From NCBI GenBank assembly GCA_011364925.1, contig RDOA01000020.1, positions 1 through 55,391 on the forward strand: DNA of 55,391 nt, written 5' to 3'. Positions 1 to 55,391 of the stretch are shown here, piece by piece. A program made the position numbers and the translations under genes. The stretch's first letter is position 1, and each line of letters begins with the position of its first letter. The DNA comes from Promethearchaeota archaeon (lineage in GTDB: Archaea; Asgardarchaeota; Lokiarchaeia; Sigyniarchaeales; SOKP01). Under the pieces are notes generated by a model. That model did no database searches. It was not told the origin of the DNA and was given only the letters and a program-made list of their open reading frames with translations.

Positions 1-421
1 ATTTATAGTACTGTTTCTAGATTAAAAATATTTTATGTATTTGAACAGAGAAACTACTCTTAGAGAAGAAATAAGCTAAAAGAATAATGCTAGGTATTAT
101 TAAATTTTACTTTGTAAAAGATTTTAATAACTATCGTTTAAAAGTCTCACCAATTAGTAATATATTTACTAAGTTTCATTGATCAACCTTGTCATTCCAA
201 CTCAATTTTTGACCATATACTTCGATCCGATATTGCTAGTAAAAAGAATATTTTTTATCAACACCCATTTTTTTTGTCGACTAAAATCGGAAGATAAAAT
301 CACTCGAATAATCTAAGATCAACCAACACATTTAAATATAAGAAATTCCAATTTAAATATAATTAACATCTAATATTTATAACAAATCTTTAAAAATTTA
401 AAATTAGTGGAGGAATAAAAA
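1..421. other. AT-rich non-coding region upstream of the histone gene
   Basis: No convincing reading frame is seen on either strand; stops are dense in all frames. The right-hand part holds the histone gene's promoter and ribosome binding site. The left edge may hold the 3' flank of a gene outside the window, but nothing recognisable is present. Confidence 0.6.
375..413 (+). promoter_or_regulatory. Candidate TATA box and Shine-Dalgarno for the histone gene
   Basis: An ATTTATAAC TATA-like element lies at 375-383, which would place transcription start near 405. A strong GGAGG at 409-413 sits 8 nt before the ATG. Another TATA-like ATTTAAATAT at 351-360 would give a longer leader. The Shine-Dalgarno is clear; the choice of TATA is a guess in such AT-rich sequence. 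Confidence 0.35.
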
Positions 422-628
422 ATGGCTGCATTTGCATGGAGTCCTTTACGGGCTTTAATGAAAAAGGCTGGAGCAGAAATCGTAAGCAGAGCCGCAGTAG
501 ATAAATTAATGGATTATTTAGAAGAATATGCCAAAAATCTAACTGGCTGTGCTTTAGATATCGCTAAACACTCTGGTCGTAAGAAAGTAACACAAGCAGA
601 CATGAAAATCGCTATTAGCTTGATTTAA
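422..628 (+). CDS. Archaeal histone (single histone fold)
   Basis: This 68-residue protein is one histone fold and matches the usual HMf-type length (65-70 residues). Visible landmarks are the N-terminal helix followed by KKAGAEIVSRAAVDKL, the long central helix (about 27-50), and the C-terminal SGRKKVTQADMKIAI, which corresponds to the RK(T)-x-(D/E)D-(I)-(A) end of archaeal histones. It would form dimers and larger assemblies that wrap DNA. There are no N- or C-terminal tails. The gene stands alone behind its own Shine-Dalgarno (GGAGG at 409-413), and a T-rich stretch follows it. The N-terminus (MAAFAWSPLRAL) is more hydrophobic than the common form. Confidence 0.95.
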   Translation: MAAFAWSPLRALMKKAGAEIVSRAAVDKLMDYLEEYAKNLTGCALDIAKHSGRKKVTQADMKIAISLI

Positions 629-657
629 AGCGATTTCCTGTAAGCTTTAGATATAAA

Positions 658-690
658 TTTATTTTTTCTTTTTTTTAGGTTTTAATTTTT
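658..690 (+). terminator. T-rich transcription terminator after the histone gene
   Basis: Several runs of T (up to eight) begin about 30 nt after the histone stop codon. Archaeal RNA polymerase terminates at such T-tracts without needing a hairpin. Assigned from position and composition only. Confidence 0.45.
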
Positions 691-853
691 GAGAGTTCTT
701 ATTAATTTGAAATATATTACCTATATCACTAGATTGGTGCTTACCTTCACATCATATATATATATTTAAAAAAATTAAGCAATAGAAAATTATATAACAA
801 TATTATCTAAATTTAATTTATTAAACAAAAGTGATCTCTATTTTTGATGTAAC

Positions 854-1450
854 ATGTCTGAAGAGTATGATTATCTTTTTAAGTCGATTATTATAGGAGA
901 TGGGGGAGTAGGTAAAACGTCTCTATCTCGGCGATTTTCAAAAGGTATTTTTACCGACAATTATAAAATGACCATTGGAGTAGATTTTCACGTCAAAACT
1001 ATACCCATAGAAACAGTTGACGGTGTAATTACATGCAAATTGCAACTATGGGACACGGGTGGTCAGGAACGGTTCGGGCATATACGGCCTATGTATTATC
1101 AAGGAGCTTTAGGAGCCCTTTTAGTTTATGACGTTACAAATTATGCCAGTTTTGAGCATCTTCCTCAATGGATTGAAGAAGTGCGTACGAATATAAAATT
1201 TGAAATACCTCTATTGTTAGTGGGCAGTAAGAACGATTTAGCGGGCCAAAGAATGGTCTCTATCGGGGAAATTAATAATTTCACAAGAGCTTTCAATCTC
1301 TTTTATATGGAAACCTCAGCCAAAACTGGTGATGGAGTTAAGAATTGTTTCTATATATTAACTTGCCTTATGCTCGGAGCTGGAGTCCCTGAACAGTTAA
1401 TAGCAAATCAAACAGTGTTTAGTCCGGGACAAATCACTTTAGATTATTAA
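854..1450 (+). CDS. Rab/Ras-like small GTPase
   Basis: A 198-residue Ras-superfamily GTPase close to the Rab branch. P-loop GDGGVGKT is at residues 15-22. The switch I threonine lies in MTIGVDF (T40), as in Rab. Switch II is WDTGGQE (66-72), with Gly where Rabs usually have Ala. The base-recognition G4 motif reads SKND (125-128) instead of NKxD, and G5 is ETSAK (153-157). The C-terminus (ITLDY) has no cysteine, so Rab-style prenylation is not possible and any membrane attachment needs a partner. No GAP, GEF or roadblock gene is directly adjacent; a second GTPase and a longin-like gene lie within 5 kb. Such GTPases are abundant in Asgard archaea; the cellular role is unknown. Confidence 0.93.
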   Translation: MSEEYDYLFKSIIIGDGGVGKTSLSRRFSKGIFTDNYKMTIGVDFHVKTIPIETVDGVITCKLQLWDTGGQERFGHIRPMYYQGALGALLVYDVTNYASFEHLPQWIEEVRTNIKFEIPLLLVGSKNDLAGQRMVSIGEINNFTRAFNLFYMETSAKTGDGVKNCFYILTCLMLGAGVPEQLIANQTVFSPGQITLDY

Positions 1451-1485
1451 TTAATCAACTAATTTATTAGGGGGTTTATTAAATA

Positions 1486-2412
1486 CTATTGATTTTCATA
1501 AAAGGGGGATCCTGCTTTCATAAAACGATTCAAATGACGCATTGACGCTATAATTTTTCCCGTTTCTTTTTCTTCTAAGGTAGAATCAAGCCATAAATAT
1601 TCTGTCTTCTTTGATGCTCCAATACAAGTAAATTTACCTTTAGCAATATAATGAATCCCAATAAGTGCTGGTCCGTTGATGTTTCTAATTTCGGTCGCCC
1701 CATAGAATGGAACGGCTTTGTATTCTTCAGTAGTTGTAAATGCAAAACCAAATGCCATAGCCTCAAACATAGCTGTGGGATAAATAATCGCATTTCCCCA
1801 GGGAGACTTATCTTTACTTTTATAAAACTCTAGTTGGTCTGTTATTCTTCTTAAACCACTATCGGCTTCTTCCTGCGTAAGTAAAATCTCTTTGGCAGGA
1901 AGTTCATCCCCAACTTTATGCCTTGCTAAAATATGTAATTCTTCGGGTGGACTATTTTTCAGTTCTACAGCTTGCAAATACGATGGTTCTTTAGGGGTGC
2001 CTATTGATACCGTTCCAGTCATTATTTGTTGTCTATTTTTCACTTCAGCCCAGGCTTTAACTTGGACATCTTTTGCTGCAATAGGAAGCATCTCTTCAGT
2101 ATAATCTGGGGGTAATTCAATAATTGCTCTTACTTCTTCTTTATCGATTGTTGCAAATGTGTAATACATGCTAATAGTTCCCTGCTCAAACCAACGATCA
2201 CCAAATATTCTTTGCGCCAAAGGAGCGAACATGCTTAAATGTATAGTTCCTTGTATTGTCCCACCACGCATGCCAACGCTTTTAGCTACACCATCATCAT
2301 GAATAGATGTAGTACTGGCTCTAATAAGATTTTCTGGTGCTCGCCAACCTCCGAAAATTTTACCCTCCTTAATTTCAATATCTTCTGCCATAAAATGCTT
2401 GCCTATTCTCAT
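1486..2412 (-). CDS. Uncharacterised protein, possibly a double-hotdog (MaoC/thioesterase-like) fold
   Basis: A 308-residue soluble protein with no signal peptide or membrane segment. I do not recognise a named family with certainty. The pattern of a buried helix (HLSMFAPLAQRIFG) followed by strands with TISMYYTFATI, and later VKNRQQIMTGTVSIG, resembles one hotdog unit. The second half (TEEADSGLRRITDQLEFY-type helix, then SPWGNAIIYPTAMFEAM) resembles a second, as in MaoC-like hydratases acting on CoA thioesters. The MaoC catalytic Asp/His pair cannot be assigned. ATG start at 2410-2412; a second ATG (MAEDIEI) lies seven codons in. It has the same orientation as the next four genes to the right (2469-5344), with 56 nt to the nearest. 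Confidence 0.55.
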   Translation of the reverse strand: MRIGKHFMAEDIEIKEGKIFGGWRAPENLIRASTTSIHDDGVAKSVGMRGGTIQGTIHLSMFAPLAQRIFGDRWFEQGTISMYYTFATIDKEEVRAIIELPPDYTEEMLPIAAKDVQVKAWAEVKNRQQIMTGTVSIGTPKEPSYLQAVELKNSPPEELHILARHKVGDELPAKEILLTQEEADSGLRRITDQLEFYKSKDKSPWGNAIIYPTAMFEAMAFGFAFTTTEEYKAVPFYGATEIRNINGPALIGIHYIAKGKFTCIGASKKTEYLWLDSTLEEKETGKIIASMRHLNRFMKAGSPFYENQ

Positions 2413-2468
2413 TTAATTTTTAAAAATTTTCATATTATTTAATTGAATATTTTTCGTAATAATTATTT

Positions 2469-3302
2469 TTATTTTAGATATGAAGCGACCATCATTCCAT
2501 AGTAGGAGGGAGTTTCTCGAATTAAAACATTTGGGTTAAAATTGTCATTTCCAATCATTCCTTGGAGTATAGCAAATCCCATTAATCCACAACACTTTGC
2601 TTTATCTAAAATTGGGGCAATTTCATCAGTTAGAATTTCGCTATTCAAACTGGTTGCCCAATCTTGAATCATTCTGTCAAAGGTTTCTGCTTCCTCTGAA
2701 AATCCATATGGTCCTTCCTTTTCATGCGTATGACTGAGATCAGCACTTATTGTTAAAACCACTCGTTTATCAATTGATTCAAAAAACATTTTCAAATCAT
2801 GTCCTAAATTGATTGATTCAAGTATCATATTTTTGGTGTATTCAAATCTTCTCAGCGGTTGAGAGAGAATAATATATTCCAAATTTAATTGCAGGTCTAT
2901 AAAAAACCAGAGAGGTACTACTTCACCCCATTGTAAGGGAAATTTTACATCTGCTGAGTATGCTGAAATTCCTTGGACCGCATTTTTTTTTTCTCTCAGG
3001 AAATTCAAGATGTTAGAAGATAATTCTTGATTTAATCTTATATCTATGCAAAATTCTCTATACTCGCCATTCCACTCTGCCGTCCCACTTGCACGCTTGT
3101 TTAAATATATCCCATAATCATGAGATAATGCAACACTATGAGGCGTTGTTAGGAAAATAATATCAGGATTTAATTGGTTAACAATTTTCCCGACTTTTTT
3201 CATTTCATCATGTAATCTAATTGCCTGTTTTGAAATTCTATTCTTCTTAGGATCTAAAATCATGGATCCATGAGGAAGAATAAATGCTCCTACAATTCCC
3301 AT
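2469..3302 (-). CDS. LigB-type (class III extradiol dioxygenase superfamily) protein
   Basis: 277 residues, the normal size for the LigB/DODA/MEMO superfamily. Conserved elements are visible in order: PHG near the N-terminus (H11), TPHS (H55), WGEVVPL (125-131), and SADLSHTH (186-193). The histidines are the expected ligands of a non-haem Fe(II) in ring-opening dioxygenases, although MEMO-type relatives share the fold without that activity. The organism is expected to be anaerobic, so an oxygen-dependent ring cleavage is doubtful and the true reaction is unknown. No radical-SAM or AMMECR1 partner lies beside it, so it is not an obvious AmmeMemoRadiSam set. ATG start; 77 nt separate it from the longin-like gene upstream on the same strand. 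Confidence 0.8.
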   Translation of the reverse strand: MGIVGAFILPHGSMILDPKKNRISKQAIRLHDEMKKVGKIVNQLNPDIIFLTTPHSVALSHDYGIYLNKRASGTAEWNGEYREFCIDIRLNQELSSNILNFLREKKNAVQGISAYSADVKFPLQWGEVVPLWFFIDLQLNLEYIILSQPLRRFEYTKNMILESINLGHDLKMFFESIDKRVVLTISADLSHTHEKEGPYGFSEEAETFDRMIQDWATSLNSEILTDEIAPILDKAKCCGLMGFAILQGMIGNDNFNPNVLIRETPSYYGMMVASYLK

Positions 3303-3379
3303 ATTAATTCAATTAGATCCTTTCTTATATTAAATTTAAAAATTTTGTATTTGGCTATAGATAGAAAATAAAGAATTAA

Positions 3380-3862
3380 CTAACCATCATCTACTTCAAT
3401 TATTTTACTGATTTCGCTAAAGTTATCTTTATGTTCACATCCTTCGCACTCAGATCCCCCACCGCAACTTCTTTCTGCTATGTTCATACTAACTAGAACA
3501 TCTCCGAAATTCCGAAAAGGAACTATATTTCCATGAAACTCTTGCAGGTATTCTTTATATTTTTCTTCAAAAATCTCAGCAATTCGATGGATTTTGAAAT
3601 TGATTTCTTCAAGATCATCGTCCACATCTGTTACAACAACATAGAACATGTTAGAATCGTAAGGATCTCTGTAAAAGTGGAACGCGATTTGTTCGAAGTT
3701 AAGAGATTTTATTGAAGTGCCAGTAATTTCTAGCGAAAGTTGTTGAATGGCATATAAATAGCTCGAAATCAAATTGATGTCGTTTCCTAAAGCGTGACAT
3801 TGACCAAAATTTTGGTCCACCAATGCGATCCCTGCTTTAAAGATAAAAATGTTTTGTATCAA
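3380..3862 (-). CDS. Longin-like domain protein with a Cys-rich C-terminal tail
   Basis: 160 residues. The first ~110 residues read like the longin/roadblock-type alpha-beta fold common in Asgard archaea: an opening strand (IFIFKAGIALVDQNFG), a helix with INLISSYLYAIQQL, the ITGTSIKSLNF strand pair, an FHFYRD strand, a FYVVVTD strand, then a long amphipathic helix. Longin domains in eukaryotes sit in SNAREs, coats and GTPase regulators. Unusually, the tail has C-GGG-S-E-C-EG-C-E-H (about residues 133-144), a possible metal site. The start is TTG at 3860-3862; no ATG is in frame upstream. Proximity to two small GTPase genes suggests, but does not prove, a GTPase-related role. Confidence 0.6.
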   Translation of the reverse strand: MIQNIFIFKAGIALVDQNFGQCHALGNDINLISSYLYAIQQLSLEITGTSIKSLNFEQIAFHFYRDPYDSNMFYVVVTDVDDDLEEINFKIHRIAEIFEEKYKEYLQEFHGNIVPFRNFGDVLVSMNIAERSCGGGSECEGCEHKDNFSEISKIIEVDDG

Positions 3863-3967
3863 TGGTATACATATGTCCTAATTAAAATATCCTAAACTCA
3901 AAATCCAAGATAAGAGATTTAAATCTTTATTTTATAAAATATCAAAAAAATAGGAGTTAAGCTTTTA

Positions 3968-4798
3968 TTAATCGTCAATCATCCTACGATGTCCAGCAGG
4001 ACATTCACCCATAGTACAATCGTAAAAACCGTCATCGTACTCTACTCTTGCGTTATAATGTTCCCAGCAATATATTTTATCGCATTCTGGGCAATATGCA
4101 TCCATCCCTTCGAAACAGAGGTATTCTTTCATGAACGAATGAACTCCAGAAAGATCCTCCTTTTTTAGTATTTTAAATAATTTATTTGCGAGACTCTTGC
4201 TTAACGATCGGCTGTGCGTAATGCCACTGTAAACAAGCGATTCTTGCTTATCAAAATGACCATAGCCTATTTTACATTCAACAGCAATTTTGCCACAAAT
4301 TGAGCAGGGTAAATGATATTCTGAATCAGATACTTTAATAACTCTTTTGATGACTCCAGAATTCTTCTTTTCTGGTGTTAAAATATTGAAAATGTCAAAA
4401 AATACGCTCCAACATTTTTCAAAACTACTCTTAAGTTCTTCAATTAGGTTTTGCGCCAGTTCTTCCTTATAATACGCTAACTGACTTATCGATTTAGCTA
4501 AAAGACTTCTAGCGTTGAATAAATAATTCTTAGATTTGTCTAAATGTTCTATATATCCATCTGAAACACTTTTTAACATTTCCCACGCAGATATAGTGTT
4601 GTAAGAGAGCGCACTAACATCTGAAATCCATAAATCTTTCGTCACATCATCCAATTTCTTGCGTGAAAGTAAAAAGTGTGTGATTCCTTCTAAAATATTC
4701 TCAAGCTCGTGAATATCATCTCGAATATTCCAAATTTTTTCTTTTAAATGATTTCCAATTTTAAATTTATCATTTTCACTCAAATTAAATAACCCCAA
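3968..4798 (-). CDS. Unknown protein: helical N-terminus with C-terminal zinc-binding region
   Basis: 276 residues, family not recognised. Residues 1-150 are predicted helical and charged, with long amphipathic stretches that could form a bundle or coiled coil. After that come CSIC-type pairs (HLPCSICGK), then a second cluster near the C-terminus: CPECDKIYCWEHY and later CTMGECPAGHRR. The spacing of Cys/His pairs implies one or two structural zinc sites of treble-clef or B-box-like style. No catalytic motif is visible. The start is TTG (4796-4798); no in-frame ATG lies near it. Flanked by other unknown genes on the same strand. Confidence 0.6.
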   Translation of the reverse strand: MGLFNLSENDKFKIGNHLKEKIWNIRDDIHELENILEGITHFLLSRKKLDDVTKDLWISDVSALSYNTISAWEMLKSVSDGYIEHLDKSKNYLFNARSLLAKSISQLAYYKEELAQNLIEELKSSFEKCWSVFFDIFNILTPEKKNSGVIKRVIKVSDSEYHLPCSICGKIAVECKIGYGHFDKQESLVYSGITHSRSLSKSLANKLFKILKKEDLSGVHSFMKEYLCFEGMDAYCPECDKIYCWEHYNARVEYDDGFYDCTMGECPAGHRRMIDD

Positions 4799-4882
4799 GA
4801 TTTCTAGACAAAAACGCGCTAAAAAATGTATCTGATTAATTATGAACCCACAGAGAAGAAGAAAACCAACTATGGTTACTAA

Positions 4883-5344
4883 CTACAAATTGATTATTGT
4901 TTCTTTAGTAGCTTTTTCAGCGTAGAAGAAGCGCCCTGATCCCATAACATCCACATGCCTAAATGATATTTCGAAAAAATTAACTTGTTGAGATCGAATG
5001 TTATATCTTAATTTTAAAGTTTTTAATTGTTGTTTGGTATACGATTCGATAAGTTGTACTATCATTTTACCTAGTTCTGAAACTAATAATTCCTCTTCTG
5101 AAGGATAATATTGGTCTGGATCTGCGCCGATTGCTACATTGCCTTTCTCATATTTCCCCACCTTCTTTTTTGCTTTCTTTTTATATTTATCAAACAGCTT
5201 TAATATATTATTTAACTTACTGATGTGAGGTTCACCAATTTCTCCAAGAATCTCATACACTCTATTGGGTTTCCCTAAGTAATCTTCGATTGTATCAGGA
5301 GTAGTTTTTGGTTCGTAATCGGGGAATAAATTTTTATCATCCAT
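4883..5344 (-). CDS. Hypothetical protein, charged
   Basis: 153 residues, not recognised. The first third is acidic/proline-containing, the middle has a lysine-rich stretch (KYKKKAKKKVGKYEKG), and the last third (SELGKMIVQLIESYTKQQLKTLKLRYNIRSQQ) looks helical before a final beta-rich end. No cysteine, membrane segment or signal peptide. ATG start at 5342-5344. It is divergent from the GTPase gene at 5473, sharing a 128-nt intergenic region, so the two could be co-regulated. Confidence 0.5.
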   Translation of the reverse strand: MDDKNLFPDYEPKTTPDTIEDYLGKPNRVYEILGEIGEPHISKLNNILKLFDKYKKKAKKKVGKYEKGNVAIGADPDQYYPSEEELLVSELGKMIVQLIESYTKQQLKTLKLRYNIRSQQVNFFEISFRHVDVMGSGRFFYAEKATKETIINL

Positions 5345-5472
5345 AATTCATAATATTTCATATCAAAAATATAAATTTCCTTTAATGATATAAAGATTTA
5401 AAACCTATTGTAGTGTTTATTTCTAGAAAAACAAAAGTTTTATGATAAATTCAAAACAGTTGTTGAAAACTA

Positions 5473-6051
5473 ATGGCATCTGAACAAGAAGAACAGCCTT
5501 ATTACATCTTTAAAATATGTATGCTTGGACAAGGTGGAGTGGGTAAAACTTGTATCGCTAGACGCTTATGTTTTGATACATTTGATGTAAATACACGATT
5601 AACGATTGGTATCGATTTTTATACTTATGATCTTCCAGTAGTAGTCGATGGAAACAAAACATACATCAGACTTTCAATTTGGGATTTTGGTGGTCAGGAG
5701 CAATTTAAACAAATGTTTAGTTATTACATCCACGGTGCAAATGGGATCTTCATGGTTTTTAGCTTGTTCAATCTTAATAACACGCTACTTGGGTTAGAAT
5801 GGTGGTATGAGCAACTTTTTAAGCAAAACCAGAGTGAAACGCTGAAGATATTAGTTGGATGTAAAAGTGATTTAGTAAAGAAGTTAGAGAAAGTAGATGA
5901 GTTAGTTATAGAAAGTTTCAGGAAGAAACACGATAAAGTCGAATTTTTCAAAACTTCTGCCAAAAAGAATTATAATGTGAGAGAGATCTTTGTAGAAATG
6001 GCGAAGAACATATTGGATACTCACAGCTTTAAATACGATAAAATTCTCTAA
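5473..6051 (+). CDS. Ras/Rab-like small GTPase with atypical G4 motif
   Basis: 192 residues. P-loop GQGGVGKT (19-26), switch I threonine within LTIGIDF (T44), switch II WDFGGQE (70-76), G4 CKSD (130-133) where NKxD is standard, and G5 TSAK (161-164). The G3 Gly-Gly is Arf/Rag/Gtr-like while switch I is Rab-like. No C-terminal cysteine, so no prenylation site. It differs from the GTPase at 854 mainly in its aromatic-rich central region (WWYEQLF). GTTGA at 5463-5467 precedes the ATG; there is no clear Shine-Dalgarno. It runs in the same direction as the reductoisomerase-like gene 75 nt downstream, but co-transcription is uncertain. Confidence 0.92.
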   Translation: MASEQEEQPYYIFKICMLGQGGVGKTCIARRLCFDTFDVNTRLTIGIDFYTYDLPVVVDGNKTYIRLSIWDFGGQEQFKQMFSYYIHGANGIFMVFSLFNLNNTLLGLEWWYEQLFKQNQSETLKILVGCKSDLVKKLEKVDELVIESFRKKHDKVEFFKTSAKKNYNVREIFVEMAKNILDTHSFKYDKIL

Positions 6052-6126
6052 GTACAACTACTAACTTTTTCTAGATCAAGTAGAAATAATCATTAGACTG
6101 TTAATTTACAAATTAGGGGAAATAGA

Positions 6127-7206
6127 TTGGTAGAAATATTTCGTGAATCAGATGGTAATATAGCTCTGTTAAAGACAAAGATAATTGCTATTATCGGATA
6201 TGGGAATCAAGGTCGAGCTCAAGCTTTAAATTTAAGAGATTCTGGGCTAGATATTATAATAGGTAATATTGACGACGATTATAAAAAGCTGGCAATTAAA
6301 GATGGATTTCCTGTTTATGAAATTAAAGAAGCAATTATTAAATCAGACATATCATTTCTTTTGATCCCCGATGAAGTTATAAGATCCGTTTTTAGAGAAG
6401 AAATCCAAAATAATCTTAAACCTAATTCTTCCCTCGTATTCGCCAGCGGATATACCATAGGATTTAAATTGATATCACCGCCACAAAATATAAACATTAT
6501 ATTAATAGCCCCAAGAATGATTGGTGTGGGTGTCAGAGAGAATTTTCTTAATGGTCAAGGTTTTTTTAGTTTCGTTGCTATCGAACAGGATTATACTGGA
6601 AACGCTCGAGAGATATTACTTGCGTTGGCTAAAGGTATAGGAACTCTAAAAAAAGGAGCGATTCTGCTTTCGTTCAAACAAGAAGCGGAATTAGACTTAT
6701 TTAACGAGCAAGGATTTGGTCCTGCTTTTGGTAGAGTACTACTTTCTTCAATATATACGCTTATTGATGCGGGGTATCCTCCAGAAGCGGTGTTAATAGA
6801 GATGTACATGAGCAACGAAATGGCTTATACTTATAAAAAGATGGCGGATATTGGTTTAATCAAACAGGTCGACTTCCATTCTCAAACGAGTCAGTATGGC
6901 GCCATAAGTAGAGGCATACGGTTCAGGAAACTTCCTCTTAAAAATAAAATGGAGCAAATCTTAAAAGAAATTCAAGACGGTGATTTTACAAAAGAATGGG
7001 AAAATAAAATTACGAAACTTAAGTTTAAACTGATAAAATACTTCGCTACAAAACAGAAAATTAATAGTATAGAAAGAGAAGTAAGAAAAAACCTGCAATT
7101 AAAACTTTACGATATTTACGAGGAAGAACCACCCACGAAAGAAGAAATGGTTAAATTACAAAGTATATCAGAAGAGTTAAACCTATTTAGGCAGTACTAC
7201 GAATAA
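6127..7206 (+). CDS. Ketol-acid reductoisomerase-like protein lacking canonical active-site residues
   Basis: 359 residues with an IlvC layout: a Rossmann domain with GYGNQG (24-29), the LLIPDE segment (78-83), then the all-helical knotted domain with LDLFNEQ (189-195), matching the TDLFGEQ metal-binding motif (D190, E194). HSQTSQYG (251-258) matches the substrate-binding end. However, the catalytic histidine of the faHGf motif is Ser (FASGYTIGF, S108), the conserved Lys after it is Arg (APR, R130), and the second-domain E-x-x-x-E reads E225-MYM-S229. It may be a divergent reductase of another keto acid rather than true IlvC. TTG start at 6127 with AGGGGA at 6115-6120. No other isoleucine/valine genes are nearby. 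Confidence 0.75.
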   Translation: MVEIFRESDGNIALLKTKIIAIIGYGNQGRAQALNLRDSGLDIIIGNIDDDYKKLAIKDGFPVYEIKEAIIKSDISFLLIPDEVIRSVFREEIQNNLKPNSSLVFASGYTIGFKLISPPQNINIILIAPRMIGVGVRENFLNGQGFFSFVAIEQDYTGNAREILLALAKGIGTLKKGAILLSFKQEAELDLFNEQGFGPAFGRVLLSSIYTLIDAGYPPEAVLIEMYMSNEMAYTYKKMADIGLIKQVDFHSQTSQYGAISRGIRFRKLPLKNKMEQILKEIQDGDFTKEWENKITKLKFKLIKYFATKQKINSIEREVRKNLQLKLYDIYEEEPPTKEEMVKLQSISEELNLFRQYYE

Positions 7207-7210
7207 AATA

Positions 7211-8173
7211 TTAAATGAGAATTACTATCACTCCAATTATAGTTAAAATAACTCCTAGAAATCCGTATTTTGTTATTCTCTCCTTATTTACTAAGTAAGT
7301 CAAGGGGAGTGAAAATAATGGACTCGCGCTAGCTACTAATGACATCACTATAGCTCCAGCTGTACGAGCTGCTTCAGTGTATAAAAATGCTCCCAGAGAG
7401 GTACCTATAATAGAAGCGATTATCAATATTACCCATGTTTTAGGTGATTTCCTAAACGAATTAAACTTTTGAGGACTACTTGCAATTCTATCTTCTCTCA
7501 ACACCATCGCTAGCAAAATTATTACAGCAAAGGGAAAACGAATTACATTACCAATGATTGAACTTAATCCATTTGTATTCAAGATTTGGTCAATTTGGTT
7601 TGTTGCATAATCGAGAATAACAAGACCTATAGCCCATCCTAGCGATGCAATTAAACCGTATCCAATGAATTTAAAAGAAGTGTAAGAAGTTAGCTTTCTA
7701 TGTTCGATTTCCGACTCCTGTAAATTCTTGTTTTCATTTGTTGTATTGATTTTTGATTTTCCGATAATTATAATCCCAACTCCGATAAGTAAAATCGAGA
7801 TTATTACTTTATAATCAAAGGGGTGATTTAGAAATATTAATGAAAGGATAACGGTGAACAACGGAAAAGTCATAGAAACTGCAAGAGCTATTGTAGTACC
7901 CAGCTCCTTTTGTGCCTTAAAATATGCAGTATCGCCGATTACTTGTCCGAACAAAAAACTTATGAAAAGTATCATCCATAAATTCCATGATAATAAGAAA
8001 ATATATGAAAAAATACCAAAAACAACAGATAGGATTAAAAAGGTTAACATTCCAACACCGGTGCGAAAAAAGTTAATAAAAGAGGGGCTAGCTTCACGCT
8101 CCGTTTTTCGGAAGAACACATTAGATACAACAAAAGTTAGAACTGCTAAGATTGCGATTATTTCACCAGCCAA
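7211..8173 (-). CDS. EamA/DMT-family membrane transporter
   Basis: 320 residues with about ten hydrophobic segments arranged as two repeats, the EamA (drug/metabolite transporter) pattern. The first repeat starts at IIAILAVLTFVVSNVFFRK and ends near IIISILLIGVGIIIIG; a hydrophilic loop (about 150-165, KSKINTTNENKNLQES) separates the second, which ends with SLPLTYLV and the GVILTIIGVIVILI helix. Substrate cannot be told. TTG start at 8171-8173 preceded by a good AAGGAG seven nt upstream. The gene is 12 nt downstream of the acyl-CoA synthetase-like gene on the same strand, so they are probably co-transcribed. It converges with the reductoisomerase-like gene, the stops being only 4 nt apart. Confidence 0.85.
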   Translation of the reverse strand: MAGEIIAILAVLTFVVSNVFFRKTEREASPSFINFFRTGVGMLTFLILSVVFGIFSYIFLLSWNLWMILFISFLFGQVIGDTAYFKAQKELGTTIALAVSMTFPLFTVILSLIFLNHPFDYKVIISILLIGVGIIIIGKSKINTTNENKNLQESEIEHRKLTSYTSFKFIGYGLIASLGWAIGLVILDYATNQIDQILNTNGLSSIIGNVIRFPFAVIILLAMVLREDRIASSPQKFNSFRKSPKTWVILIIASIIGTSLGAFLYTEAARTAGAIVMSLVASASPLFSLPLTYLVNKERITKYGFLGVILTIIGVIVILI

Positions 8174-8185
8174 TACCCTTCTCCT

Positions 8186-9637
8186 TTACCTGCGTGTTTT
8201 TCTCCCATATTCATATAGCTTTAAAAAAGATTTAGCAGCACTCTCGATTGAAGCGTATACAAGAAATCCATTACTAACTAACTTAGCGTGGAAGATCCCT
8301 CTCGATTTACTTGGATAATCGGGGAGTACAATAATAAAAGTTTTATCCATTGATTCTACGTGAGATTTAATCCCGAGTAAGTTTTTAAAATAGTTTTTAA
8401 ACCTTTCTTCTTCTAAATCTTTCCACGCATCTGATACTACTAATACTAAGTCAATGTCTTCATCGATTGCCGCTTTAGATACATCTAAATACACATCATT
8501 CGAGACGATCCATGGCACATCTAACGGATTAGCTAAACTTCCAATTTTTATAGGATAGATATCTTTTAGCTTTTCTAATTTTTCTCCCGTAAAAAAAGGT
8601 AAGGTAAGACCTAATTCAGTCAAAATATCCGTTGCTAATATACCAAATCCACCTGACCATAAAATAACTAGCGCGTTTTTGTTCATAGGGTATTTTACAG
8701 GCTTGTTAAGATTTTTAAATCTATAGATGTGTTTTGAGAATAAATACGAGTAATCAATCAATTCATCAAGTGAAGGAGGAACATCAATTATAAGCGTTTG
8801 GTTAAATATTGCCTTCCAAATAGTATTCTTAGTTGCTAACGAACCGGTATGAGTTAAAACTGCTTTTTGTCCCCTTTTAGTTCTCCCTCCTCGCATAAAA
8901 AGCACGGGTTTTTGCATAGATTTTAGCACTTGAAAAAGTCTCTTTCCTTCATGTTCATATAACGCCGGCAAACCTTCGAAATAAACACATACAATATCAG
9001 TTGCTTCATCTTGGTTAAAGTATTGTAAAAGCTCAGAAATTTGGATATCAATGCAATTTCCTATGCTTACGCCTTTTGAAAATCTTAGATTATACCGACG
9101 CGAACTAAATTTAACCATTTTAGAGTGTAAATCTCCAGATTGGAAAATCAAGGCGATATTTCCACTTTCAATAGGAAATGAGGAATAATATGCGATCTTT
9201 CCTTGAGGACAATACAATCCCATACAATTGGGACCAATACTTCTGGTTTCTGGATGATTTTCTAATAAATTGCTAATTTCCAGCTCGATTTTAGCACCTT
9301 CTTCGTCAAATTCTCCAGTTCCAGCTGTAAAAATATGTATAAATTTGATCTCTTTTTTAGACAATATATCAATAATACTAGCAACTAAACTGTCCCGTCT
9401 AACTGATAAGATTAAGAGGTCAATAGAATTTATAGGAACCTCATCAATTGTTTTATAGCATTTTATTCCAAGAAGATCATTCTCTTTCGACGAGACCAAA
9501 TAAAGATTTTCGAGATTAAATCCTTGCCTGATAAACCCTTCCACGAAAAAAGATACTTTCGCTGATGCTTTATATATTACCACCGTTTCAGGTTTAAACA
9601 TTCTTTCAAAAGAGAGAAAATCATTTTGCTTTTCCAA
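8186..9637 (-). CDS. Acyl-CoA synthetase (ADP-forming) alpha-subunit-like protein
   Basis: 483 residues in the order CoA-binding Rossmann domain (1-145, with SIGPNCMG at 133-140), then two succinyl-CoA-ligase-like flavodoxin domains. The phospho-histidine candidate is H263 in LTHTGSLA, and the YFEG segment (219-222) carries the conserved Glu. This is the alpha half of the enzyme that converts acyl-CoA + ADP + Pi to acid + ATP + CoA in archaea. The ATP-grasp beta part is absent from this protein and from the window, so a beta subunit must be elsewhere if it is active. TTG start with AGGGGA upstream; its 5' end overlaps the last 17 nt of the membrane-protein gene, implying translational coupling. 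Confidence 0.8.
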   Translation of the reverse strand: MEKQNDFLSFERMFKPETVVIYKASAKVSFFVEGFIRQGFNLENLYLVSSKENDLLGIKCYKTIDEVPINSIDLLILSVRRDSLVASIIDILSKKEIKFIHIFTAGTGEFDEEGAKIELEISNLLENHPETRSIGPNCMGLYCPQGKIAYYSSFPIESGNIALIFQSGDLHSKMVKFSSRRYNLRFSKGVSIGNCIDIQISELLQYFNQDEATDIVCVYFEGLPALYEHEGKRLFQVLKSMQKPVLFMRGGRTKRGQKAVLTHTGSLATKNTIWKAIFNQTLIIDVPPSLDELIDYSYLFSKHIYRFKNLNKPVKYPMNKNALVILWSGGFGILATDILTELGLTLPFFTGEKLEKLKDIYPIKIGSLANPLDVPWIVSNDVYLDVSKAAIDEDIDLVLVVSDAWKDLEEERFKNYFKNLLGIKSHVESMDKTFIIVLPDYPSKSRGIFHAKLVSNGFLVYASIESAAKSFLKLYEYGRKTRR

Positions 9638-10241
9638 TATTTTCCCCTAAATCGTTTGTTAATAGATTATTACAGTTAAAACAGTATTTAGGAATAGAAT
9701 CGAATTGAGTACCGCATTTAGGACATGCAATTCTATTAAGAGATTCGATCTGTTCTAAATTTTCTATAGCTGCTTTTTTTCCATGACTTGTAATGAATTT
9801 TAAAATTAATGAAAGTACAATAGAAATAATAATTACAGATAGCCCCAATATAACAGTTCGAATAATAAATGTAGGAAAAAGAGCGTTAAAATACGTTTCA
9901 GAATATCTCCAATAAAAAACATAAAAAAAGAAGTTAGGAAAAAAGAATGTGGTTAAATTCATGGAATAAGCCTTCTTATAATCTCTAAAAATAAGAATTG
10001 GAATTAAAGATACTGTTATCCAAGTTAAATAGATATATATTAAACCAAAGTTATTGTTATACAGAACCATATTTGCTAAAAATTGAATTATAAATTGTTG
10101 TTCAGCTGCTCTAGGGTCTACACTTAATTCAAATTCAATTTGAAACTCGTAATTAAAAGATATTATAAAGAATATTAATAGAAGTATTTGAATGCAAAAA
10201 AGCACTAATTTACTTTTAAAAACATTCTTAATCTTCATCAT
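9621..10241 (-). CDS. Membrane protein with C-terminal zinc ribbon
   Basis: 206 residues. About four hydrophobic segments are visible: near residues 12-30, 70-88 (LIYIYLTWITVSLIPILIF), a phenylalanine-rich one (TFFFPNFFFYVFYW), and IIRTVILGLSVIIISIVL. A cytosolic-type zinc ribbon follows: CPKCG then CFNCN, about 15 residues apart. No family is recognised; small archaeal membrane proteins with such tails are common and uncharacterised. ATG start (two consecutive ATGs). It is the first gene of a likely three-gene unit with the acyl-CoA synthetase-like protein and the EamA transporter, and is divergent from rpoA1. Confidence 0.65.
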   Translation of the reverse strand: MMKIKNVFKSKLVLFCIQILLLIFFIISFNYEFQIEFELSVDPRAAEQQFIIQFLANMVLYNNNFGLIYIYLTWITVSLIPILIFRDYKKAYSMNLTTFFFPNFFFYVFYWRYSETYFNALFPTFIIRTVILGLSVIIISIVLSLILKFITSHGKKAAIENLEQIESLNRIACPKCGTQFDSIPKYCFNCNNLLTNDLGENIGKAK

Positions 10242-10427
10242 TAAATGAGTAAATCCATCATTTTATTATAATGCCTGTTATAGATTAATAAAAGAAAGGA
10301 TAAAAAAATGCCTAATTCGAAAAATTTTTAATAATTGCTTGTTTATACTCCTTATAGTGCAAAACTTGTTAACTTATTCTTTATCGCTTTATCCTATTAG
10401 TTTAATTTATGAGGTAGTTTTAGGTTT

Positions 10428-13349
10428 ATGAGTTATTCCTTTAGTCGTACGAAATTAATTGAAAAAATCAAATTCGGATTGCTTAGTCCCGATGAGATTA
10501 GAAAAATGTCTGCTGCGAGAATTATCACCGCAGATACTTATGATGAAGATGGTTTACCAATCCCAAGTGGGCTGATGGATCAACGATTAGGAACTATCGA
10601 GCCTGGTCAGAGATGCCAAACCTGTGGAAATCTTGTTAGTAATTGTATGGGTCATTTCGGTCACATAGAATTAGCTCGTCCGGTTATCCACGTTGGTTAC
10701 GCGAAGAAGGTCCTAAAAGTTCTAAGAAGCATATGTCCGGAATGCTCACGATTGATGCTGACTGAAGAGGAAATGGAAACCTTCAGACAAGAACAGTTAA
10801 AACACCAGAAACTATTTTTTGAGGGGGACGAGGATGCAACTAAAATCGTGTTTAAACGCGCAAGAAAAAGTAAACTCTGCCCTTATTGTGGAGCTAAAAA
10901 GAAAAAGATTGTTATTGAAAAACCTACTACTTTTTATGAAGAGGAAGAGGCAAAAGGGTCGAGAAGAATTACTCCAATTGAGATACTAGAGCGCCTTGTC
11001 AAAATGACTGACAATGATCTTAGAATTCTTGGAGTATCTCCCGAAAATGCAAGGCTTGAATGGGTTATATTTACAGTGTTACCAATTCCCCCGGTATGTG
11101 CAAGACCTTCTATTACATTAGATAGTGGAATTAGATCTGAAGACGATTTAACTCACAAATTAGTAGATGTTATCCGAATAAATCAAAGATTGAGAGAAAA
11201 TATCGACGCTGGAGCTCCGCACTTAATTGTAGAAGATTTGTGGGAACTACTCCAGTATCATATCACTACTTATTTTGATAACCAAGTGTCAGGAATTCCT
11301 CCTGCGCGACATCGCTCCGGAAGGGCGTTAAGAACACTTACCCAAAGACTAAAAGGGAAAGAAGGAAGGTTTCGAAGTAATTTAAGTGGGAAGAGAGTCG
11401 ATTTCTCTGCTCGTTCTGTGATATCACCTAATCCATTTATAAGTATTAACGAAGTAGGTGTTCCAATCGAAATCGCTAAAATTTTAACTATTCCTACTAA
11501 TATTAACGATTGGAACATCGAAGAAATGAAGCAACTCGTTTTAAACGGTCCATTCAATCATCCAGGAGCAAATTACATTATTCGAAACGATCGAAGAAGG
11601 ATTGACCTACGTTACGTTAAAAATCGCCAGATTATCGCTGAAATGCTCGCTCCGGGATATACTGTAGAACGACATTTAGCAAATGGTGATTTAGTCTTAT
11701 TTAATCGGCAACCTTCTCTTCATCGAATGTCTATTATGGCACATGAAGTAAAAATTATGGATGGAAGAACCTTCAGATTAAACCTAACGGTCTGCCCTCC
11801 TTATAACGCTGATTTTGATGGTGACGAAATGAATCTCCATGTCCCACAAAGTGAGGAAGCACGGACTGAAGCCGAATTACTCCTAAAAGTTCAAGAACAC
11901 ATATTATCTCCAAGATTTGGTGGTCCGATACTGGGGGGAATTCAAGATTTTATTTCTTCTGTTTTTCAATTTACAAGTTTAGATTCTTTATATAATAGAA
12001 AAGATGCATTTAAGTTATTATACTTAGGTGATGTTTTTACTACTAAACCCAATTTTAGTTTAGACGATATTGAACCCATAAAAACAGATCCTGAACCCTA
12101 TTATTCAGGTAAGCAGCTTTTTAGCACTCTATTTCCAGATGATTTGAATATTAAAGTCAAATCTAAATTTTGCAAGAAATGTGAGGTATGTAAGGAAGAA
12201 GATTGCGAATACGATGCGTATGTCGTAATTAAAAATGGGGTGTTAATAACTGGAACAATCGACGAAAATTCGTTTGGGGCCATGCAGTCCAATAGTATTT
12301 TGCAAAGAATTATTAAGGATCATGGTAATGCTCGTGGAAGACAATTTTTAGATAACTCAACGAAAATGCTACTCTATGTTATCCGTCAAAATGGAATGAC
12401 AATGGGTTTAGATGAGGTATATGTTCATGGTGAAGCTTATGATAAAATCCAACAGATTCTTCACGACGCTGATATTGAAGCGGATAAGTTAATCAAAGCG
12501 TATAATGAAAACGATACAACCATATTAAGAAGGGCTCCTGGGCGTTCAATGCGTGAAACTCTTGAACTTAGGATTCGTCAAGTGCTCGCTGAAGCACGTA
12601 AAATGGCCGAAGAAACAGCAGCTCACTATATCGGAGACGAAGCTCATTCTGTAATTATGACCAAGTCAGGAGCAAGAGGTAATATTTTAAACTTAGGACA
12701 AATGTCTGCTGTTGTTGGTCAACAGGCGATACGAGGTGAAAGAATCAACAGAGGATACAGTTCGCGAACACTTCCCCATTTCAAAGTGAACGATTTAACT
12801 CCTCAAGCTCGTGGATTTGTTGAAAGTTCTTATCGTAAAGGTTTAAATCCAGAAGAATTCTTCTTCCATGCTATGGGCGGAAGAGAAGGCCTTGTGGATA
12901 CTGCTGTCCGAACATCGACAAGCGGATACATGCAGAGACGATTAGTAAACGCTTTACAAGATATGATAATTGAAAACGATGGAACCGTTCGAAACAGCGA
13001 CAAAAATATCATTCAGTTCCGTTATGGTGACGATGGTGTTGATCCAATGCATACGGATCATTCTGACGCAGTAAATCTTGAAGTTTTATTACTTAAAGCT
13101 AAAGCGCTTGATTTAAACGAAATTAGGCAAGAAATTAAAAAAACTCCCGAATCCTCAGATAAGAAAACCAAAACCAAAAAACTTGTAGAGGAAGCACCTA
13201 AAGAAAAGCCTGTTAAAAAAGAAAAAAAACAAGATCTAAGTGAAGAAGCATTAAGGGAGTTGTACAATAAAGAAACAGGAAAGAACGCAGAATGGAGAGG
13301 AAAACTCACTAAAGGATATCTTGAATGGAAGGAAGAAAAATTAAGTTGA
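10428..13349 (+). CDS. rpoA1: DNA-directed RNA polymerase subunit A' (Rpo1N)
   Basis: 973 residues. The catalytic magnesium motif NADFDGD is at 460-466. N-terminal zinc-binding CQTCGNLVSNCMGHFGH lies around 64-82, and the RSGRALRTLTQRLKGKEGRFR and NLSGKRVDFSARSVISP blocks of the clamp/active centre follow. Normal archaeal A' proteins end shortly after the GDDGVDPMH segment (about 866-874 here). This one continues another 100 residues: a helical stretch, a Lys/Glu/Pro-rich linker, then a compact tail containing NKETGKNAEWRGKL. ATG start behind GAGGT at 10410-10414. The second-half subunit A'' is 20 nt downstream. rpoH and rpoB, usually just upstream in archaea, are not here. Confidence 0.97.
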   Translation: MSYSFSRTKLIEKIKFGLLSPDEIRKMSAARIITADTYDEDGLPIPSGLMDQRLGTIEPGQRCQTCGNLVSNCMGHFGHIELARPVIHVGYAKKVLKVLRSICPECSRLMLTEEEMETFRQEQLKHQKLFFEGDEDATKIVFKRARKSKLCPYCGAKKKKIVIEKPTTFYEEEEAKGSRRITPIEILERLVKMTDNDLRILGVSPENARLEWVIFTVLPIPPVCARPSITLDSGIRSEDDLTHKLVDVIRINQRLRENIDAGAPHLIVEDLWELLQYHITTYFDNQVSGIPPARHRSGRALRTLTQRLKGKEGRFRSNLSGKRVDFSARSVISPNPFISINEVGVPIEIAKILTIPTNINDWNIEEMKQLVLNGPFNHPGANYIIRNDRRRIDLRYVKNRQIIAEMLAPGYTVERHLANGDLVLFNRQPSLHRMSIMAHEVKIMDGRTFRLNLTVCPPYNADFDGDEMNLHVPQSEEARTEAELLLKVQEHILSPRFGGPILGGIQDFISSVFQFTSLDSLYNRKDAFKLLYLGDVFTTKPNFSLDDIEPIKTDPEPYYSGKQLFSTLFPDDLNIKVKSKFCKKCEVCKEEDCEYDAYVVIKNGVLITGTIDENSFGAMQSNSILQRIIKDHGNARGRQFLDNSTKMLLYVIRQNGMTMGLDEVYVHGEAYDKIQQILHDADIEADKLIKAYNENDTTILRRAPGRSMRETLELRIRQVLAEARKMAEETAAHYIGDEAHSVIMTKSGARGNILNLGQMSAVVGQQAIRGERINRGYSSRTLPHFKVNDLTPQARGFVESSYRKGLNPEEFFFHAMGGREGLVDTAVRTSTSGYMQRRLVNALQDMIIENDGTVRNSDKNIIQFRYGDDGVDPMHTDHSDAVNLEVLLLKAKALDLNEIRQEIKKTPESSDKKTKTKKLVEEAPKEKPVKKEKKQDLSEEALRELYNKETGKNAEWRGKLTKGYLEWKEEKLS

Positions 13350-13378
13350 ATTTATAACGAAATTTTAGGTTGAAGAAA

Positions 13379-14578
13379 ATGGGAAAAGTAACTCAACAAA
13401 TATTGGAAAAGAACTTGCAAGAATTAAGAGAAGATGGAATTCCCGAGGATCTAATCGAACAAATACGAAATCGCGTTAAAGATGAAGATTTAGAAGAAGA
13501 ACAACTAGAATACCTTTTAAATAAGATTTACATCAATTTTAACAATGCAGTGGTTGAAACGAACGAACCTGTAGGAACCGTTGCTGCTCAAAGTATTGGC
13601 GAACCAGGGACACAGATGACCTTGAGGACTTTTCATTACGCAGGAGTTGAAGAATTCTCAGTAACGCAAGGACTACCCAGACTTATAGAAATAGTTGATG
13701 CACGAAGATTTCCTAGTACGCCTCAGCAAACGATATATTTGGAAGAACCATACAATCAGAGTGAAGAAAAAGCACTTGAAGTGCATAGAAGAATCGAGCA
13801 AATTCGGATCGAACAAATTACTCACGATGTCGATTTAGATTTTGTTAATTGGCACATCATCATCAATTTAATTCCTGATATTTGCGAAAAAAAGGGAATC
13901 GACATCGAAATAATACCAGAAATCTTAAAAAGATATAAGAAAAAGGGGACAATCAAACGAGAAGGAAACGCGATAATAATTGACCCCCAAATTGAAGATC
14001 TTCAAAACCTTCAAAAGTTAAGAGAAAAAATCCTCAAAAAAGTTGTAAAAGGCGTAAGAGGAATTAAAAGAGGATTGCTAACTCCAACTGACGATAAAAA
14101 GGAATGGGTTATTAAGACTGAAGGGACAAATATGCAAGGAGTCGTTCAAATTGAAGGAGTAGACACTACTCGAACGGTTTCAAACCATATCCACGAGATT
14201 GAAAAGCTTTATGGCATCGAAGCTGCGAGAAATATGATCATTAAAGAGTCTCAAAAGGTGTTAGAACAACAAGGATTAGATGTCGATCAAAGACATTTAA
14301 TTATCTTGTCCGATTTAATGTGTGTTGAAGGTTCAATTCAATCAATTGGTAGGCATGGTATATCAGGATCTAAGTCAAGTGTGTTTGCTAGAGCTGCTTT
14401 CGAAGTGACCGTGAATCAATTATTGGACGCGGGTTTATATGGTGAGGAAGAGCGCTTATTAGGAATCCCCGAGAATGTAATCATCGGACAAGTGACTCCT
14501 ATTGGTACGGGTCGTGTAAGCGTGCAATTCGACTTGGACGCTAATCTAAAGATATTAGAACAGTTAAGAAAAGAATAG
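13379..14578 (+). CDS. rpoA2: DNA-directed RNA polymerase subunit A'' (Rpo1C)
   Basis: 399 residues, typical of archaeal A''. The hallmark [16 protein letters not shown] followed by [10 protein letters not shown] (about 62-88) is the trigger-loop region that acts with A' during nucleotide addition. [13 protein letters not shown] and the C-terminal [12 protein letters not shown] and [10 protein letters not shown] blocks are conserved. I place the start at the ATG 13379; a TTG three codons upstream (13370) is also open and lies inside a GGTTGAA element. It is cotranscribed with A'. The C-terminus needs no processing, and no intein is present. Confidence 0.96.
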
Positions 14579-14601
14579 GAACATATTAATAATTCTAATC
14601 C

Positions 14602-14608
14602 TTTTTTT
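14602..14608 (+). terminator. T-tract after rpoA2
   Basis: Seven consecutive T residues 23 nt after the rpoA2 stop, in the 135-nt gap before rpl30e. Could give partial termination between the polymerase genes and the ribosomal genes. Evidence is composition and position only. Confidence 0.3.
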
Positions 14609-14713
14609 AAAAATTAATAAGAAATAGGAGAACAAGCGATAAAATTTTATATTATTGTGTATTTTTATAATCAGTTATTCTTGAAATTAAAATCAGATAC
14701 TTAAGTTGAGACG

Positions 14714-15088
14714 ATGGCAAGGAAAAGCAAGAAGATAAGCGAATCAATCGATTTATCTCGCAAGAAAGTAAAAGAATTTGATATTGATAACAATATCAAA
14801 GTTGCGTATAAGACTGGTAAATTGATCTATGGTCATTCACAAGTCTTAAGGCAAGTTAGACGAGATCCTTTTAAAATGATAATAATCTCTAATAATTGTC
14901 CGGATGAACTAGAAACCCAATTGAGATATTACAACTCGCTTATTAATAATCGTATTTTTATACACAAATACCAAGGTTCTTCATGGGATTTAGGACTAGC
15001 AATGGGTAAACCTTATATGATTTCCGTAATTGGAATAAACGACTTTGGAGATTCGGACTTAATGAGCCTAAAGACTAAAAATAATTAA
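14714..15088 (+). CDS. rpl30e: Large-subunit ribosomal protein eL30
   Basis: 124 residues. From residue ~27 it reads as eL30: KVAYKTGKLIYGHSQVLRQVR, IISNNCPDELETQLRYYN, and the GSSWDLGLAMGKPYMISVIGI end. Relative to the usual ~100-residue archaeal protein there is an extra ~20-residue N-terminal basic segment (MARKSKKISESIDLSRKKV) and a short C-terminal extension. eL30 follows rpoA2 in most archaeal genomes, and that order is kept here. The ATG is preceded by AAGTTGAGACG rather than a Shine-Dalgarno. Confidence 0.95.
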   Translation: MARKSKKISESIDLSRKKVKEFDIDNNIKVAYKTGKLIYGHSQVLRQVRRDPFKMIIISNNCPDELETQLRYYNSLINNRIFIHKYQGSSWDLGLAMGKPYMISVIGINDFGDSDLMSLKTKNN

Positions 15089-15109
15089 TAACTAAGTTGA
15101 ACATGTAGC

Positions 15110-15583
15110 ATGCTACGAAAAAACATTAAATTTGACAGACAATCAATGGAATTAATATCGCTCTTCAACAATATATCTGGTGCAATAATAAAAGATTGCT
15201 ATATATTTCAATCTCCAGAAAACAATTCTGATATAATAATATTCTTAGTGAAGAAGGAAGACATAGGCAAAGCAATAGGAAAAGCTGGAGAACACGTAAA
15301 GGATCTGATGTCTAAACTTCAAAAGAAAATTGATGTTATCCCATGGTCAGACAACCTCGATCAATTCATCCAATTTATTTTAAACACTACCAAGAATTCA
15401 ATTCAAATCCAGAATATTGAAATTAAGGAAAGTCGAAATGAAAAGAAGACCGTAATTATCTCCGTAAGACCTCAAGATCGTGGGAAAGCCATAGGTAAAG
15501 AAGGCTCCATGATACGGAAGATAAAGGAGCTCGTCTTACGTCATTTCGAAGTGGATAACGTTATTATCAATACAAAAAATTGA
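15110..15583 (+). CDS. nusA: NusA-like KH-domain transcription factor (archaeal NusA)
   Basis: 157 residues with two KH domains and nothing else, as in archaeal NusA, which lacks the bacterial N-terminal and S1 domains. GKAIGKAGEHVKDLM (about 53-67) and GKAIGKEGSMIRKIKELV (about 125-142) are the two GxxG RNA-binding loops. It likely binds RNA during transcription elongation or termination. It sits 21 nt after rpl30e and before rps12, its standard archaeal position. AAGTTGA lies nine nt before the ATG. Confidence 0.93.
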   Translation: MLRKNIKFDRQSMELISLFNNISGAIIKDCYIFQSPENNSDIIIFLVKKEDIGKAIGKAGEHVKDLMSKLQKKIDVIPWSDNLDQFIQFILNTTKNSIQIQNIEIKESRNEKKTVIISVRPQDRGKAIGKEGSMIRKIKELVLRHFEVDNVIINTKN

Positions 15584-15771
15584 ATCTGGTTAATCTTTCG
15601 AATTCTTTATTAGTTTTGGTTATAATTCACACTTTTTTTAAACTCTAAATCTAAATTCTTATCAAAAATTACCTTCCTAATTTTACAAATTCAAAAATTT
15701 TAAGTTCTAAGGAAGATATTAAGGTATATCTCAACTAGATAATTTTCAAATATTATAAAAATTGAACTTTT

Positions 15772-16206
15772 ATGGCCAAGCCTAAAGGACTTTATGCGGC
15801 AAGAAAACTACGCAATAACCGAAAGAAGCTTAAATGGAGCAAGACTAAATACAAAAGGAAAAAACTTAAATTAAAACAAAGAGTTGATCCAATGGAAGGT
15901 GCTCCTCAAGCATTAGGAATTGTACTTCAAAAAGTAGGAAGAGAAAGCAAACAACCTAATTCAGCTATTAGAAAATGCGTCCGTGTTCAGTTAAAAAAGA
16001 ATGGGAAAGGTATCACTGCCTTTCTTCCAGGAGACGGTGCTCTTAACTTTATTGAAGAACATGATAGAGTAGTCGTAGAGGGAATTGGTGGAGCAAAAGG
16101 ACGTGCGGTAGGAGATCTTCCAGGTGTACGATGGCGTGTGGTAAAAGTAAACGGTGTAAGCTTAGAGGCGCTAATATCCGGAAAAAAAGAGAAGCCATTG
16201 AGATAG
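15772..16206 (+). CDS. rps12: Small-subunit ribosomal protein uS12
   Basis: 144 residues, the archaeal/eukaryotic length. [15 protein letters not shown] (about 62-76) is the signature loop at the decoding centre, and [15 protein letters not shown] and [14 protein letters not shown] follow as in other archaea. Preceded by a 188-nt gap with no gene, so a separate promoter is likely. ATTGAACTTTT directly precedes the ATG, with no Shine-Dalgarno. The stop codon overlaps the ribosome binding site of rps7. Confidence 0.97.
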
Positions 16207-16216
16207 GGGTTGTAAG

Positions 16217-16834
16217 ATGAGTAAAACGAAGCAAGAAATTAACCTTTTTAATAAATGGACTTACGAAAACATTGAAATTAAAGATTGGACCTTAGAAAAG
16301 TATATTAACTTAAAACCGGTTATAATTCCTCATACAGCAGGAAGACATGAGCATAAACGATTTTGGAAAAGTTCTAAAATATCTATCATAGAGCGTTTTG
16401 TAAATAGATTACTAGCACCGGGTTTTATTGGGAGTAAAATCAAAGGACATAAAAGTTCTTATAGTTCTGGAAAGAAGAGTAAACTTTTAGGAAATATAGA
16501 AAATGCTTTTACCTTACTAGAATTAAATACAGGCGAAAATCCCATTCAAGTTTTAGTAGACGCGATTTGCAACGCAGCACCTAGAGAAGAAGTCACAAGG
16601 ATCGCAATGGGAGGTATATCGTATTCTTCTGCCGTAGATGTTTCACCCCAACGTAGAGTTGACTTAGCAATTAAATATCTAGTTCAAGCTATCGGTTCAA
16701 GCTCCCATTCTGGTGAGCGAGCTTTCGCGATAAACATTTCTCGGGAATTAGCTTTAGCTGCACAAGATAACATTGAATCTAAGGCCATAAAAAGAAAAGA
16801 CGAGATTGAGAGAATAGCGGTTTCAGCACGTTAA
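16217..16834 (+). CDS. rps7: Small-subunit ribosomal protein uS7
   Basis: 205 residues, as in archaeal uS7. The NAAPREEVTRIAMGGISYSS segment and VDVSPQRRVDLAIKYLVQA are the conserved RNA-binding core near the mRNA exit channel, and the C-terminal ALAAQDNIESKAIKRKDEIERIA is typical. It begins 10 nt after rps12 with AGGGG at 16205-16209 overlapping that stop codon, so the two are one transcript. The elongation factor genes that usually follow in archaea are absent here. Confidence 0.96.
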   Translation: MSKTKQEINLFNKWTYENIEIKDWTLEKYINLKPVIIPHTAGRHEHKRFWKSSKISIIERFVNRLLAPGFIGSKIKGHKSSYSSGKKSKLLGNIENAFTLLELNTGENPIQVLVDAICNAAPREEVTRIAMGGISYSSAVDVSPQRRVDLAIKYLVQAIGSSSHSGERAFAINISRELALAAQDNIESKAIKRKDEIERIAVSAR

Positions 16835-17129
16835 AATCTTTTCAAGATATTGATTTAAGACATTTTTCACACTTCCTTTATTGATATTAATGTTTTCCAA
16901 TCGTTTTTCTCAGTTAATTTGATTGATAAACGCCTAAAATTTAAAATTAAAAGAGAAACATAGAAAATGTGGTCTCAAAACATAAAAAATAGAAGTTACA
17001 TATTGAGATATCACTTACATAATACCTCATATTATTTAGGGCTGAAAAAATTCCTAATTCTTAAATATTTTTAAATTCTAATATTTAGTTAAGCAGACTT
17101 AATGATAATTAAGGGTTCCTTTATATAAA
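16835..17129. other. 295-nt AT-rich gap between rps7 and the ATP-cone gene
   Basis: Holds no open frame of note and no tRNA-like cloverleaf. It must carry the end of the ribosomal operon and the promoter for the gene at 17130. Nothing else is recognised. Confidence 0.5.
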
Positions 17130-19076
17130 TTGAGTTCCGACAAAAATCAAGATCTATTAGAAAAGCAACTTAAAACACTAGGTCAAAAAATAAGAATTGA
17201 CATTTTAAAAAAGTTAAGTCTAACTAGCGATCCTTTACCCTATTCATCGCTGCAAAAGGAAGTATTGGGAACAAATCCAAATTCCATAAATTTTTCATTT
17301 CATTTAAAAGCGTTAAAAAATAGCGTTCTAATAGAATCATCTGATAATGGCTATATGTTAAGTCTTCTTGGGAAACAGATTTTAAAGAACATTGTGTCTA
17401 TTGAACAAATCCTTAATAATAATAATAAGACAGTAATGATTAGGACTTCTAAATACTCAAAGGAACCATTTGATGTTAATAAAATCGAAGAATATTTGAT
17501 CAAGGAAGGAGAAGTAGAAAAAAGCGAAGCAGAACAAATCGCAAGGGAGGTCGAAGAACGTTTATCAAAAACAAACATTAATTATTTAACAGCGCCCTTG
17601 ATGAGGGAATACATTAATGTTATTTTATTAGAAAATGGTCAAGAAGAAATTAGGCACAAATTAACGAGATTAGGTACCCCTCCTTTTGACGTGCATAAAA
17701 GTTTTGATAACTCTTTATTAGGTCCCGAGCAGTTTCTCTCAAAATTAGGATCAGATGTATCTGAGCAATTTTTACTCTTAAATTTAATTCCTAAAAACTT
17801 AGCTGATCTTTACTTATCTGGAGATATTGCCCTACTTAATCTAAATTACTGGAGTTTAAGACCTTTAGCACTACTGTTGGATACAAAAGCAATTGTAAAT
17901 TATGTTCAAGATCGATATTCGATAAATGGGGAGAAAAGTAACCTTAAAGTAAACAATATCAGGTTAATAACACATTTCTTCGACACTCTTGCTATGATGA
18001 GCCCTTACTTCTCCGAAGATATATTACTTTGTAACTTTTCCGAAATGTTAGTGGCTCTTCAAAATTGTAATGGACAGGGTTCACAACTTCTAAAAATTCT
18101 AATGTCACAACTTTTCAATCATAACAGACATCCATACGACGTAAAATCCCACCTATCCCTTGAAATTTCCAATCACGATGTTTTTTTTGATGAGATATTT
18201 AACCAAATCGATACAAGTGAGGAGCCTATTGCTCCGTTGATCTTATTTGATTTTAATAAACTTAATACTACTAACAGTTCATACAATCTCTTTATCCAGA
18301 ATATAAAATTAGGTAATTGTCGTAATTTTATCTTCTATAATAAGAAAAAGTCAAGTTTACTTAATTCTACGCATATTAATGCCACCAATTCAAATGGTGA
18401 TAAAACTATAGAAAATAGAATCGTTTTGGATAAAATTTTAATAAATTTACATAAGATTGCTGAAGATTCTAATCAAGATGATGCTAAATACTTTGAAAAG
18501 CTACAGAAAAAACTCGATTCTGTTTTTACCCTCTTCTCTTATAAGAAGGAATTAGTAAGTCGTAAGTTGAAATCCTCAAATCGATGGAAAAGAATAATTT
18601 CTGCCTTTTTTCAATCTGACGACGCTAAATTTTTTAACAATGCGTTAAAATCTGTCAGCTTTTTTGGCTTTAATGAAGCAATTAAAACTCATTGTGGTAT
18701 CGAGATTGATAGAATTGAACCAAGTGAGTCATTTGCGTTGAAAGTTTTAGATTTTATGGGAAAATTAATTGAAGAAAAAAACCAGGACGAAAGTGAAAAT
18801 TTTGTCTTAACTCAACCTCATTACGATTCTTATTTATACGATGCGTGGCACAACACTCAACATAATTTAAATGATACAGCTGATCAATACAGTATTAATA
18901 TTGTCAGAGGTGATTCGAAAGCGCCACTCAATAGAAAAATTGAGTTATACAGTAAATTTGGGAAACTCCTTAGAGGAGGAAGCTTATTTACATCAGGAAT
19001 CGATAAAAAATCTGTCGAGGATCAACTGGATGTTTTAATAAAATCAAAAATAAATGCATTTCAATTAAAAATTTAA
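17130..19076 (+). CDS. HTH / ATP-cone / NrdD-like protein (putative nucleotide-sensing regulator)
   Basis: 648 residues. Residues 1-95 read as an ArsR-like winged helix (GQKIRIDILKKL; INFSFHLKALKNSVLI). Residues ~105-190 are an ATP-cone, with VMIRTSKYSKEPFDVNKIEEYL and LTAPLMREYINVILLENG. The remainder resembles the anaerobic ribonucleotide reductase (NrdD) barrel, starting FDNSLLGPEQFLSKLGSDVSEQ-like text and including DIALLNLNYWSLRP. The C-terminus has no glycyl-radical RVxGY motif and no NrdD zinc cysteines, so it cannot be a working reductase. A dATP/ATP-sensing transcription factor is a reasonable inference. TTG start at 17130. It stands alone with its own upstream gap. Confidence 0.75.
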   Translation: MSSDKNQDLLEKQLKTLGQKIRIDILKKLSLTSDPLPYSSLQKEVLGTNPNSINFSFHLKALKNSVLIESSDNGYMLSLLGKQILKNIVSIEQILNNNNKTVMIRTSKYSKEPFDVNKIEEYLIKEGEVEKSEAEQIAREVEERLSKTNINYLTAPLMREYINVILLENGQEEIRHKLTRLGTPPFDVHKSFDNSLLGPEQFLSKLGSDVSEQFLLLNLIPKNLADLYLSGDIALLNLNYWSLRPLALLLDTKAIVNYVQDRYSINGEKSNLKVNNIRLITHFFDTLAMMSPYFSEDILLCNFSEMLVALQNCNGQGSQLLKILMSQLFNHNRHPYDVKSHLSLEISNHDVFFDEIFNQIDTSEEPIAPLILFDFNKLNTTNSSYNLFIQNIKLGNCRNFIFYNKKKSSLLNSTHINATNSNGDKTIENRIVLDKILINLHKIAEDSNQDDAKYFEKLQKKLDSVFTLFSYKKELVSRKLKSSNRWKRIISAFFQSDDAKFFNNALKSVSFFGFNEAIKTHCGIEIDRIEPSESFALKVLDFMGKLIEEKNQDESENFVLTQPHYDSYLYDAWHNTQHNLNDTADQYSINIVRGDSKAPLNRKIELYSKFGKLLRGGSLFTSGIDKKSVEDQLDVLIKSKINAFQLKI

Positions 19077-19086
19077 CTCAACAGTT

Positions 19087-20013
19087 TTAATCTGATAAGA
19101 GTTCAGCCAGTATTGCCTTTCTCATTGGAATTCCATAATATGCCTGTTTAAAGAAAATTGCCTTTGGTGAATCGTCAATCTCGGATGAAATCTCGTTAAC
19201 TCTTGGTAATGGGTGCATTATCTTAAAGTCGTCTTTCGTTTCTTCCATATCCTTTTTAGTAAACACATAAAAATCTTTAACTCTATCGTATTCTTCAATA
19301 TCGGCGAATCGTTCTTTTTGTATTCTTGTAATATAAAGAACATCAAGAATACCTAAAATGTCTCGATATCTCTCAATCTCTTTATACTTCACATGTCTCT
19401 GTTGCAAAAAATCCTTGTCTCTGTTTCTCAACATCAAGTCCTTAGGACTTATAAAGTATATATTCGCTTCGAAATTTGATAGTAGAATAGATAATGAATG
19501 AACCGTTCGACCATATTTCAAATCACCCATTATCCCAATATTTAATCCATCTAATTTATGTCCTGCTTGAGTAATTGTTAATAAATCTAAGAGAGCCTGA
19601 GTAGGATGTTCTCCACTTCCAGATCCCGCGTTAATAACAGGTATTCGTGCAAATTTAGCAGCTAACCTTGCCGCACCTTCTAAATTATGCCTAATCACAA
19701 TACCATCACAGTAATTCTCTACAGTTCGAACAGTATCTGCGATGGTTTCACCTTTTTTAGTTGAAGCCACGTCTCCAGTGTGAAAACCAATTACATTCCC
19801 TCCAAGACGATACATTGCTGATTCAAAACTTAACCTTGTCCTAGTAGAAGGCTCAAAAAATAAAGTGGCAAGAATTTTTCCTTTTAAAATCTCAGAGTTT
19901 TTATCGTTATTAATCATTTCTTTGCTTTTTTGGAGTAGATAATCAATATCTTCTCGCGTAAAATCCTTCGCTGTTATGATTCCTTCTTCAAATTTTTCTT
20001 TAAACGACATCAT
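19087..20013 (-). CDS. pyrB: Aspartate carbamoyltransferase catalytic subunit
   Basis: 308 residues from the chosen ATG, the normal PyrB length. It condenses carbamoyl phosphate and aspartate in pyrimidine synthesis. FFEPSTRTRLSFESAM holds the carbamoyl-phosphate loop (STRTR); SGSGEHPTQALLDLLTI and the C-terminal MHPLPRVNEIS provide further active-site residues. The frame is open to a TTG at 20088, but that would add a 25-residue hydrophobic N-terminus (LYGITIILLKLLF) foreign to the family, so I use the tandem ATGs at 20008-20013. The regulatory subunit gene pyrI is not adjacent. Divergent from rpl44e. Confidence 0.93.
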   Translation of the reverse strand: MMSFKEKFEEGIITAKDFTREDIDYLLQKSKEMINNDKNSEILKGKILATLFFEPSTRTRLSFESAMYRLGGNVIGFHTGDVASTKKGETIADTVRTVENYCDGIVIRHNLEGAARLAAKFARIPVINAGSGSGEHPTQALLDLLTITQAGHKLDGLNIGIMGDLKYGRTVHSLSILLSNFEANIYFISPKDLMLRNRDKDFLQQRHVKYKEIERYRDILGILDVLYITRIQKERFADIEEYDRVKDFYVFTKKDMEETKDDFKIMHPLPRVNEISSEIDDSPKAIFFKQAYYGIPMRKAILAELLSD

Positions 20014-20118
20014 TCTGAACAAAAGTTTTAATAAAATTATTGTAATACCATATAAAACATTTTTTATTAACCTATGCTTTCCTAACAAAGAATAACGCAG
20101 AACTAATAAAATTTAAAA

Positions 20119-20159
20119 TTTATAAATAATTAAATAATTTAAGTTGAACTTTAAAGGTG
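20119..20159 (+). promoter_or_regulatory. Candidate TATA box and Shine-Dalgarno for eL44
   Basis: TTTATAAAT at 20119-20127 predicts a start near 20149, and AAAGGTG at 20153-20159 lies eight nt before the ATG. The spacing is self-consistent for a short archaeal leader. AT richness means the TATA assignment is tentative. Confidence 0.4.
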
Positions 20160-20167
20160 TGTGAAAA

Positions 20168-20449
20168 ATGAAATATCCGCGTTCAGTAAATCGCTATTGC
20201 CCAAACTGTAAATCACATAAATTGCATAATGTGTCAGTATACAAGAAGGGAAAAGAACGGATGCTTAACCACGGAAGAAGGAGGGTCGAGAGAAAGAAGA
20301 AAGGATACGGTAGTTTCCCCAAAGAAATATTTCACAAGAACGCCAAAATAAATAAGCGTACCCTCCCTGTTTTAGAATGTTCCGAATGCGGAAAAAAACA
20401 ATATGCTAAATCTTATCGGGTAAAAAAATTCGAATTGCAAGAAGCGTAG
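20168..20449 (+). CDS. rpl44e: Large-subunit ribosomal protein eL44
   Basis: 93 residues, standard for archaeal eL44. Four zinc cysteines are present as CPNCK near the N-terminus and CSECGKK near the C-terminus. The basic block [25 protein letters not shown] between them is typical of the protein, which lies in the tRNA exit region. Good Shine-Dalgarno. The eS27 gene follows directly, as in other archaea. Confidence 0.96.
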
Positions 20450-20459
20450 GTGTTTTCTC

Positions 20460-20666
20460 ATAACAAAAAAAAAGAGTAAAAATGTCTTAATTCCTCAACC
20501 CCAAAGTAGGTTCTTGAGAGTTAAATGTCTTAATTGTGGAAACCAACAAATTATTTTTGGATGTTCTGCTACAGATGTCGAATGTTTAGTGTGTGGAAAA
20601 ACACTTCTTCAGTCAACTGGGGGCAAAGCACGAATTTTAACTAAGATCTTAGAAGTGCTTTCTTAA
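20460..20666 (+). CDS. rps27e: Small-subunit ribosomal protein eS27, apparent ATA start
   Basis: 68 residues. [20 protein letters not shown], then [18 protein letters not shown] and KILEVLS form a complete eS27 with its four-cysteine zinc site. In this frame there is no ATG, GTG or TTG before the conserved core. The first plausible initiator is ATA at 20460, giving an [17 protein letters not shown]-terminus of the right length. AGGTG at 20448-20452, overlapping the eL44 stop, is a Shine-Dalgarno seven nt before that ATA. An alternative is one surplus A in the nine-A run at 20465-20473: with eight A's a GTG at 20450 would be in frame. Either way the gene is real and coupled to rpl44e. Confidence 0.88.
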
Positions 20667-20710
20667 ATTATTGTTGCTTCTTTTATCAAGGTTTTAAATT
20701 AACTATCAGA

Positions 20711-20732
20711 TCGTGAAACCACCCTTTCACGA
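20711..20732. other. 8-bp perfect stem-loop between convergent genes
   Basis: TCGTGAAA (20711-20718) and TTTCACGA (20725-20732) are perfectly complementary around the loop CCACCC. It lies between the ends of eS27 and the nitroreductase gene. On the minus strand a T-rich tract (complement of 20735-20756) precedes it, so that strand may terminate there. Confidence 0.5.
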
Positions 20733-20758
20733 AGATTAATAAAAAAAATAAAAATTGA

Positions 20759-21565
20759 TTATAATCCCTTCACGCGTTTAAAGGGGCGAGGCGGGGTACG
20801 ATACACCGGATAGTCAGGATACCCTACTGTAAACGCTCCAAACGCTTTAGCTCTAATGCCAGCTATTTTCATTATTTTTGGATTTAATTCAATGCCCACT
20901 TGAGTCCACCCATTCCAGCAGGTGCCTAAACCTAACGAATGGGCTGCTAAACGGCCATAAGTGATTAAGTTGGCAATATTCTGAATTCCTATAACTGTAG
21001 ATAGCTGAGAAGAGACAATGATTAGATGTGGTGCATCAAAATAGACGGGAGCTTCAAATTGTGTAGCAAGATTTTCCAATCTTTCACCATATAACCATCC
21101 CCAGGCCTTATCATTAGTTAAGGTTTCTTGAATTGCCTCTGATAACTCTATAAGCTGCTTTTTATCAGAGATAATCGTAAGCGATTCTGATCTCATGTTG
21201 CGACCTGTGGGAGCCCATTGCATTGCATCAAATAATTTTTGCAGTATCTCTTTTGGAACTTTTTGCTTTTTGTATTGCCGTATTGAGCGGTGAGCTTGAA
21301 AGAATTTGAACATCTCTTCGAAGCCAATGATTTCTTCTGGATTATTTATCCCTTTAAATGTATAGGTCTCTCCCATTTCTTCAAAAAGAATAGCGTCTTC
21401 TGGACATCTAGCAACACAGTGACCGCATCGGATACACATTGAATTAGGGTCATCGTAAGTGATTTTTTCCCCTTCTTCCTCCTCATTAAAGAGCATCCTA
21501 GGGCAAGTTCTTACACAAGTTCCGCAATTGGTGCATTTATCATAGTCAATACCAACAATTGGCAT
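20759..21565 (-). CDS. Ferredoxin-nitroreductase fusion protein
   Basis: 268 residues. The N-terminus holds two 4Fe-4S clusters: C11-C14-C17-C21 and C44-C47-C50-C54. A nitroreductase-type FMN domain follows from about residue 85: RSIRQYKKQKVPKEIL is the phosphate-binding opening and APTGRNMRS the FMN contact. The C-terminal half ends with GYPDYPVYRTPPRPF, usual for this group. Such fusions are widespread in anaerobes and reduce unknown substrates with electrons from ferredoxin. ATG start. No partner gene identifies the substrate. Confidence 0.9.
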   Translation of the reverse strand: MPIVGIDYDKCTNCGTCVRTCPRMLFNEEEEGEKITYDDPNSMCIRCGHCVARCPEDAILFEEMGETYTFKGINNPEEIIGFEEMFKFFQAHRSIRQYKKQKVPKEILQKLFDAMQWAPTGRNMRSESLTIISDKKQLIELSEAIQETLTNDKAWGWLYGERLENLATQFEAPVYFDAPHLIIVSSQLSTVIGIQNIANLITYGRLAAHSLGLGTCWNGWTQVGIELNPKIMKIAGIRAKAFGAFTVGYPDYPVYRTPPRPFKRVKGL

Positions 21566-21678
21566 TTGATATCACTATATAAAACTAGGTATCTTTTGAA
21601 TTAATCTTGTTTCAATAGATTAAAAAATTATCGACTGGATGATGTATTAATTAATATTTTCGCATCAATTGAATAAGC

Positions 21679-22017
21679 TCAATATTCTCGCCAAGTGTGT
21701 TTGCACACTAAGCATCTGAAAAAAGAAGTACTTGGTTCATCAGCACCACGGGTTTGTTCCTGCCACGCTTCTGCTTCTGTATGGTTGCATTTTGGGCAAT
21801 ATTTTTTCACAATTGGATGTACAGATATTTTTTCTTCATGAGGTACTACTATAAGATTCTTCTCTAAAGCTTTTTTTTTCATTTTGATCTCTCGCGTGAT
21901 TTCTTCATTAGTGAGGTTAAAATCCTTTTGAAAACCACATCTACAGACTAATACACTATGACCATCAAAAACTTTCTTACGTAAGAGATTTGAACATTCT
22001 GGACAAAATTCAACCAT
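21679..22017 (-). CDS. tfs: Transcription factor S (TFS, TFIIS/Rpb9-like)
   Basis: 112 residues, the standard TFS length. The N-terminal zinc ribbon uses C5, C8, C25 and C27. The C-terminal ribbon uses C74, C77, C102 and C105, and its tip carries the RGADEPST loop with D93 and E94. Those acidic residues enter the polymerase and stimulate cleavage of backtracked RNA. Both ribbons and the acidic pair are intact, so an active cleavage factor is expected. Close to the PCNA/primase genes, a common archaeal arrangement. ATG start. Confidence 0.95.
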   Translation of the reverse strand: MVEFCPECSNLLRKKVFDGHSVLVCRCGFQKDFNLTNEEITREIKMKKKALEKNLIVVPHEEKISVHPIVKKYCPKCNHTEAEAWQEQTRGADEPSTSFFRCLVCKHTWREY

Positions 22018-22197
22018 ATACTTAACCTAAGGAATTAATATAGTTCCTAGTTGATTAAAAAAAACCATTAATAATAAAATTTTTCCTTTTAAAAAAAAAT
22101 TTTACAAAATATTAAGAATTTGATTAATTTATTAAATGAACAAGACATAAAAGAGCTGGTATTCAACTTTTTGATATTCAAAATCTTGAAGAAAGCT
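22018..22197. other. AT-rich gap between TFS and the OB-fold gene
   Basis: 180 nt with A/T homopolymer runs and no open frame. It would carry the TFS promoter and the 3' end of the OB-fold gene on the minus strand. Nothing else is recognised. Confidence 0.4.
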
Positions 22198-22521
22198 TTA
22201 AACTAACTTTAACTCCTTTTTTATATCGTAAAGTTTTTCATAATACTCAAAATTTAAATTTTTCTTGTCTTGTATAATTTCTGCGCCAACTTCTTTTTCT
22301 CCGCCCATAGTAATGTTAAGCTCACCTATAACATTAATGAGAGCGTTTTGTTTAAATAGAAACTCAACATTTTTAATGTTAACCTTTATATCTCCTGTTT
22401 TATCGTTTAAGACTAAATAGTCATTTCCAACGATTTCTTTGATGTAACCGGTTATCTGAACTCGATTATCTGAGCTTTTTAAATCTACAATCATTCTTTG
22501 AATCGCTGGTTCGCGCATCAT
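22198..22521 (-). CDS. OB-fold nucleic-acid-binding protein (RPA3/RPA14-like)
   Basis: 107 residues forming a single OB-fold: VQITGYIKEIVGNDYLVLNDKTG-type strands 1-3, then DIKVNIKN and ALINVIGELNI. This is the pattern of small single-stranded-DNA-binding subunits such as RPA3/RPA14, with a C-terminal helix (YYEKLYDIKKELKL) that could serve for oligomerisation. Its position, divergent from PCNA and next to TFS, supports a replication role. A non-RPA OB-fold function cannot be excluded. Start at paired ATGs. Confidence 0.7.
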   Translation of the reverse strand: MMREPAIQRMIVDLKSSDNRVQITGYIKEIVGNDYLVLNDKTGDIKVNIKNVEFLFKQNALINVIGELNITMGGEKEVGAEIIQDKKNLNFEYYEKLYDIKKELKLV

Positions 22522-22702
22522 ATTATATCAGTTTTTTTTTATTTATATAGATTAAAAAATTTAAGGTGACTATAAATAATTAATTCAAAAATTACAAATT
22601 GAATAGTAAACTATTATTAAACGTATAATACTGAATTTTATAAATATTGTCAATAAAACTATATTAATATAAATTAGTAAACAATAAAAGTGCTGATATT
22701 TA

Positions 22703-23506
22703 ATGAGCTTTACACTAAAACTGGAAAATAGTAGAGTACTGAAAGGTATAGTTGAAACACTTTCAAGTATCATCGATGAGACTGAATTTAAAGTTTCTCC
22801 AAAAGAATTTGTTATCACTGCCATGGACCCAAGTCGAATTTGCTTACTAAAATTATCAATAAAGAAGGAGAGTTTTGACGATTATAAGTGCAGTAAAGAA
22901 ACCAAAATAGGATTAAACTTAGATGATCTAGATAAAATTCTTAAGCGAAGTTCTATGGACGATAATATTGAAATAGATTTTAAGGAAACCGATCAAAAAA
23001 TCAAAATCACCATGCAACGTGAAGGGAGAGACCGAAAGAGAACGTTTAGTTTAGCGTTGATAGACCTTGAACGCGAAGAGATTCCAATGGAAAATCTATT
23101 GAAAATCGAATATCCATCAAAATGGGTAATTGATTCCGAATTTCTCGTAGAAGCTATCAAAGACGCAGAAATATATTCTGAAATACTCAATATGAAAGCT
23201 GTTGCAGATCAAGGGTTAGTTTTTAGCTCAACTGGTCAGATTGGTGAAATGCAATACGATCTTAGCTTGGAGGATTTAATCGAAAGCGAAATCAACGAAA
23301 CTTGCACGGGAGCTTACAGTCTTACGTTTCTAAAAGCAATCCTAAAGATTGCATCAATTACAGAAAAACTGGAAATCTCCTTAAAAACCGATCATCCCTT
23401 GAAAATGATTTTCAATCTCTTAGAAGGTGGTGAATTGAGCTACTTCCTCGCACCTCGCGTCGAAGAAGCTGAATTTGAAGAGGACGAAGACATGGATGAA
23501 TTTTAA
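22703..23506 (+). CDS. pcn: DNA polymerase sliding clamp (PCNA)
   Basis: 267 residues. Two PCNA folds are evident: residues ~1-120 contain VETLSSIIDETEFKVSPKEF and ITAMDPSRICLLKL, and the second half has the LTFLKAILKIASITEKLEISL helix/strand and LEGGELSYFLAPRVE. The trimeric clamp tethers polymerases, FEN1 and ligase to DNA. A very acidic tail (EFEEDEDMDEF) extends past the usual C-terminus. First gene of the run PCNA-PriL-PriS-GINS. ATG start in a leader with no strong Shine-Dalgarno. Confidence 0.96.
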   Translation: MSFTLKLENSRVLKGIVETLSSIIDETEFKVSPKEFVITAMDPSRICLLKLSIKKESFDDYKCSKETKIGLNLDDLDKILKRSSMDDNIEIDFKETDQKIKITMQREGRDRKRTFSLALIDLEREEIPMENLLKIEYPSKWVIDSEFLVEAIKDAEIYSEILNMKAVADQGLVFSSTGQIGEMQYDLSLEDLIESEINETCTGAYSLTFLKAILKIASITEKLEISLKTDHPLKMIFNLLEGGELSYFLAPRVEEAEFEEDEDMDEF

Positions 23507-23610
23507 GGTACATTCAATAAACTAGTTAACTCTTTGCAGTTAAAACGAATTACCTGTATTCTCAAGTGTAAGAACTTATTTTTATTTTAAACAACGAGGT
23601 TAAATGAGCC

Positions 23611-24825
23611 TTGAGCATATCAAATGAATTAGTCAACCGTTACCCTTGGCTTCCCTCCTTGAAGAAGTATTATAATGATATTGGGGAGAAGCCACCCGTT
23701 GAATTTATTGCAGAGATATTCAACTCTCCTGATAATCATCAAATAGCTGAACGAGTATTAAATATTTTTAAAGCGGCATTCGATAATTTAGAAGAGATTC
23801 CAAATTATCAAATCGATAATTTAAATGTTTACGTATATCTACTGCTTAAAATTATACTTTACGCTCTAAATAACAAATTAATAACGAACAGAATTGCAAA
23901 TCTATATTCTAAAAACGCATACAGCGATATGGAAAGAGAGAATAATGAATCAGACATATATGAAATCAGCCACGATTTAGGACTTAAAATTAACTATTAT
24001 GATCCTCCTATTGAGTATGGGTTAAAAATAGTTAAGGATCACAGAGAACCACGAAGAACCAATTTTACCATTCATTATATCGACTATCTCAGACTTGCTT
24101 CAAATTTAAGAGACGAATATAGAAAGTTAACGAATAATACCCTAATTAATGGTTTTGTCTTCGTCCAAAACAAAACATTAATACGATTGATCCAAGAATA
24201 TGTTAGAAATAAGCTTCTAATAGAAGAAACGGATGATAAAGCTTCCTTAAAGGCATTTATTAAAGAAGTATCCCGTATTCAAGGATTTAAAGATTTATAT
24301 GACAAAATTTTAAGTTTATGGGTGGAGCGAAAAGAAGATTTTGATTTTACGTTTAAGATCGACATCAAAAGTAAAGAAGAGCTCTTAACTCTTTATCCTC
24401 CTTGTGTCCTTGAAGTGCTAAAAAAAGCAGAAGAGGGCCAAAATCTTGCCCATCATGAACGACTTTATATTGTCTGGTTTCTACTTGCTTTGGAATATCC
24501 CGTTGAAAACGTTATTAATATATTTTCAACATTACCGGATTTTGATAGAGAACAGACTACTTATCAAGTAGAGTACGCAAAAAGGAAAAACTATACTCCA
24601 TATCAGTGTTCTACTTTAAAATCTTTAGGCTTATGTATGGCAGAGAAATATAAAGATGAGCTTTGCTTGACTGGATATGGTTCAAAAGATCCTACAGAGA
24701 GAAAACTATTGAAACATCCTTTAGCTTATGTTCGTATAAAACAATACAGAACTGAGAAGGAAGAGGAGTATCTAAAAAACCTAGCAAAAAGAAAATTGGA
24801 GGAACCAAAGAATCAAAATGACTGA
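23611..24825 (+). CDS. priL: DNA primase large subunit PriL
   Basis: 404 residues. The N-terminal half is helical (SNELVNRYPWLP opening). The C-terminal half holds the cysteines of the 4Fe-4S cluster in PPCVLEVL, TPYQCSTLKSLGLC and DELCLTG. PriL regulates and assists RNA/DNA primer synthesis by PriS. The TTG start at 23611 has GAGGT at 23596-23600. An overlapping eight-codon frame starts with ATG at 23604 and is out of frame; deleting one base near 23609 would fuse it to PriL, so a sequence error is possible. Its stop overlaps the PriS start by 8 nt. Confidence 0.94.
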   Translation: MSISNELVNRYPWLPSLKKYYNDIGEKPPVEFIAEIFNSPDNHQIAERVLNIFKAAFDNLEEIPNYQIDNLNVYVYLLLKIILYALNNKLITNRIANLYSKNAYSDMERENNESDIYEISHDLGLKINYYDPPIEYGLKIVKDHREPRRTNFTIHYIDYLRLASNLRDEYRKLTNNTLINGFVFVQNKTLIRLIQEYVRNKLLIEETDDKASLKAFIKEVSRIQGFKDLYDKILSLWVERKEDFDFTFKIDIKSKEELLTLYPPCVLEVLKKAEEGQNLAHHERLYIVWFLLALEYPVENVINIFSTLPDFDREQTTYQVEYAKRKNYTPYQCSTLKSLGLCMAEKYKDELCLTGYGSKDPTERKLLKHPLAYVRIKQYRTEKEEEYLKNLAKRKLEEPKNQND

Positions 24826-26101
24826 CCTTATATATTTAAAAAGGTTATTTCAGGCGTACTATCAAGAAGAACGAGAATCAATCCCTATCGTCAACTCCTT
24901 AAATTTGAGAGAATTTGGTTTTATCCCATGGGAAAAAAAGGTCTTTATGAAAAGACATATGAAGTTTGAGACTCCAGACGAACTAAAAGATAATATAATT
25001 CAAAATGCGCCTAAACATTTATATTCAAGTGGTTCTCTCTATATGCTCCCCGACGCGAAAGAAATGGAAAACAAAAAGTATCTGGGATGTGACTTAATAA
25101 TTGATATCGATGTTGATCATTTCTATACTCCTTGTAAAAACAATCATGATCTATGGGTTTGTAAAGAATGTGGAAATAAAGGAAGTGGAATGCCTGATAA
25201 ATGTCCTAAATGTAAAGCATCTAAGTTTAGTAAGCTGAATTGGGTATGTGATGATTGTTTAGATATTGCTAAAAAAGAAATCAAGAAGTTAATCTATGAT
25301 TTTCTTATTCCTGACTTTGGAATAAATGAAAAAGACATGAAAATCGCGTTTTCAGGTCATAGAGGTTACCATTTAAAAATTGAAGGGGACGAATTAAGAT
25401 CATTAAATAGTGATGAACGAAGAGAAATCGTCGATTACTTAACGGGTAATAACATTTCTTTTGAGCTATTAGGTCTTATTGAGAGATCAAAAGAAATTCA
25501 TGGACTATCGAAAGAAAATCTTGGATGGTCTCAAAAAATTATGCGCAAAGTGGAAGAATTTTTAAGCAAGCCTAAAACTGAAATAGAAAGAATATTATTA
25601 GACGATAAACGATTTAACTTTAGCCAGAATTATGTTTCCAGCTTTTTGAATTATAAAGATGATTTCTTGGAATTAATTAAAAAAGGAGAAAGAAACGTTT
25701 GGGCTATAGAAGGCTTCGGTTTAATTATGTGGAAAAAATTTCTAAAAGAAATTGTTAAACAAGTTGGAGTTGAATTAGACGAACCTGTGTCTATAGATAT
25801 TCACAGACTTATAAGGTATCCAGGATCCTTACACGGAAAAACGGGATTTAAAGTCCAAGAAATTAACATGAATGAATTAGAAGATTTTAATCCGTTGGAT
25901 GAACCAAATGAAAGAATAGATCCAATTGTTTTTAAAACTGAGAAAAATCTAAGCTATAAATTAGAGATCACCGAAATGGAGGTACCAATGACAAAAATCA
26001 AAGGAGCAAAGTACGGTCCTTATGTAAAAGGAGAAAAAATCGAAGTCCCTCACCATATAGCAGTATTTTTATTGTGCAAAGAAGTTGCGAAATTAATTTG
26101 A
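24818..26101 (+). CDS. priS: DNA primase small (catalytic) subunit PriS
   Basis: 427 residues. The catalytic carboxylates are in DLIIDIDVDHF (D96, D98), with a third Asp in SIDIHRLIRYP (about D328). FSGHRGYHLKI is the conserved SGxxGxH nucleotide-binding region. An unusually Cys-rich zinc segment (C106, H110, C115, C118, C129, C132, C144, C147) sits just after the first motif. The C-terminal ~35 residues (AKYGPYVKGEKIEVP then AVFLLCKEVAKLI) match the small GINS B-domain-like module found in archaeal PriS. Starts inside the end of priL (ATGACTGA-type overlap), so translation is coupled. Confidence 0.96.
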   Translation: MTDLIYLKRLFQAYYQEERESIPIVNSLNLREFGFIPWEKKVFMKRHMKFETPDELKDNIIQNAPKHLYSSGSLYMLPDAKEMENKKYLGCDLIIDIDVDHFYTPCKNNHDLWVCKECGNKGSGMPDKCPKCKASKFSKLNWVCDDCLDIAKKEIKKLIYDFLIPDFGINEKDMKIAFSGHRGYHLKIEGDELRSLNSDERREIVDYLTGNNISFELLGLIERSKEIHGLSKENLGWSQKIMRKVEEFLSKPKTEIERILLDDKRFNFSQNYVSSFLNYKDDFLELIKKGERNVWAIEGFGLIMWKKFLKEIVKQVGVELDEPVSIDIHRLIRYPGSLHGKTGFKVQEINMNELEDFNPLDEPNERIDPIVFKTEKNLSYKLEITEMEVPMTKIKGAKYGPYVKGEKIEVPHHIAVFLLCKEVAKLI

Positions 26102-26162
26102 GTTAAAATAATAAAATCTCTCCTCTTTCAATATTATAGAAGAACTTGATTTTTTGATACTT

Positions 26163-26861
26163 ATGAACTTAAAAACGGATTATCAGAATCTCTACAAACA
26201 TTGGCTTAAAGAATTTGAAAGCAGTGAATTAACACCATTAACTCAAGAAATTTTTGAATACTATCGGAAATCAATTGATTACATCACTAAGTTTGAGTTG
26301 GAAAGTAAACAAAATGTTGAGATACAAATATTAAATTCCTATAAGCAGAACTTCAAGTATTTATTCAACGATTTTTTAAAAATACGAGAAGTCAAAATAT
26401 TAAACGCAGCGTTAATCCTTCAAGAAATTAATTACGACAATGTTATAGAAGCTGAAAAGCTGTTCTATCGAAATCTAGTTAGCGCGATTAAAGGATTTAC
26501 GAAGCTTAAATCGTTCTCATTATACGATATAAACGAACCAGTTGAATTAGATGAGGTTTTCGAAGAAGAAGACATATCCTCAGAACCTATCCAAGCTGAA
26601 ATTACTACAGAGAGTGAAATAGAACACAATGAAGCTGGTGCTACTCCCATAAAAACTCCGCAACTAGATATTGAACAACTAAAACAAGAGTCTGAATTCG
26701 ATTATACCATTATTAGGTTTATTTCTCCTTCGCCGCCACTGGTTGGAATTGATAGTATTACCTATGGACCTTTTCAAGAAAATGATATTGTTAATATGCC
26801 TTATAAAAACGCAAAAATTCTTATATACGAGAAATTAGCTGAAGAAATCGATGTTTCTTAA
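26163..26861 (+). CDS. gins51: GINS complex protein (GINS51-like)
   Basis: 232 residues from the ATG at 26163. A TTG at 26154 is also open but leads to an MILM start that adds nothing. The helical A-domain occupies residues 1-115, a charged acidic linker follows (DEVFEEEDISSEP), and the beta-rich B-domain is C-terminal (YGPFQENDIVNMPYKNAK). That order is typical of GINS51. GINS joins MCM and the GAN/RecJ-like protein in the replicative helicase. It follows priS by about 60 nt. Its stop overlaps the Nop10 stop on the opposite strand by 4 nt. Confidence 0.9.
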   Translation: MNLKTDYQNLYKHWLKEFESSELTPLTQEIFEYYRKSIDYITKFELESKQNVEIQILNSYKQNFKYLFNDFLKIREVKILNAALILQEINYDNVIEAEKLFYRNLVSAIKGFTKLKSFSLYDINEPVELDEVFEEEDISSEPIQAEITTESEIEHNEAGATPIKTPQLDIEQLKQESEFDYTIIRFISPSPPLVGIDSITYGPFQENDIVNMPYKNAKILIYEKLAEEIDVS

Positions 26862-27049
26862 TTAGTTTCGAATTTTTTTTTAAATTCTTCCTTAAAATAC
26901 ATCATCCTATATTTTGAATATTTGTCAATAGGGGAATATTTGGGAGGAAATGGATTAATTAAAGTTCCACCGCAAAGATTACACTTTGATTCCTGGTTGA
27001 ATAATCTATATTCTCCACAATCTTTACATATTTGTAGATATTTAGTCAT
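26858..27049 (-). CDS. nop10: H/ACA RNP protein Nop10
   Basis: 63 residues, the usual size. The zinc ribbon C8-C11-C23-C26 is followed by PFPPKYSPIDKYSKYRMMYF, the hallmark Nop10 segment that contacts Cbf5. Nop10 is part of the RNA-guided pseudouridylation complex. It lies 28 nt downstream of aIF2-alpha on the same strand, as in most archaea, though here the pair runs against the primase genes. ATG start. Confidence 0.96.
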   Translation of the reverse strand: MTKYLQICKDCGEYRLFNQESKCNLCGGTLINPFPPKYSPIDKYSKYRMMYFKEEFKKKFETN

Positions 27050-27077
27050 ATTATTGTTAAATTCTGTTAATTAAGTA

Positions 27078-27902
27078 TTAATCCCTAATAAATTCATAGG
27101 AACTATCACTATCTTGAACGCTGTTTTCTAATACTTCAATTGCGTCTGATAGTATTCCTTCCGCGTCAAGGTAATCTTTAGAGGTTATGTCTATTCTGTA
27201 GAATGGCGCTCCCAGATATGATAAATTTATATTTCTTGTAGGTTTTGGCTTGGGAACAACTTTCATGATGTTAGTTAGGGTTTCCTTTATCTTTGTTATG
27301 CCATCACCACTTCTATTCGTTAGTTTAATTTTTCCTTTTATATTAACTGTAGAAACCTCGACATTCTCCTCTATAATTTTTAAAAAAGCTTTCTTAATAT
27401 CATCACTAATATTGTCAAATTCATCCAATATCTCTTGTCCTTCTTCTTTAAGAGCCTCGAGGGTTTCCTGGTAAAGATCAAACTGATCTTTAATTGGCCA
27501 ACCTAAAAGTTCGTAAGCTTGGTCTAAAGTCAAATCTATTCCTTCTGTCTCTGTTAAAAACTGCAAAAGATTCTCAAACTTGTTAGCGTATTTATGTTCT
27601 TTTGCTATCAACTCTTTTTGTGCGGAATTTACGCGTCTCAATGATAAATCTATCTGTCCTTTATCAGGAACAACTTTTAAAACTCTTAACACAAGGCGTT
27701 GGCCAATTCTCACAATGCTCCTAATGTTTTTTACCCATCTACTTGAGATTTCGCTAATATGAATCATACCTCTTGCAATTTTTTCAGAAGACAAACCCTC
27801 ATAATCTGGTAAATCCACATAAATATATTGATCTTGGATATCAACAACTCGACCCATAATGAAAGCTCCTTCTCGTGGGAAGTTTTCTTTATTTTTTACC
27901 AT
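27078..27902 (-). CDS. eif2a: Translation initiation factor aIF2 alpha subunit
   Basis: 274 residues, standard length. The N-terminal S1 domain (about 10-85) contains IYVDLPDYEG, GMIHISEISSRWVKNI and the RVVLKV-type strand. A helical domain with LTLDQAYELLGWPIKDQ follows, then the C-terminal alpha-beta domain that binds aIF2-gamma (SYLGAPFYRIDITSKDYLDA). The phosphorylatable Ser of eukaryotes lies in the S1 loop region, but no regulation is evident here. ATG start. With nop10 it forms a conserved pair. Confidence 0.96.
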   Translation of the reverse strand: MVKNKENFPREGAFIMGRVVDIQDQYIYVDLPDYEGLSSEKIARGMIHISEISSRWVKNIRSIVRIGQRLVLRVLKVVPDKGQIDLSLRRVNSAQKELIAKEHKYANKFENLLQFLTETEGIDLTLDQAYELLGWPIKDQFDLYQETLEALKEEGQEILDEFDNISDDIKKAFLKIIEENVEVSTVNIKGKIKLTNRSGDGITKIKETLTNIMKVVPKPKPTRNINLSYLGAPFYRIDITSKDYLDAEGILSDAIEVLENSVQDSDSSYEFIRD

Positions 27903-28059
27903 GATACTATTTTAATGCTTTGGATAGTTTTTTGAAGTATTATTGTTATATAACGCAATATGGCTTTTTATTTTTATTATCCTAAATGAAGAAAAATGTT
28001 TTTTTTAATCCTTCGCTATCAAAATAATACTTTAAATTCAAACTTAAAGTGATCTAAAA

Positions 28060-28500
28060 ATACCTAATTGGCTTATTCATAATAAATGGGCAAAAAAAGC
28101 TGGAATTGAAGAATTTATCTCGAATTTCGTTAACAGAGACATCGATTACGGGACTTCCTGGGCATATTCCTCAAATAACAACAACTCTTATAAGAATCCA
28201 CATGATAACAAAGCTATTCAACAACTACAGTTCTATCACCAAAAAGACTCAAATAATGAAGCTATTATACAAAATTCTTATGTAAGAGCTTTTTTTCTTC
28301 ATCACCTCTTAGATTTTTTCACTGAAACTCGAATTGATGTAAATAATTTTGAGTTAGTGTTCGAAAAATTCTTGCGTAATAAGGTCGTGATAGAAATTGT
28401 TAATTCTGATGGAATTAAGATAAATTTTAAAGAAGATGTTAACGCTCTTTTCAAATTATTAAATGAAAATAAAAAAGAATTTTTAGATGACTTAAAGTAA
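28060..28500 (+). CDS. Unknown protein; reading frame with no standard start codon
   Basis: The frame is open from 28048 to the TAA at 28498-28500, with no ATG, GTG or TTG until deep inside (about 28370). ATA at 28060 would give 146 residues beginning M-PNWLIHNKWAKKAGIEEF. GTGATC at 28049-28054 matches the 3' part of an AGGAGGTGATC Shine-Dalgarno, five nt before it. CTA at 28054 is another possible initiator. Composition looks like real protein: an amphipathic helix opening, an Asn/Ser-rich loop, then a helix FFLHHLLDFF and a strand-helix end. Family unknown. It could instead be a 5'-degraded gene. It converges with the aldehyde oxidoreductase gene. Confidence 0.6.
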   Translation: MPNWLIHNKWAKKAGIEEFISNFVNRDIDYGTSWAYSSNNNNSYKNPHDNKAIQQLQFYHQKDSNNEAIIQNSYVRAFFLHHLLDFFTETRIDVNNFELVFEKFLRNKVVIEIVNSDGIKINFKEDVNALFKLLNENKKEFLDDLK

Positions 28501-28521
28501 TAGAATGGTTCGGAACTTTTT

Positions 28522-30393
28522 CTAAAGATATTGACTAACCCAGTCAATTTCTAATTCCTCTAATTTCGATTGAGTTGGGATTCCATCCTCGCTCCAACCC
28601 ATTAGCTTATAATAATTCATTATAGCGTTTTTAAACTCGTCGGGATTAATCGCGGTTTTCGCTAAGGCTCCAGAAGTCTGAGGCTTGAAGAATCTATCGG
28701 GCAACCAGTCATCCTTTTTGGTAAGGCCTTCTCGGAGGTTAAAAACCCTTGCCATGGTTGTTACCCTCTCTCCTACTTTCATTAGCTCCCAAGACGAGGT
28801 ATACCATCCAGTCACAGCACGTACAATCTCAGGTACGTCAATGTAATCCCAAGGTGTGAAATAGCATACTAACAAAGCATTCAACATATTTCGCCAATTC
28901 GTATAATAAACCAATGCTCTTATTTTCTTTATTCCTAAATCGCTAACTTCAAGTGGTTCCAAAATCCCTATAGCACTATGAGTTGCAATTGATCTTTCGT
29001 TAGCTATTGATGTGTCGTGCATGTTTGCCATGTGTTCTGCTCCTGTAGGCGATATAGCGTACCCCACTCCTAAACCTTGTTTGAAACGAGGTTCGTGCAT
29101 AGGAATTTCTTGACCTTTCACGTGCATGGCAAACTTTTCAGCTCCATTTTTTAATTTCTCTGCGGCTCTCTTAACCCCTTCAGCTAAAATATCTCCTAAT
29201 CCTTCTCGTTTAGCGATCATTTCAACGAGCTGGATAATTGCTTCTGCATTTCCAAAATTTAATTTCATTCCATTTGTGTCATTGTCAGTAAGAATTCCAT
29301 TTTCGTAACATTCCATCGCAAAACCAATAGAAACTCCCGCAGATATCGCATCGATCGAATATTTGTTACAAAGCTCATTCGCTTTACAAACTGCTTTCAT
29401 ATCGTCTATCCCACAATTAGAACCAAACGCTCCTATCGACTCGTACTCTGGCCCCCCATAAAGGGGATCAACGTTCCAAGGCTCTCCAATTTCCACAACT
29501 TTCTTACAACGAATAGGACAAGCGTAACAAGATTCCATTGTAAGACCGATTTCGTCTTTCATAACTCCAGGATCCAACACTTTTGCTCCCTTAAAATCAC
29601 CGTCTCTAAAATTCCGAGTTGGAAGATTTCCAGACGCAGCAAATTGCTCCATTACACCATAACCTGTTCCATACTCAAAATTAGCCCTATACGGTTTGTA
29701 GCCCACTTCGTTAAATTCTCTGATTTTCGCCCTTAACTTTTCTTTATCGCTAACTTTAAGTCTTTTACGCCCTCTCACAGCAATCGCCTTTAAATTCTTA
29801 GAACCCATGACTGCTCCCATGCCTGAACGACCAGCAGCGTTTCTTAAATCGTTAATAATACACGCGTAACGTACGAGATGCTCTCCTCCCGGTCCTATTT
29901 GGGCAACGCGAATTAAAGGATCTCCCAATTCTTCTTTAATTATTGCCTCTACTTCACCAGTAACCTTTCCCCAAAGGTGTCTAGCGTCCTTGATCTGTAC
30001 TTCTCCGTCTTGAATCCATAAATAAACAGGTGTTTTTGCTTTCCCCTCAATTATAATTGCGTCAAATCCAGCGTGCTTCAATTCGGCACCCCAATGACCT
30101 CCAACTTCAGCTTCACCAAAACCTCCGGTTAAAGGAGATTTAGCACCAACACTATTACGCCCCGTCCCTGGAATTGCGTATCCAGTTAAGGCTCCCGTAG
30201 CAAAAATCAGTTCATTTTTATCGCTTAATGGATCAATTCCCTTCTTCAATTCCTTCAAAAGATAATACGCCACAAATCCTTCGCCTCCAATATATCGCCG
30301 GTAGAAAAGATCCTCGGGGTGTTCTATCCTGATTTTCTCGCCTGTTAAATTCACTCTAAGTATGTTTCCTATGTATCCGTATACTATAACCAT
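28522..30393 (-). CDS. aor: Aldehyde:ferredoxin oxidoreductase (tungsten enzyme)
   Basis: 623 residues, the normal AOR size. It oxidises aldehydes to acids, giving electrons to ferredoxin. The N-terminal YGYIGNILRVNLT, the GTGRNSVGAKSPLTGGFG pterin-binding block and RNAAGRSGMGAVMGSKN are all present. The 4Fe-4S ligands are CYACPIRC plus a distal Cys (LLVCYFTPW). The substrate pocket GxExMAN-type segment (GAEHMANMHD) is intact. ATG at 30391-30393 is directly preceded by GCAGGGG, an unusually close spacing; a downstream initiator is possible, but no ATG is available. Divergent from EF1A. Confidence 0.95.
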   Translation of the reverse strand: MVIVYGYIGNILRVNLTGEKIRIEHPEDLFYRRYIGGEGFVAYYLLKELKKGIDPLSDKNELIFATGALTGYAIPGTGRNSVGAKSPLTGGFGEAEVGGHWGAELKHAGFDAIIIEGKAKTPVYLWIQDGEVQIKDARHLWGKVTGEVEAIIKEELGDPLIRVAQIGPGGEHLVRYACIINDLRNAAGRSGMGAVMGSKNLKAIAVRGRKRLKVSDKEKLRAKIREFNEVGYKPYRANFEYGTGYGVMEQFAASGNLPTRNFRDGDFKGAKVLDPGVMKDEIGLTMESCYACPIRCKKVVEIGEPWNVDPLYGGPEYESIGAFGSNCGIDDMKAVCKANELCNKYSIDAISAGVSIGFAMECYENGILTDNDTNGMKLNFGNAEAIIQLVEMIAKREGLGDILAEGVKRAAEKLKNGAEKFAMHVKGQEIPMHEPRFKQGLGVGYAISPTGAEHMANMHDTSIANERSIATHSAIGILEPLEVSDLGIKKIRALVYYTNWRNMLNALLVCYFTPWDYIDVPEIVRAVTGWYTSSWELMKVGERVTTMARVFNLREGLTKKDDWLPDRFFKPQTSGALAKTAINPDEFKNAIMNYYKLMGWSEDGIPTQSKLEELEIDWVSQYL

Positions 30394-30694
30394 CCCCTGC
30401 TTTTAATACAATTTTTCTCGTTAACTAGTAAAATTTCAACTCCTTTATATTTCTTATTTAAATAGCGGCTTCTTCGTTCAACTGACATCAATCTTCGAAT
30501 TCAGTGTAAAAAATCGTAATTTATCTCTTATTAAGTACCTTTACAAATGTCTCCCTCAGAATTTATACTACAAATTATAGTAAAATTTAAGTAATTTTAC
30601 ATACTAAAGTAGTTATCATTTTGTCTAAAATGAGAATTTGTTAAATTCAAACAAAATAATAAATACAATAATAAATAAAGGAAATTGATTTAAA
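30394..30694. promoter_or_regulatory. Divergent control region between AOR and EF1A
   Basis: 301 nt with no reading frame of note. For AOR, the minus strand carries an ATTTAAATA TATA-like box (30459-30467). On the EF1A side lie two adjacent inverted repeats: TCATTTT/AAAATGA (30616-30622, 30627-30633) and GAATTT/AAATTC (30634-30639, 30643-30648). They sit 47-79 nt before the EF1A ATG and could be an operator or leader structure. Confidence 0.4.
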
Positions 30695-31996
30695 ATGCCG
30701 ACTGATAAACAACATTTGAATTTGGTAATTATTGGGCACATAGATCATGGTAAAAGCACGATGATGGGCGCTATGCTCATTAAAACTGGAGCAGTATCTG
30801 ATAGAGAAGCGAGAGAACTTGAAAAGTTAGCGAAAGAATATGACAGAGAAAGCTGGTCGTATGCGTACGTTTTTGATAAACTAAAAGAAGAGCGACAGCG
30901 AGGTATTACAATTGATTTAGCTTTCCGTAAATTCGAAACGAATACAAAATATTTCACTATAATTGACGCTCCCGGACACGCAGACTTCGTTAAGAATATG
31001 ATTACTGGTGCTTCTCAAGCTGACGCTGCCATTCTAGTTGTTTCTGGAAAGAAAGGCGAAATGGAAGTTGGTATTGCCGCTAACGGTCAAACTAGAGAAC
31101 ACGCTTATCTAGCACAAACTCTAGGTGTAAAGCAATTAGTTGTAGCAGTCAACAAAGCCGATGTCTATGATTACAGTGAGGCACGATATAACGAAGTAAA
31201 GGATGCAGTGTCTGATCTCCTAAAAAATATCGGTTTTCCTGTGAAAAAGATTCCATTCGTACCTGTAAGTGGAATTAAAGCTGAAAATCTTACAGAGAAG
31301 TGTGACAAAATGCCATGGTACGATGGTCCAACCTTAATTGAAGCCATTGATGCTTTTGAATTACCTCCAAAACCTACTGGTAAACCATTGCGCGTTCCTA
31401 TTCAAGATGCTTACAATATCAAAGGTACTGGAGTTGTTCCTGTTGGGAGAGTAGAAACTGGCATATTAAAGAAAGGAGATAAGATAATCATTCAACCAAC
31501 TGGGTTTCAAGGGGAAATTCGCTCAATAGAAATGCATCATGAAGAAATACCCCAAGCAGAACCAGGAGATAACATCGGATTTAGTATAAGAGGGATTGCA
31601 ATGAAAGATGTTGGCCGTGGTGATGTTTTGGGACATCCATCAAGTGTACCAACTGTAGTAACTCCAAATGGGAATTGGACTGGACAAGTTATTGTCATTT
31701 GGCATCCAACAGCAATTGCTCAAGGATATACGCCAGTCATTCACGCCCACACAGCTCAAGTAGCAGCTAAATTCATTGAATTAAGTAAAAAGTTAGATCA
31801 GAAAACCGGTGCAGTAATTGAGGACAACCCTAAATTCTTAAAGAAAAACGAATCCGCTATAATTAAACTTCAGCCAATTAAAAAGCTTTGTATTGAAAAA
31901 TACAACGATTTTCCAGAATTAGGGCGATTTGCTGTAAGAGATATGGGCAGAACAGCTGCTGTAGGGATTGTCAAAGACTTGGAGACTGGAGCCTAA
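30695..31996 (+). CDS. tuf: Translation elongation factor 1-alpha (EF1A)
   Basis: 433 residues. GTPase motifs are GHIDHGKS (14-21), the switch I block RGITIDLAF, DAPGHADF and NKAD. Domains 2 and 3 follow (RVPIQDAYNIKGTGVVPVGRVETG; HAHTAQVAAKFIEL). Length and motifs match archaeal EF1A, which delivers aminoacyl-tRNA to the ribosome. In many archaea it is followed by rps10 and preceded by EF2 in the rps12-rps7 operon. Here it stands alone, 14 kb from rps7. ATTGATTTAAA precedes the ATG. Confidence 0.97.
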   Translation: MPTDKQHLNLVIIGHIDHGKSTMMGAMLIKTGAVSDREARELEKLAKEYDRESWSYAYVFDKLKEERQRGITIDLAFRKFETNTKYFTIIDAPGHADFVKNMITGASQADAAILVVSGKKGEMEVGIAANGQTREHAYLAQTLGVKQLVVAVNKADVYDYSEARYNEVKDAVSDLLKNIGFPVKKIPFVPVSGIKAENLTEKCDKMPWYDGPTLIEAIDAFELPPKPTGKPLRVPIQDAYNIKGTGVVPVGRVETGILKKGDKIIIQPTGFQGEIRSIEMHHEEIPQAEPGDNIGFSIRGIAMKDVGRGDVLGHPSSVPTVVTPNGNWTGQVIVIWHPTAIAQGYTPVIHAHTAQVAAKFIELSKKLDQKTGAVIEDNPKFLKKNESAIIKLQPIKKLCIEKYNDFPELGRFAVRDMGRTAAVGIVKDLETGA

Positions 31997-32013
31997 CTGA
32001 ATTCTAAAAATTG

Positions 32014-32058
32014 CTTTTTTTATAAACATAATTTAAATTTTATTTCATAATTTTTTTT
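32014..32058 (+). terminator. T-rich terminator after EF1A
   Basis: Two T-runs (32015-32021 and 32051-32058) follow the EF1A stop within 65 nt, with AT-rich sequence between. Suits archaeal intrinsic termination. Assigned by position and composition. Confidence 0.45.
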
Positions 32059-32181
32059 GATATTATTAATCCCAAATTTAATTCAATTAATTTTAGGTAC
32101 AATTTACTGTTTGGTATAAATCAACCTGTGAACCCTATAAAATCATATTTTCTTGATGGTTTAATTTAAAAGTTCTCTCCT

Positions 32182-33285
32182 TCATGAACTTCGGTTCTTC
32201 AATATTTTATTATGAAGCGTTTGAAAATCTTTTTCTGGCAACTTATCTTCGATATCTCCTCTTGGAACGATTATAATTGCTTTATTAGGACATTTAGATA
32301 CACATACCCCACATCCTATGCACCAGTTATTATCAACGACAGCGTGATTTTCTTCTAATTTAACAGCATCAGCGGGACAGATATCGATACAACTACCACA
32401 TTCAACGCAATTCTCACTTCTAGTTTCCCGAATAAAATAGGTAGCAATTATCTCGTCTCTTGGTATAATTCTCCTTTTAATTCTCCCAAGATTCCAGCAA
32501 GAACAACCACAACAATTGCAATTTTGTTGTACGTTGCCTATAGCATTATCAGTGAAGTGAACTAATCCATTCTCTGAAGCTGTTTTAGAGATTTCTAATG
32601 CTTCTTCTACGCTTATCTCTCTTGCGAAACCCTTTTCAATTATATAATCAGCTAACTCATTAAATTTCATACAGACTTCAGTTGGGTGGCCACAATCTCT
32701 TCCTATTAACTTCATAGAATGACGACATATACAATGAGCCACAGCAATTCGATTTGCGTTTTTAATTATTTGTTCCATTGCTTGATACGGAAGAACAGCT
32801 TGAGTGTCTGGTTCGATTGTTTCATCAACAGGGACAAATCTGAAAGGAATGGGCTCTGGACCAAAAGTTTCCTTGGTTACCTCACTATTGAAATATCCTA
32901 GAACTTGCTTAGCCATGCTTTTTGAATGAGGTGTAACTTCTCCTTTCCAGAAAAAGGTCTGGGGAAATCCAAATCCGGCTTGATGTAAAGCATAGCCCAA
33001 TTCGCCCGTTTCTTGGTTTTTACACGAAAAAAGTAAACCTTTATCCACAAGGTTATTAAGGATCTTTTGTAAATCCTCCATGGCGATTTCACTAGCTTTC
33101 GAAATCTCTGCCAGACTGGTTCCTTGGAGCGGAATTTTATGGGAGGGTATCAATAAAGCAACCTCAGCTTCCGCTTCACTGAAATTTGCTTTCAAAATGT
33201 TAAGTAACCCCTCTTTTGGAGGGTACATCATCCCCATCGATGATAAATGGAACATTAATTTCTCGTGAATGTCTTGAGTTGTCAT
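32182..33285 (-). CDS. 4Fe-4S ferredoxin-type protein with N-terminal helical region
   Basis: 367 residues. The N-terminus (about 30-100) looks like a winged-helix region (LAEISKASEIAMEDLQKILNNLVDKGLL). The centre has CICRHSMKLIGRDCGHPTEV-like text and NCNCCGCSCWN, a further Cys-rich metal site. The C-terminus carries two standard 4Fe-4S motifs: CVECGSCIDICP and CIGCGVCVSKCP. Proteins of this layout are frequent in anaerobic archaea and sulfate reducers and are thought to move electrons. No substrate or partner gene identifies its task. ATG start. Divergent from the Arf-like GTPase, with a 16-bp palindrome between them. Confidence 0.85.
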   Translation of the reverse strand: MTTQDIHEKLMFHLSSMGMMYPPKEGLLNILKANFSEAEAEVALLIPSHKIPLQGTSLAEISKASEIAMEDLQKILNNLVDKGLLFSCKNQETGELGYALHQAGFGFPQTFFWKGEVTPHSKSMAKQVLGYFNSEVTKETFGPEPIPFRFVPVDETIEPDTQAVLPYQAMEQIIKNANRIAVAHCICRHSMKLIGRDCGHPTEVCMKFNELADYIIEKGFAREISVEEALEISKTASENGLVHFTDNAIGNVQQNCNCCGCSCWNLGRIKRRIIPRDEIIATYFIRETRSENCVECGSCIDICPADAVKLEENHAVVDNNWCIGCGVCVSKCPNKAIIIVPRGDIEDKLPEKDFQTLHNKILKNRSS

Positions 33286-33381
33286 AAATGTGCTCTCTTA
33301 ATTAAAAATAAAATATATGATACTTAATTAAAATTTTCAAGAGAATATTATTTCTTTTTGATTTTATCTACTAGTTATGTG

Positions 33382-33397
33382 TAATATCGCGATATTA
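33382..33397. promoter_or_regulatory. Perfect 16-bp palindrome in a divergent intergenic region
   Basis: TAATATCGCGATATTA is a perfect palindrome, with a CG core that is rare in this AT-rich DNA. It lies 97 nt upstream of the Fe-S protein start and about 144 nt upstream of the Arf-like GTPase. This is the geometry of an operator for a dimeric regulator. No known regulator site is matched. Confidence 0.45.
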
Positions 33398-33540
33398 TAT
33401 CTTCTTTAGAATATTTAACGAGAATTGGATTTTTGGGGATCCTAATTAAAAGATTTCATATTATGTAAATATTATTTTCATTTTTGAACAATTATTTGTC
33501 TTTTCTAATTAATACAATTCTCGATTAGAAAGGATTGGCG

Positions 33541-34017
33541 TTGCTTTCAACAAAACAAAAGATTTGTTTTATAGGTGAAGGGGGGGTTGGTAAAACCTCG
33601 TTACTATCTTTATTAAATGGAAGGGAAGTTCCACGGGAAAGAATCCCTACAGTAGGTTTAGAAGTTGAGGATTCTCTATTAAACGGAAAGAATTGTTCTA
33701 TTTGGGATTTAGGTGGCCAGAAGCGATTCAAATTCATGTGGCAAGATTTCTTAAGGGGTGCTGGGTTAGCTGTGATTGTTTGCGACTCTACTGAAGAGAA
33801 CGTGGAAAAAACGAAAGCGATTTACGATAGATTTGAGCGTAGTTTAGGGACAAAAATTATTGCTATTGCGAATAAACAAGATTTACCTGGTGCTTTAAGC
33901 GCTAGAGCGGTTCAGAAAAAATTAGGTGGGTTAAAAACTTATGGGATGTCTGCGATTAGACCTGAATTACAACAGCGTATGAAGGAAATCTTAGAATACG
34001 AAATTTCTACTTTTTAA
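33541..34017 (+). CDS. Arf-like small GTPase
   Basis: 158 residues from the TTG at 33541; AAAGGA at 33529-33534 is six nt upstream. A TTG two codons earlier (33535) is also open but would touch that site. P-loop GEGGVGKT (12-19), switch I threonine in IPTVGLEV (T37), switch II WDLGGQKRF (55-63) and G4 NKQDLPGAL (N111-D114) are Arf/Arl/Sar-like. The G5 SA lies in MSAIRPE. It lacks the N-terminal amphipathic helix and myristoylation glycine of eukaryotic Arfs, so membrane attachment is unclear. Small Arf-family members are an Asgard trait. Confidence 0.92.
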   Translation: MLSTKQKICFIGEGGVGKTSLLSLLNGREVPRERIPTVGLEVEDSLLNGKNCSIWDLGGQKRFKFMWQDFLRGAGLAVIVCDSTEENVEKTKAIYDRFERSLGTKIIAIANKQDLPGALSARAVQKKLGGLKTYGMSAIRPELQQRMKEILEYEISTF

Positions 34018-34036
34018 AAGTATTTACCAAATTGGT

Positions 34037-34597
34037 TTATAATGCCCTTCCAATGATGTGAGCAAGCCGAACTGGTTCTGGAATTTTTGAGTCAATACAC
34101 ACTTTGTTCAATAAAGCATCAACTTCTGGAAACTGAATTCCTTTTGAATGAAAATACACGTTCGAAAGGCCTCCTGCAGTTTTAATTGAAGTCTCATACA
34201 AATCTCCTGCGTTCACAATATTTTTTAACTTCTCTTCGTATCTCTTAGGAAATTTGTTTACTAATGCTTTTCTAACAGCGTTGAGATCCACTAACCTTTC
34301 AGTCACAGCTATAATTGGTTTCTTGGTGATGTCATAAATCTTCTCTAAATCAATAATATTAAACCCGCCAAAAGTAATCGTATCTGTGAGGATGAATTGC
34401 ACATGCTTTTCGTTTTGCCTTGTAAGTTCTATTAAAATATCTGTTGCATTGTCTCCGTCAATAAAAATTTCGTCTTTAACCATGCCTACCATTCTTGTAC
34501 CTTGGCATATTATTCCTATTAGATTCGTAGTTTTAGAATTAGAATTAAATTCAAATTTTGCATCATCAAATCCAATTGTAATCGGATAATCTTTCAT
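34037..34597 (-). CDS. DUF99-family protein (endonuclease V-like fold)
   Basis: 186 residues from the ATG at 34595-34597, just after the upstream gene's stop; a TTG two codons earlier is possible. GFDDAKFEF near the N-terminus, GIICQGTRMVGMV, and the ITFGGFNIIDL block are the DUF99 landmarks, with KKPIIAVT after it. DUF99 proteins are archaeal, adopt an endonuclease V-like fold and have no established function. The acidic pair at the N-terminus is in the place of metal-binding residues. Its position in an RNA-processing cluster suggests a nucleic-acid role. Confidence 0.85.
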   Translation of the reverse strand: MKDYPITIGFDDAKFEFNSNSKTTNLIGIICQGTRMVGMVKDEIFIDGDNATDILIELTRQNEKHVQFILTDTITFGGFNIIDLEKIYDITKKPIIAVTERLVDLNAVRKALVNKFPKRYEEKLKNIVNAGDLYETSIKTAGGLSNVYFHSKGIQFPEVDALLNKVCIDSKIPEPVRLAHIIGRAL

Positions 34598-34599
34598 TC

Positions 34600-35052
34600 T
34601 CAATTCTCTGGTAAAAATTTTATGATCTCAAGTAAGAGATTTCTGAACGCGATTGTAGCGTTTTTTATTTCTTCGCTTCGAACAGTGAGGTTGCTTTCTA
34701 AAGAATCAACAAGAATATTAATTATATCCTCTATCGTGACTTTTTTACTAAGCCAAACATAAGCTACTACAGCTTCAACTGTATCTGCCATATCGTGAGC
34801 ATCCGCTCTAGTTTTTGAAAAGCATTTCATATTAGCTTCTTTTAGCGCGTTAGCCAATATTGTTTTGCTAACTTTTACGCCGGTTCTAATGCTATTATTA
34901 ATTTTGCTATTGCGAGTTAAAACGATAGATTTAGCTATAGAATAAGTAAGATTAACAATACTATCTCCTATCTTTGCTAATCCTTTGTCTGTTCCAATTG
35001 ATTTTTGGGTTAGATTATTGTTTAAATCTTTTAATAAAAATTCATATGACAT
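34600..35052 (-). CDS. Ribonuclease III-like family protein (archaeal)
   Basis: 150 residues, all helical. LAKIGDSIVNLTYSIAKS (about 25-42) matches the archaeal RNase III-family opening, equivalent to the LE(F/R)LGD motif. Later DAHDMADTVEAVVAYVWLSK contains the second acidic pair (D-x-x-E-A) of the fold. No double-stranded-RNA-binding domain is present, as in Mini-III-type enzymes. Catalytic competence is plausible because acidic residues remain in both signature helices. It overlaps or abuts the DUF99 start and lies downstream of Rpo11 on the same strand. ATG start. Confidence 0.7.
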   Translation of the reverse strand: MSYEFLLKDLNNNLTQKSIGTDKGLAKIGDSIVNLTYSIAKSIVLTRNSKINNSIRTGVKVSKTILANALKEANMKCFSKTRADAHDMADTVEAVVAYVWLSKKVTIEDIINILVDSLESNLTVRSEEIKNATIAFRNLLLEIIKFLPEN

Positions 35053-35111
35053 TAAGATTAGAAGACGAGTAATTTCTTATAAACTTTTCAAAAGTCGAAA
35101 ATTATGTCGAT

Positions 35112-35606
35112 TTAGATAAGTTTCTTAAACAATTTCTGAACCTCTGATACTTCGGTTCTCAAGGTTTCTATTGCCTTAATAAGGATTTCTTTAATCTTAA
35201 AACCATCCTCGAGCCGAATAAAAATCTCGGGTGGAGCAATTTGGGTAATCTTATATGCTGCAGAATTCACACCTTCCGTATTTAAAAGGTGTTGTACGAA
35301 AATGTTACAGAATCCATGCGATTGACCTTGAACAGTTAAGATGTAGTCGTGTTCACTAACACCTTTTTTCATAGCTAATTTTAAATATTTATAATCAGGC
35401 AGTTCTGGACCCGCTTCAGGTTCATATTCCTCTTCAAGCTCATAATCTTCATCTTCCTCTATGAAGTCTTCAGAGAGAGGTTTTTTCTTAGGTTGAGAAA
35501 CATCTTTTAAATCGGGATAATGGCTTTCTACTTCGTCGTCCTCAAATAGGTCCTCGTCGTCAAAATCGCTTTCTTCTTCCTTTGGTTCAACTTTTTTTTT
35601 TGCCAC
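35112..35606 (-). CDS. rpoL: RNA polymerase subunit Rpo11 (L) with long acidic N-terminal extension
   Basis: 164 residues, against about 90 in most archaea. The Rpo11 fold occupies residues ~74-164: EHDYILTVQGQSHGFCNIF, VQHLLNTEGVNSAAYKITQ, and the final helix LIKAIETLRTEVSEVQKLF. It pairs with Rpo3 to form the assembly platform. Residues 1-73 are a low-complexity tail rich in Asp/Glu (SDFDDEDLFEDDE, EDEDYELEEEYEPEAG) between Lys patches. Start is GTG at 35604-35606; the acidic segment shares the frame without interruption. In the cluster with Csl4 and the METTL5-type methyltransferase, an archaeal arrangement. Confidence 0.9.
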   Translation of the reverse strand: MAKKKVEPKEEESDFDDEDLFEDDEVESHYPDLKDVSQPKKKPLSEDFIEEDEDYELEEEYEPEAGPELPDYKYLKLAMKKGVSEHDYILTVQGQSHGFCNIFVQHLLNTEGVNSAAYKITQIAPPEIFIRLEDGFKIKEILIKAIETLRTEVSEVQKLFKKLI

Positions 35607-35688
35607 AATATTCCACCAAGACTATTGTCTCTAATTCAGAATTAAATAAATGTTTTTTGGTTTTAAACCAGTACTACAATAAGAGTTC

Positions 35689-35910
35689 CTATAAATATTG
35701 ATTAGCCAACGCTCTCAATCTTTCAGTTGCGAGATTTTGAAGGTCTCTAGGACCAAATAACGTTATTTTAATCGATTTTCCATCGACTTTACAATTTAGA
35801 CTCAGGTAATTTACCTTCTTTTGGACTTCTTCAAGAAATCTAATAACATTCTTAACATCTCCACTTGAGTTATAAAAATTTATTACTTTTCTTCCCCCAC
35901 GACGACTCAA
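35689..35910 (-). CDS. Small conserved archaeal protein of unknown function
   Basis: 73 residues, TTG start. Alpha-beta pattern: helix GDVKNVIRFLEEVQKKV, strand LSLNCKVDG, strand SIKITLFGP, then helix RDLQNLATERLRALANQYL. It lies between rpo11 and csl4, where short archaeal proteins of similar form are often found. It has a weak likeness to Pcc1-type KEOPS subunits in size and fold, but the key motifs are not evident. No confident name. Confidence 0.6.
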   Translation of the reverse strand: MSRRGGRKVINFYNSSGDVKNVIRFLEEVQKKVNYLSLNCKVDGKSIKITLFGPRDLQNLATERLRALANQYL

Positions 35911-35971
35911 GATAGACCACTTAAATTAATTTTAAAATGATTTTGATATAGAATTAGACAATTAACTAGGT

Positions 35972-36568
35972 TTAATACTTTAAGCTTTCAGCAACGTTTC
36001 CATAATCGTTTGCGAGCTTTCGGTTCTCAACGTTACCGCATCTTTCGCATCTTAATTTATCTGGGCTTATTCTTCCCAGAGTTGTTCCGCAAATGCTGCA
36101 ATCAGCGTGAATAACGCCAAAGTCATTCCCTTCCGTACTTAAACTATATTCATTCTCTTCTTGGCTAGTTACTTTTGCTCTCACGATATCAGTAATTTGG
36201 AACGCGTCTGAGATTTTTTCTGTGTATCTTTTCGATATATGAGAAACATGAACATTGCCAAGATAAGAACTATTAAATTGAATCTTATTATTAATTGTAG
36301 CAAAACTAATACCAACGGAATACAGTCTTAAAAAAAGTACTGTTCCAATAACAATATCCCCAATCTTAACCGTTTTTCGATCCTCTTCTTGATAACCTAA
36401 AACTTTAATCGATCTGCGATCTTTATCAATTTTAACGATTCCTGTTTTAGTAGCGTAAATCCCACCATCTTTCACGTACGTAGACTGTTTGTCTGGTAGG
36501 TATTCTTCTACAACACCTAAATACTGTCCTGTAAGAACTATTTCTTTATCTTTCGCAGAATCTTTCAT
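35972..36568 (-). CDS. csl4: Exosome subunit Csl4
   Basis: 198 residues from the ATG at 36566-36568. A TTG three codons upstream is open, but it sits inside an AGTTGAAATTT leader like those before other ATGs in the window. An N-terminal barrel (TGQYLGVVEEYLP; GGIYATKTGIVKID) is followed by the S1 domain (KIGDIVIGTVLFLRLYSVGI; GNVHVSHISKRYTEKI). The C-terminal zinc ribbon has CSICG and CERCG. Csl4 caps the archaeal exosome and recruits RNA and DnaG. ATG start; divergent from the methyltransferase gene. Confidence 0.95.
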   Translation of the reverse strand: MKDSAKDKEIVLTGQYLGVVEEYLPDKQSTYVKDGGIYATKTGIVKIDKDRRSIKVLGYQEEDRKTVKIGDIVIGTVLFLRLYSVGISFATINNKIQFNSSYLGNVHVSHISKRYTEKISDAFQITDIVRAKVTSQEENEYSLSTEGNDFGVIHADCSICGTTLGRISPDKLRCERCGNVENRKLANDYGNVAESLKY

Positions 36569-36681
36569 AAATTTCAACTAAAATCTTTTATTTTCCCTAT
36601 CTAATAAATATTAAATAAATTAATTAAATTTTTTTATAATTTTTCATAAAACAAATTATAGAGCGCGCTTATTAGGCGATT

Positions 36682-37329
36682 GTGATAAAAAAAATAGAGC
36701 TAATATCAATTATTCAAGAAACTAAAGGATTTTTGAGCCCTCAAATAGAGCTAGAACAATACTGTATTGATGCACAAAGTGCTGTTGATATTGTTTATTT
36801 CGCGGGAGCTGAAAATAATGATATTAGAAATCAATTAGTAATAGATCTTGGAGCTGGCACTGGAAGATTGTCCATTGCCTGTGCTTATCTTCAAGCGTTC
36901 TATATCTTAAGCGTCGACATTGATATCAACGCTCTAAGAGTCTTAAAAACTAATATTAATACCTTAGGTTTAGAAAATATAATATTCCCTATATGCTCTG
37001 ATGTAAATCACTTTGAAATAGAAAGACAACTATTCCCTAAAAATATACATATCACAACTATAGAAAATCCTCCATTTGGAGTTCAGACAAGGACAGCAGA
37101 CCGATACTTTCTACAAAAAGCATTTAGTTTTTCTAATGTTGTATATTCAATTCATTTAGCAAATCAAAAAGTCCATGATTTTCTCTTAACTTACATCAAA
37201 AAATTTGATTGGAGAATCGACTATGTCTTTCCCTTTCAATTAAAGCTAGATAAAGTCTACGAATTCCATACAAAAAAAACTAAATCAGTAGATGTTAATA
37301 TTTATAAGTTTAAAAGAAATGATGAGTGA
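36682..37329 (+). CDS. METTL5-like rRNA N6-adenosine methyltransferase
   Basis: 215 residues. SAM-binding motif I is DLGAGTG (55-61), with an acidic strand end in VDIDINAL (79-86). The catalytic NPPF (129-132) marks an N6-adenine methylase. FLSPQIELEQYCI near the N-terminus is typical of the METTL5/archaeal group that modifies small-subunit rRNA near helix 44. GTG start at 36682. Its pairing with csl4 and rpo11 is common in archaea. The C-terminus (about 190-215) is Lys-rich. Confidence 0.88.
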   Translation: MIKKIELISIIQETKGFLSPQIELEQYCIDAQSAVDIVYFAGAENNDIRNQLVIDLGAGTGRLSIACAYLQAFYILSVDIDINALRVLKTNINTLGLENIIFPICSDVNHFEIERQLFPKNIHITTIENPPFGVQTRTADRYFLQKAFSFSNVVYSIHLANQKVHDFLLTYIKKFDWRIDYVFPFQLKLDKVYEFHTKKTKSVDVNIYKFKRNDE

Positions 37330-37335
37330 AAATAA

Positions 37336-38640
37336 TTAGGAGAATTTCCTCCACGAATCAAATTTTTCAGGATAGACACCTTTAGAACCTAGTATTTCTT
37401 CGATTCTAAGTAATTGATTAAACTTACATGTTCGATCTGACCGACATGTTGCACCTGATTTTAATTGCCCTGTACACAGCCCTACTGCTAGATCAGCGAT
37501 AAAAGTATCTTCAGTTTCTCCAGATCGATGAGACACCATAACATTAAATCCATTATCAAACGCCATTTTAGCAGCGTTAATTGCTTCAGTTAATGTTCCA
37601 ATTTGATTAACCTTAAGTAAAAGAGCATTACCTGCTTTTTCATCAATGGCTTTCTTCAAGATGTTTATGTTAGTTACAGTTAAATCATCATCCACAATCT
37701 GAATAGAACTATCGACTTTCTCCGTTAACTCCTTAAAAGACCGAAAATCCTTCTCGTCAAATGGATCTTCAATAGACTTTAAAGGATAATCACGTAATAA
37801 ATCTAAATAATATTGTAATAGTTCCTCATTTGTAAGCCTTTTTCCATCAATACGGTAATATCCGTCTTCATAGAACTCACTAGCGGCTGCGTCCATACCA
37901 AGAACGAAATCAACACCCATTTGGAAGCCAGCTGTTTCGATTGCTTCAATTATTATCTCAAGTGCCTGAGAGGTTAGCGATAAATTAGGTGCAAACCCTC
38001 CCTCATCTCCAACATTGATAGCGGACGGTCCGTATTTTTGATGCAATAATTTTTTGAGAGTTTGGTATACTTCTGATACGTTTTGTATTGCTTTAGAAAA
38101 TGAATCTGCACCAATAGGTAATACCATAAATTCTTGTACAGCTAAATTGTTTCCTGCGTGTTTTCCTCCGTTTATAATATTACAACACGGAAGTGGAAGT
38201 AAGTAATTATCTCCGTTTCTATTATAAGCGAGATGATAAAGATATTCAAATAGGTGTTTTTGGGACAAATATGCTGCTAATCTCGCGCTCGCTAAGGATA
38301 CGGATAAAATCGCATTAGCACCTAAGTTACTTTTATTCTCCGTTCCGTCAATTTCGATCATTGCCTTATCGAGCTCAAATTGCTCTCGAACATCGAAATC
38401 AAGTAATTTTTTTCCAAGAATATTGTTTACATTTGATACTGCCTTTGTCACATGCTTCCCTAAGAAAGCATCTCCTCCATCTCTCAATTCTAAAGCTTCT
38501 AAAACTCCAGTTGAAGCGCCCGAGGGAACAGCAGCTCTTGCGTACGTGTCTCCCGCGTATACATCGCTTTCAACTGTTGGATTTCCCCGAGAATCTAAAA
38601 TCCAGCGAGATTTGATTTTAGTTATTTTAAAATTAGTCAT
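37336..38640 (-). CDS. eno: Enolase
   Basis: 434 residues. It interconverts 2-phosphoglycerate and phosphoenolpyruvate. The opening SRWILDSRGNPTVE, the SGASTG loop, GDEGGFAP (catalytic Glu), SIEDPFDE with DDL metal ligands, and SHRSGETED near the end are all present. I use the ATG at 38638-38640; a TTG two codons upstream is open. The C-terminal signature KSGATCRSDRTCKFNQLLRIEE is standard apart from an extra Cys. It is convergent with the methyltransferase gene and divergent from the RFC gene. Confidence 0.97.
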   Translation of the reverse strand: MTNFKITKIKSRWILDSRGNPTVESDVYAGDTYARAAVPSGASTGVLEALELRDGGDAFLGKHVTKAVSNVNNILGKKLLDFDVREQFELDKAMIEIDGTENKSNLGANAILSVSLASARLAAYLSQKHLFEYLYHLAYNRNGDNYLLPLPCCNIINGGKHAGNNLAVQEFMVLPIGADSFSKAIQNVSEVYQTLKKLLHQKYGPSAINVGDEGGFAPNLSLTSQALEIIIEAIETAGFQMGVDFVLGMDAAASEFYEDGYYRIDGKRLTNEELLQYYLDLLRDYPLKSIEDPFDEKDFRSFKELTEKVDSSIQIVDDDLTVTNINILKKAIDEKAGNALLLKVNQIGTLTEAINAAKMAFDNGFNVMVSHRSGETEDTFIADLAVGLCTGQLKSGATCRSDRTCKFNQLLRIEEILGSKGVYPEKFDSWRKFS

Positions 38641-38759
38641 TTTCAAGTTTTCTTCTCTATGATTTAATGTGATATAATATATTAAATAAAGAAACTTTAT
38701 TCTTTAATAGTATTTTTATTAATTTTTATTAATAGAAATTGTTAAGATCTGGTGTTTCA

Positions 38760-39728
38760 ATGTCAGAAAATCAACCTTGGGTGGAAAAATATAGACCTCG
38801 CCGTTTAGATGATGTAGTTAATCAAAAAGGCATTATAAAAAGATTAAAACAGTTTATAAAGGACGAGTCAATGCCTCATCTTATCTTTGCGGGTCCAGCA
38901 GGTACGGGGAAAACGACATCAGCGTTAGCAATGGTGAGAGAATTATATGGTCGAAAAATGGCTATAAACACCACATTTCTAGAGTTGAACGCTAGCGACG
39001 CGAGAGGTATAGATGTTATTAGAACATATATTAAGGATTTTGCTAAAGCTAAACCTCCTGCAGATATATCGTTTAAGATATTAATTTTAGACGAAGCTGA
39101 TAATATGACGGCACCTGCTCAACAAGCTTTAAGGAGAACAATGGAAAAATACACGAAAAATTGCAGAATGATTCTAATTTGTAATTACTCTAATAAAATA
39201 ATACCTCCAATACAATCAAGGTGTGTCGTATTTAGATTTTCCTTGTTAAGCAACGAAGATATAAAAGAACGAGTAAAATTTGTAGCCAACCAAGAAAAGA
39301 TTAATGTTAGTTCAGATGGTCTGAATGCTTTGGTAGAGGTTTCTAAAGGGGATTGTCGTAGAGCAATAAATTACTTACAATCTTGCGGGACTATCTCAAA
39401 AAAAATTGATCAGGACATAGTTTTTCGCGTAGCAGGCGAGGTCCCTTCCGAAAAAATCCGCGAAGTCCTTCAAACCGCTCTTCAAGGACAGTTACAATTT
39501 TCTTTAAAACTTTTAAATGATGTTACAAGGGAATATGGCTTGTCCGGTGTTAACATTATTAAAAATATTTATCGAGAAGTCTATGATTTAAGCATTTCCG
39601 AGGAGTTGAAGATTAGCCTTTCAAAACTGCTTGCTGAATTTGAATATAGATTAAGTCAAGGAGGAACAGAAGAAATTCAATTACAAGCTCTTTTAGCTAA
39701 TATTGTTATGCTGAAGGAGTCGGAATAA
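38760..39728 (+). CDS. rfcS: Replication factor C small subunit
   Basis: 322 residues. AAA+ clamp loader: Walker A GPAGTGKT (45-52), Walker B LILDEADNM, sensor-type SRC motif (QSRCVVFRF) and the C-terminal collar. The opening PWVEKYRPRRLDDVV is typical. The ATG at 38760 has GGTG at 38751-38754; a TTG at 38739 is open but leads to a non-conserved extension. No intein is present. The large subunit is not in the window. Its 3' end overlaps truA by 36 nt on the opposite strand. Confidence 0.96.
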   Translation: MSENQPWVEKYRPRRLDDVVNQKGIIKRLKQFIKDESMPHLIFAGPAGTGKTTSALAMVRELYGRKMAINTTFLELNASDARGIDVIRTYIKDFAKAKPPADISFKILILDEADNMTAPAQQALRRTMEKYTKNCRMILICNYSNKIIPPIQSRCVVFRFSLLSNEDIKERVKFVANQEKINVSSDGLNALVEVSKGDCRRAINYLQSCGTISKKIDQDIVFRVAGEVPSEKIREVLQTALQGQLQFSLKLLNDVTREYGLSGVNIIKNIYREVYDLSISEELKISLSKLLAEFEYRLSQGGTEEIQLQALLANIVMLKESE

Positions 39729-40520
39729 TCTCGTTTTGGAAGCATGGATCTTCTCTTTTTCGCTAAAATACTTATACATTCTTTCCTTTGATTTCATATC
39801 TATAATGAATTGTATACTACTTCCGAAGCACACATCCCATAAAACCAAACCTTTCGGATCAGCAGGTCGGTAAGAAATCGTGTTACTCGAATCAAATAAG
39901 TCTAAAAAATCGTCGAGATTGATTATCTCTAACCCAATTTCTAGTATTTTCGCAACCATTCGCCTTATTTGTTGTCTTAAGAAAGCTCTGCTTTTAAAAT
40001 CGAATATTATGAAATTGTCATTAATATGTAAGGTTGCCAGTTGAAGATCTCTAATTGTTTTTTCTTCCTCTTTGTCAAATTTTGAGAAATTTTTAAAATC
40101 GTGTTTTCCTTCCAAAGCATTGCACGCCTTCTTCATGTTCTTAACATTCATTAACGTTTTTTCATACGGTGTAATGTATTTATAGTGCCTATATTCTGCG
40201 TTAAATCGCGACAAAAAATCTAAAGGAACTTCAGAGAAAGCCCAGATTCCTAAGTTTTTCGGTAAAACTGAGTTTATTTCCATCAGTATTGGCTCTTTTT
40301 TAGATATAAAAGAAAAAGCAGACCCTCGAGCTGATACAAATCTATCAGTTCTACTTGCTACCTCAAAACCGGATTCCTTTATATTATTTATATACTTTTT
40401 TTCTTGGAGGGCCGTTAATAAAATTTGTTCAATAGATCTATGATTAGGTTGCCGTTGAGAGCCATAATATTTTTTTGATCCAATGTAGAAGAATTTAAAA
40501 AGATATCTAGTATTTTCCAT
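39693..40520 (-). CDS. truA: tRNA pseudouridine synthase A (TruA family)
   Basis: 275 residues. The catalytic Asp is D59 in ASRTDRFVSA. FKFFYIGSKKYYGSQRQP is the opening with the family's Gly/Ser loop, and RHYKYITPY and SRAFLRQQIRRMVAKILEIG are the later conserved blocks. It isomerises uridines in the tRNA anticodon arm (position 38-40 in the main family). Archaeal members may have other targets. ATG start. Tail-to-tail overlap of 36 nt with rfcS. Confidence 0.92.
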   Translation of the reverse strand: MENTRYLFKFFYIGSKKYYGSQRQPNHRSIEQILLTALQEKKYINNIKESGFEVASRTDRFVSARGSAFSFISKKEPILMEINSVLPKNLGIWAFSEVPLDFLSRFNAEYRHYKYITPYEKTLMNVKNMKKACNALEGKHDFKNFSKFDKEEEKTIRDLQLATLHINDNFIIFDFKSRAFLRQQIRRMVAKILEIGLEIINLDDFLDLFDSSNTISYRPADPKGLVLWDVCFGSSIQFIIDMKSKERMYKYFSEKEKIHASKTRLFRLLQHNNIS

Positions 40521-40711
40521 TTTTATAACTTTGATTTTTCGAAATACTTTTCTTTTTCTAATGAAAACATAATTTCAAACTAAATTAATATCGTGTTATG
40601 ATATTGAAACCAATTAATTTATCAAAAAATAATCTTTTAATGGAACTTAACATTTATATTTTTTAATTTCATTTGTGATTTTCAGCTTATCAAATTTAGT
40701 AAAGATATAAT

Positions 40712-43700
40712 ATGTCCAGAATTTATTCGTCATTAAAAAATTTAAGAGATCGCGCAAGAGCAAGCATTAGTATAAAACAATTTAATATCTTGTTCTTCTT
40801 GGCACTTTTTTTTGTTATTTTCTTAGCTATATATATTAGACTCTCTCCTATTGCGTCTGATAATTCCTTAATCAAAGCGTTCGACCCTTGGATTCAATAC
40901 TATAACGCGAATTATCTTTCAACTCATTCAATCTTTGATTATTTTCATTGGCACGACTTTAAAAGTTGGTTTCCACAAGGGTATAACCGAGCAAATCTGA
41001 GACCAGGTTTGACATTTACTGTAGTAGCGATTTATCAATTTATCAACTCAATTGGAATTCCTGTCTCTCTTTACGATGTTTGTTTTTATTTTCCCGCGTT
41101 TATGGGGGGTGCTTCAGTCTTTGCGATTTATTTAGTAGGAAAAGAGGCGTTAGATCGAAGATGCGGGCTAATAGCAGCATTCTTTTTGGCGTTTAATCCT
41201 GGATTCATGCAGCGGACAACCGCTGGATTTTTTGACAATGAAACTATAGGTGTTTTTGCAACATTAATGACTTTTTATTTCTTTATAAAAACAATACGAA
41301 CCGGTAAAATCGTCAATTCTTTCTTAGGGGGTCTATTTTTAGGTTATCTCTCCTTAAGTTGGGGTGGATTTAATTTTACTTATATGATACTTCCTCTTGT
41401 GTGTGGCATAATTATTCTATTAAAAAAATATACTCCAAACTTATTGATCGCCTATGTAGGAACTGAAGGTATAGGTTTGCTAATTTACGCTTTGAGTATT
41501 AAATTTCCTTATGGGAAATTCTTCACAACTTTAGAACTTGGAGGTATATTTTATTTTTCCATCTTTTTACTCGTGTTTCATCTATTATACACGCATCGAG
41601 ATAGTATTTCGCGATTTTACAATGGTTTGATAAACTTTATCAAATGGGGATTAATTCCTGGCGTTTTAGTAATAGCAGGAGTTATTTGGATTGCTCCTGA
41701 TCTCATTCCTTTTGGATTTGGAGCTAGACTGACGAGTGTTTTAAGTCCTATGCTCCGAGATTCTATAAGCATTGTAGCATCTGTAGCGGAACACATGCCA
41801 AGTTCTTGGAGTGTCTTCTATTATAATACTTTAATCCCTCTTATGCTTTTACCTTTGGGATTATTTTTCCTATTTAAAAGGGGAAATGTGGCAGATGTCC
41901 TTCTTTTAGTATTCTTAATTTTAATTTTCTATTTTACGGGTAGTATGATTCGTATTATCCTTTTATTTGCTCCTGCCGCTTGTTTAGTGGGAGCCTACGG
42001 CTTGGTTAATATATTAAAAATTTTTGGTAGCTTTTACGGAGAACAAAGAACGGGCGTAAGCAGAAAACGCAAACGCCAAGTAAAAAGAACAGTAGGGAAG
42101 ACTGAGATCGGTGCTGTCTACTTCATTGTAGGAGTGATGTGCATCGCGCAAGTTATGCACGCCTCTAACATTGCGGTCACCCAGTTATCTCAGAGTCAAA
42201 TCGCCCCTGGCGGGCAAGTTCACGACTGGGAGGAATCGCTAACGTGGATGAAAGATAATCTCCCTGGAACTACCGTTGTTGTCTCTTGGTGGGATTATGG
42301 ATATTGGATAACCCCAATTGGAAATATGACAACCGTGAACGACAATGGGACTGTAAACGAAACAAGAATAGGTTTGACAGGAATGGCACTGATGCAAACG
42401 AATGAGATTTATAGCGCAAAGATATTTAAACTGCTGAAAGCAGATTACGTGTTAGTTTATTTTGGGATGCTTTACTCAAATTTAGGAGGAGATGAGGGCA
42501 AATGGCCCTGGATGATTAGGATTTGCAACGATAATTACCAAACATATAAGGAATGGGGTCTGGAAGAAGATAATTGGGGTCCAAACTCAGTTTTCGTGGA
42601 GAGCGAATATTTTAACGATACGCTCCAAAGGCCTAACCCGAAATGGTTCCAAAGCCAGTTAGTAAAGTTGATGTTTTACGGACTTCCGACCAGTGCACCT
42701 GACGATCCAAATAACCTTAAATCCTTCATTGAATACTATCAAGCAGCAATCAATTCAAGACAAGATGCTCTAGGAAACACTTATGCATCCAATATACCAC
42801 AAAATGGACAATACGATTTTAATGTGTTTAAAGAGGCATATATTTCTAGAAATCAAATGGTTAGGTTGTTTAAGATTGACTATACAGCATTGGAATCGAG
42901 TTTTCGGATTTTAAACCCCGAAGTATATGATTCTGGTTATAGCACCTTCAAACTTAAGAACACTGGAACAAAAAACTTAACAATTACAAGCGTCAAAATA
43001 AACGGTCAAAGTTATTCGTTTAATCTGGGTAAAGGAGTTAATACAAATCAACTAAACGTAGACGATGAAGATTTAGTATGGGTAGATTATAAATCTGGTG
43101 GAACATCTTTCAACACAAACGATGTCGTTAATATTGAAGTTGAAGCAGAATCAGTAGGAATCGATAATTCGCCTTATACATTTTCAAACGACACGAGTAA
43201 TTTATTTGTAAAAGAAGCGACTAAAGGAGATATTCGAATTAGTAAGCCAGATAGCCAAATAGTTCATGTATCCAACGATTTAAGCGAAATCTATCTTAAA
43301 GTGCAAAATGTTGGGCTTAGAACAGTGATCCTAAAAGACTTTTATGTTAATACTAGAAGTAATATTCTTGATGATGTCACATATCTTTCTGGATCTTCTA
43401 TATTAGAAGCGGGTCAAAGTGCTTCTGTAAAAATTAACTATATGGACTATTCAAATTATCAAAATTTTACGAAGTATTTCAAAATTGGAGTCATCACGCC
43501 TAATAACATTACGGATGAGCTGTTGTTAGCTTCAAATTACGAAGATTATAAAATTTCAATGCTCCCTGAGACCAGAATTAAGTCTCCTGAAGCATCAATA
43601 CTTACTCAAACAGACTTTAGGAAGCACATCCCCATTAACTTAGATCAGACATACGCTTACACCTACGATAATGGTACAACTGTTGTAAATCTAGTGGTTA

Positions 43701-44587
43701 GAAACACGGGTGATATTATAATTGGACTGGATTCGGTCTATTTTAGAAACACAGGTGATTGGGTATCAGCTCTAGATTTTGATACTGTTTTCTTAATGGA
43801 AGGGAGTGAAACAAGTATACCCGTAAATGTACCAAGTGCAGTTGGCGATATCCATGTAAATGACGAGCTGGGAATTATCGTTACGGCGATCTTTGATAAC
43901 GAAACTAAAGCTGCTGATGTTGGATACGTACACACAATTGTTGACAGACCTGACATTCAGATTATTGAGTCTGTCGAAGATCAAATTGGAACATACATTG
44001 CTGCTAATGAAACCGGCAAAATTCTAATTAAAAATACTGGTGACGAAACGATTACTCTAGATAAAATTTTCCTCAATACTACAACTGAACTGGACTTCTC
44101 TAGTGACGTAGTCTTTGAATACGGAGATAAGACATTAGATATACAAGAATGCGCTTTAGTGTCATTTAACGTTACTGGATTAATGCTAAATGCTTCAAAC
44201 ACTCTAAATGTGAAAGTGACAACCAATACATCAGCTGAATTTGACTTAGATGTAATAGTTACTGTTGATTCAAATCTGTACAAGATTGATATTGACGATC
44301 CCGGAACAATTGCATCCAATACTGGTAATGTTGTGATTTACATTAAAAATACTGGATTACTTAATGTGACTTTAGATGCCGTTTATATAAACAACACATT
44401 CATTTCCTTAACCGAATTCATTATAACGAGTTATACAATAGAAACTAGCAACCCGATTCAATTAACAATTGCCATGACGAGCCTTGAAGCTATTATTGGG
44501 GCCGTTAATGTCGGTGATAAGCTAGAGATTTTGGTTCGGACCAAAGAAGGAGCAGAAGATACTCATATAGAAACCGTTAGAACCTAA
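40712..44587 (+). CDS. aglB: Oligosaccharyltransferase STT3/AglB with extended C-terminal beta domains
   Basis: 1291 residues, longer than most AglB proteins (about 850-1000). Residues ~25-490 hold about 13 membrane segments. External-loop carboxylates are D58 in FDPWIQYY and the FFDNE motif further on. The catalytic WWDYG is at 526-530. From about residue 730 the protein is a chain of beta-rich repeats in which forms such as NTGTKNLTI, NTGDIIIGL, NTGDETITL and NTGLLNVTL recur, resembling CARDB-type extracellular domains. Many NxS/T sequons occur here. It transfers lipid-linked glycans to surface proteins. ATG start. Confidence 0.93.
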   Translation: MSRIYSSLKNLRDRARASISIKQFNILFFLALFFVIFLAIYIRLSPIASDNSLIKAFDPWIQYYNANYLSTHSIFDYFHWHDFKSWFPQGYNRANLRPGLTFTVVAIYQFINSIGIPVSLYDVCFYFPAFMGGASVFAIYLVGKEALDRRCGLIAAFFLAFNPGFMQRTTAGFFDNETIGVFATLMTFYFFIKTIRTGKIVNSFLGGLFLGYLSLSWGGFNFTYMILPLVCGIIILLKKYTPNLLIAYVGTEGIGLLIYALSIKFPYGKFFTTLELGGIFYFSIFLLVFHLLYTHRDSISRFYNGLINFIKWGLIPGVLVIAGVIWIAPDLIPFGFGARLTSVLSPMLRDSISIVASVAEHMPSSWSVFYYNTLIPLMLLPLGLFFLFKRGNVADVLLLVFLILIFYFTGSMIRIILLFAPAACLVGAYGLVNILKIFGSFYGEQRTGVSRKRKRQVKRTVGKTEIGAVYFIVGVMCIAQVMHASNIAVTQLSQSQIAPGGQVHDWEESLTWMKDNLPGTTVVVSWWDYGYWITPIGNMTTVNDNGTVNETRIGLTGMALMQTNEIYSAKIFKLLKADYVLVYFGMLYSNLGGDEGKWPWMIRICNDNYQTYKEWGLEEDNWGPNSVFVESEYFNDTLQRPNPKWFQSQLVKLMFYGLPTSAPDDPNNLKSFIEYYQAAINSRQDALGNTYASNIPQNGQYDFNVFKEAYISRNQMVRLFKIDYTALESSFRILNPEVYDSGYSTFKLKNTGTKNLTITSVKINGQSYSFNLGKGVNTNQLNVDDEDLVWVDYKSGGTSFNTNDVVNIEVEAESVGIDNSPYTFSNDTSNLFVKEATKGDIRISKPDSQIVHVSNDLSEIYLKVQNVGLRTVILKDFYVNTRSNILDDVTYLSGSSILEAGQSASVKINYMDYSNYQNFTKYFKIGVITPNNITDELLLASNYEDYKISMLPETRIKSPEASILTQTDFRKHIPINLDQTYAYTYDNGTTVVNLVVRNTGDIIIGLDSVYFRNTGDWVSALDFDTVFLMEGSETSIPVNVPSAVGDIHVNDELGIIVTAIFDNETKAADVGYVHTIVDRPDIQIIESVEDQIGTYIAANETGKILIKNTGDETITLDKIFLNTTTELDFSSDVVFEYGDKTLDIQECALVSFNVTGLMLNASNTLNVKVTTNTSAEFDLDVIVTVDSNLYKIDIDDPGTIASNTGNVVIYIKNTGLLNVTLDAVYINNTFISLTEFIITSYTIETSNPIQLTIAMTSLEAIIGAVNVGDKLEILVRTKEGAEDTHIETVRT

Positions 44588-44595
44588 AAACAAAT

Positions 44596-44611
44596 TTCTT
44601 TTATTTTTTTT
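44596..44611 (+). terminator. T-rich terminator after aglB
   Basis: A stretch of mostly T residues, including a run of eight or more, begins about 10 nt after the aglB stop. Expected to act as an archaeal terminator before uvrB. Confidence 0.45.
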
Positions 44612-44717
44612 CGTAAAAATCAAATTGAATGCAAGATTAAAAAATCTATAGACCAATCGTCTATAAATTATCTTTTATATCATTTCTAATTAGCATTAAA
44701 TTTTTTATCTTTAATAT

Positions 44718-46724
44718 ATGATATCTAATTTCAAAATTGAATCAGAATTTGTCCCTCGTGGAGATCAGCCAGAAGCGATAAATGCTCTTGCAGAGAATAT
44801 AAAGAATGGAAAGAGATTTCAAACTTTGCTTGGAGCAACTGGTACGGGTAAAACATTTACAATTGCAAATATGATTGAGGAAATTCAAAAGCCAACCTTA
44901 GTCATGGCGCCAAACAAAACCCTCGCAGCACAGTTGTACAACGAGCTTAAAGAACTATTTCCTAACAACGCGGTCCATTACTTCGTAAGTTATTACGATT
45001 ATTATCAACCCGAAAGCTATATGCCAATCACTGGGTTATATATTGAGAAAGATTTTAGCGTAAATGAAGAAATTGAAAGGCTTAGGTTAGCAGCAACTCA
45101 TGCAATAAGAACGAGAAATGATGTTATAATAGTAGCGACTGTGTCATGCATTTATGGAATTGGGGATCCTAAAATTTGGACAGCCATTTCTCTGGACCTT
45201 GAAGTGGGTCAGACAATTAAAAGAAATGAAATTCTAAAAAGATTAATTTTAATGAATTACGAACGAAAGGATATTGAATTTAAACCAGGGATAGTGAGGG
45301 TTCGGGGAGACATTATAGATGTCTTTCCTGCATACTTAGATACTGCTATTCGCATATCCTTGTTTGGAGATGTTATTGAGTCAATTCAAGAAATTCACTA
45401 CATTACTAATAATATATTAAAAGATATCTCAAACTGTAGAATCTTTCCGGCTACTCATTTTATCATACCGGAGGAAAACAAAGAAGTTGCTTTAGAGACA
45501 ATAGCAGCAGAACTCGAAATCCAAGTAGAAAAATTTATGAAAGAGAAAAAATACGCAGAAGCGCAGCGAATAGAAAAAAGAACTAAGTTTGATCTTGAAA
45601 TGATGAAGGAAATGGGATGGTGCAAAGGAGTAGAAAATTATTCTAGACACCTAGATAGAAGACCCCCTGGTAGTGCTCCAATGTGTTTGGTTGATTATTT
45701 TCCAGAAGACTTCTTAATTGTTGTTGATGAAAGTCACGTAACGATTCCGCAAATTCATGGAATGATCGGTGGAGACCGATCAAGAAAAAAGAATCTCATA
45801 GAATATGGGTGGAGACTTCCATCTGCTTACGATAATCGTCCACTTACATTCGAAGAATGGGAATCTAAAATTAAATACATCGTATTTATGAGCGCAACTC
45901 CCGGTGATTGGGAGTTAAAGAAAAGTGAAGGTATCTCAGCAGAACAAATAATTAGACCAACAGGACTCGTCGATCCTTTTGTCGAGATACGCCCCGCCAA
46001 AAACCAAATTGACGATTTGCTTGGGGAAATAAGAAAAGTTATTTCCAATAACGGACGGGTTTTGATTACGACCCTAACTAAGCGAATGTCTGAAGATATT
46101 GCGGAATATTACTCCGAAGTCGGTTTGAAGGTCACTTATTTACATTCAGAAGTAGACACTGTAGAAAGATTCGAAATTCTTAGGCACCTTAGAGACGGCA
46201 CCCATGATGTATTAGTTGGAATAAATTTACTAAGAGAAGGACTCGATCTACCAGAAGTACAATTGGTTGCCATTCTGGACGCTGATAAATTAGGATTTTT
46301 AAGGGATACGCGATCACTAATACAAACTATTGGAAGAGCTTCGAGAAATATTGAAGGGAAAGCAATTTTATACGCCGATAAAACGACTTCTGCCATGAAA
46401 GAAGCAATTGAAGAAACTAATAGAAGAAGGAAAAAACAGATAGAATATAATGAGCTTAATAAGATCACACCTCAAACTGTAAAAAAGAACATTTTAAGTT
46501 CACTTTCAGAAGAACAAGAGTTGAAGGAAAAGGAAACTAAGAAATTAAAGCGAAATATTAAAGATAAGATTGATGAGTTAGAAAAACAAGGAGATCAGGA
46601 AGCAATCGTCCAATATCTCGAGAATAAAATGTTCTTAGCGGCTAAAGAACTTAGATTCGAAGATGCTGCGTTCTTGAGAGATAAAATAAGGGATTTAAAG
46701 AAGGACTACAATTTTAAACAGTGA
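44718..46724 (+). CDS. uvrB: Excinuclease ABC subunit B (UvrB)
   Basis: 668 residues. Walker A GATGTGKTF, the damage-probing beta-hairpin YYDYYQPESYMP, DESHVTIPQ (motif II-like), and the helicase end TIGRASRN are all present. The C-terminal UVR domain, which binds UvrC, covers about 630-665 (EAIVQYLENKMFLAAKELRFEDAA). UvrB verifies DNA damage delivered by UvrA and loads UvrC. UvrABC is a bacterial repair system that a minority of archaea acquired by transfer. ATG start. uvrA is 750 nt downstream in the same direction, with one gene between; no uvrC is seen. Confidence 0.96.
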   Translation: MISNFKIESEFVPRGDQPEAINALAENIKNGKRFQTLLGATGTGKTFTIANMIEEIQKPTLVMAPNKTLAAQLYNELKELFPNNAVHYFVSYYDYYQPESYMPITGLYIEKDFSVNEEIERLRLAATHAIRTRNDVIIVATVSCIYGIGDPKIWTAISLDLEVGQTIKRNEILKRLILMNYERKDIEFKPGIVRVRGDIIDVFPAYLDTAIRISLFGDVIESIQEIHYITNNILKDISNCRIFPATHFIIPEENKEVALETIAAELEIQVEKFMKEKKYAEAQRIEKRTKFDLEMMKEMGWCKGVENYSRHLDRRPPGSAPMCLVDYFPEDFLIVVDESHVTIPQIHGMIGGDRSRKKNLIEYGWRLPSAYDNRPLTFEEWESKIKYIVFMSATPGDWELKKSEGISAEQIIRPTGLVDPFVEIRPAKNQIDDLLGEIRKVISNNGRVLITTLTKRMSEDIAEYYSEVGLKVTYLHSEVDTVERFEILRHLRDGTHDVLVGINLLREGLDLPEVQLVAILDADKLGFLRDTRSLIQTIGRASRNIEGKAILYADKTTSAMKEAIEETNRRRKKQIEYNELNKITPQTVKKNILSSLSEEQELKEKETKKLKRNIKDKIDELEKQGDQEAIVQYLENKMFLAAKELRFEDAAFLRDKIRDLKKDYNFKQ

Positions 46725-46751
46725 AATTTTTCATTTTTAGAATTTCTACTA

Positions 46752-47219
46752 TTATATATTCAAGGCTTTCTCTTTCCTATTTCTTGCTTTTATTACAAAC
46801 TCCTTAATTTGAGTTGGTAATTGATCATTTTGCCAGTTTTTCTCATCTTCAATAGATTTACCCACACCTTTAACCGCTTTTAATGCGTAAAACGCAGCAC
46901 CTAGTGAATGATCAGCCATATGGGCTGTTGCTACAGCATGTCCAACTGAACGTGCTATCGCTATCGAAGTCGGATTGGAAGATTCTCTTGCAACCGAGTG
47001 TGCTCCTAAAGAAGCATTTCTTGCTTCTCCTACTAAAGCGTTTCCTTTTATCCATTCCTTAGCCACCGTGAGAGCATCGATTAGTCGCTCATCAATTTCT
47101 TTTCCGGCGAGATATAGTACATGTTCAGCGCAATCGCAACCCCACTGCATTAATTGCCGGTGTTGTTCCTTCCTTAGTACTCCACCACGATGTTCTGCTA
47201 CAAATTTTTTATCTCGCAT
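46752..47219 (-). CDS. Imm5-like putative immunity protein
   Basis: 155 residues, helical. The sequence RDKKFVAEHRGGVLRKEQHR at the N-terminus, CAEHVLYLAGKEIDERLIDAL, GHAVATAHMADHSLGAAFYALKAV in the centre, and the WQNDQLPTQIKEFV end match a protein family labelled putative immunity protein (Imm5-like) in bacteria. Such proteins are presumed to protect against polymorphic toxins, but no toxin, secretion gene or polymorphic repeat is nearby. The gene lies on the minus strand, tail-to-tail with uvrB and divergent from uvrA. It may have another role here. ATG start. Confidence 0.7.
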   Translation of the reverse strand: MRDKKFVAEHRGGVLRKEQHRQLMQWGCDCAEHVLYLAGKEIDERLIDALTVAKEWIKGNALVGEARNASLGAHSVARESSNPTSIAIARSVGHAVATAHMADHSLGAAFYALKAVKGVGKSIEDEKNWQNDQLPTQIKEFVIKARNRKEKALNI

Positions 47220-47471
47220 TATTTTAAATTTTAGAATTTTACATTAGGATGTATTTAGTCATTAAACCGTTAAATTTAATCTAATTTAAAGCTTAATTAA
47301 CCTATTAATAATTTGCTTTGATTATTAATATTTCTTTGACATCTCCAATCAATTTTAGCGCATTTTTAGAAAATCAACAGTCTTTTGGAGCAATAATAAG
47401 AATTTTAACGATTATAAAATAACACCATGAAATTTTTGTTTTATAAAATATTATAATATTTAGTTGTAAAC
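47220..47471. other. 252-nt AT-rich region upstream of uvrA
   Basis: No open frame is found. It holds the divergent promoters for the Imm5-like gene and uvrA. Short TTTTATAAAAT-type motifs near 47441-47450 could be a TATA box for uvrA. No clear operator is visible. Confidence 0.4.
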
Positions 47472-50345
47472 ATGAGTCAGAATTCGATCATAATAAAAGG
47501 AGCGCGTCAGAATAACCTAAAAAATATTGACGTTGTCATTCCAAGGAATAAATTGGTCATTATTACTGGGATAAGTGGTAGTGGAAAATCAAGCTTAGCA
47601 ATGGATACTTTATACGCGGAAGGGCAACGAAGATTCTTGGAATCCTTATCTAGTTATGCGAGACAATTTCTTGGCGAAATGGATAAACCTGATGTTGATT
47701 CCATTGAAGGATTGTCTCCTGCTATAGCAATTGAACAAAAAGCACTTTCAAAAAATCCTCGGAGTACAGTTGGAACAGTCACAGAGATATACGATTATTA
47801 TAGGCTCCTTTTTGCTAATATTGGAATCCCACACTGCCCAAATTGCGGTAAAGAAATCAGACCCCAAACTCCTCAACAAATAATCCAACAAATAATGGAT
47901 GGTTTGGAAGATAATCAAAAGTTCATTATTAAAGCACCAGTTATCCGAGATCGAAAGGGTGAATATAAAGACCTTCTCAGCGACTTGAAAAAACAAGGAT
48001 ACGTAAGAGTTGAAGTAGATGGCATTCAGTATACTTTGGACGAAGAAATCTCCATGGAAAAGAATGTAAAACATAATATTAGCGTAATCGTTGATAGACT
48101 CGTTATGAAAAGTGACATCAAGACAAGATTAGCCGACTCCATTGAAACTGCTTTAGAATTGACAGATGGGATAGTAGTTGTCGAAGTTGTTGATATTGGA
48201 GAACAGGTTTATTCTGAGCATTTAGCATGTGTTAATTGTGGAATCTCTCTTCCACCAATTGATCATAAAATGTTTTCTTTTAACATTCCTCATGGAAGTT
48301 GCAAATATTGTAGTGGATTAGGAACCGTTATGGAATTTGACTATGGCTTGGTTTTAGGAAATGACATCAATGTACCATTACAAGAGTCACCTATAAGAAA
48401 CATTCCAGGATTCGGTTCTTTGACGGGATATTCTTGGCAATCAATAGAACATGTAGCTAAGCATTATGGGTTTGACACGGAGACCACAGCTATAAAGGAT
48501 ATTGATCCGAAAAAGTTACATAAATTATTATTTGGTACGGGAGAAGAAGCCATTGAATTTCTTTACAAAAGCGAAAATAATGGTTATAGAAATAATAAAG
48601 GCGAAATTAAAGCAACGTATCAAGTTGTACGACCCTTTGAAGGAATTATTCCTATGCTCCACAGAAGATATATGGATACCACCTCTGAGTGGGCTCGCGA
48701 TACTTATGAAGGTTTTATGAACCAAATTAATTGTCCTCAGTGTAATGGCCAAAGATTAAAGCCTGAAAGTCTTTCCGTTCTCGTTGATAATTATAATATC
48801 GCACAATTATCAGATTTAGCGGTTAAAGATTCGCTAAATTTCTTTAAAAACCTACAATTAGATGATATCCAAAAGAAGATCGTTAAAGATGTTTTAAAGG
48901 AGATTTTGGATAGATTGTCTTTCTTAGAAAATGTAGGATTAGACTACATCAGTTTGAGTCGACGATCCCATACGCTTTCTGTAGGTGAAGCTGAGAGAAT
49001 TAGGTTAGCGACTCAGTTAGGTTCAAGCTTGGTGGGCGTATTATATGTTTTAGATGAACCTTCTGTAGGTTTACATCAAAGAGATATCTCTCGATTAATA
49101 GAAATGTTGAAAAAGCTAAGAGATTTAGGCAATACTGTAATAGTTGTAGAACACGATGATGAGATAATGCGTAACGCTGATCACATCATTGATCTTGGTC
49201 CATTAGCAGGGGAAAGTGGTGGAGAAATCGTAGCTGAAGGTCCGTTATCTACGATATTAGAATCTAAAACATTAACTGGTAAATTTTTGTCAGGTAAAAA
49301 GAAGATCGAAGTTCCTAAAGAAAGACGAGAGATTGATGACAACTTTATTGAAATCACAGGTGCGAGAGAAAATAATCTTAAAAATATAAATGTAAGAATT
49401 CCGCTCGGAGTTTTTACATGTATAACAGGTGTCTCAGGAGCGGGAAAAACAAGTCTTATTATCGATTGTCTGTATAAAGGATTGCGTAATATAGTTAACA
49501 CACGCAGCTCTCGGTTAGTTGCCGGTGATTTTGACGAAATAAAAGGACACAAATCCATTGATAAAATTATTAATATTGACCAATCTCCCATTGGCAGAAC
49601 CCCCCGTTCTGTACCGGCCACTTACACAAAAGCGTTAGACTATATAAGAGAAATATTTGCCAAACTAGAAGAGTCTAGAGAAAGAGGATATAAAAAGGGA
49701 CGGTTTAGTTTCAATACTAAAACGGGTCATTGTAAAAAATGCAGAGGAACTGGTTATATTCTCAAAGAAATGTACTTCCTGCCAGATGTATATATTAAAT
49801 GTGATTTATGTAAAGGCCACAGATATAACGCTGAAACTTTAGAAGTTCGTTATAAGGGAAAGACGATTTCAGACGTGTTGAAAATGACCTTTCATCAAGC
49901 TCTTGAGTTCTTTGATAGTATTCCTAACTTGAAACAAACATTAAAAACAGTAGTAGATGTTGGATTGGGATATTTAGAGCTAGGGCAATCATCAACGACT
50001 CTGAGTGGAGGGGAATCTCAACGTTTAAAAATTGCGCGGGAACTCAGAAAAACAAGCACGGGGAATACTTTGTACATACTTGATGAACCAACGACAGGAT
50101 TACATGCATATGATATAAAGTTTTTATTAAATGTACTCCAAAAATTGGTCGATAAAGGTAACACTGTAATTATTATAGAACATAATATGGATGTAATAAA
50201 ATCCGTAGATTACCTAATTGACCTTGGACCCGAGGGCGGAGAAAAGGGAGGTAAAGTAGTTGTAATGGGAACCCCTGAAGAAGTTATTAAAAATAAAACA
50301 TCATTTACCGCGAAATATCTTAAAAAATACTTAAATCAAGCATAA
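47472..50345 (+). CDS. uvrA: Excinuclease ABC subunit A (UvrA)
   Basis: 957 residues with the two-ATPase UvrA plan. First Walker A GISGSGKSS (about 33), second GVSGAGKTS. Zinc-binding pairs are CPNCG, CVNCG/CKYC, and CKKCRGTGY with CDLCKG (C-terminal finger). Signature/Walker B blocks are LSVGEAERIRLATQ with LYVLDEPSVGLH, and LSGGESQRLKIARE with LYILDEPTTGLH. The first signature reads LSVGEAE, where LSGGEAQ is standard. UvrA recognises damaged DNA with UvrB. Bacterial origin is likely. ATG start; TAGTTGTAAAC precedes it. Confidence 0.96.
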   Translation: MSQNSIIIKGARQNNLKNIDVVIPRNKLVIITGISGSGKSSLAMDTLYAEGQRRFLESLSSYARQFLGEMDKPDVDSIEGLSPAIAIEQKALSKNPRSTVGTVTEIYDYYRLLFANIGIPHCPNCGKEIRPQTPQQIIQQIMDGLEDNQKFIIKAPVIRDRKGEYKDLLSDLKKQGYVRVEVDGIQYTLDEEISMEKNVKHNISVIVDRLVMKSDIKTRLADSIETALELTDGIVVVEVVDIGEQVYSEHLACVNCGISLPPIDHKMFSFNIPHGSCKYCSGLGTVMEFDYGLVLGNDINVPLQESPIRNIPGFGSLTGYSWQSIEHVAKHYGFDTETTAIKDIDPKKLHKLLFGTGEEAIEFLYKSENNGYRNNKGEIKATYQVVRPFEGIIPMLHRRYMDTTSEWARDTYEGFMNQINCPQCNGQRLKPESLSVLVDNYNIAQLSDLAVKDSLNFFKNLQLDDIQKKIVKDVLKEILDRLSFLENVGLDYISLSRRSHTLSVGEAERIRLATQLGSSLVGVLYVLDEPSVGLHQRDISRLIEMLKKLRDLGNTVIVVEHDDEIMRNADHIIDLGPLAGESGGEIVAEGPLSTILESKTLTGKFLSGKKKIEVPKERREIDDNFIEITGARENNLKNINVRIPLGVFTCITGVSGAGKTSLIIDCLYKGLRNIVNTRSSRLVAGDFDEIKGHKSIDKIINIDQSPIGRTPRSVPATYTKALDYIREIFAKLEESRERGYKKGRFSFNTKTGHCKKCRGTGYILKEMYFLPDVYIKCDLCKGHRYNAETLEVRYKGKTISDVLKMTFHQALEFFDSIPNLKQTLKTVVDVGLGYLELGQSSTTLSGGESQRLKIARELRKTSTGNTLYILDEPTTGLHAYDIKFLLNVLQKLVDKGNTVIIIEHNMDVIKSVDYLIDLGPEGGEKGGKVVVMGTPEEVIKNKTSFTAKYLKKYLNQA

Positions 50346-50437
50346 GTAGCTTGTCTGATCTAATTTATCATTTATTTAAATAGACAATATTGTAGATTTA
50401 TAAAGCTAAGTAACTTAATTTACAATTATATTTTAAC

Positions 50438-50466
50438 TAGGGAAATTCAATTTATGAATTTCCCTA
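50438..50466 (+). promoter_or_regulatory. 12-bp perfect inverted repeat upstream of the 119-residue gene
   Basis: TAGGGAAATTCA (50438-50449) and TGAATTTCCCTA (50455-50466) are exact complements with a five-nt loop (ATTTA). It ends 15 nt before the ATG at 50482. The position, in the leader of the 119-residue gene, fits an RNA hairpin controlling translation or an operator. No T-run follows to make it a plain terminator for uvrA. Confidence 0.6.
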
Positions 50467-50481
50467 AGAGAGTGTTGGATC

Positions 50482-50841
50482 ATGATAAAACGTGATGTTA
50501 AATTTGGGAAAGGAAAAATTAAAGGTATTGCATCATTTTCTCGAAAATATTGGGATGATGGAAAGCTTACTACCGATGCTGATGAAATTCTACTTAAAAG
50601 TGAAAAACGCTCGTTCGAACTCCCTACTAAAGATATCAAAAGCGTGGAGTTTGCGAGTCATCGCACTGTCAAAATATTAAAAATTACAATGCAAAACGAT
50701 GATTATTATTTCATTAGCAGTATTCCAGATAAAATCAGTAGGTTAGGTATAGACATGCAAGATTTTGCCGATATATGGGCAGACGCAGAGAGGAAAAATG
50801 AAAGACTATATACTGCCTTACAGGAGTTTTTAAATCCATAA
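50482..50841 (+). CDS. Unknown 119-residue protein, possibly PH-like
   Basis: 119 residues. The middle (DADEILLKSEKRSFELPTKD, SVEFASHRTVKILKITMQ, YYFISSIP) alternates strands in a way that resembles small PH-like or GRAM-like barrels, followed by a C-terminal helix (FADIWADAERKNERLYTALQEF). No catalytic residue, cysteine or membrane segment is visible. Family unknown. ATG start. It is preceded by the perfect inverted repeat at 50438-50466. It lies between uvrA and the aIF5B gene with the same orientation. Confidence 0.6.
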   Translation: MIKRDVKFGKGKIKGIASFSRKYWDDGKLTTDADEILLKSEKRSFELPTKDIKSVEFASHRTVKILKITMQNDDYYFISSIPDKISRLGIDMQDFADIWADAERKNERLYTALQEFLNP

Positions 50842-51012
50842 AGCTTTGGTTTTACTTAAATATCCTTAATTCGCTATACTTATTCAAAGAAAGTAATCAA
50901 TCTCAATTCCAAACCAATAGTTTATTCTAATAATAGGAAAAATTCTAATCTTTTGGTTACTTTTTTATCATACTACTACCTTAATTTAAACATTATTTAA
51001 GAGGTTGTACGC

Positions 51013-52818
51013 ATGGAAACCAAGGAAGAAAAAGTAATTAGGGCACCCATTGTAAGCATTTTGGGGCACATAGATCATGGAAAAACTTCAATTCTTGACT
51101 ATATTAGAGGAACAGTAGTACAACAAAGAGAAGCTGCTGGAATTACGCAACATATCGGAGCATCTTATTTTCCAACCGTTGATGTGAAAGAATTTTTAAG
51201 GAAATCGAAGCAAGAATTTGCCGAAAAAGACATAAAATTACCCGGTATTCTTATAGTTGATACACCAGGACACGCCGCCTTTATGAACCTCAGAAGAAGA
51301 GGAGGCGCTGTTGCGGATATTGCAATATTGGTTATAGATGTTACAGCAGGAAATATGCCTATTACTTGGGAGTCGGTCAGAATTTTACGCGAGAGAAAGG
51401 TACCATTTGTTATAGCAGCTAATAAAATCGATAGGATATCTGGTTGGAAATCAATTAAAGACGCTGATTTTTTAGATTCGTACAATAAACAAAAACCTCA
51501 CACAAAAGACTTTCTCGACGAAAAACTAATTCAAATCGGAATAGATTTCATTCAAGAAGGTTTTAAAGGAATCGATAGATACGACAAAATAAAAGATTTT
51601 ACCAAAAAAGTTGCTATCGTCCCCACAAGTGCCAAAACAGGCGAAGGAATATCAACGCTGTTAATGGTCTTAATGGGATTAGTTCAACAATTTCTGACTG
51701 AAAACCTAAAATTCAGCGAAGGTCCCGCAAAGGGAGTAGTCCTAGAGGTTAAAAAGGAGAAAGGACAAGCTGTCACGATGGATGTCTTAATATACGATGG
51801 TGTGATCAAGAAAGGCGAGGAATTCATTGTTGGTGGCTTAGAAAAACCGATAAAGTCAAAAGTAAGAGCGCTCCTCGTGCCAAAACCCTTAGATGAAATT
51901 AGAGATCCAAGACAAAAATTTGATTCGGTTGATATGGTAAGTGCAGCTGCTGGAATTAAGATTTTAGCCCCTAATATTGATGATGTCGTAGCAGGATCCC
52001 CTTTTAAAGGAATAAGGGATCCTTCAGAAGAAGAAACTGTATACAACGAAATTGAATCTGAAGTTGAGAGCATTCGAATTAAAACCGATAAAGCAGGGGT
52101 AGTATTAAAAGCAGATACGCTTGGATCACTTGAAGCGTTAGAAAACCACTTTACAAAAAATGGTGTGAAAATTAGTATAGCTGATGTAGGTCCGATTAAG
52201 AAGGAAGATGTAATGAATGCGAAATTAGTAAAACAGCTTGATCCATATTCCGCCGCTGTTCTGGGCTTTAATGTAGCTATTCTACCCGATGCTGAAGAAC
52301 AAGCATTTTCAGATAATATCCGAATTTTTACAAATAATGTAATCTACCGTTTATTAGAAGAATACATCGAATACGCTGAAGTTAGAAAAGCTGAAGATAC
52401 CGCAAAAGGATTGAGTGAGTTAATATTACCTGCCAAGCTACGAATGATGCCCGATTTTATATTTAGAAACTCAGATCCCGCTGTTTTTGGAGTACATGTG
52501 GAAGCTGGTACACTATATCCAAAAGTAGCTTTAATTACCGCAGATGGGAAAAAAGCGAGAAGAGTTCACCAAATTCAAGATAAAGGGAAAACATTAGAAA
52601 AAGCTGGAAAAGATTCCGAAGTAGCTATCTCTATTCGAGGAATAGAAATTGGAAGAGATATCGGTAAAAGTGAAACCTTATATGTTAACGTACCAGAATC
52701 TCATGTACGGCAAATTATGGGCAAGTTTCTTGACGAATTAACAACAGATCAAAAGCAAGCTTTACGAGAATTTATCATCCTCCAACGATCCTTACAACAT
52801 CCTTGGTGGGGAATGTAA
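51013..52818 (+). CDS. infB: Translation initiation factor aIF5B (IF2-like)
   Basis: 601 residues, the archaeal length (no long N-terminal extension). GTPase motifs: GHIDHGKT (about 18-25), the GITQHIGAS switch I, DTPGHAAF and NKID. Domains II-IV follow (KGVVLEVKKEKGQAVTMDVLI; ADTLGSLEALENHF; the C-terminal YVNVPE segment before the last helix). It promotes ribosomal subunit joining. ATG start with GAGGTTGTACGC directly upstream. A separate promoter in the 171-nt gap is likely. Confidence 0.96.
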   Translation: METKEEKVIRAPIVSILGHIDHGKTSILDYIRGTVVQQREAAGITQHIGASYFPTVDVKEFLRKSKQEFAEKDIKLPGILIVDTPGHAAFMNLRRRGGAVADIAILVIDVTAGNMPITWESVRILRERKVPFVIAANKIDRISGWKSIKDADFLDSYNKQKPHTKDFLDEKLIQIGIDFIQEGFKGIDRYDKIKDFTKKVAIVPTSAKTGEGISTLLMVLMGLVQQFLTENLKFSEGPAKGVVLEVKKEKGQAVTMDVLIYDGVIKKGEEFIVGGLEKPIKSKVRALLVPKPLDEIRDPRQKFDSVDMVSAAAGIKILAPNIDDVVAGSPFKGIRDPSEEETVYNEIESEVESIRIKTDKAGVVLKADTLGSLEALENHFTKNGVKISIADVGPIKKEDVMNAKLVKQLDPYSAAVLGFNVAILPDAEEQAFSDNIRIFTNNVIYRLLEEYIEYAEVRKAEDTAKGLSELILPAKLRMMPDFIFRNSDPAVFGVHVEAGTLYPKVALITADGKKARRVHQIQDKGKTLEKAGKDSEVAISIRGIEIGRDIGKSETLYVNVPESHVRQIMGKFLDELTTDQKQALREFIILQRSLQHPWWGM

Positions 52819-52944
52819 TAGCAGATTCTTTCCTAACTATTACCGGAATAAGAACTTTAATTTGAAAATATATTTATATTTAAATTCTCAATACCTTAAT
52901 ATAATAGAACCCAATATCACCTTAATCAAAGCTGTCAAACATAT

Positions 52945-54399
52945 ATGAATTCAATAAATTCGATCTTTGAAGATGTTTTAAAAGAAATAATCCCAACTCA
53001 GCAAGAGCTTAAATTAATCAAGGATGTCGTAGAAAAGCTTAAAACATTATTAGATGAGAAAGCCCAACAAATAGGAATAGAATATACTAGAATTGAGCCT
53101 CAAGGCTCAACAGGAATCAAAAGAACGCAATTAAAAAACGATTTCGATATAGATTTGTTTATTGGATTAGATTATGAGTTGTATAAACCGAGATATAAAG
53201 GTTTAAGTAAGAATAAATTAAAGAAAGAATCTAAGAAAGATTTTCTTCAATTATGCAATCACTGGATTAAGAAATCATTAACTTTAAAAGAATTCCATAA
53301 TCCACGCCTCCTCTACGCTGAACATCCGTATGTCACCGTAGATTACCTGATAGACAAATATTCTCTTAAGATTGATATAGTTCTTTTCTTTGATTTAACC
53401 TTAGAGTATATTATGAAACACGGACCAATAACTGCTGTTGATAGATCCCCTTGGCACGGACGCTTTGTAGAAAACAACCTATCTCAAGCACAAAAGAATG
53501 ATGTGAGGTTGTTAAAGCAGTTTTTTAAAGCTAATCATAGTTATGGCGATAAAAGCGCTGTAGGAAAAGTAGGATTTATTGGATATAGTGCAGAACTTCT
53601 TATACACTATTATGGAAACATCCAAAATTTATTCTCGAATTTCCATATGCTTCGAGATAAACCGATAGATTTTCATAATCGAACCATCGAGCAATTAAAA
53701 AAGATTCAACATTTTCAGAACGATTATTTAATCATTACTGATCCTGTTGATCAAAACCGTAACGTAGCTTCTGCTATTTCAGAAAAAGCTTACAAATATT
53801 GCAACGAACTGATTAAACAATTTTTAGAGTGCCCAAGTAAGGATTTCTTCACAATAGAAGATATTCCTGAAATTAACTTTTCTTCTTTAGAAAACTCATT
53901 TTGGGAGAAAATCTTTTTAATCGAATTAGAAAACGAAAATCCAGATGTTCATTATACAATCATTAGAGATAAATTATATTCTCTTGGAGAAAGTATTAAG
54001 GTAAATGGAGAAAAAGAATTTTCTCATGCTGAAAGATTTAGTAAAATTGAATTCGAAGTATACTTTGAACAAGAACGGGATGAGTACAATCTGGTAGCAT
54101 ACTGCGAAAAACCCAAAATTGAGGAAAAGTATCTACGGCGAGGTCCTCCTAGTAAAGATAAGTCTCATGTTGAAAAATTTATTAAAAAAAATCCTCAATA
54201 CTTTGAAAAAGACAGCTTTCTTTGGGTAGAGGCTATTAGAGATTATTCATTATTTAAAAACTTTTTAAGTAATTTCATAAGCGATAAGTTACCTGATAAT
54301 TTACGCGTTGTAAATTTATCGAATGCTAAAGATGTAAAAACACTTTCGGGAAAAAGAAGTATATATGTATTGGTAAATATGGTTTTACCTTTTACTTGA
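52945..54399 (+). CDS. cca: CCA-adding enzyme (class I tRNA nucleotidyltransferase)
   Basis: 484 residues. The class I signature is GSTGIKRTQLKNDFDIDLF: GS at 54-55 and metal-binding D68 and D70. A third carboxylate is in LKIDIVLFF. Later IKNPQYFEKDSFLWVEA-type text belongs to the tail domain. It adds or repairs the 3' CCA of tRNA without a nucleic-acid template. Length is a little above the ~440-460 usual. ATG start at 52945; upstream leader is AT-rich. It converges with the flavoenzyme gene at 54441. Confidence 0.94.
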   Translation: MNSINSIFEDVLKEIIPTQQELKLIKDVVEKLKTLLDEKAQQIGIEYTRIEPQGSTGIKRTQLKNDFDIDLFIGLDYELYKPRYKGLSKNKLKKESKKDFLQLCNHWIKKSLTLKEFHNPRLLYAEHPYVTVDYLIDKYSLKIDIVLFFDLTLEYIMKHGPITAVDRSPWHGRFVENNLSQAQKNDVRLLKQFFKANHSYGDKSAVGKVGFIGYSAELLIHYYGNIQNLFSNFHMLRDKPIDFHNRTIEQLKKIQHFQNDYLIITDPVDQNRNVASAISEKAYKYCNELIKQFLECPSKDFFTIEDIPEINFSSLENSFWEKIFLIELENENPDVHYTIIRDKLYSLGESIKVNGEKEFSHAERFSKIEFEVYFEQERDEYNLVAYCEKPKIEEKYLRRGPPSKDKSHVEKFIKKNPQYFEKDSFLWVEAIRDYSLFKNFLSNFISDKLPDNLRVVNLSNAKDVKTLSGKRSIYVLVNMVLPFT

Positions 54400-54440
54400 A
54401 GTTCTCTCTTATCCCTTCTATAGGATGCCAACTAAAAAAC

Positions 54441-55391
54441 TTAGTTGTTATCTTTCATCTTTCTCTGTTCTCTTTTCTCTAATCTTCTTCTAACAACGCA
54501 ATAAACCGGACCAGTAAAAATAGTCACATAGCAAGAATTGCAGCTGGTACATTTAGCTGGGCTTAAATCTCCACTCATCCATCTATTTGGTAGATTCGGT
54601 TCATATATTAAGGGTCTACAGATGGAGATAAAATCTGTTACTCCTGTTTTAAGGAAATTCTCAGCAGAAATTGGATTTTTAATACCACCCATTAACATCA
54701 TTTTACTGTTTTTCATAAAAGGTTTTAACTTCTTAACAACCGGGAGAAAGTAGTTCTCTTCTTCAGGTGATTTAATCTGCCTACTTGGATAAGCGTTCTT
54801 AGTTCCAATCTGAGTTTCTCCTATCCCTCCGCTAGGTTCAATTGCATCGAAACCTTTGTTCACTAATATTTTTGCGATTTCTATACTTTGTTCCATCTCT
54901 AACCCTCCAGGTACAAAATCTTGCGTTTGTAATTTAATAGTTACGGGAAAGTGTTTACCGACCTCGTCTTTTATGCCATCGTAGATTTCGGTAAGAATTC
55001 TTGTCATATTTTCGTTGCTTCCACCATAATCATCAATGCGCCTATTTGTGTAAGGAGAAATAAAATTACTTAAAAAGTAACCGTGTGCTGCATGTAATTG
55101 AACCATATCGTATCCGCTTTCGTAAGCTCTTCTTCCTGTTGCAACAAATTTTTGAATGAGCTCTTCAATTTCAAGTTTTGTTAACTCTCTGGGTGTTAAC
55201 CCTGTAATTTTATCGGGTATTGGCGACGGTGCAACAGGAGGATATTTAGGGTGAACCCCTTGACGACCCGTGTGAGCAATTTGAGCCGCTATTTTTACCT
55301 CCGAATAATTATGAACCGTTTCAACCAATTTTCGATGATCTAGAATATATGAATCATTATCTAAACGAACCTGATACTGGCTCGCCGTTCC
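54441..55391 (-). CDS. OYE-family NADH:flavin oxidoreductase, 5' end outside the window
   Basis: Partial: the frame stays open through the right edge (316 residues visible). The TTG at 55326-55328 is internal; codons to the right translate to SQYQVRLDNDSYI and HRKLVETVH, as expected of the family. Old-yellow-enzyme TIM barrel: QIAHTGRQG, YDMVQLHAAHGYFLSNFISP and the DDYGGS motif are present. C-terminal cysteines C-TSC-NSC with a distal Cys suggest an Fe-S cluster like that of 2,4-dienoyl-CoA reductase. The protein ends right after (EKREQRKMKDNN), so the FAD/NAD(P) domains of that enzyme are missing. Confidence 0.9.
   Translation of the reverse strand, partial: GTASQYQVRLDNDSYILDHRKLVETVHNYSEVKIAAQIAHTGRQGVHPKYPPVAPSPIPDKITGLTPRELTKLEIEELIQKFVATGRRAYESGYDMVQLHAAHGYFLSNFISPYTNRRIDDYGGSNENMTRILTEIYDGIKDEVGKHFPVTIKLQTQDFVPGGLEMEQSIEIAKILVNKGFDAIEPSGGIGETQIGTKNAYPSRQIKSPEEENYFLPVVKKLKPFMKNSKMMLMGGIKNPISAENFLKTGVTDFISICRPLIYEPNLPNRWMSGDLSPAKCTSCNSCYVTIFTGPVYCVVRRRLEKREQRKMKDNN

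Follow-up and report, generated by a model that had tools for sequence, protein, structure and literature searches.

A gene in the 55,391-nt Lokiarchaeial contig analyzed here (the window, taken at its whole length) codes for a 648-residue protein that combines an N-terminal winged helix, an ATP-cone and an NrdD-like barrel devoid of its catalytic residues. We consider it fairly probable that this protein arose from a class III (anaerobic) ribonucleotide reductase (RNR) and now acts as a transcription factor that senses (d)ATP/ATP and controls DNA-precursor genes as well as its own gene. On our best reading, it resembles the bacterial RNR repressor NrdR in role, not in descent. A broader proposal is more tentative, and we give it somewhat less than an even chance. 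It holds that the dead NrdD with its winged helix senses (d)NTPs and, via the CCGACAAAA box, controls a replication-type regulon in Lokiarchaeia (its own gene and those for both classes of RNR, a RadA-like recombinase and a histone), while its relatives in Bathyarchaeia and other Asgard archaea take charge of the RNR genes. The gene, its protein domains and its neighbor are as follows.

17130–19076, + strand: winged helix/ATP-cone/pseudo-NrdD gene (the candidate regulator gene), TTG start, 648 aa
17169–17393, + strand: DUF7347 (PF24038)/ArsR-like winged helix, aa 14–88; Pfam E-value 5.9e-10, model pLDDT 91
17286–17321, + strand: predicted recognition helix, aa 53–64; H58 and L62 invariant
17436–17651, + strand: ATP-cone, aa 103–174; Pfam E-value 2.3e-5, best-conserved region
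17682–19073, + strand: catalytically dead NrdD-like barrel, aa 185–648; both catalytic Cys substituted, no Gly-radical loop and no zinc ribbon
18303–19001, + strand: Pfam NRDD (PF13597) match, aa 392–624; E-value 2.9e-14
19087–20088, − strand: pyrB (aspartate carbamoyltransferase), convergent neighbor; context, not part of the regulator

The open reading frame agrees exactly with the coordinates first proposed for the gene (17130–19076). It lies downstream of rps12 and rps7 and is convergent with pyrB; Rfam had no matches in the window. Orthologs of the protein are present in 53 of 58 relatives, mostly metagenome assemblies, and their frame is open in nearly all of them. Moreover, differences between the window gene and its counterpart L002 are concentrated at codon position 3 (0.49) rather than position 2 (0.17). 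Therefore, we regard 17130–19076 as a real gene. It is intact throughout Lokiarchaeia, and identity among members of the pseudo-NrdD family is ~40–63%. A scan of genome contigs with the single 648-residue sequence returned no relatives, and an alignment query was needed; with it, 205 relatives were collected from GTDB contigs. The best 80 of these come from Lokiarchaeia (including Prometheoarchaeum and Harpocratesius), Sigyn-, Jord-, Frey- and Helarchaea, many Bathyarchaeia, and Culexmicrobium. In a phylum-wide scan, several more Asgard families proved to have the protein at full length. The search for the same architecture, suggested in the original prediction, thus found it broadly in archaea and not just in the Loki lineage. 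Conservation (majority-residue frequency) peaks in the ATP-cone (0.72); the N-terminal part of NrdD (0.65) comes next, then the winged helix (0.61), and the mid-barrel has the minimum (0.39). Judged by sequence, the family keeps its predicted sensing and DNA-binding parts while the catalytic part decays.

The AlphaFold model of the complete protein, based on 45 family sequences, has a pLDDT of 83.6 and a pTM of 0.75. According to Foldseek, it matches solved class III RNRs including their ATP-cone (E-value 1.8e-18, TM-score about 0.5–0.57), so that the class III barrel fold is present. The first 36 structural matches are all class III RNRs (Prevotella copri, Streptococcus thermophilus, Thermotoga maritima and phage-type NrdD). 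A phmmer search of the protein against PDB gave no match, but profile and fold searches did. Modeled alone, the N-terminal domain forms a winged helix (pLDDT 91), the best structural match of which is the DNA-binding domain of CggR on its operator (E-value 2.5e-3); ArsR-type repressors rank just behind, and the profile and fold E-values of the domain against PDB are modest (about 3e-3). Structure prediction, proposed at the outset as a check, thus returned both a class III RNR fold with an ATP-cone and an N-terminal winged helix similar to that of operator-bound CggR. The window protein shares the N-terminal fold and the recognition-helix pattern with ArsR/CggR-type regulators; however, in place of their metal or sugar sensor it has an ATP-cone with a dead enzyme. 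As for the retained winged helix and ATP-cone, five residues (R22, H58, R105, R175 and R180) are invariant in all 45 family sequences. The ATP-cone match is marginal in the window protein, which scores 25.3 bits, just below the 25.8 cut-off, and misses the canonical KRDG run; several relatives score above the cut-off. The same genomes also encode stand-alone ATP-cone proteins, likewise outside an active RNR but without the winged helix and the NrdD body. Such a protein (about 150–190 aa; L034:1893-2339 (-), G000 C91), with counterparts of 144–196 aa in most Lokiarchaeal genomes searched, carries no zinc ribbon and no other known domain.

Comparison of upstream regions revealed a rare promoter element, CCGAYAAAA, which the regulator gene has in common with both RNR genes, nrdD and the class II gene. 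The relevant features of the window are listed below; TATA boxes were called by pattern throughout.

17008–17026, + strand: second conserved box, ATATCAC-N4-ATAwYAYC (11-bp period); sole exact match in the window genome
17051–17067, + strand: BRE/TATA-like core promoter TTCCTAATTCTTAAATA, by pattern and conservation; its TATA-like stretch starts 76 nt before the element
17137–17147, + strand: CCGACAAAAAT element, common to nrdD and class II RNR promoters; overlaps regulator codons 3–6

Among all 8-mers, CGACAAAA ranked first, occurring in 25 of 35 gene-by-genus cells (mean 0.59 and maximum 4 in the random, Markov control), the genomes being related and the genus cells only partly independent. 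When families f2 and f3 were considered alone, CGACAAA shared the top rank of those 7-mers that contain at least three G/C (8 of 12 cells). Twenty nrdD promoters and 15 class II promoters have a TATA-to-element spacing of exactly 70 nt; in most copies of the regulator gene it is 67–78 nt. The spaced pattern TTTATAT-N62-64-CCGAYRAAA matched 42 times in 46 family genomes (7 times when reversed as a control), mostly at nrdD, the class II RNR gene or the regulator gene; the only two matches in the window genome are its nrdD and its class II RNR gene. Matches at G031, G069 and G063 have unrelated neighbors and were taken as chance; the single matches at G058 and G074 were assumed to be chance too. 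A palindrome shared by the nrd genes and the regulator gene had been anticipated. A shared cis-element does exist, but in the family of the window gene it is the non-palindromic CCGAYAAAA at a fixed spacing from TATA.

No gene carries the element more consistently than the regulator gene (32 of 40). At 57 further loci (up to 8 kb), the element occurs almost solely at or just before the regulator start (53 of 57; of the four others, two are cut at the 5′ side), and CGACAAAA is present at none of the window's other 42 gene starts, including those of PCNA, primase and RFC as identified by translation. In family f1 regulators, NCC-GAC is found at the element in 25 of 26 cases, although GAC accounts for 19% of Asp codons and TCC for 10% of Ser codons. 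Replacement of the Ser by Pro or Ala leaves the CC intact. In L018, a stop codon separates the element from the regulator ATG, and in L045 (f3) the element overlaps the regulator start codon in another frame. Because of these rare codons, the retained CC and the stop and other-frame cases, we conclude that the element within the regulator gene is conserved as DNA.

Other motifs of these 5′ regions behaved differently. The ATATCAC-N4-ATAwYAYC box precedes the regulator gene across family f1; it was ruled out as a shared operator because it is confined to the f1 regulator promoter and neither nrdD nor class II promoters have it. A GTTAAG motif was also seen, at no constant spacing. In addition, L318, L325, L326 and L327 share a common sequence around AGCCTAGACCAAGCTAGCCGACAGCCCC, ~100–200 nt upstream of bathyarchaeal family members; it is possibly an operator or the terminal part of an RNA gene.

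To look beyond RNR genes, we clustered the genes adjacent to CCGAYAAAAWW sites in eight genomes, seeking recurrent orthologous neighbors at near-constant distances. The clustering also recovers the RNRs and the regulator gene. A Rad51/RadA-like gene (Pfam Rad51, E-value 1.3e-16) carries the element in six of the eight genomes and a divergent histone/TrmB pair in four. For a 122-residue protein without a Pfam match, the element is always 163 nt from the start, in five genomes (L147:983-1348 (-), L355, L385, L420 and L423), and two other uncharacterized gene sets carry it in five genomes each. In promoters of non-RNR genes the element is often reversed. In alignments of the RadA-like, 122-aa, 83–127-aa and membrane-protein sets, it forms an island of conservation; upstream of the histone gene, conservation is broader than the element alone. 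An Orc1/Cdc6-like gene was considered as a target and is not relied on, as its sites occur in three genomes only, at inconsistent positions, and the set does not align. The bare 11-mer is barely more common genome-wide than its reversed control; therefore, meaningful sites should be few per genome. Since the element also marks the RadA-like gene, the histone and several uncharacterized genes, the regulon is probably wider than RNR and includes some recombination and chromatin genes. Elsewhere in the window, bacterial-type UvrB and UvrA excision-repair genes are recognized, by translation only, at 44718–46724 and 47472–50345.

The window genome encodes two RNRs, an intact NrdD and a B12-type class II triphosphate reductase, and both have ATP-cones of their own. 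A PF02867 count of class I/II RNRs had indicated some genomes without any RNR; this was wrong, as the class II enzyme is of the triphosphate-reductase type and is missed by PF02867. Some RNR frames are 930–1690 aa long and have their homology in two halves, as expected for inteins, in both RNR classes (class II: G009:C24, G014:C87, G004:C201, G031:C118; NrdD: G007:C36, G008:C211, G027:C45). The NrdR zinc ribbon (PF22811) was found in none of 55 relatives, the same search being positive in 9 of 14 control genomes. Gene context links the regulator to RNRs in several lineages outside f1: regulator, glutaredoxin-like gene and nrdD follow each other on one strand in a bathyarchaeon, the regulator is followed by nrdJ in another archaeon, and in G079 a pyrB–regulator operon is convergent with nrdD. 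Linkage of the regulator gene to pyrB recurs in Lokiarchaeia, other Asgard lineages, Bathyarchaeia and Culexarchaeia.

Like the window protein, NrdR joins an ATP-cone to a DNA-binding module. The NrdR gene is often autoregulated and has RNR genes of different classes as targets, and dATP together with ATP permits its DNA binding (PMC9110341). In contrast to NrdR, the window protein has a winged helix instead of the zinc ribbon, an extra dead NrdD body of 450 residues and a different box. The original prediction of an RNR regulator functionally parallel to NrdR thus gains from the architecture, the dead active site, the absence of NrdR and the shared element; the palindrome and an RNR-only set of targets had to be given up. 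Archaeal NrdR is listed for haloarchaea, beside transferred class I genes (PMC3019208). In the open-access literature we found no description of RNR control in archaea outside haloarchaea, nor any report of a pseudo-NrdD winged-helix family (ATP-cone with helix-turn-helix, Asgard RNR, NrdD pseudoenzymes).

How such a regulator might work can be outlined. The ATP-cone would read the dATP/ATP ratio, and the dead NrdD body would serve as a dimerization and relay scaffold, much as nucleotides alter the oligomeric state of real NrdD; to judge by PMC11226230 and the titles of structures 8p28 and 8p27, dATP has this effect. Paired winged helices would bind the CCGAYAAAA element. By analogy with NrdR and NrdD, a dimer or oligomer switched by dATP/ATP may bind near the start of RNR transcripts; in f1, an element 70 nt after TATA would correspond to position ~40–45 of the expected transcript. 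The simplest outcome of binding at this place would be a block of transcription, leading to repression at high dATP, the regulator's own gene included. Both the repressor sign and the ligand are what we infer from these likenesses. If true, this would be a general non-NrdR route coupling DNA-precursor supply to demand in archaea, and a first indication that Asgard archaea, the closest group to eukaryotes, have a coordinated DNA-precursor/replication regulon. It would also be a clear case of an enzyme that became a regulator within the pathway it once served, and living lineages still show intermediate stages of this change. For archaeal RNR control it yields a candidate protein, a candidate box and a list of target promoters.

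We take the pairing of the regulator with the CCGAYAAAA box to be the weakest step of this reading. The main alternative, unlikely in our view but deserving serious weight, is that the box belongs to another factor, for example an Orc1/Cdc6-like or TrmB-like one, as in regulons tied to replication or damage. Such a factor would drive the RNRs, the RadA-like recombinase, a histone gene and the regulator gene jointly, so that the regulator gene is a mere target and its protein acts elsewhere. The conserved sites at the RadA-like gene, the histone/TrmB pair, the uncharacterized genes and, loosely, the Orc1/Cdc6-like gene (three genomes) would fit this explanation. What also counts against our reading is the absence of the element upstream of the pseudo-NrdD family members in f4–f7 and Bathyarchaeia; searches at class I nrdA and at nrdD of families f4–f7 did not find it either. 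However, the most consistent carrier of the element is a gene whose product has a winged helix, a pattern expected for autoregulation, and gene context ties the regulator to RNR genes even in lineages without the box. As for Orc1, its own sites are at unrelated positions.

It is also conceivable, though quite improbable, that the element is a signal in the mRNA leader, acting in translation or through an RNA-binding protein, and has nothing to do with the regulator protein. Its single orientation in f1, at a fixed distance of ~70 nt after TATA, could be explained in this way. Yet in f2 and in f1 genus g6 the element is also found reversed and upstream of the promoter, and reversed copies are frequent in promoters of other genes. 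Therefore, we favor a DNA site over an mRNA signal.

Apart from transcriptional control, the dead NrdD might modulate active NrdD by forming mixed dimers, its winged helix serving protein interaction. NrdD is dimeric, the dead body retains the fold, and the regulator gene adjoins nrdD in two lineages. Nevertheless, we find this role very unlikely: family members occur in genomes with a class II RNR in which no true NrdD was found (e.g. G042, G046 and G050), which disfavors a partner subunit, identity to true NrdD is low outside the ATP-cone, and the winged-helix residues R22 and H58 never vary.

The regulatory reading is in line with the state of the former active site. The window protein shares fold, ATP-cone and domain order with class III RNR (NrdD, PF13597), but it has gained the winged helix and lost all catalytic residues, the zinc ribbon and the glycyl loop. 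Catalytic positions of P. copri NrdD (Cys171, Cys416 and Gly711; PMC11226230) were transferred through the intact NrdD of the window genome and checked in 66 family members. The complete triad is present in none of the 66 aligned sequences; the window protein and family f1 keep no part of it and also lack the zinc ribbon. None of the 66 retains the second active-site cysteine (Cys171, in the first strand); where the intact NrdD has RPFC, the window protein has RPLA. The thiyl-radical cysteine (Cys416), replaced in the window protein, is kept only in four Bathyarchaeia, and the catalytic glycine only in Jord-, Sigyn-, Frey- and some Lokiarchaeia and in a few other Asgard members. The glycyl-radical RxxGY loop is absent from the window protein, the C-terminus of which precedes the zinc ribbon and the glycine loop. 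The claim that the missing glycyl-radical motif argues against an enzyme is thus borne out, with both catalytic cysteines replaced in addition, and the proposed combination of winged helix, ATP-cone and dead NrdD-like domain agrees with Pfam, the AlphaFold model and the catalytic residues. A still-active divergent reductase with a DNA-binding N-terminus is hardly credible: single catalytic residues do persist in some relatives, as listed above, but the triad is found in no member, the first-strand cysteine is lost throughout, the window protein lacks the entire glycyl loop, and its genome has a separate intact NrdD. Several genomes contain a second NrdD-like paralog of 556–640 aa (G030:C89, G011:C143, G034:C3, G015:C95, G029:C89 and G031:C115; upstream regions L212–L221). 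Its match ends before the glycyl-radical end and it has no winged helix; possibly, it is another dead NrdD.
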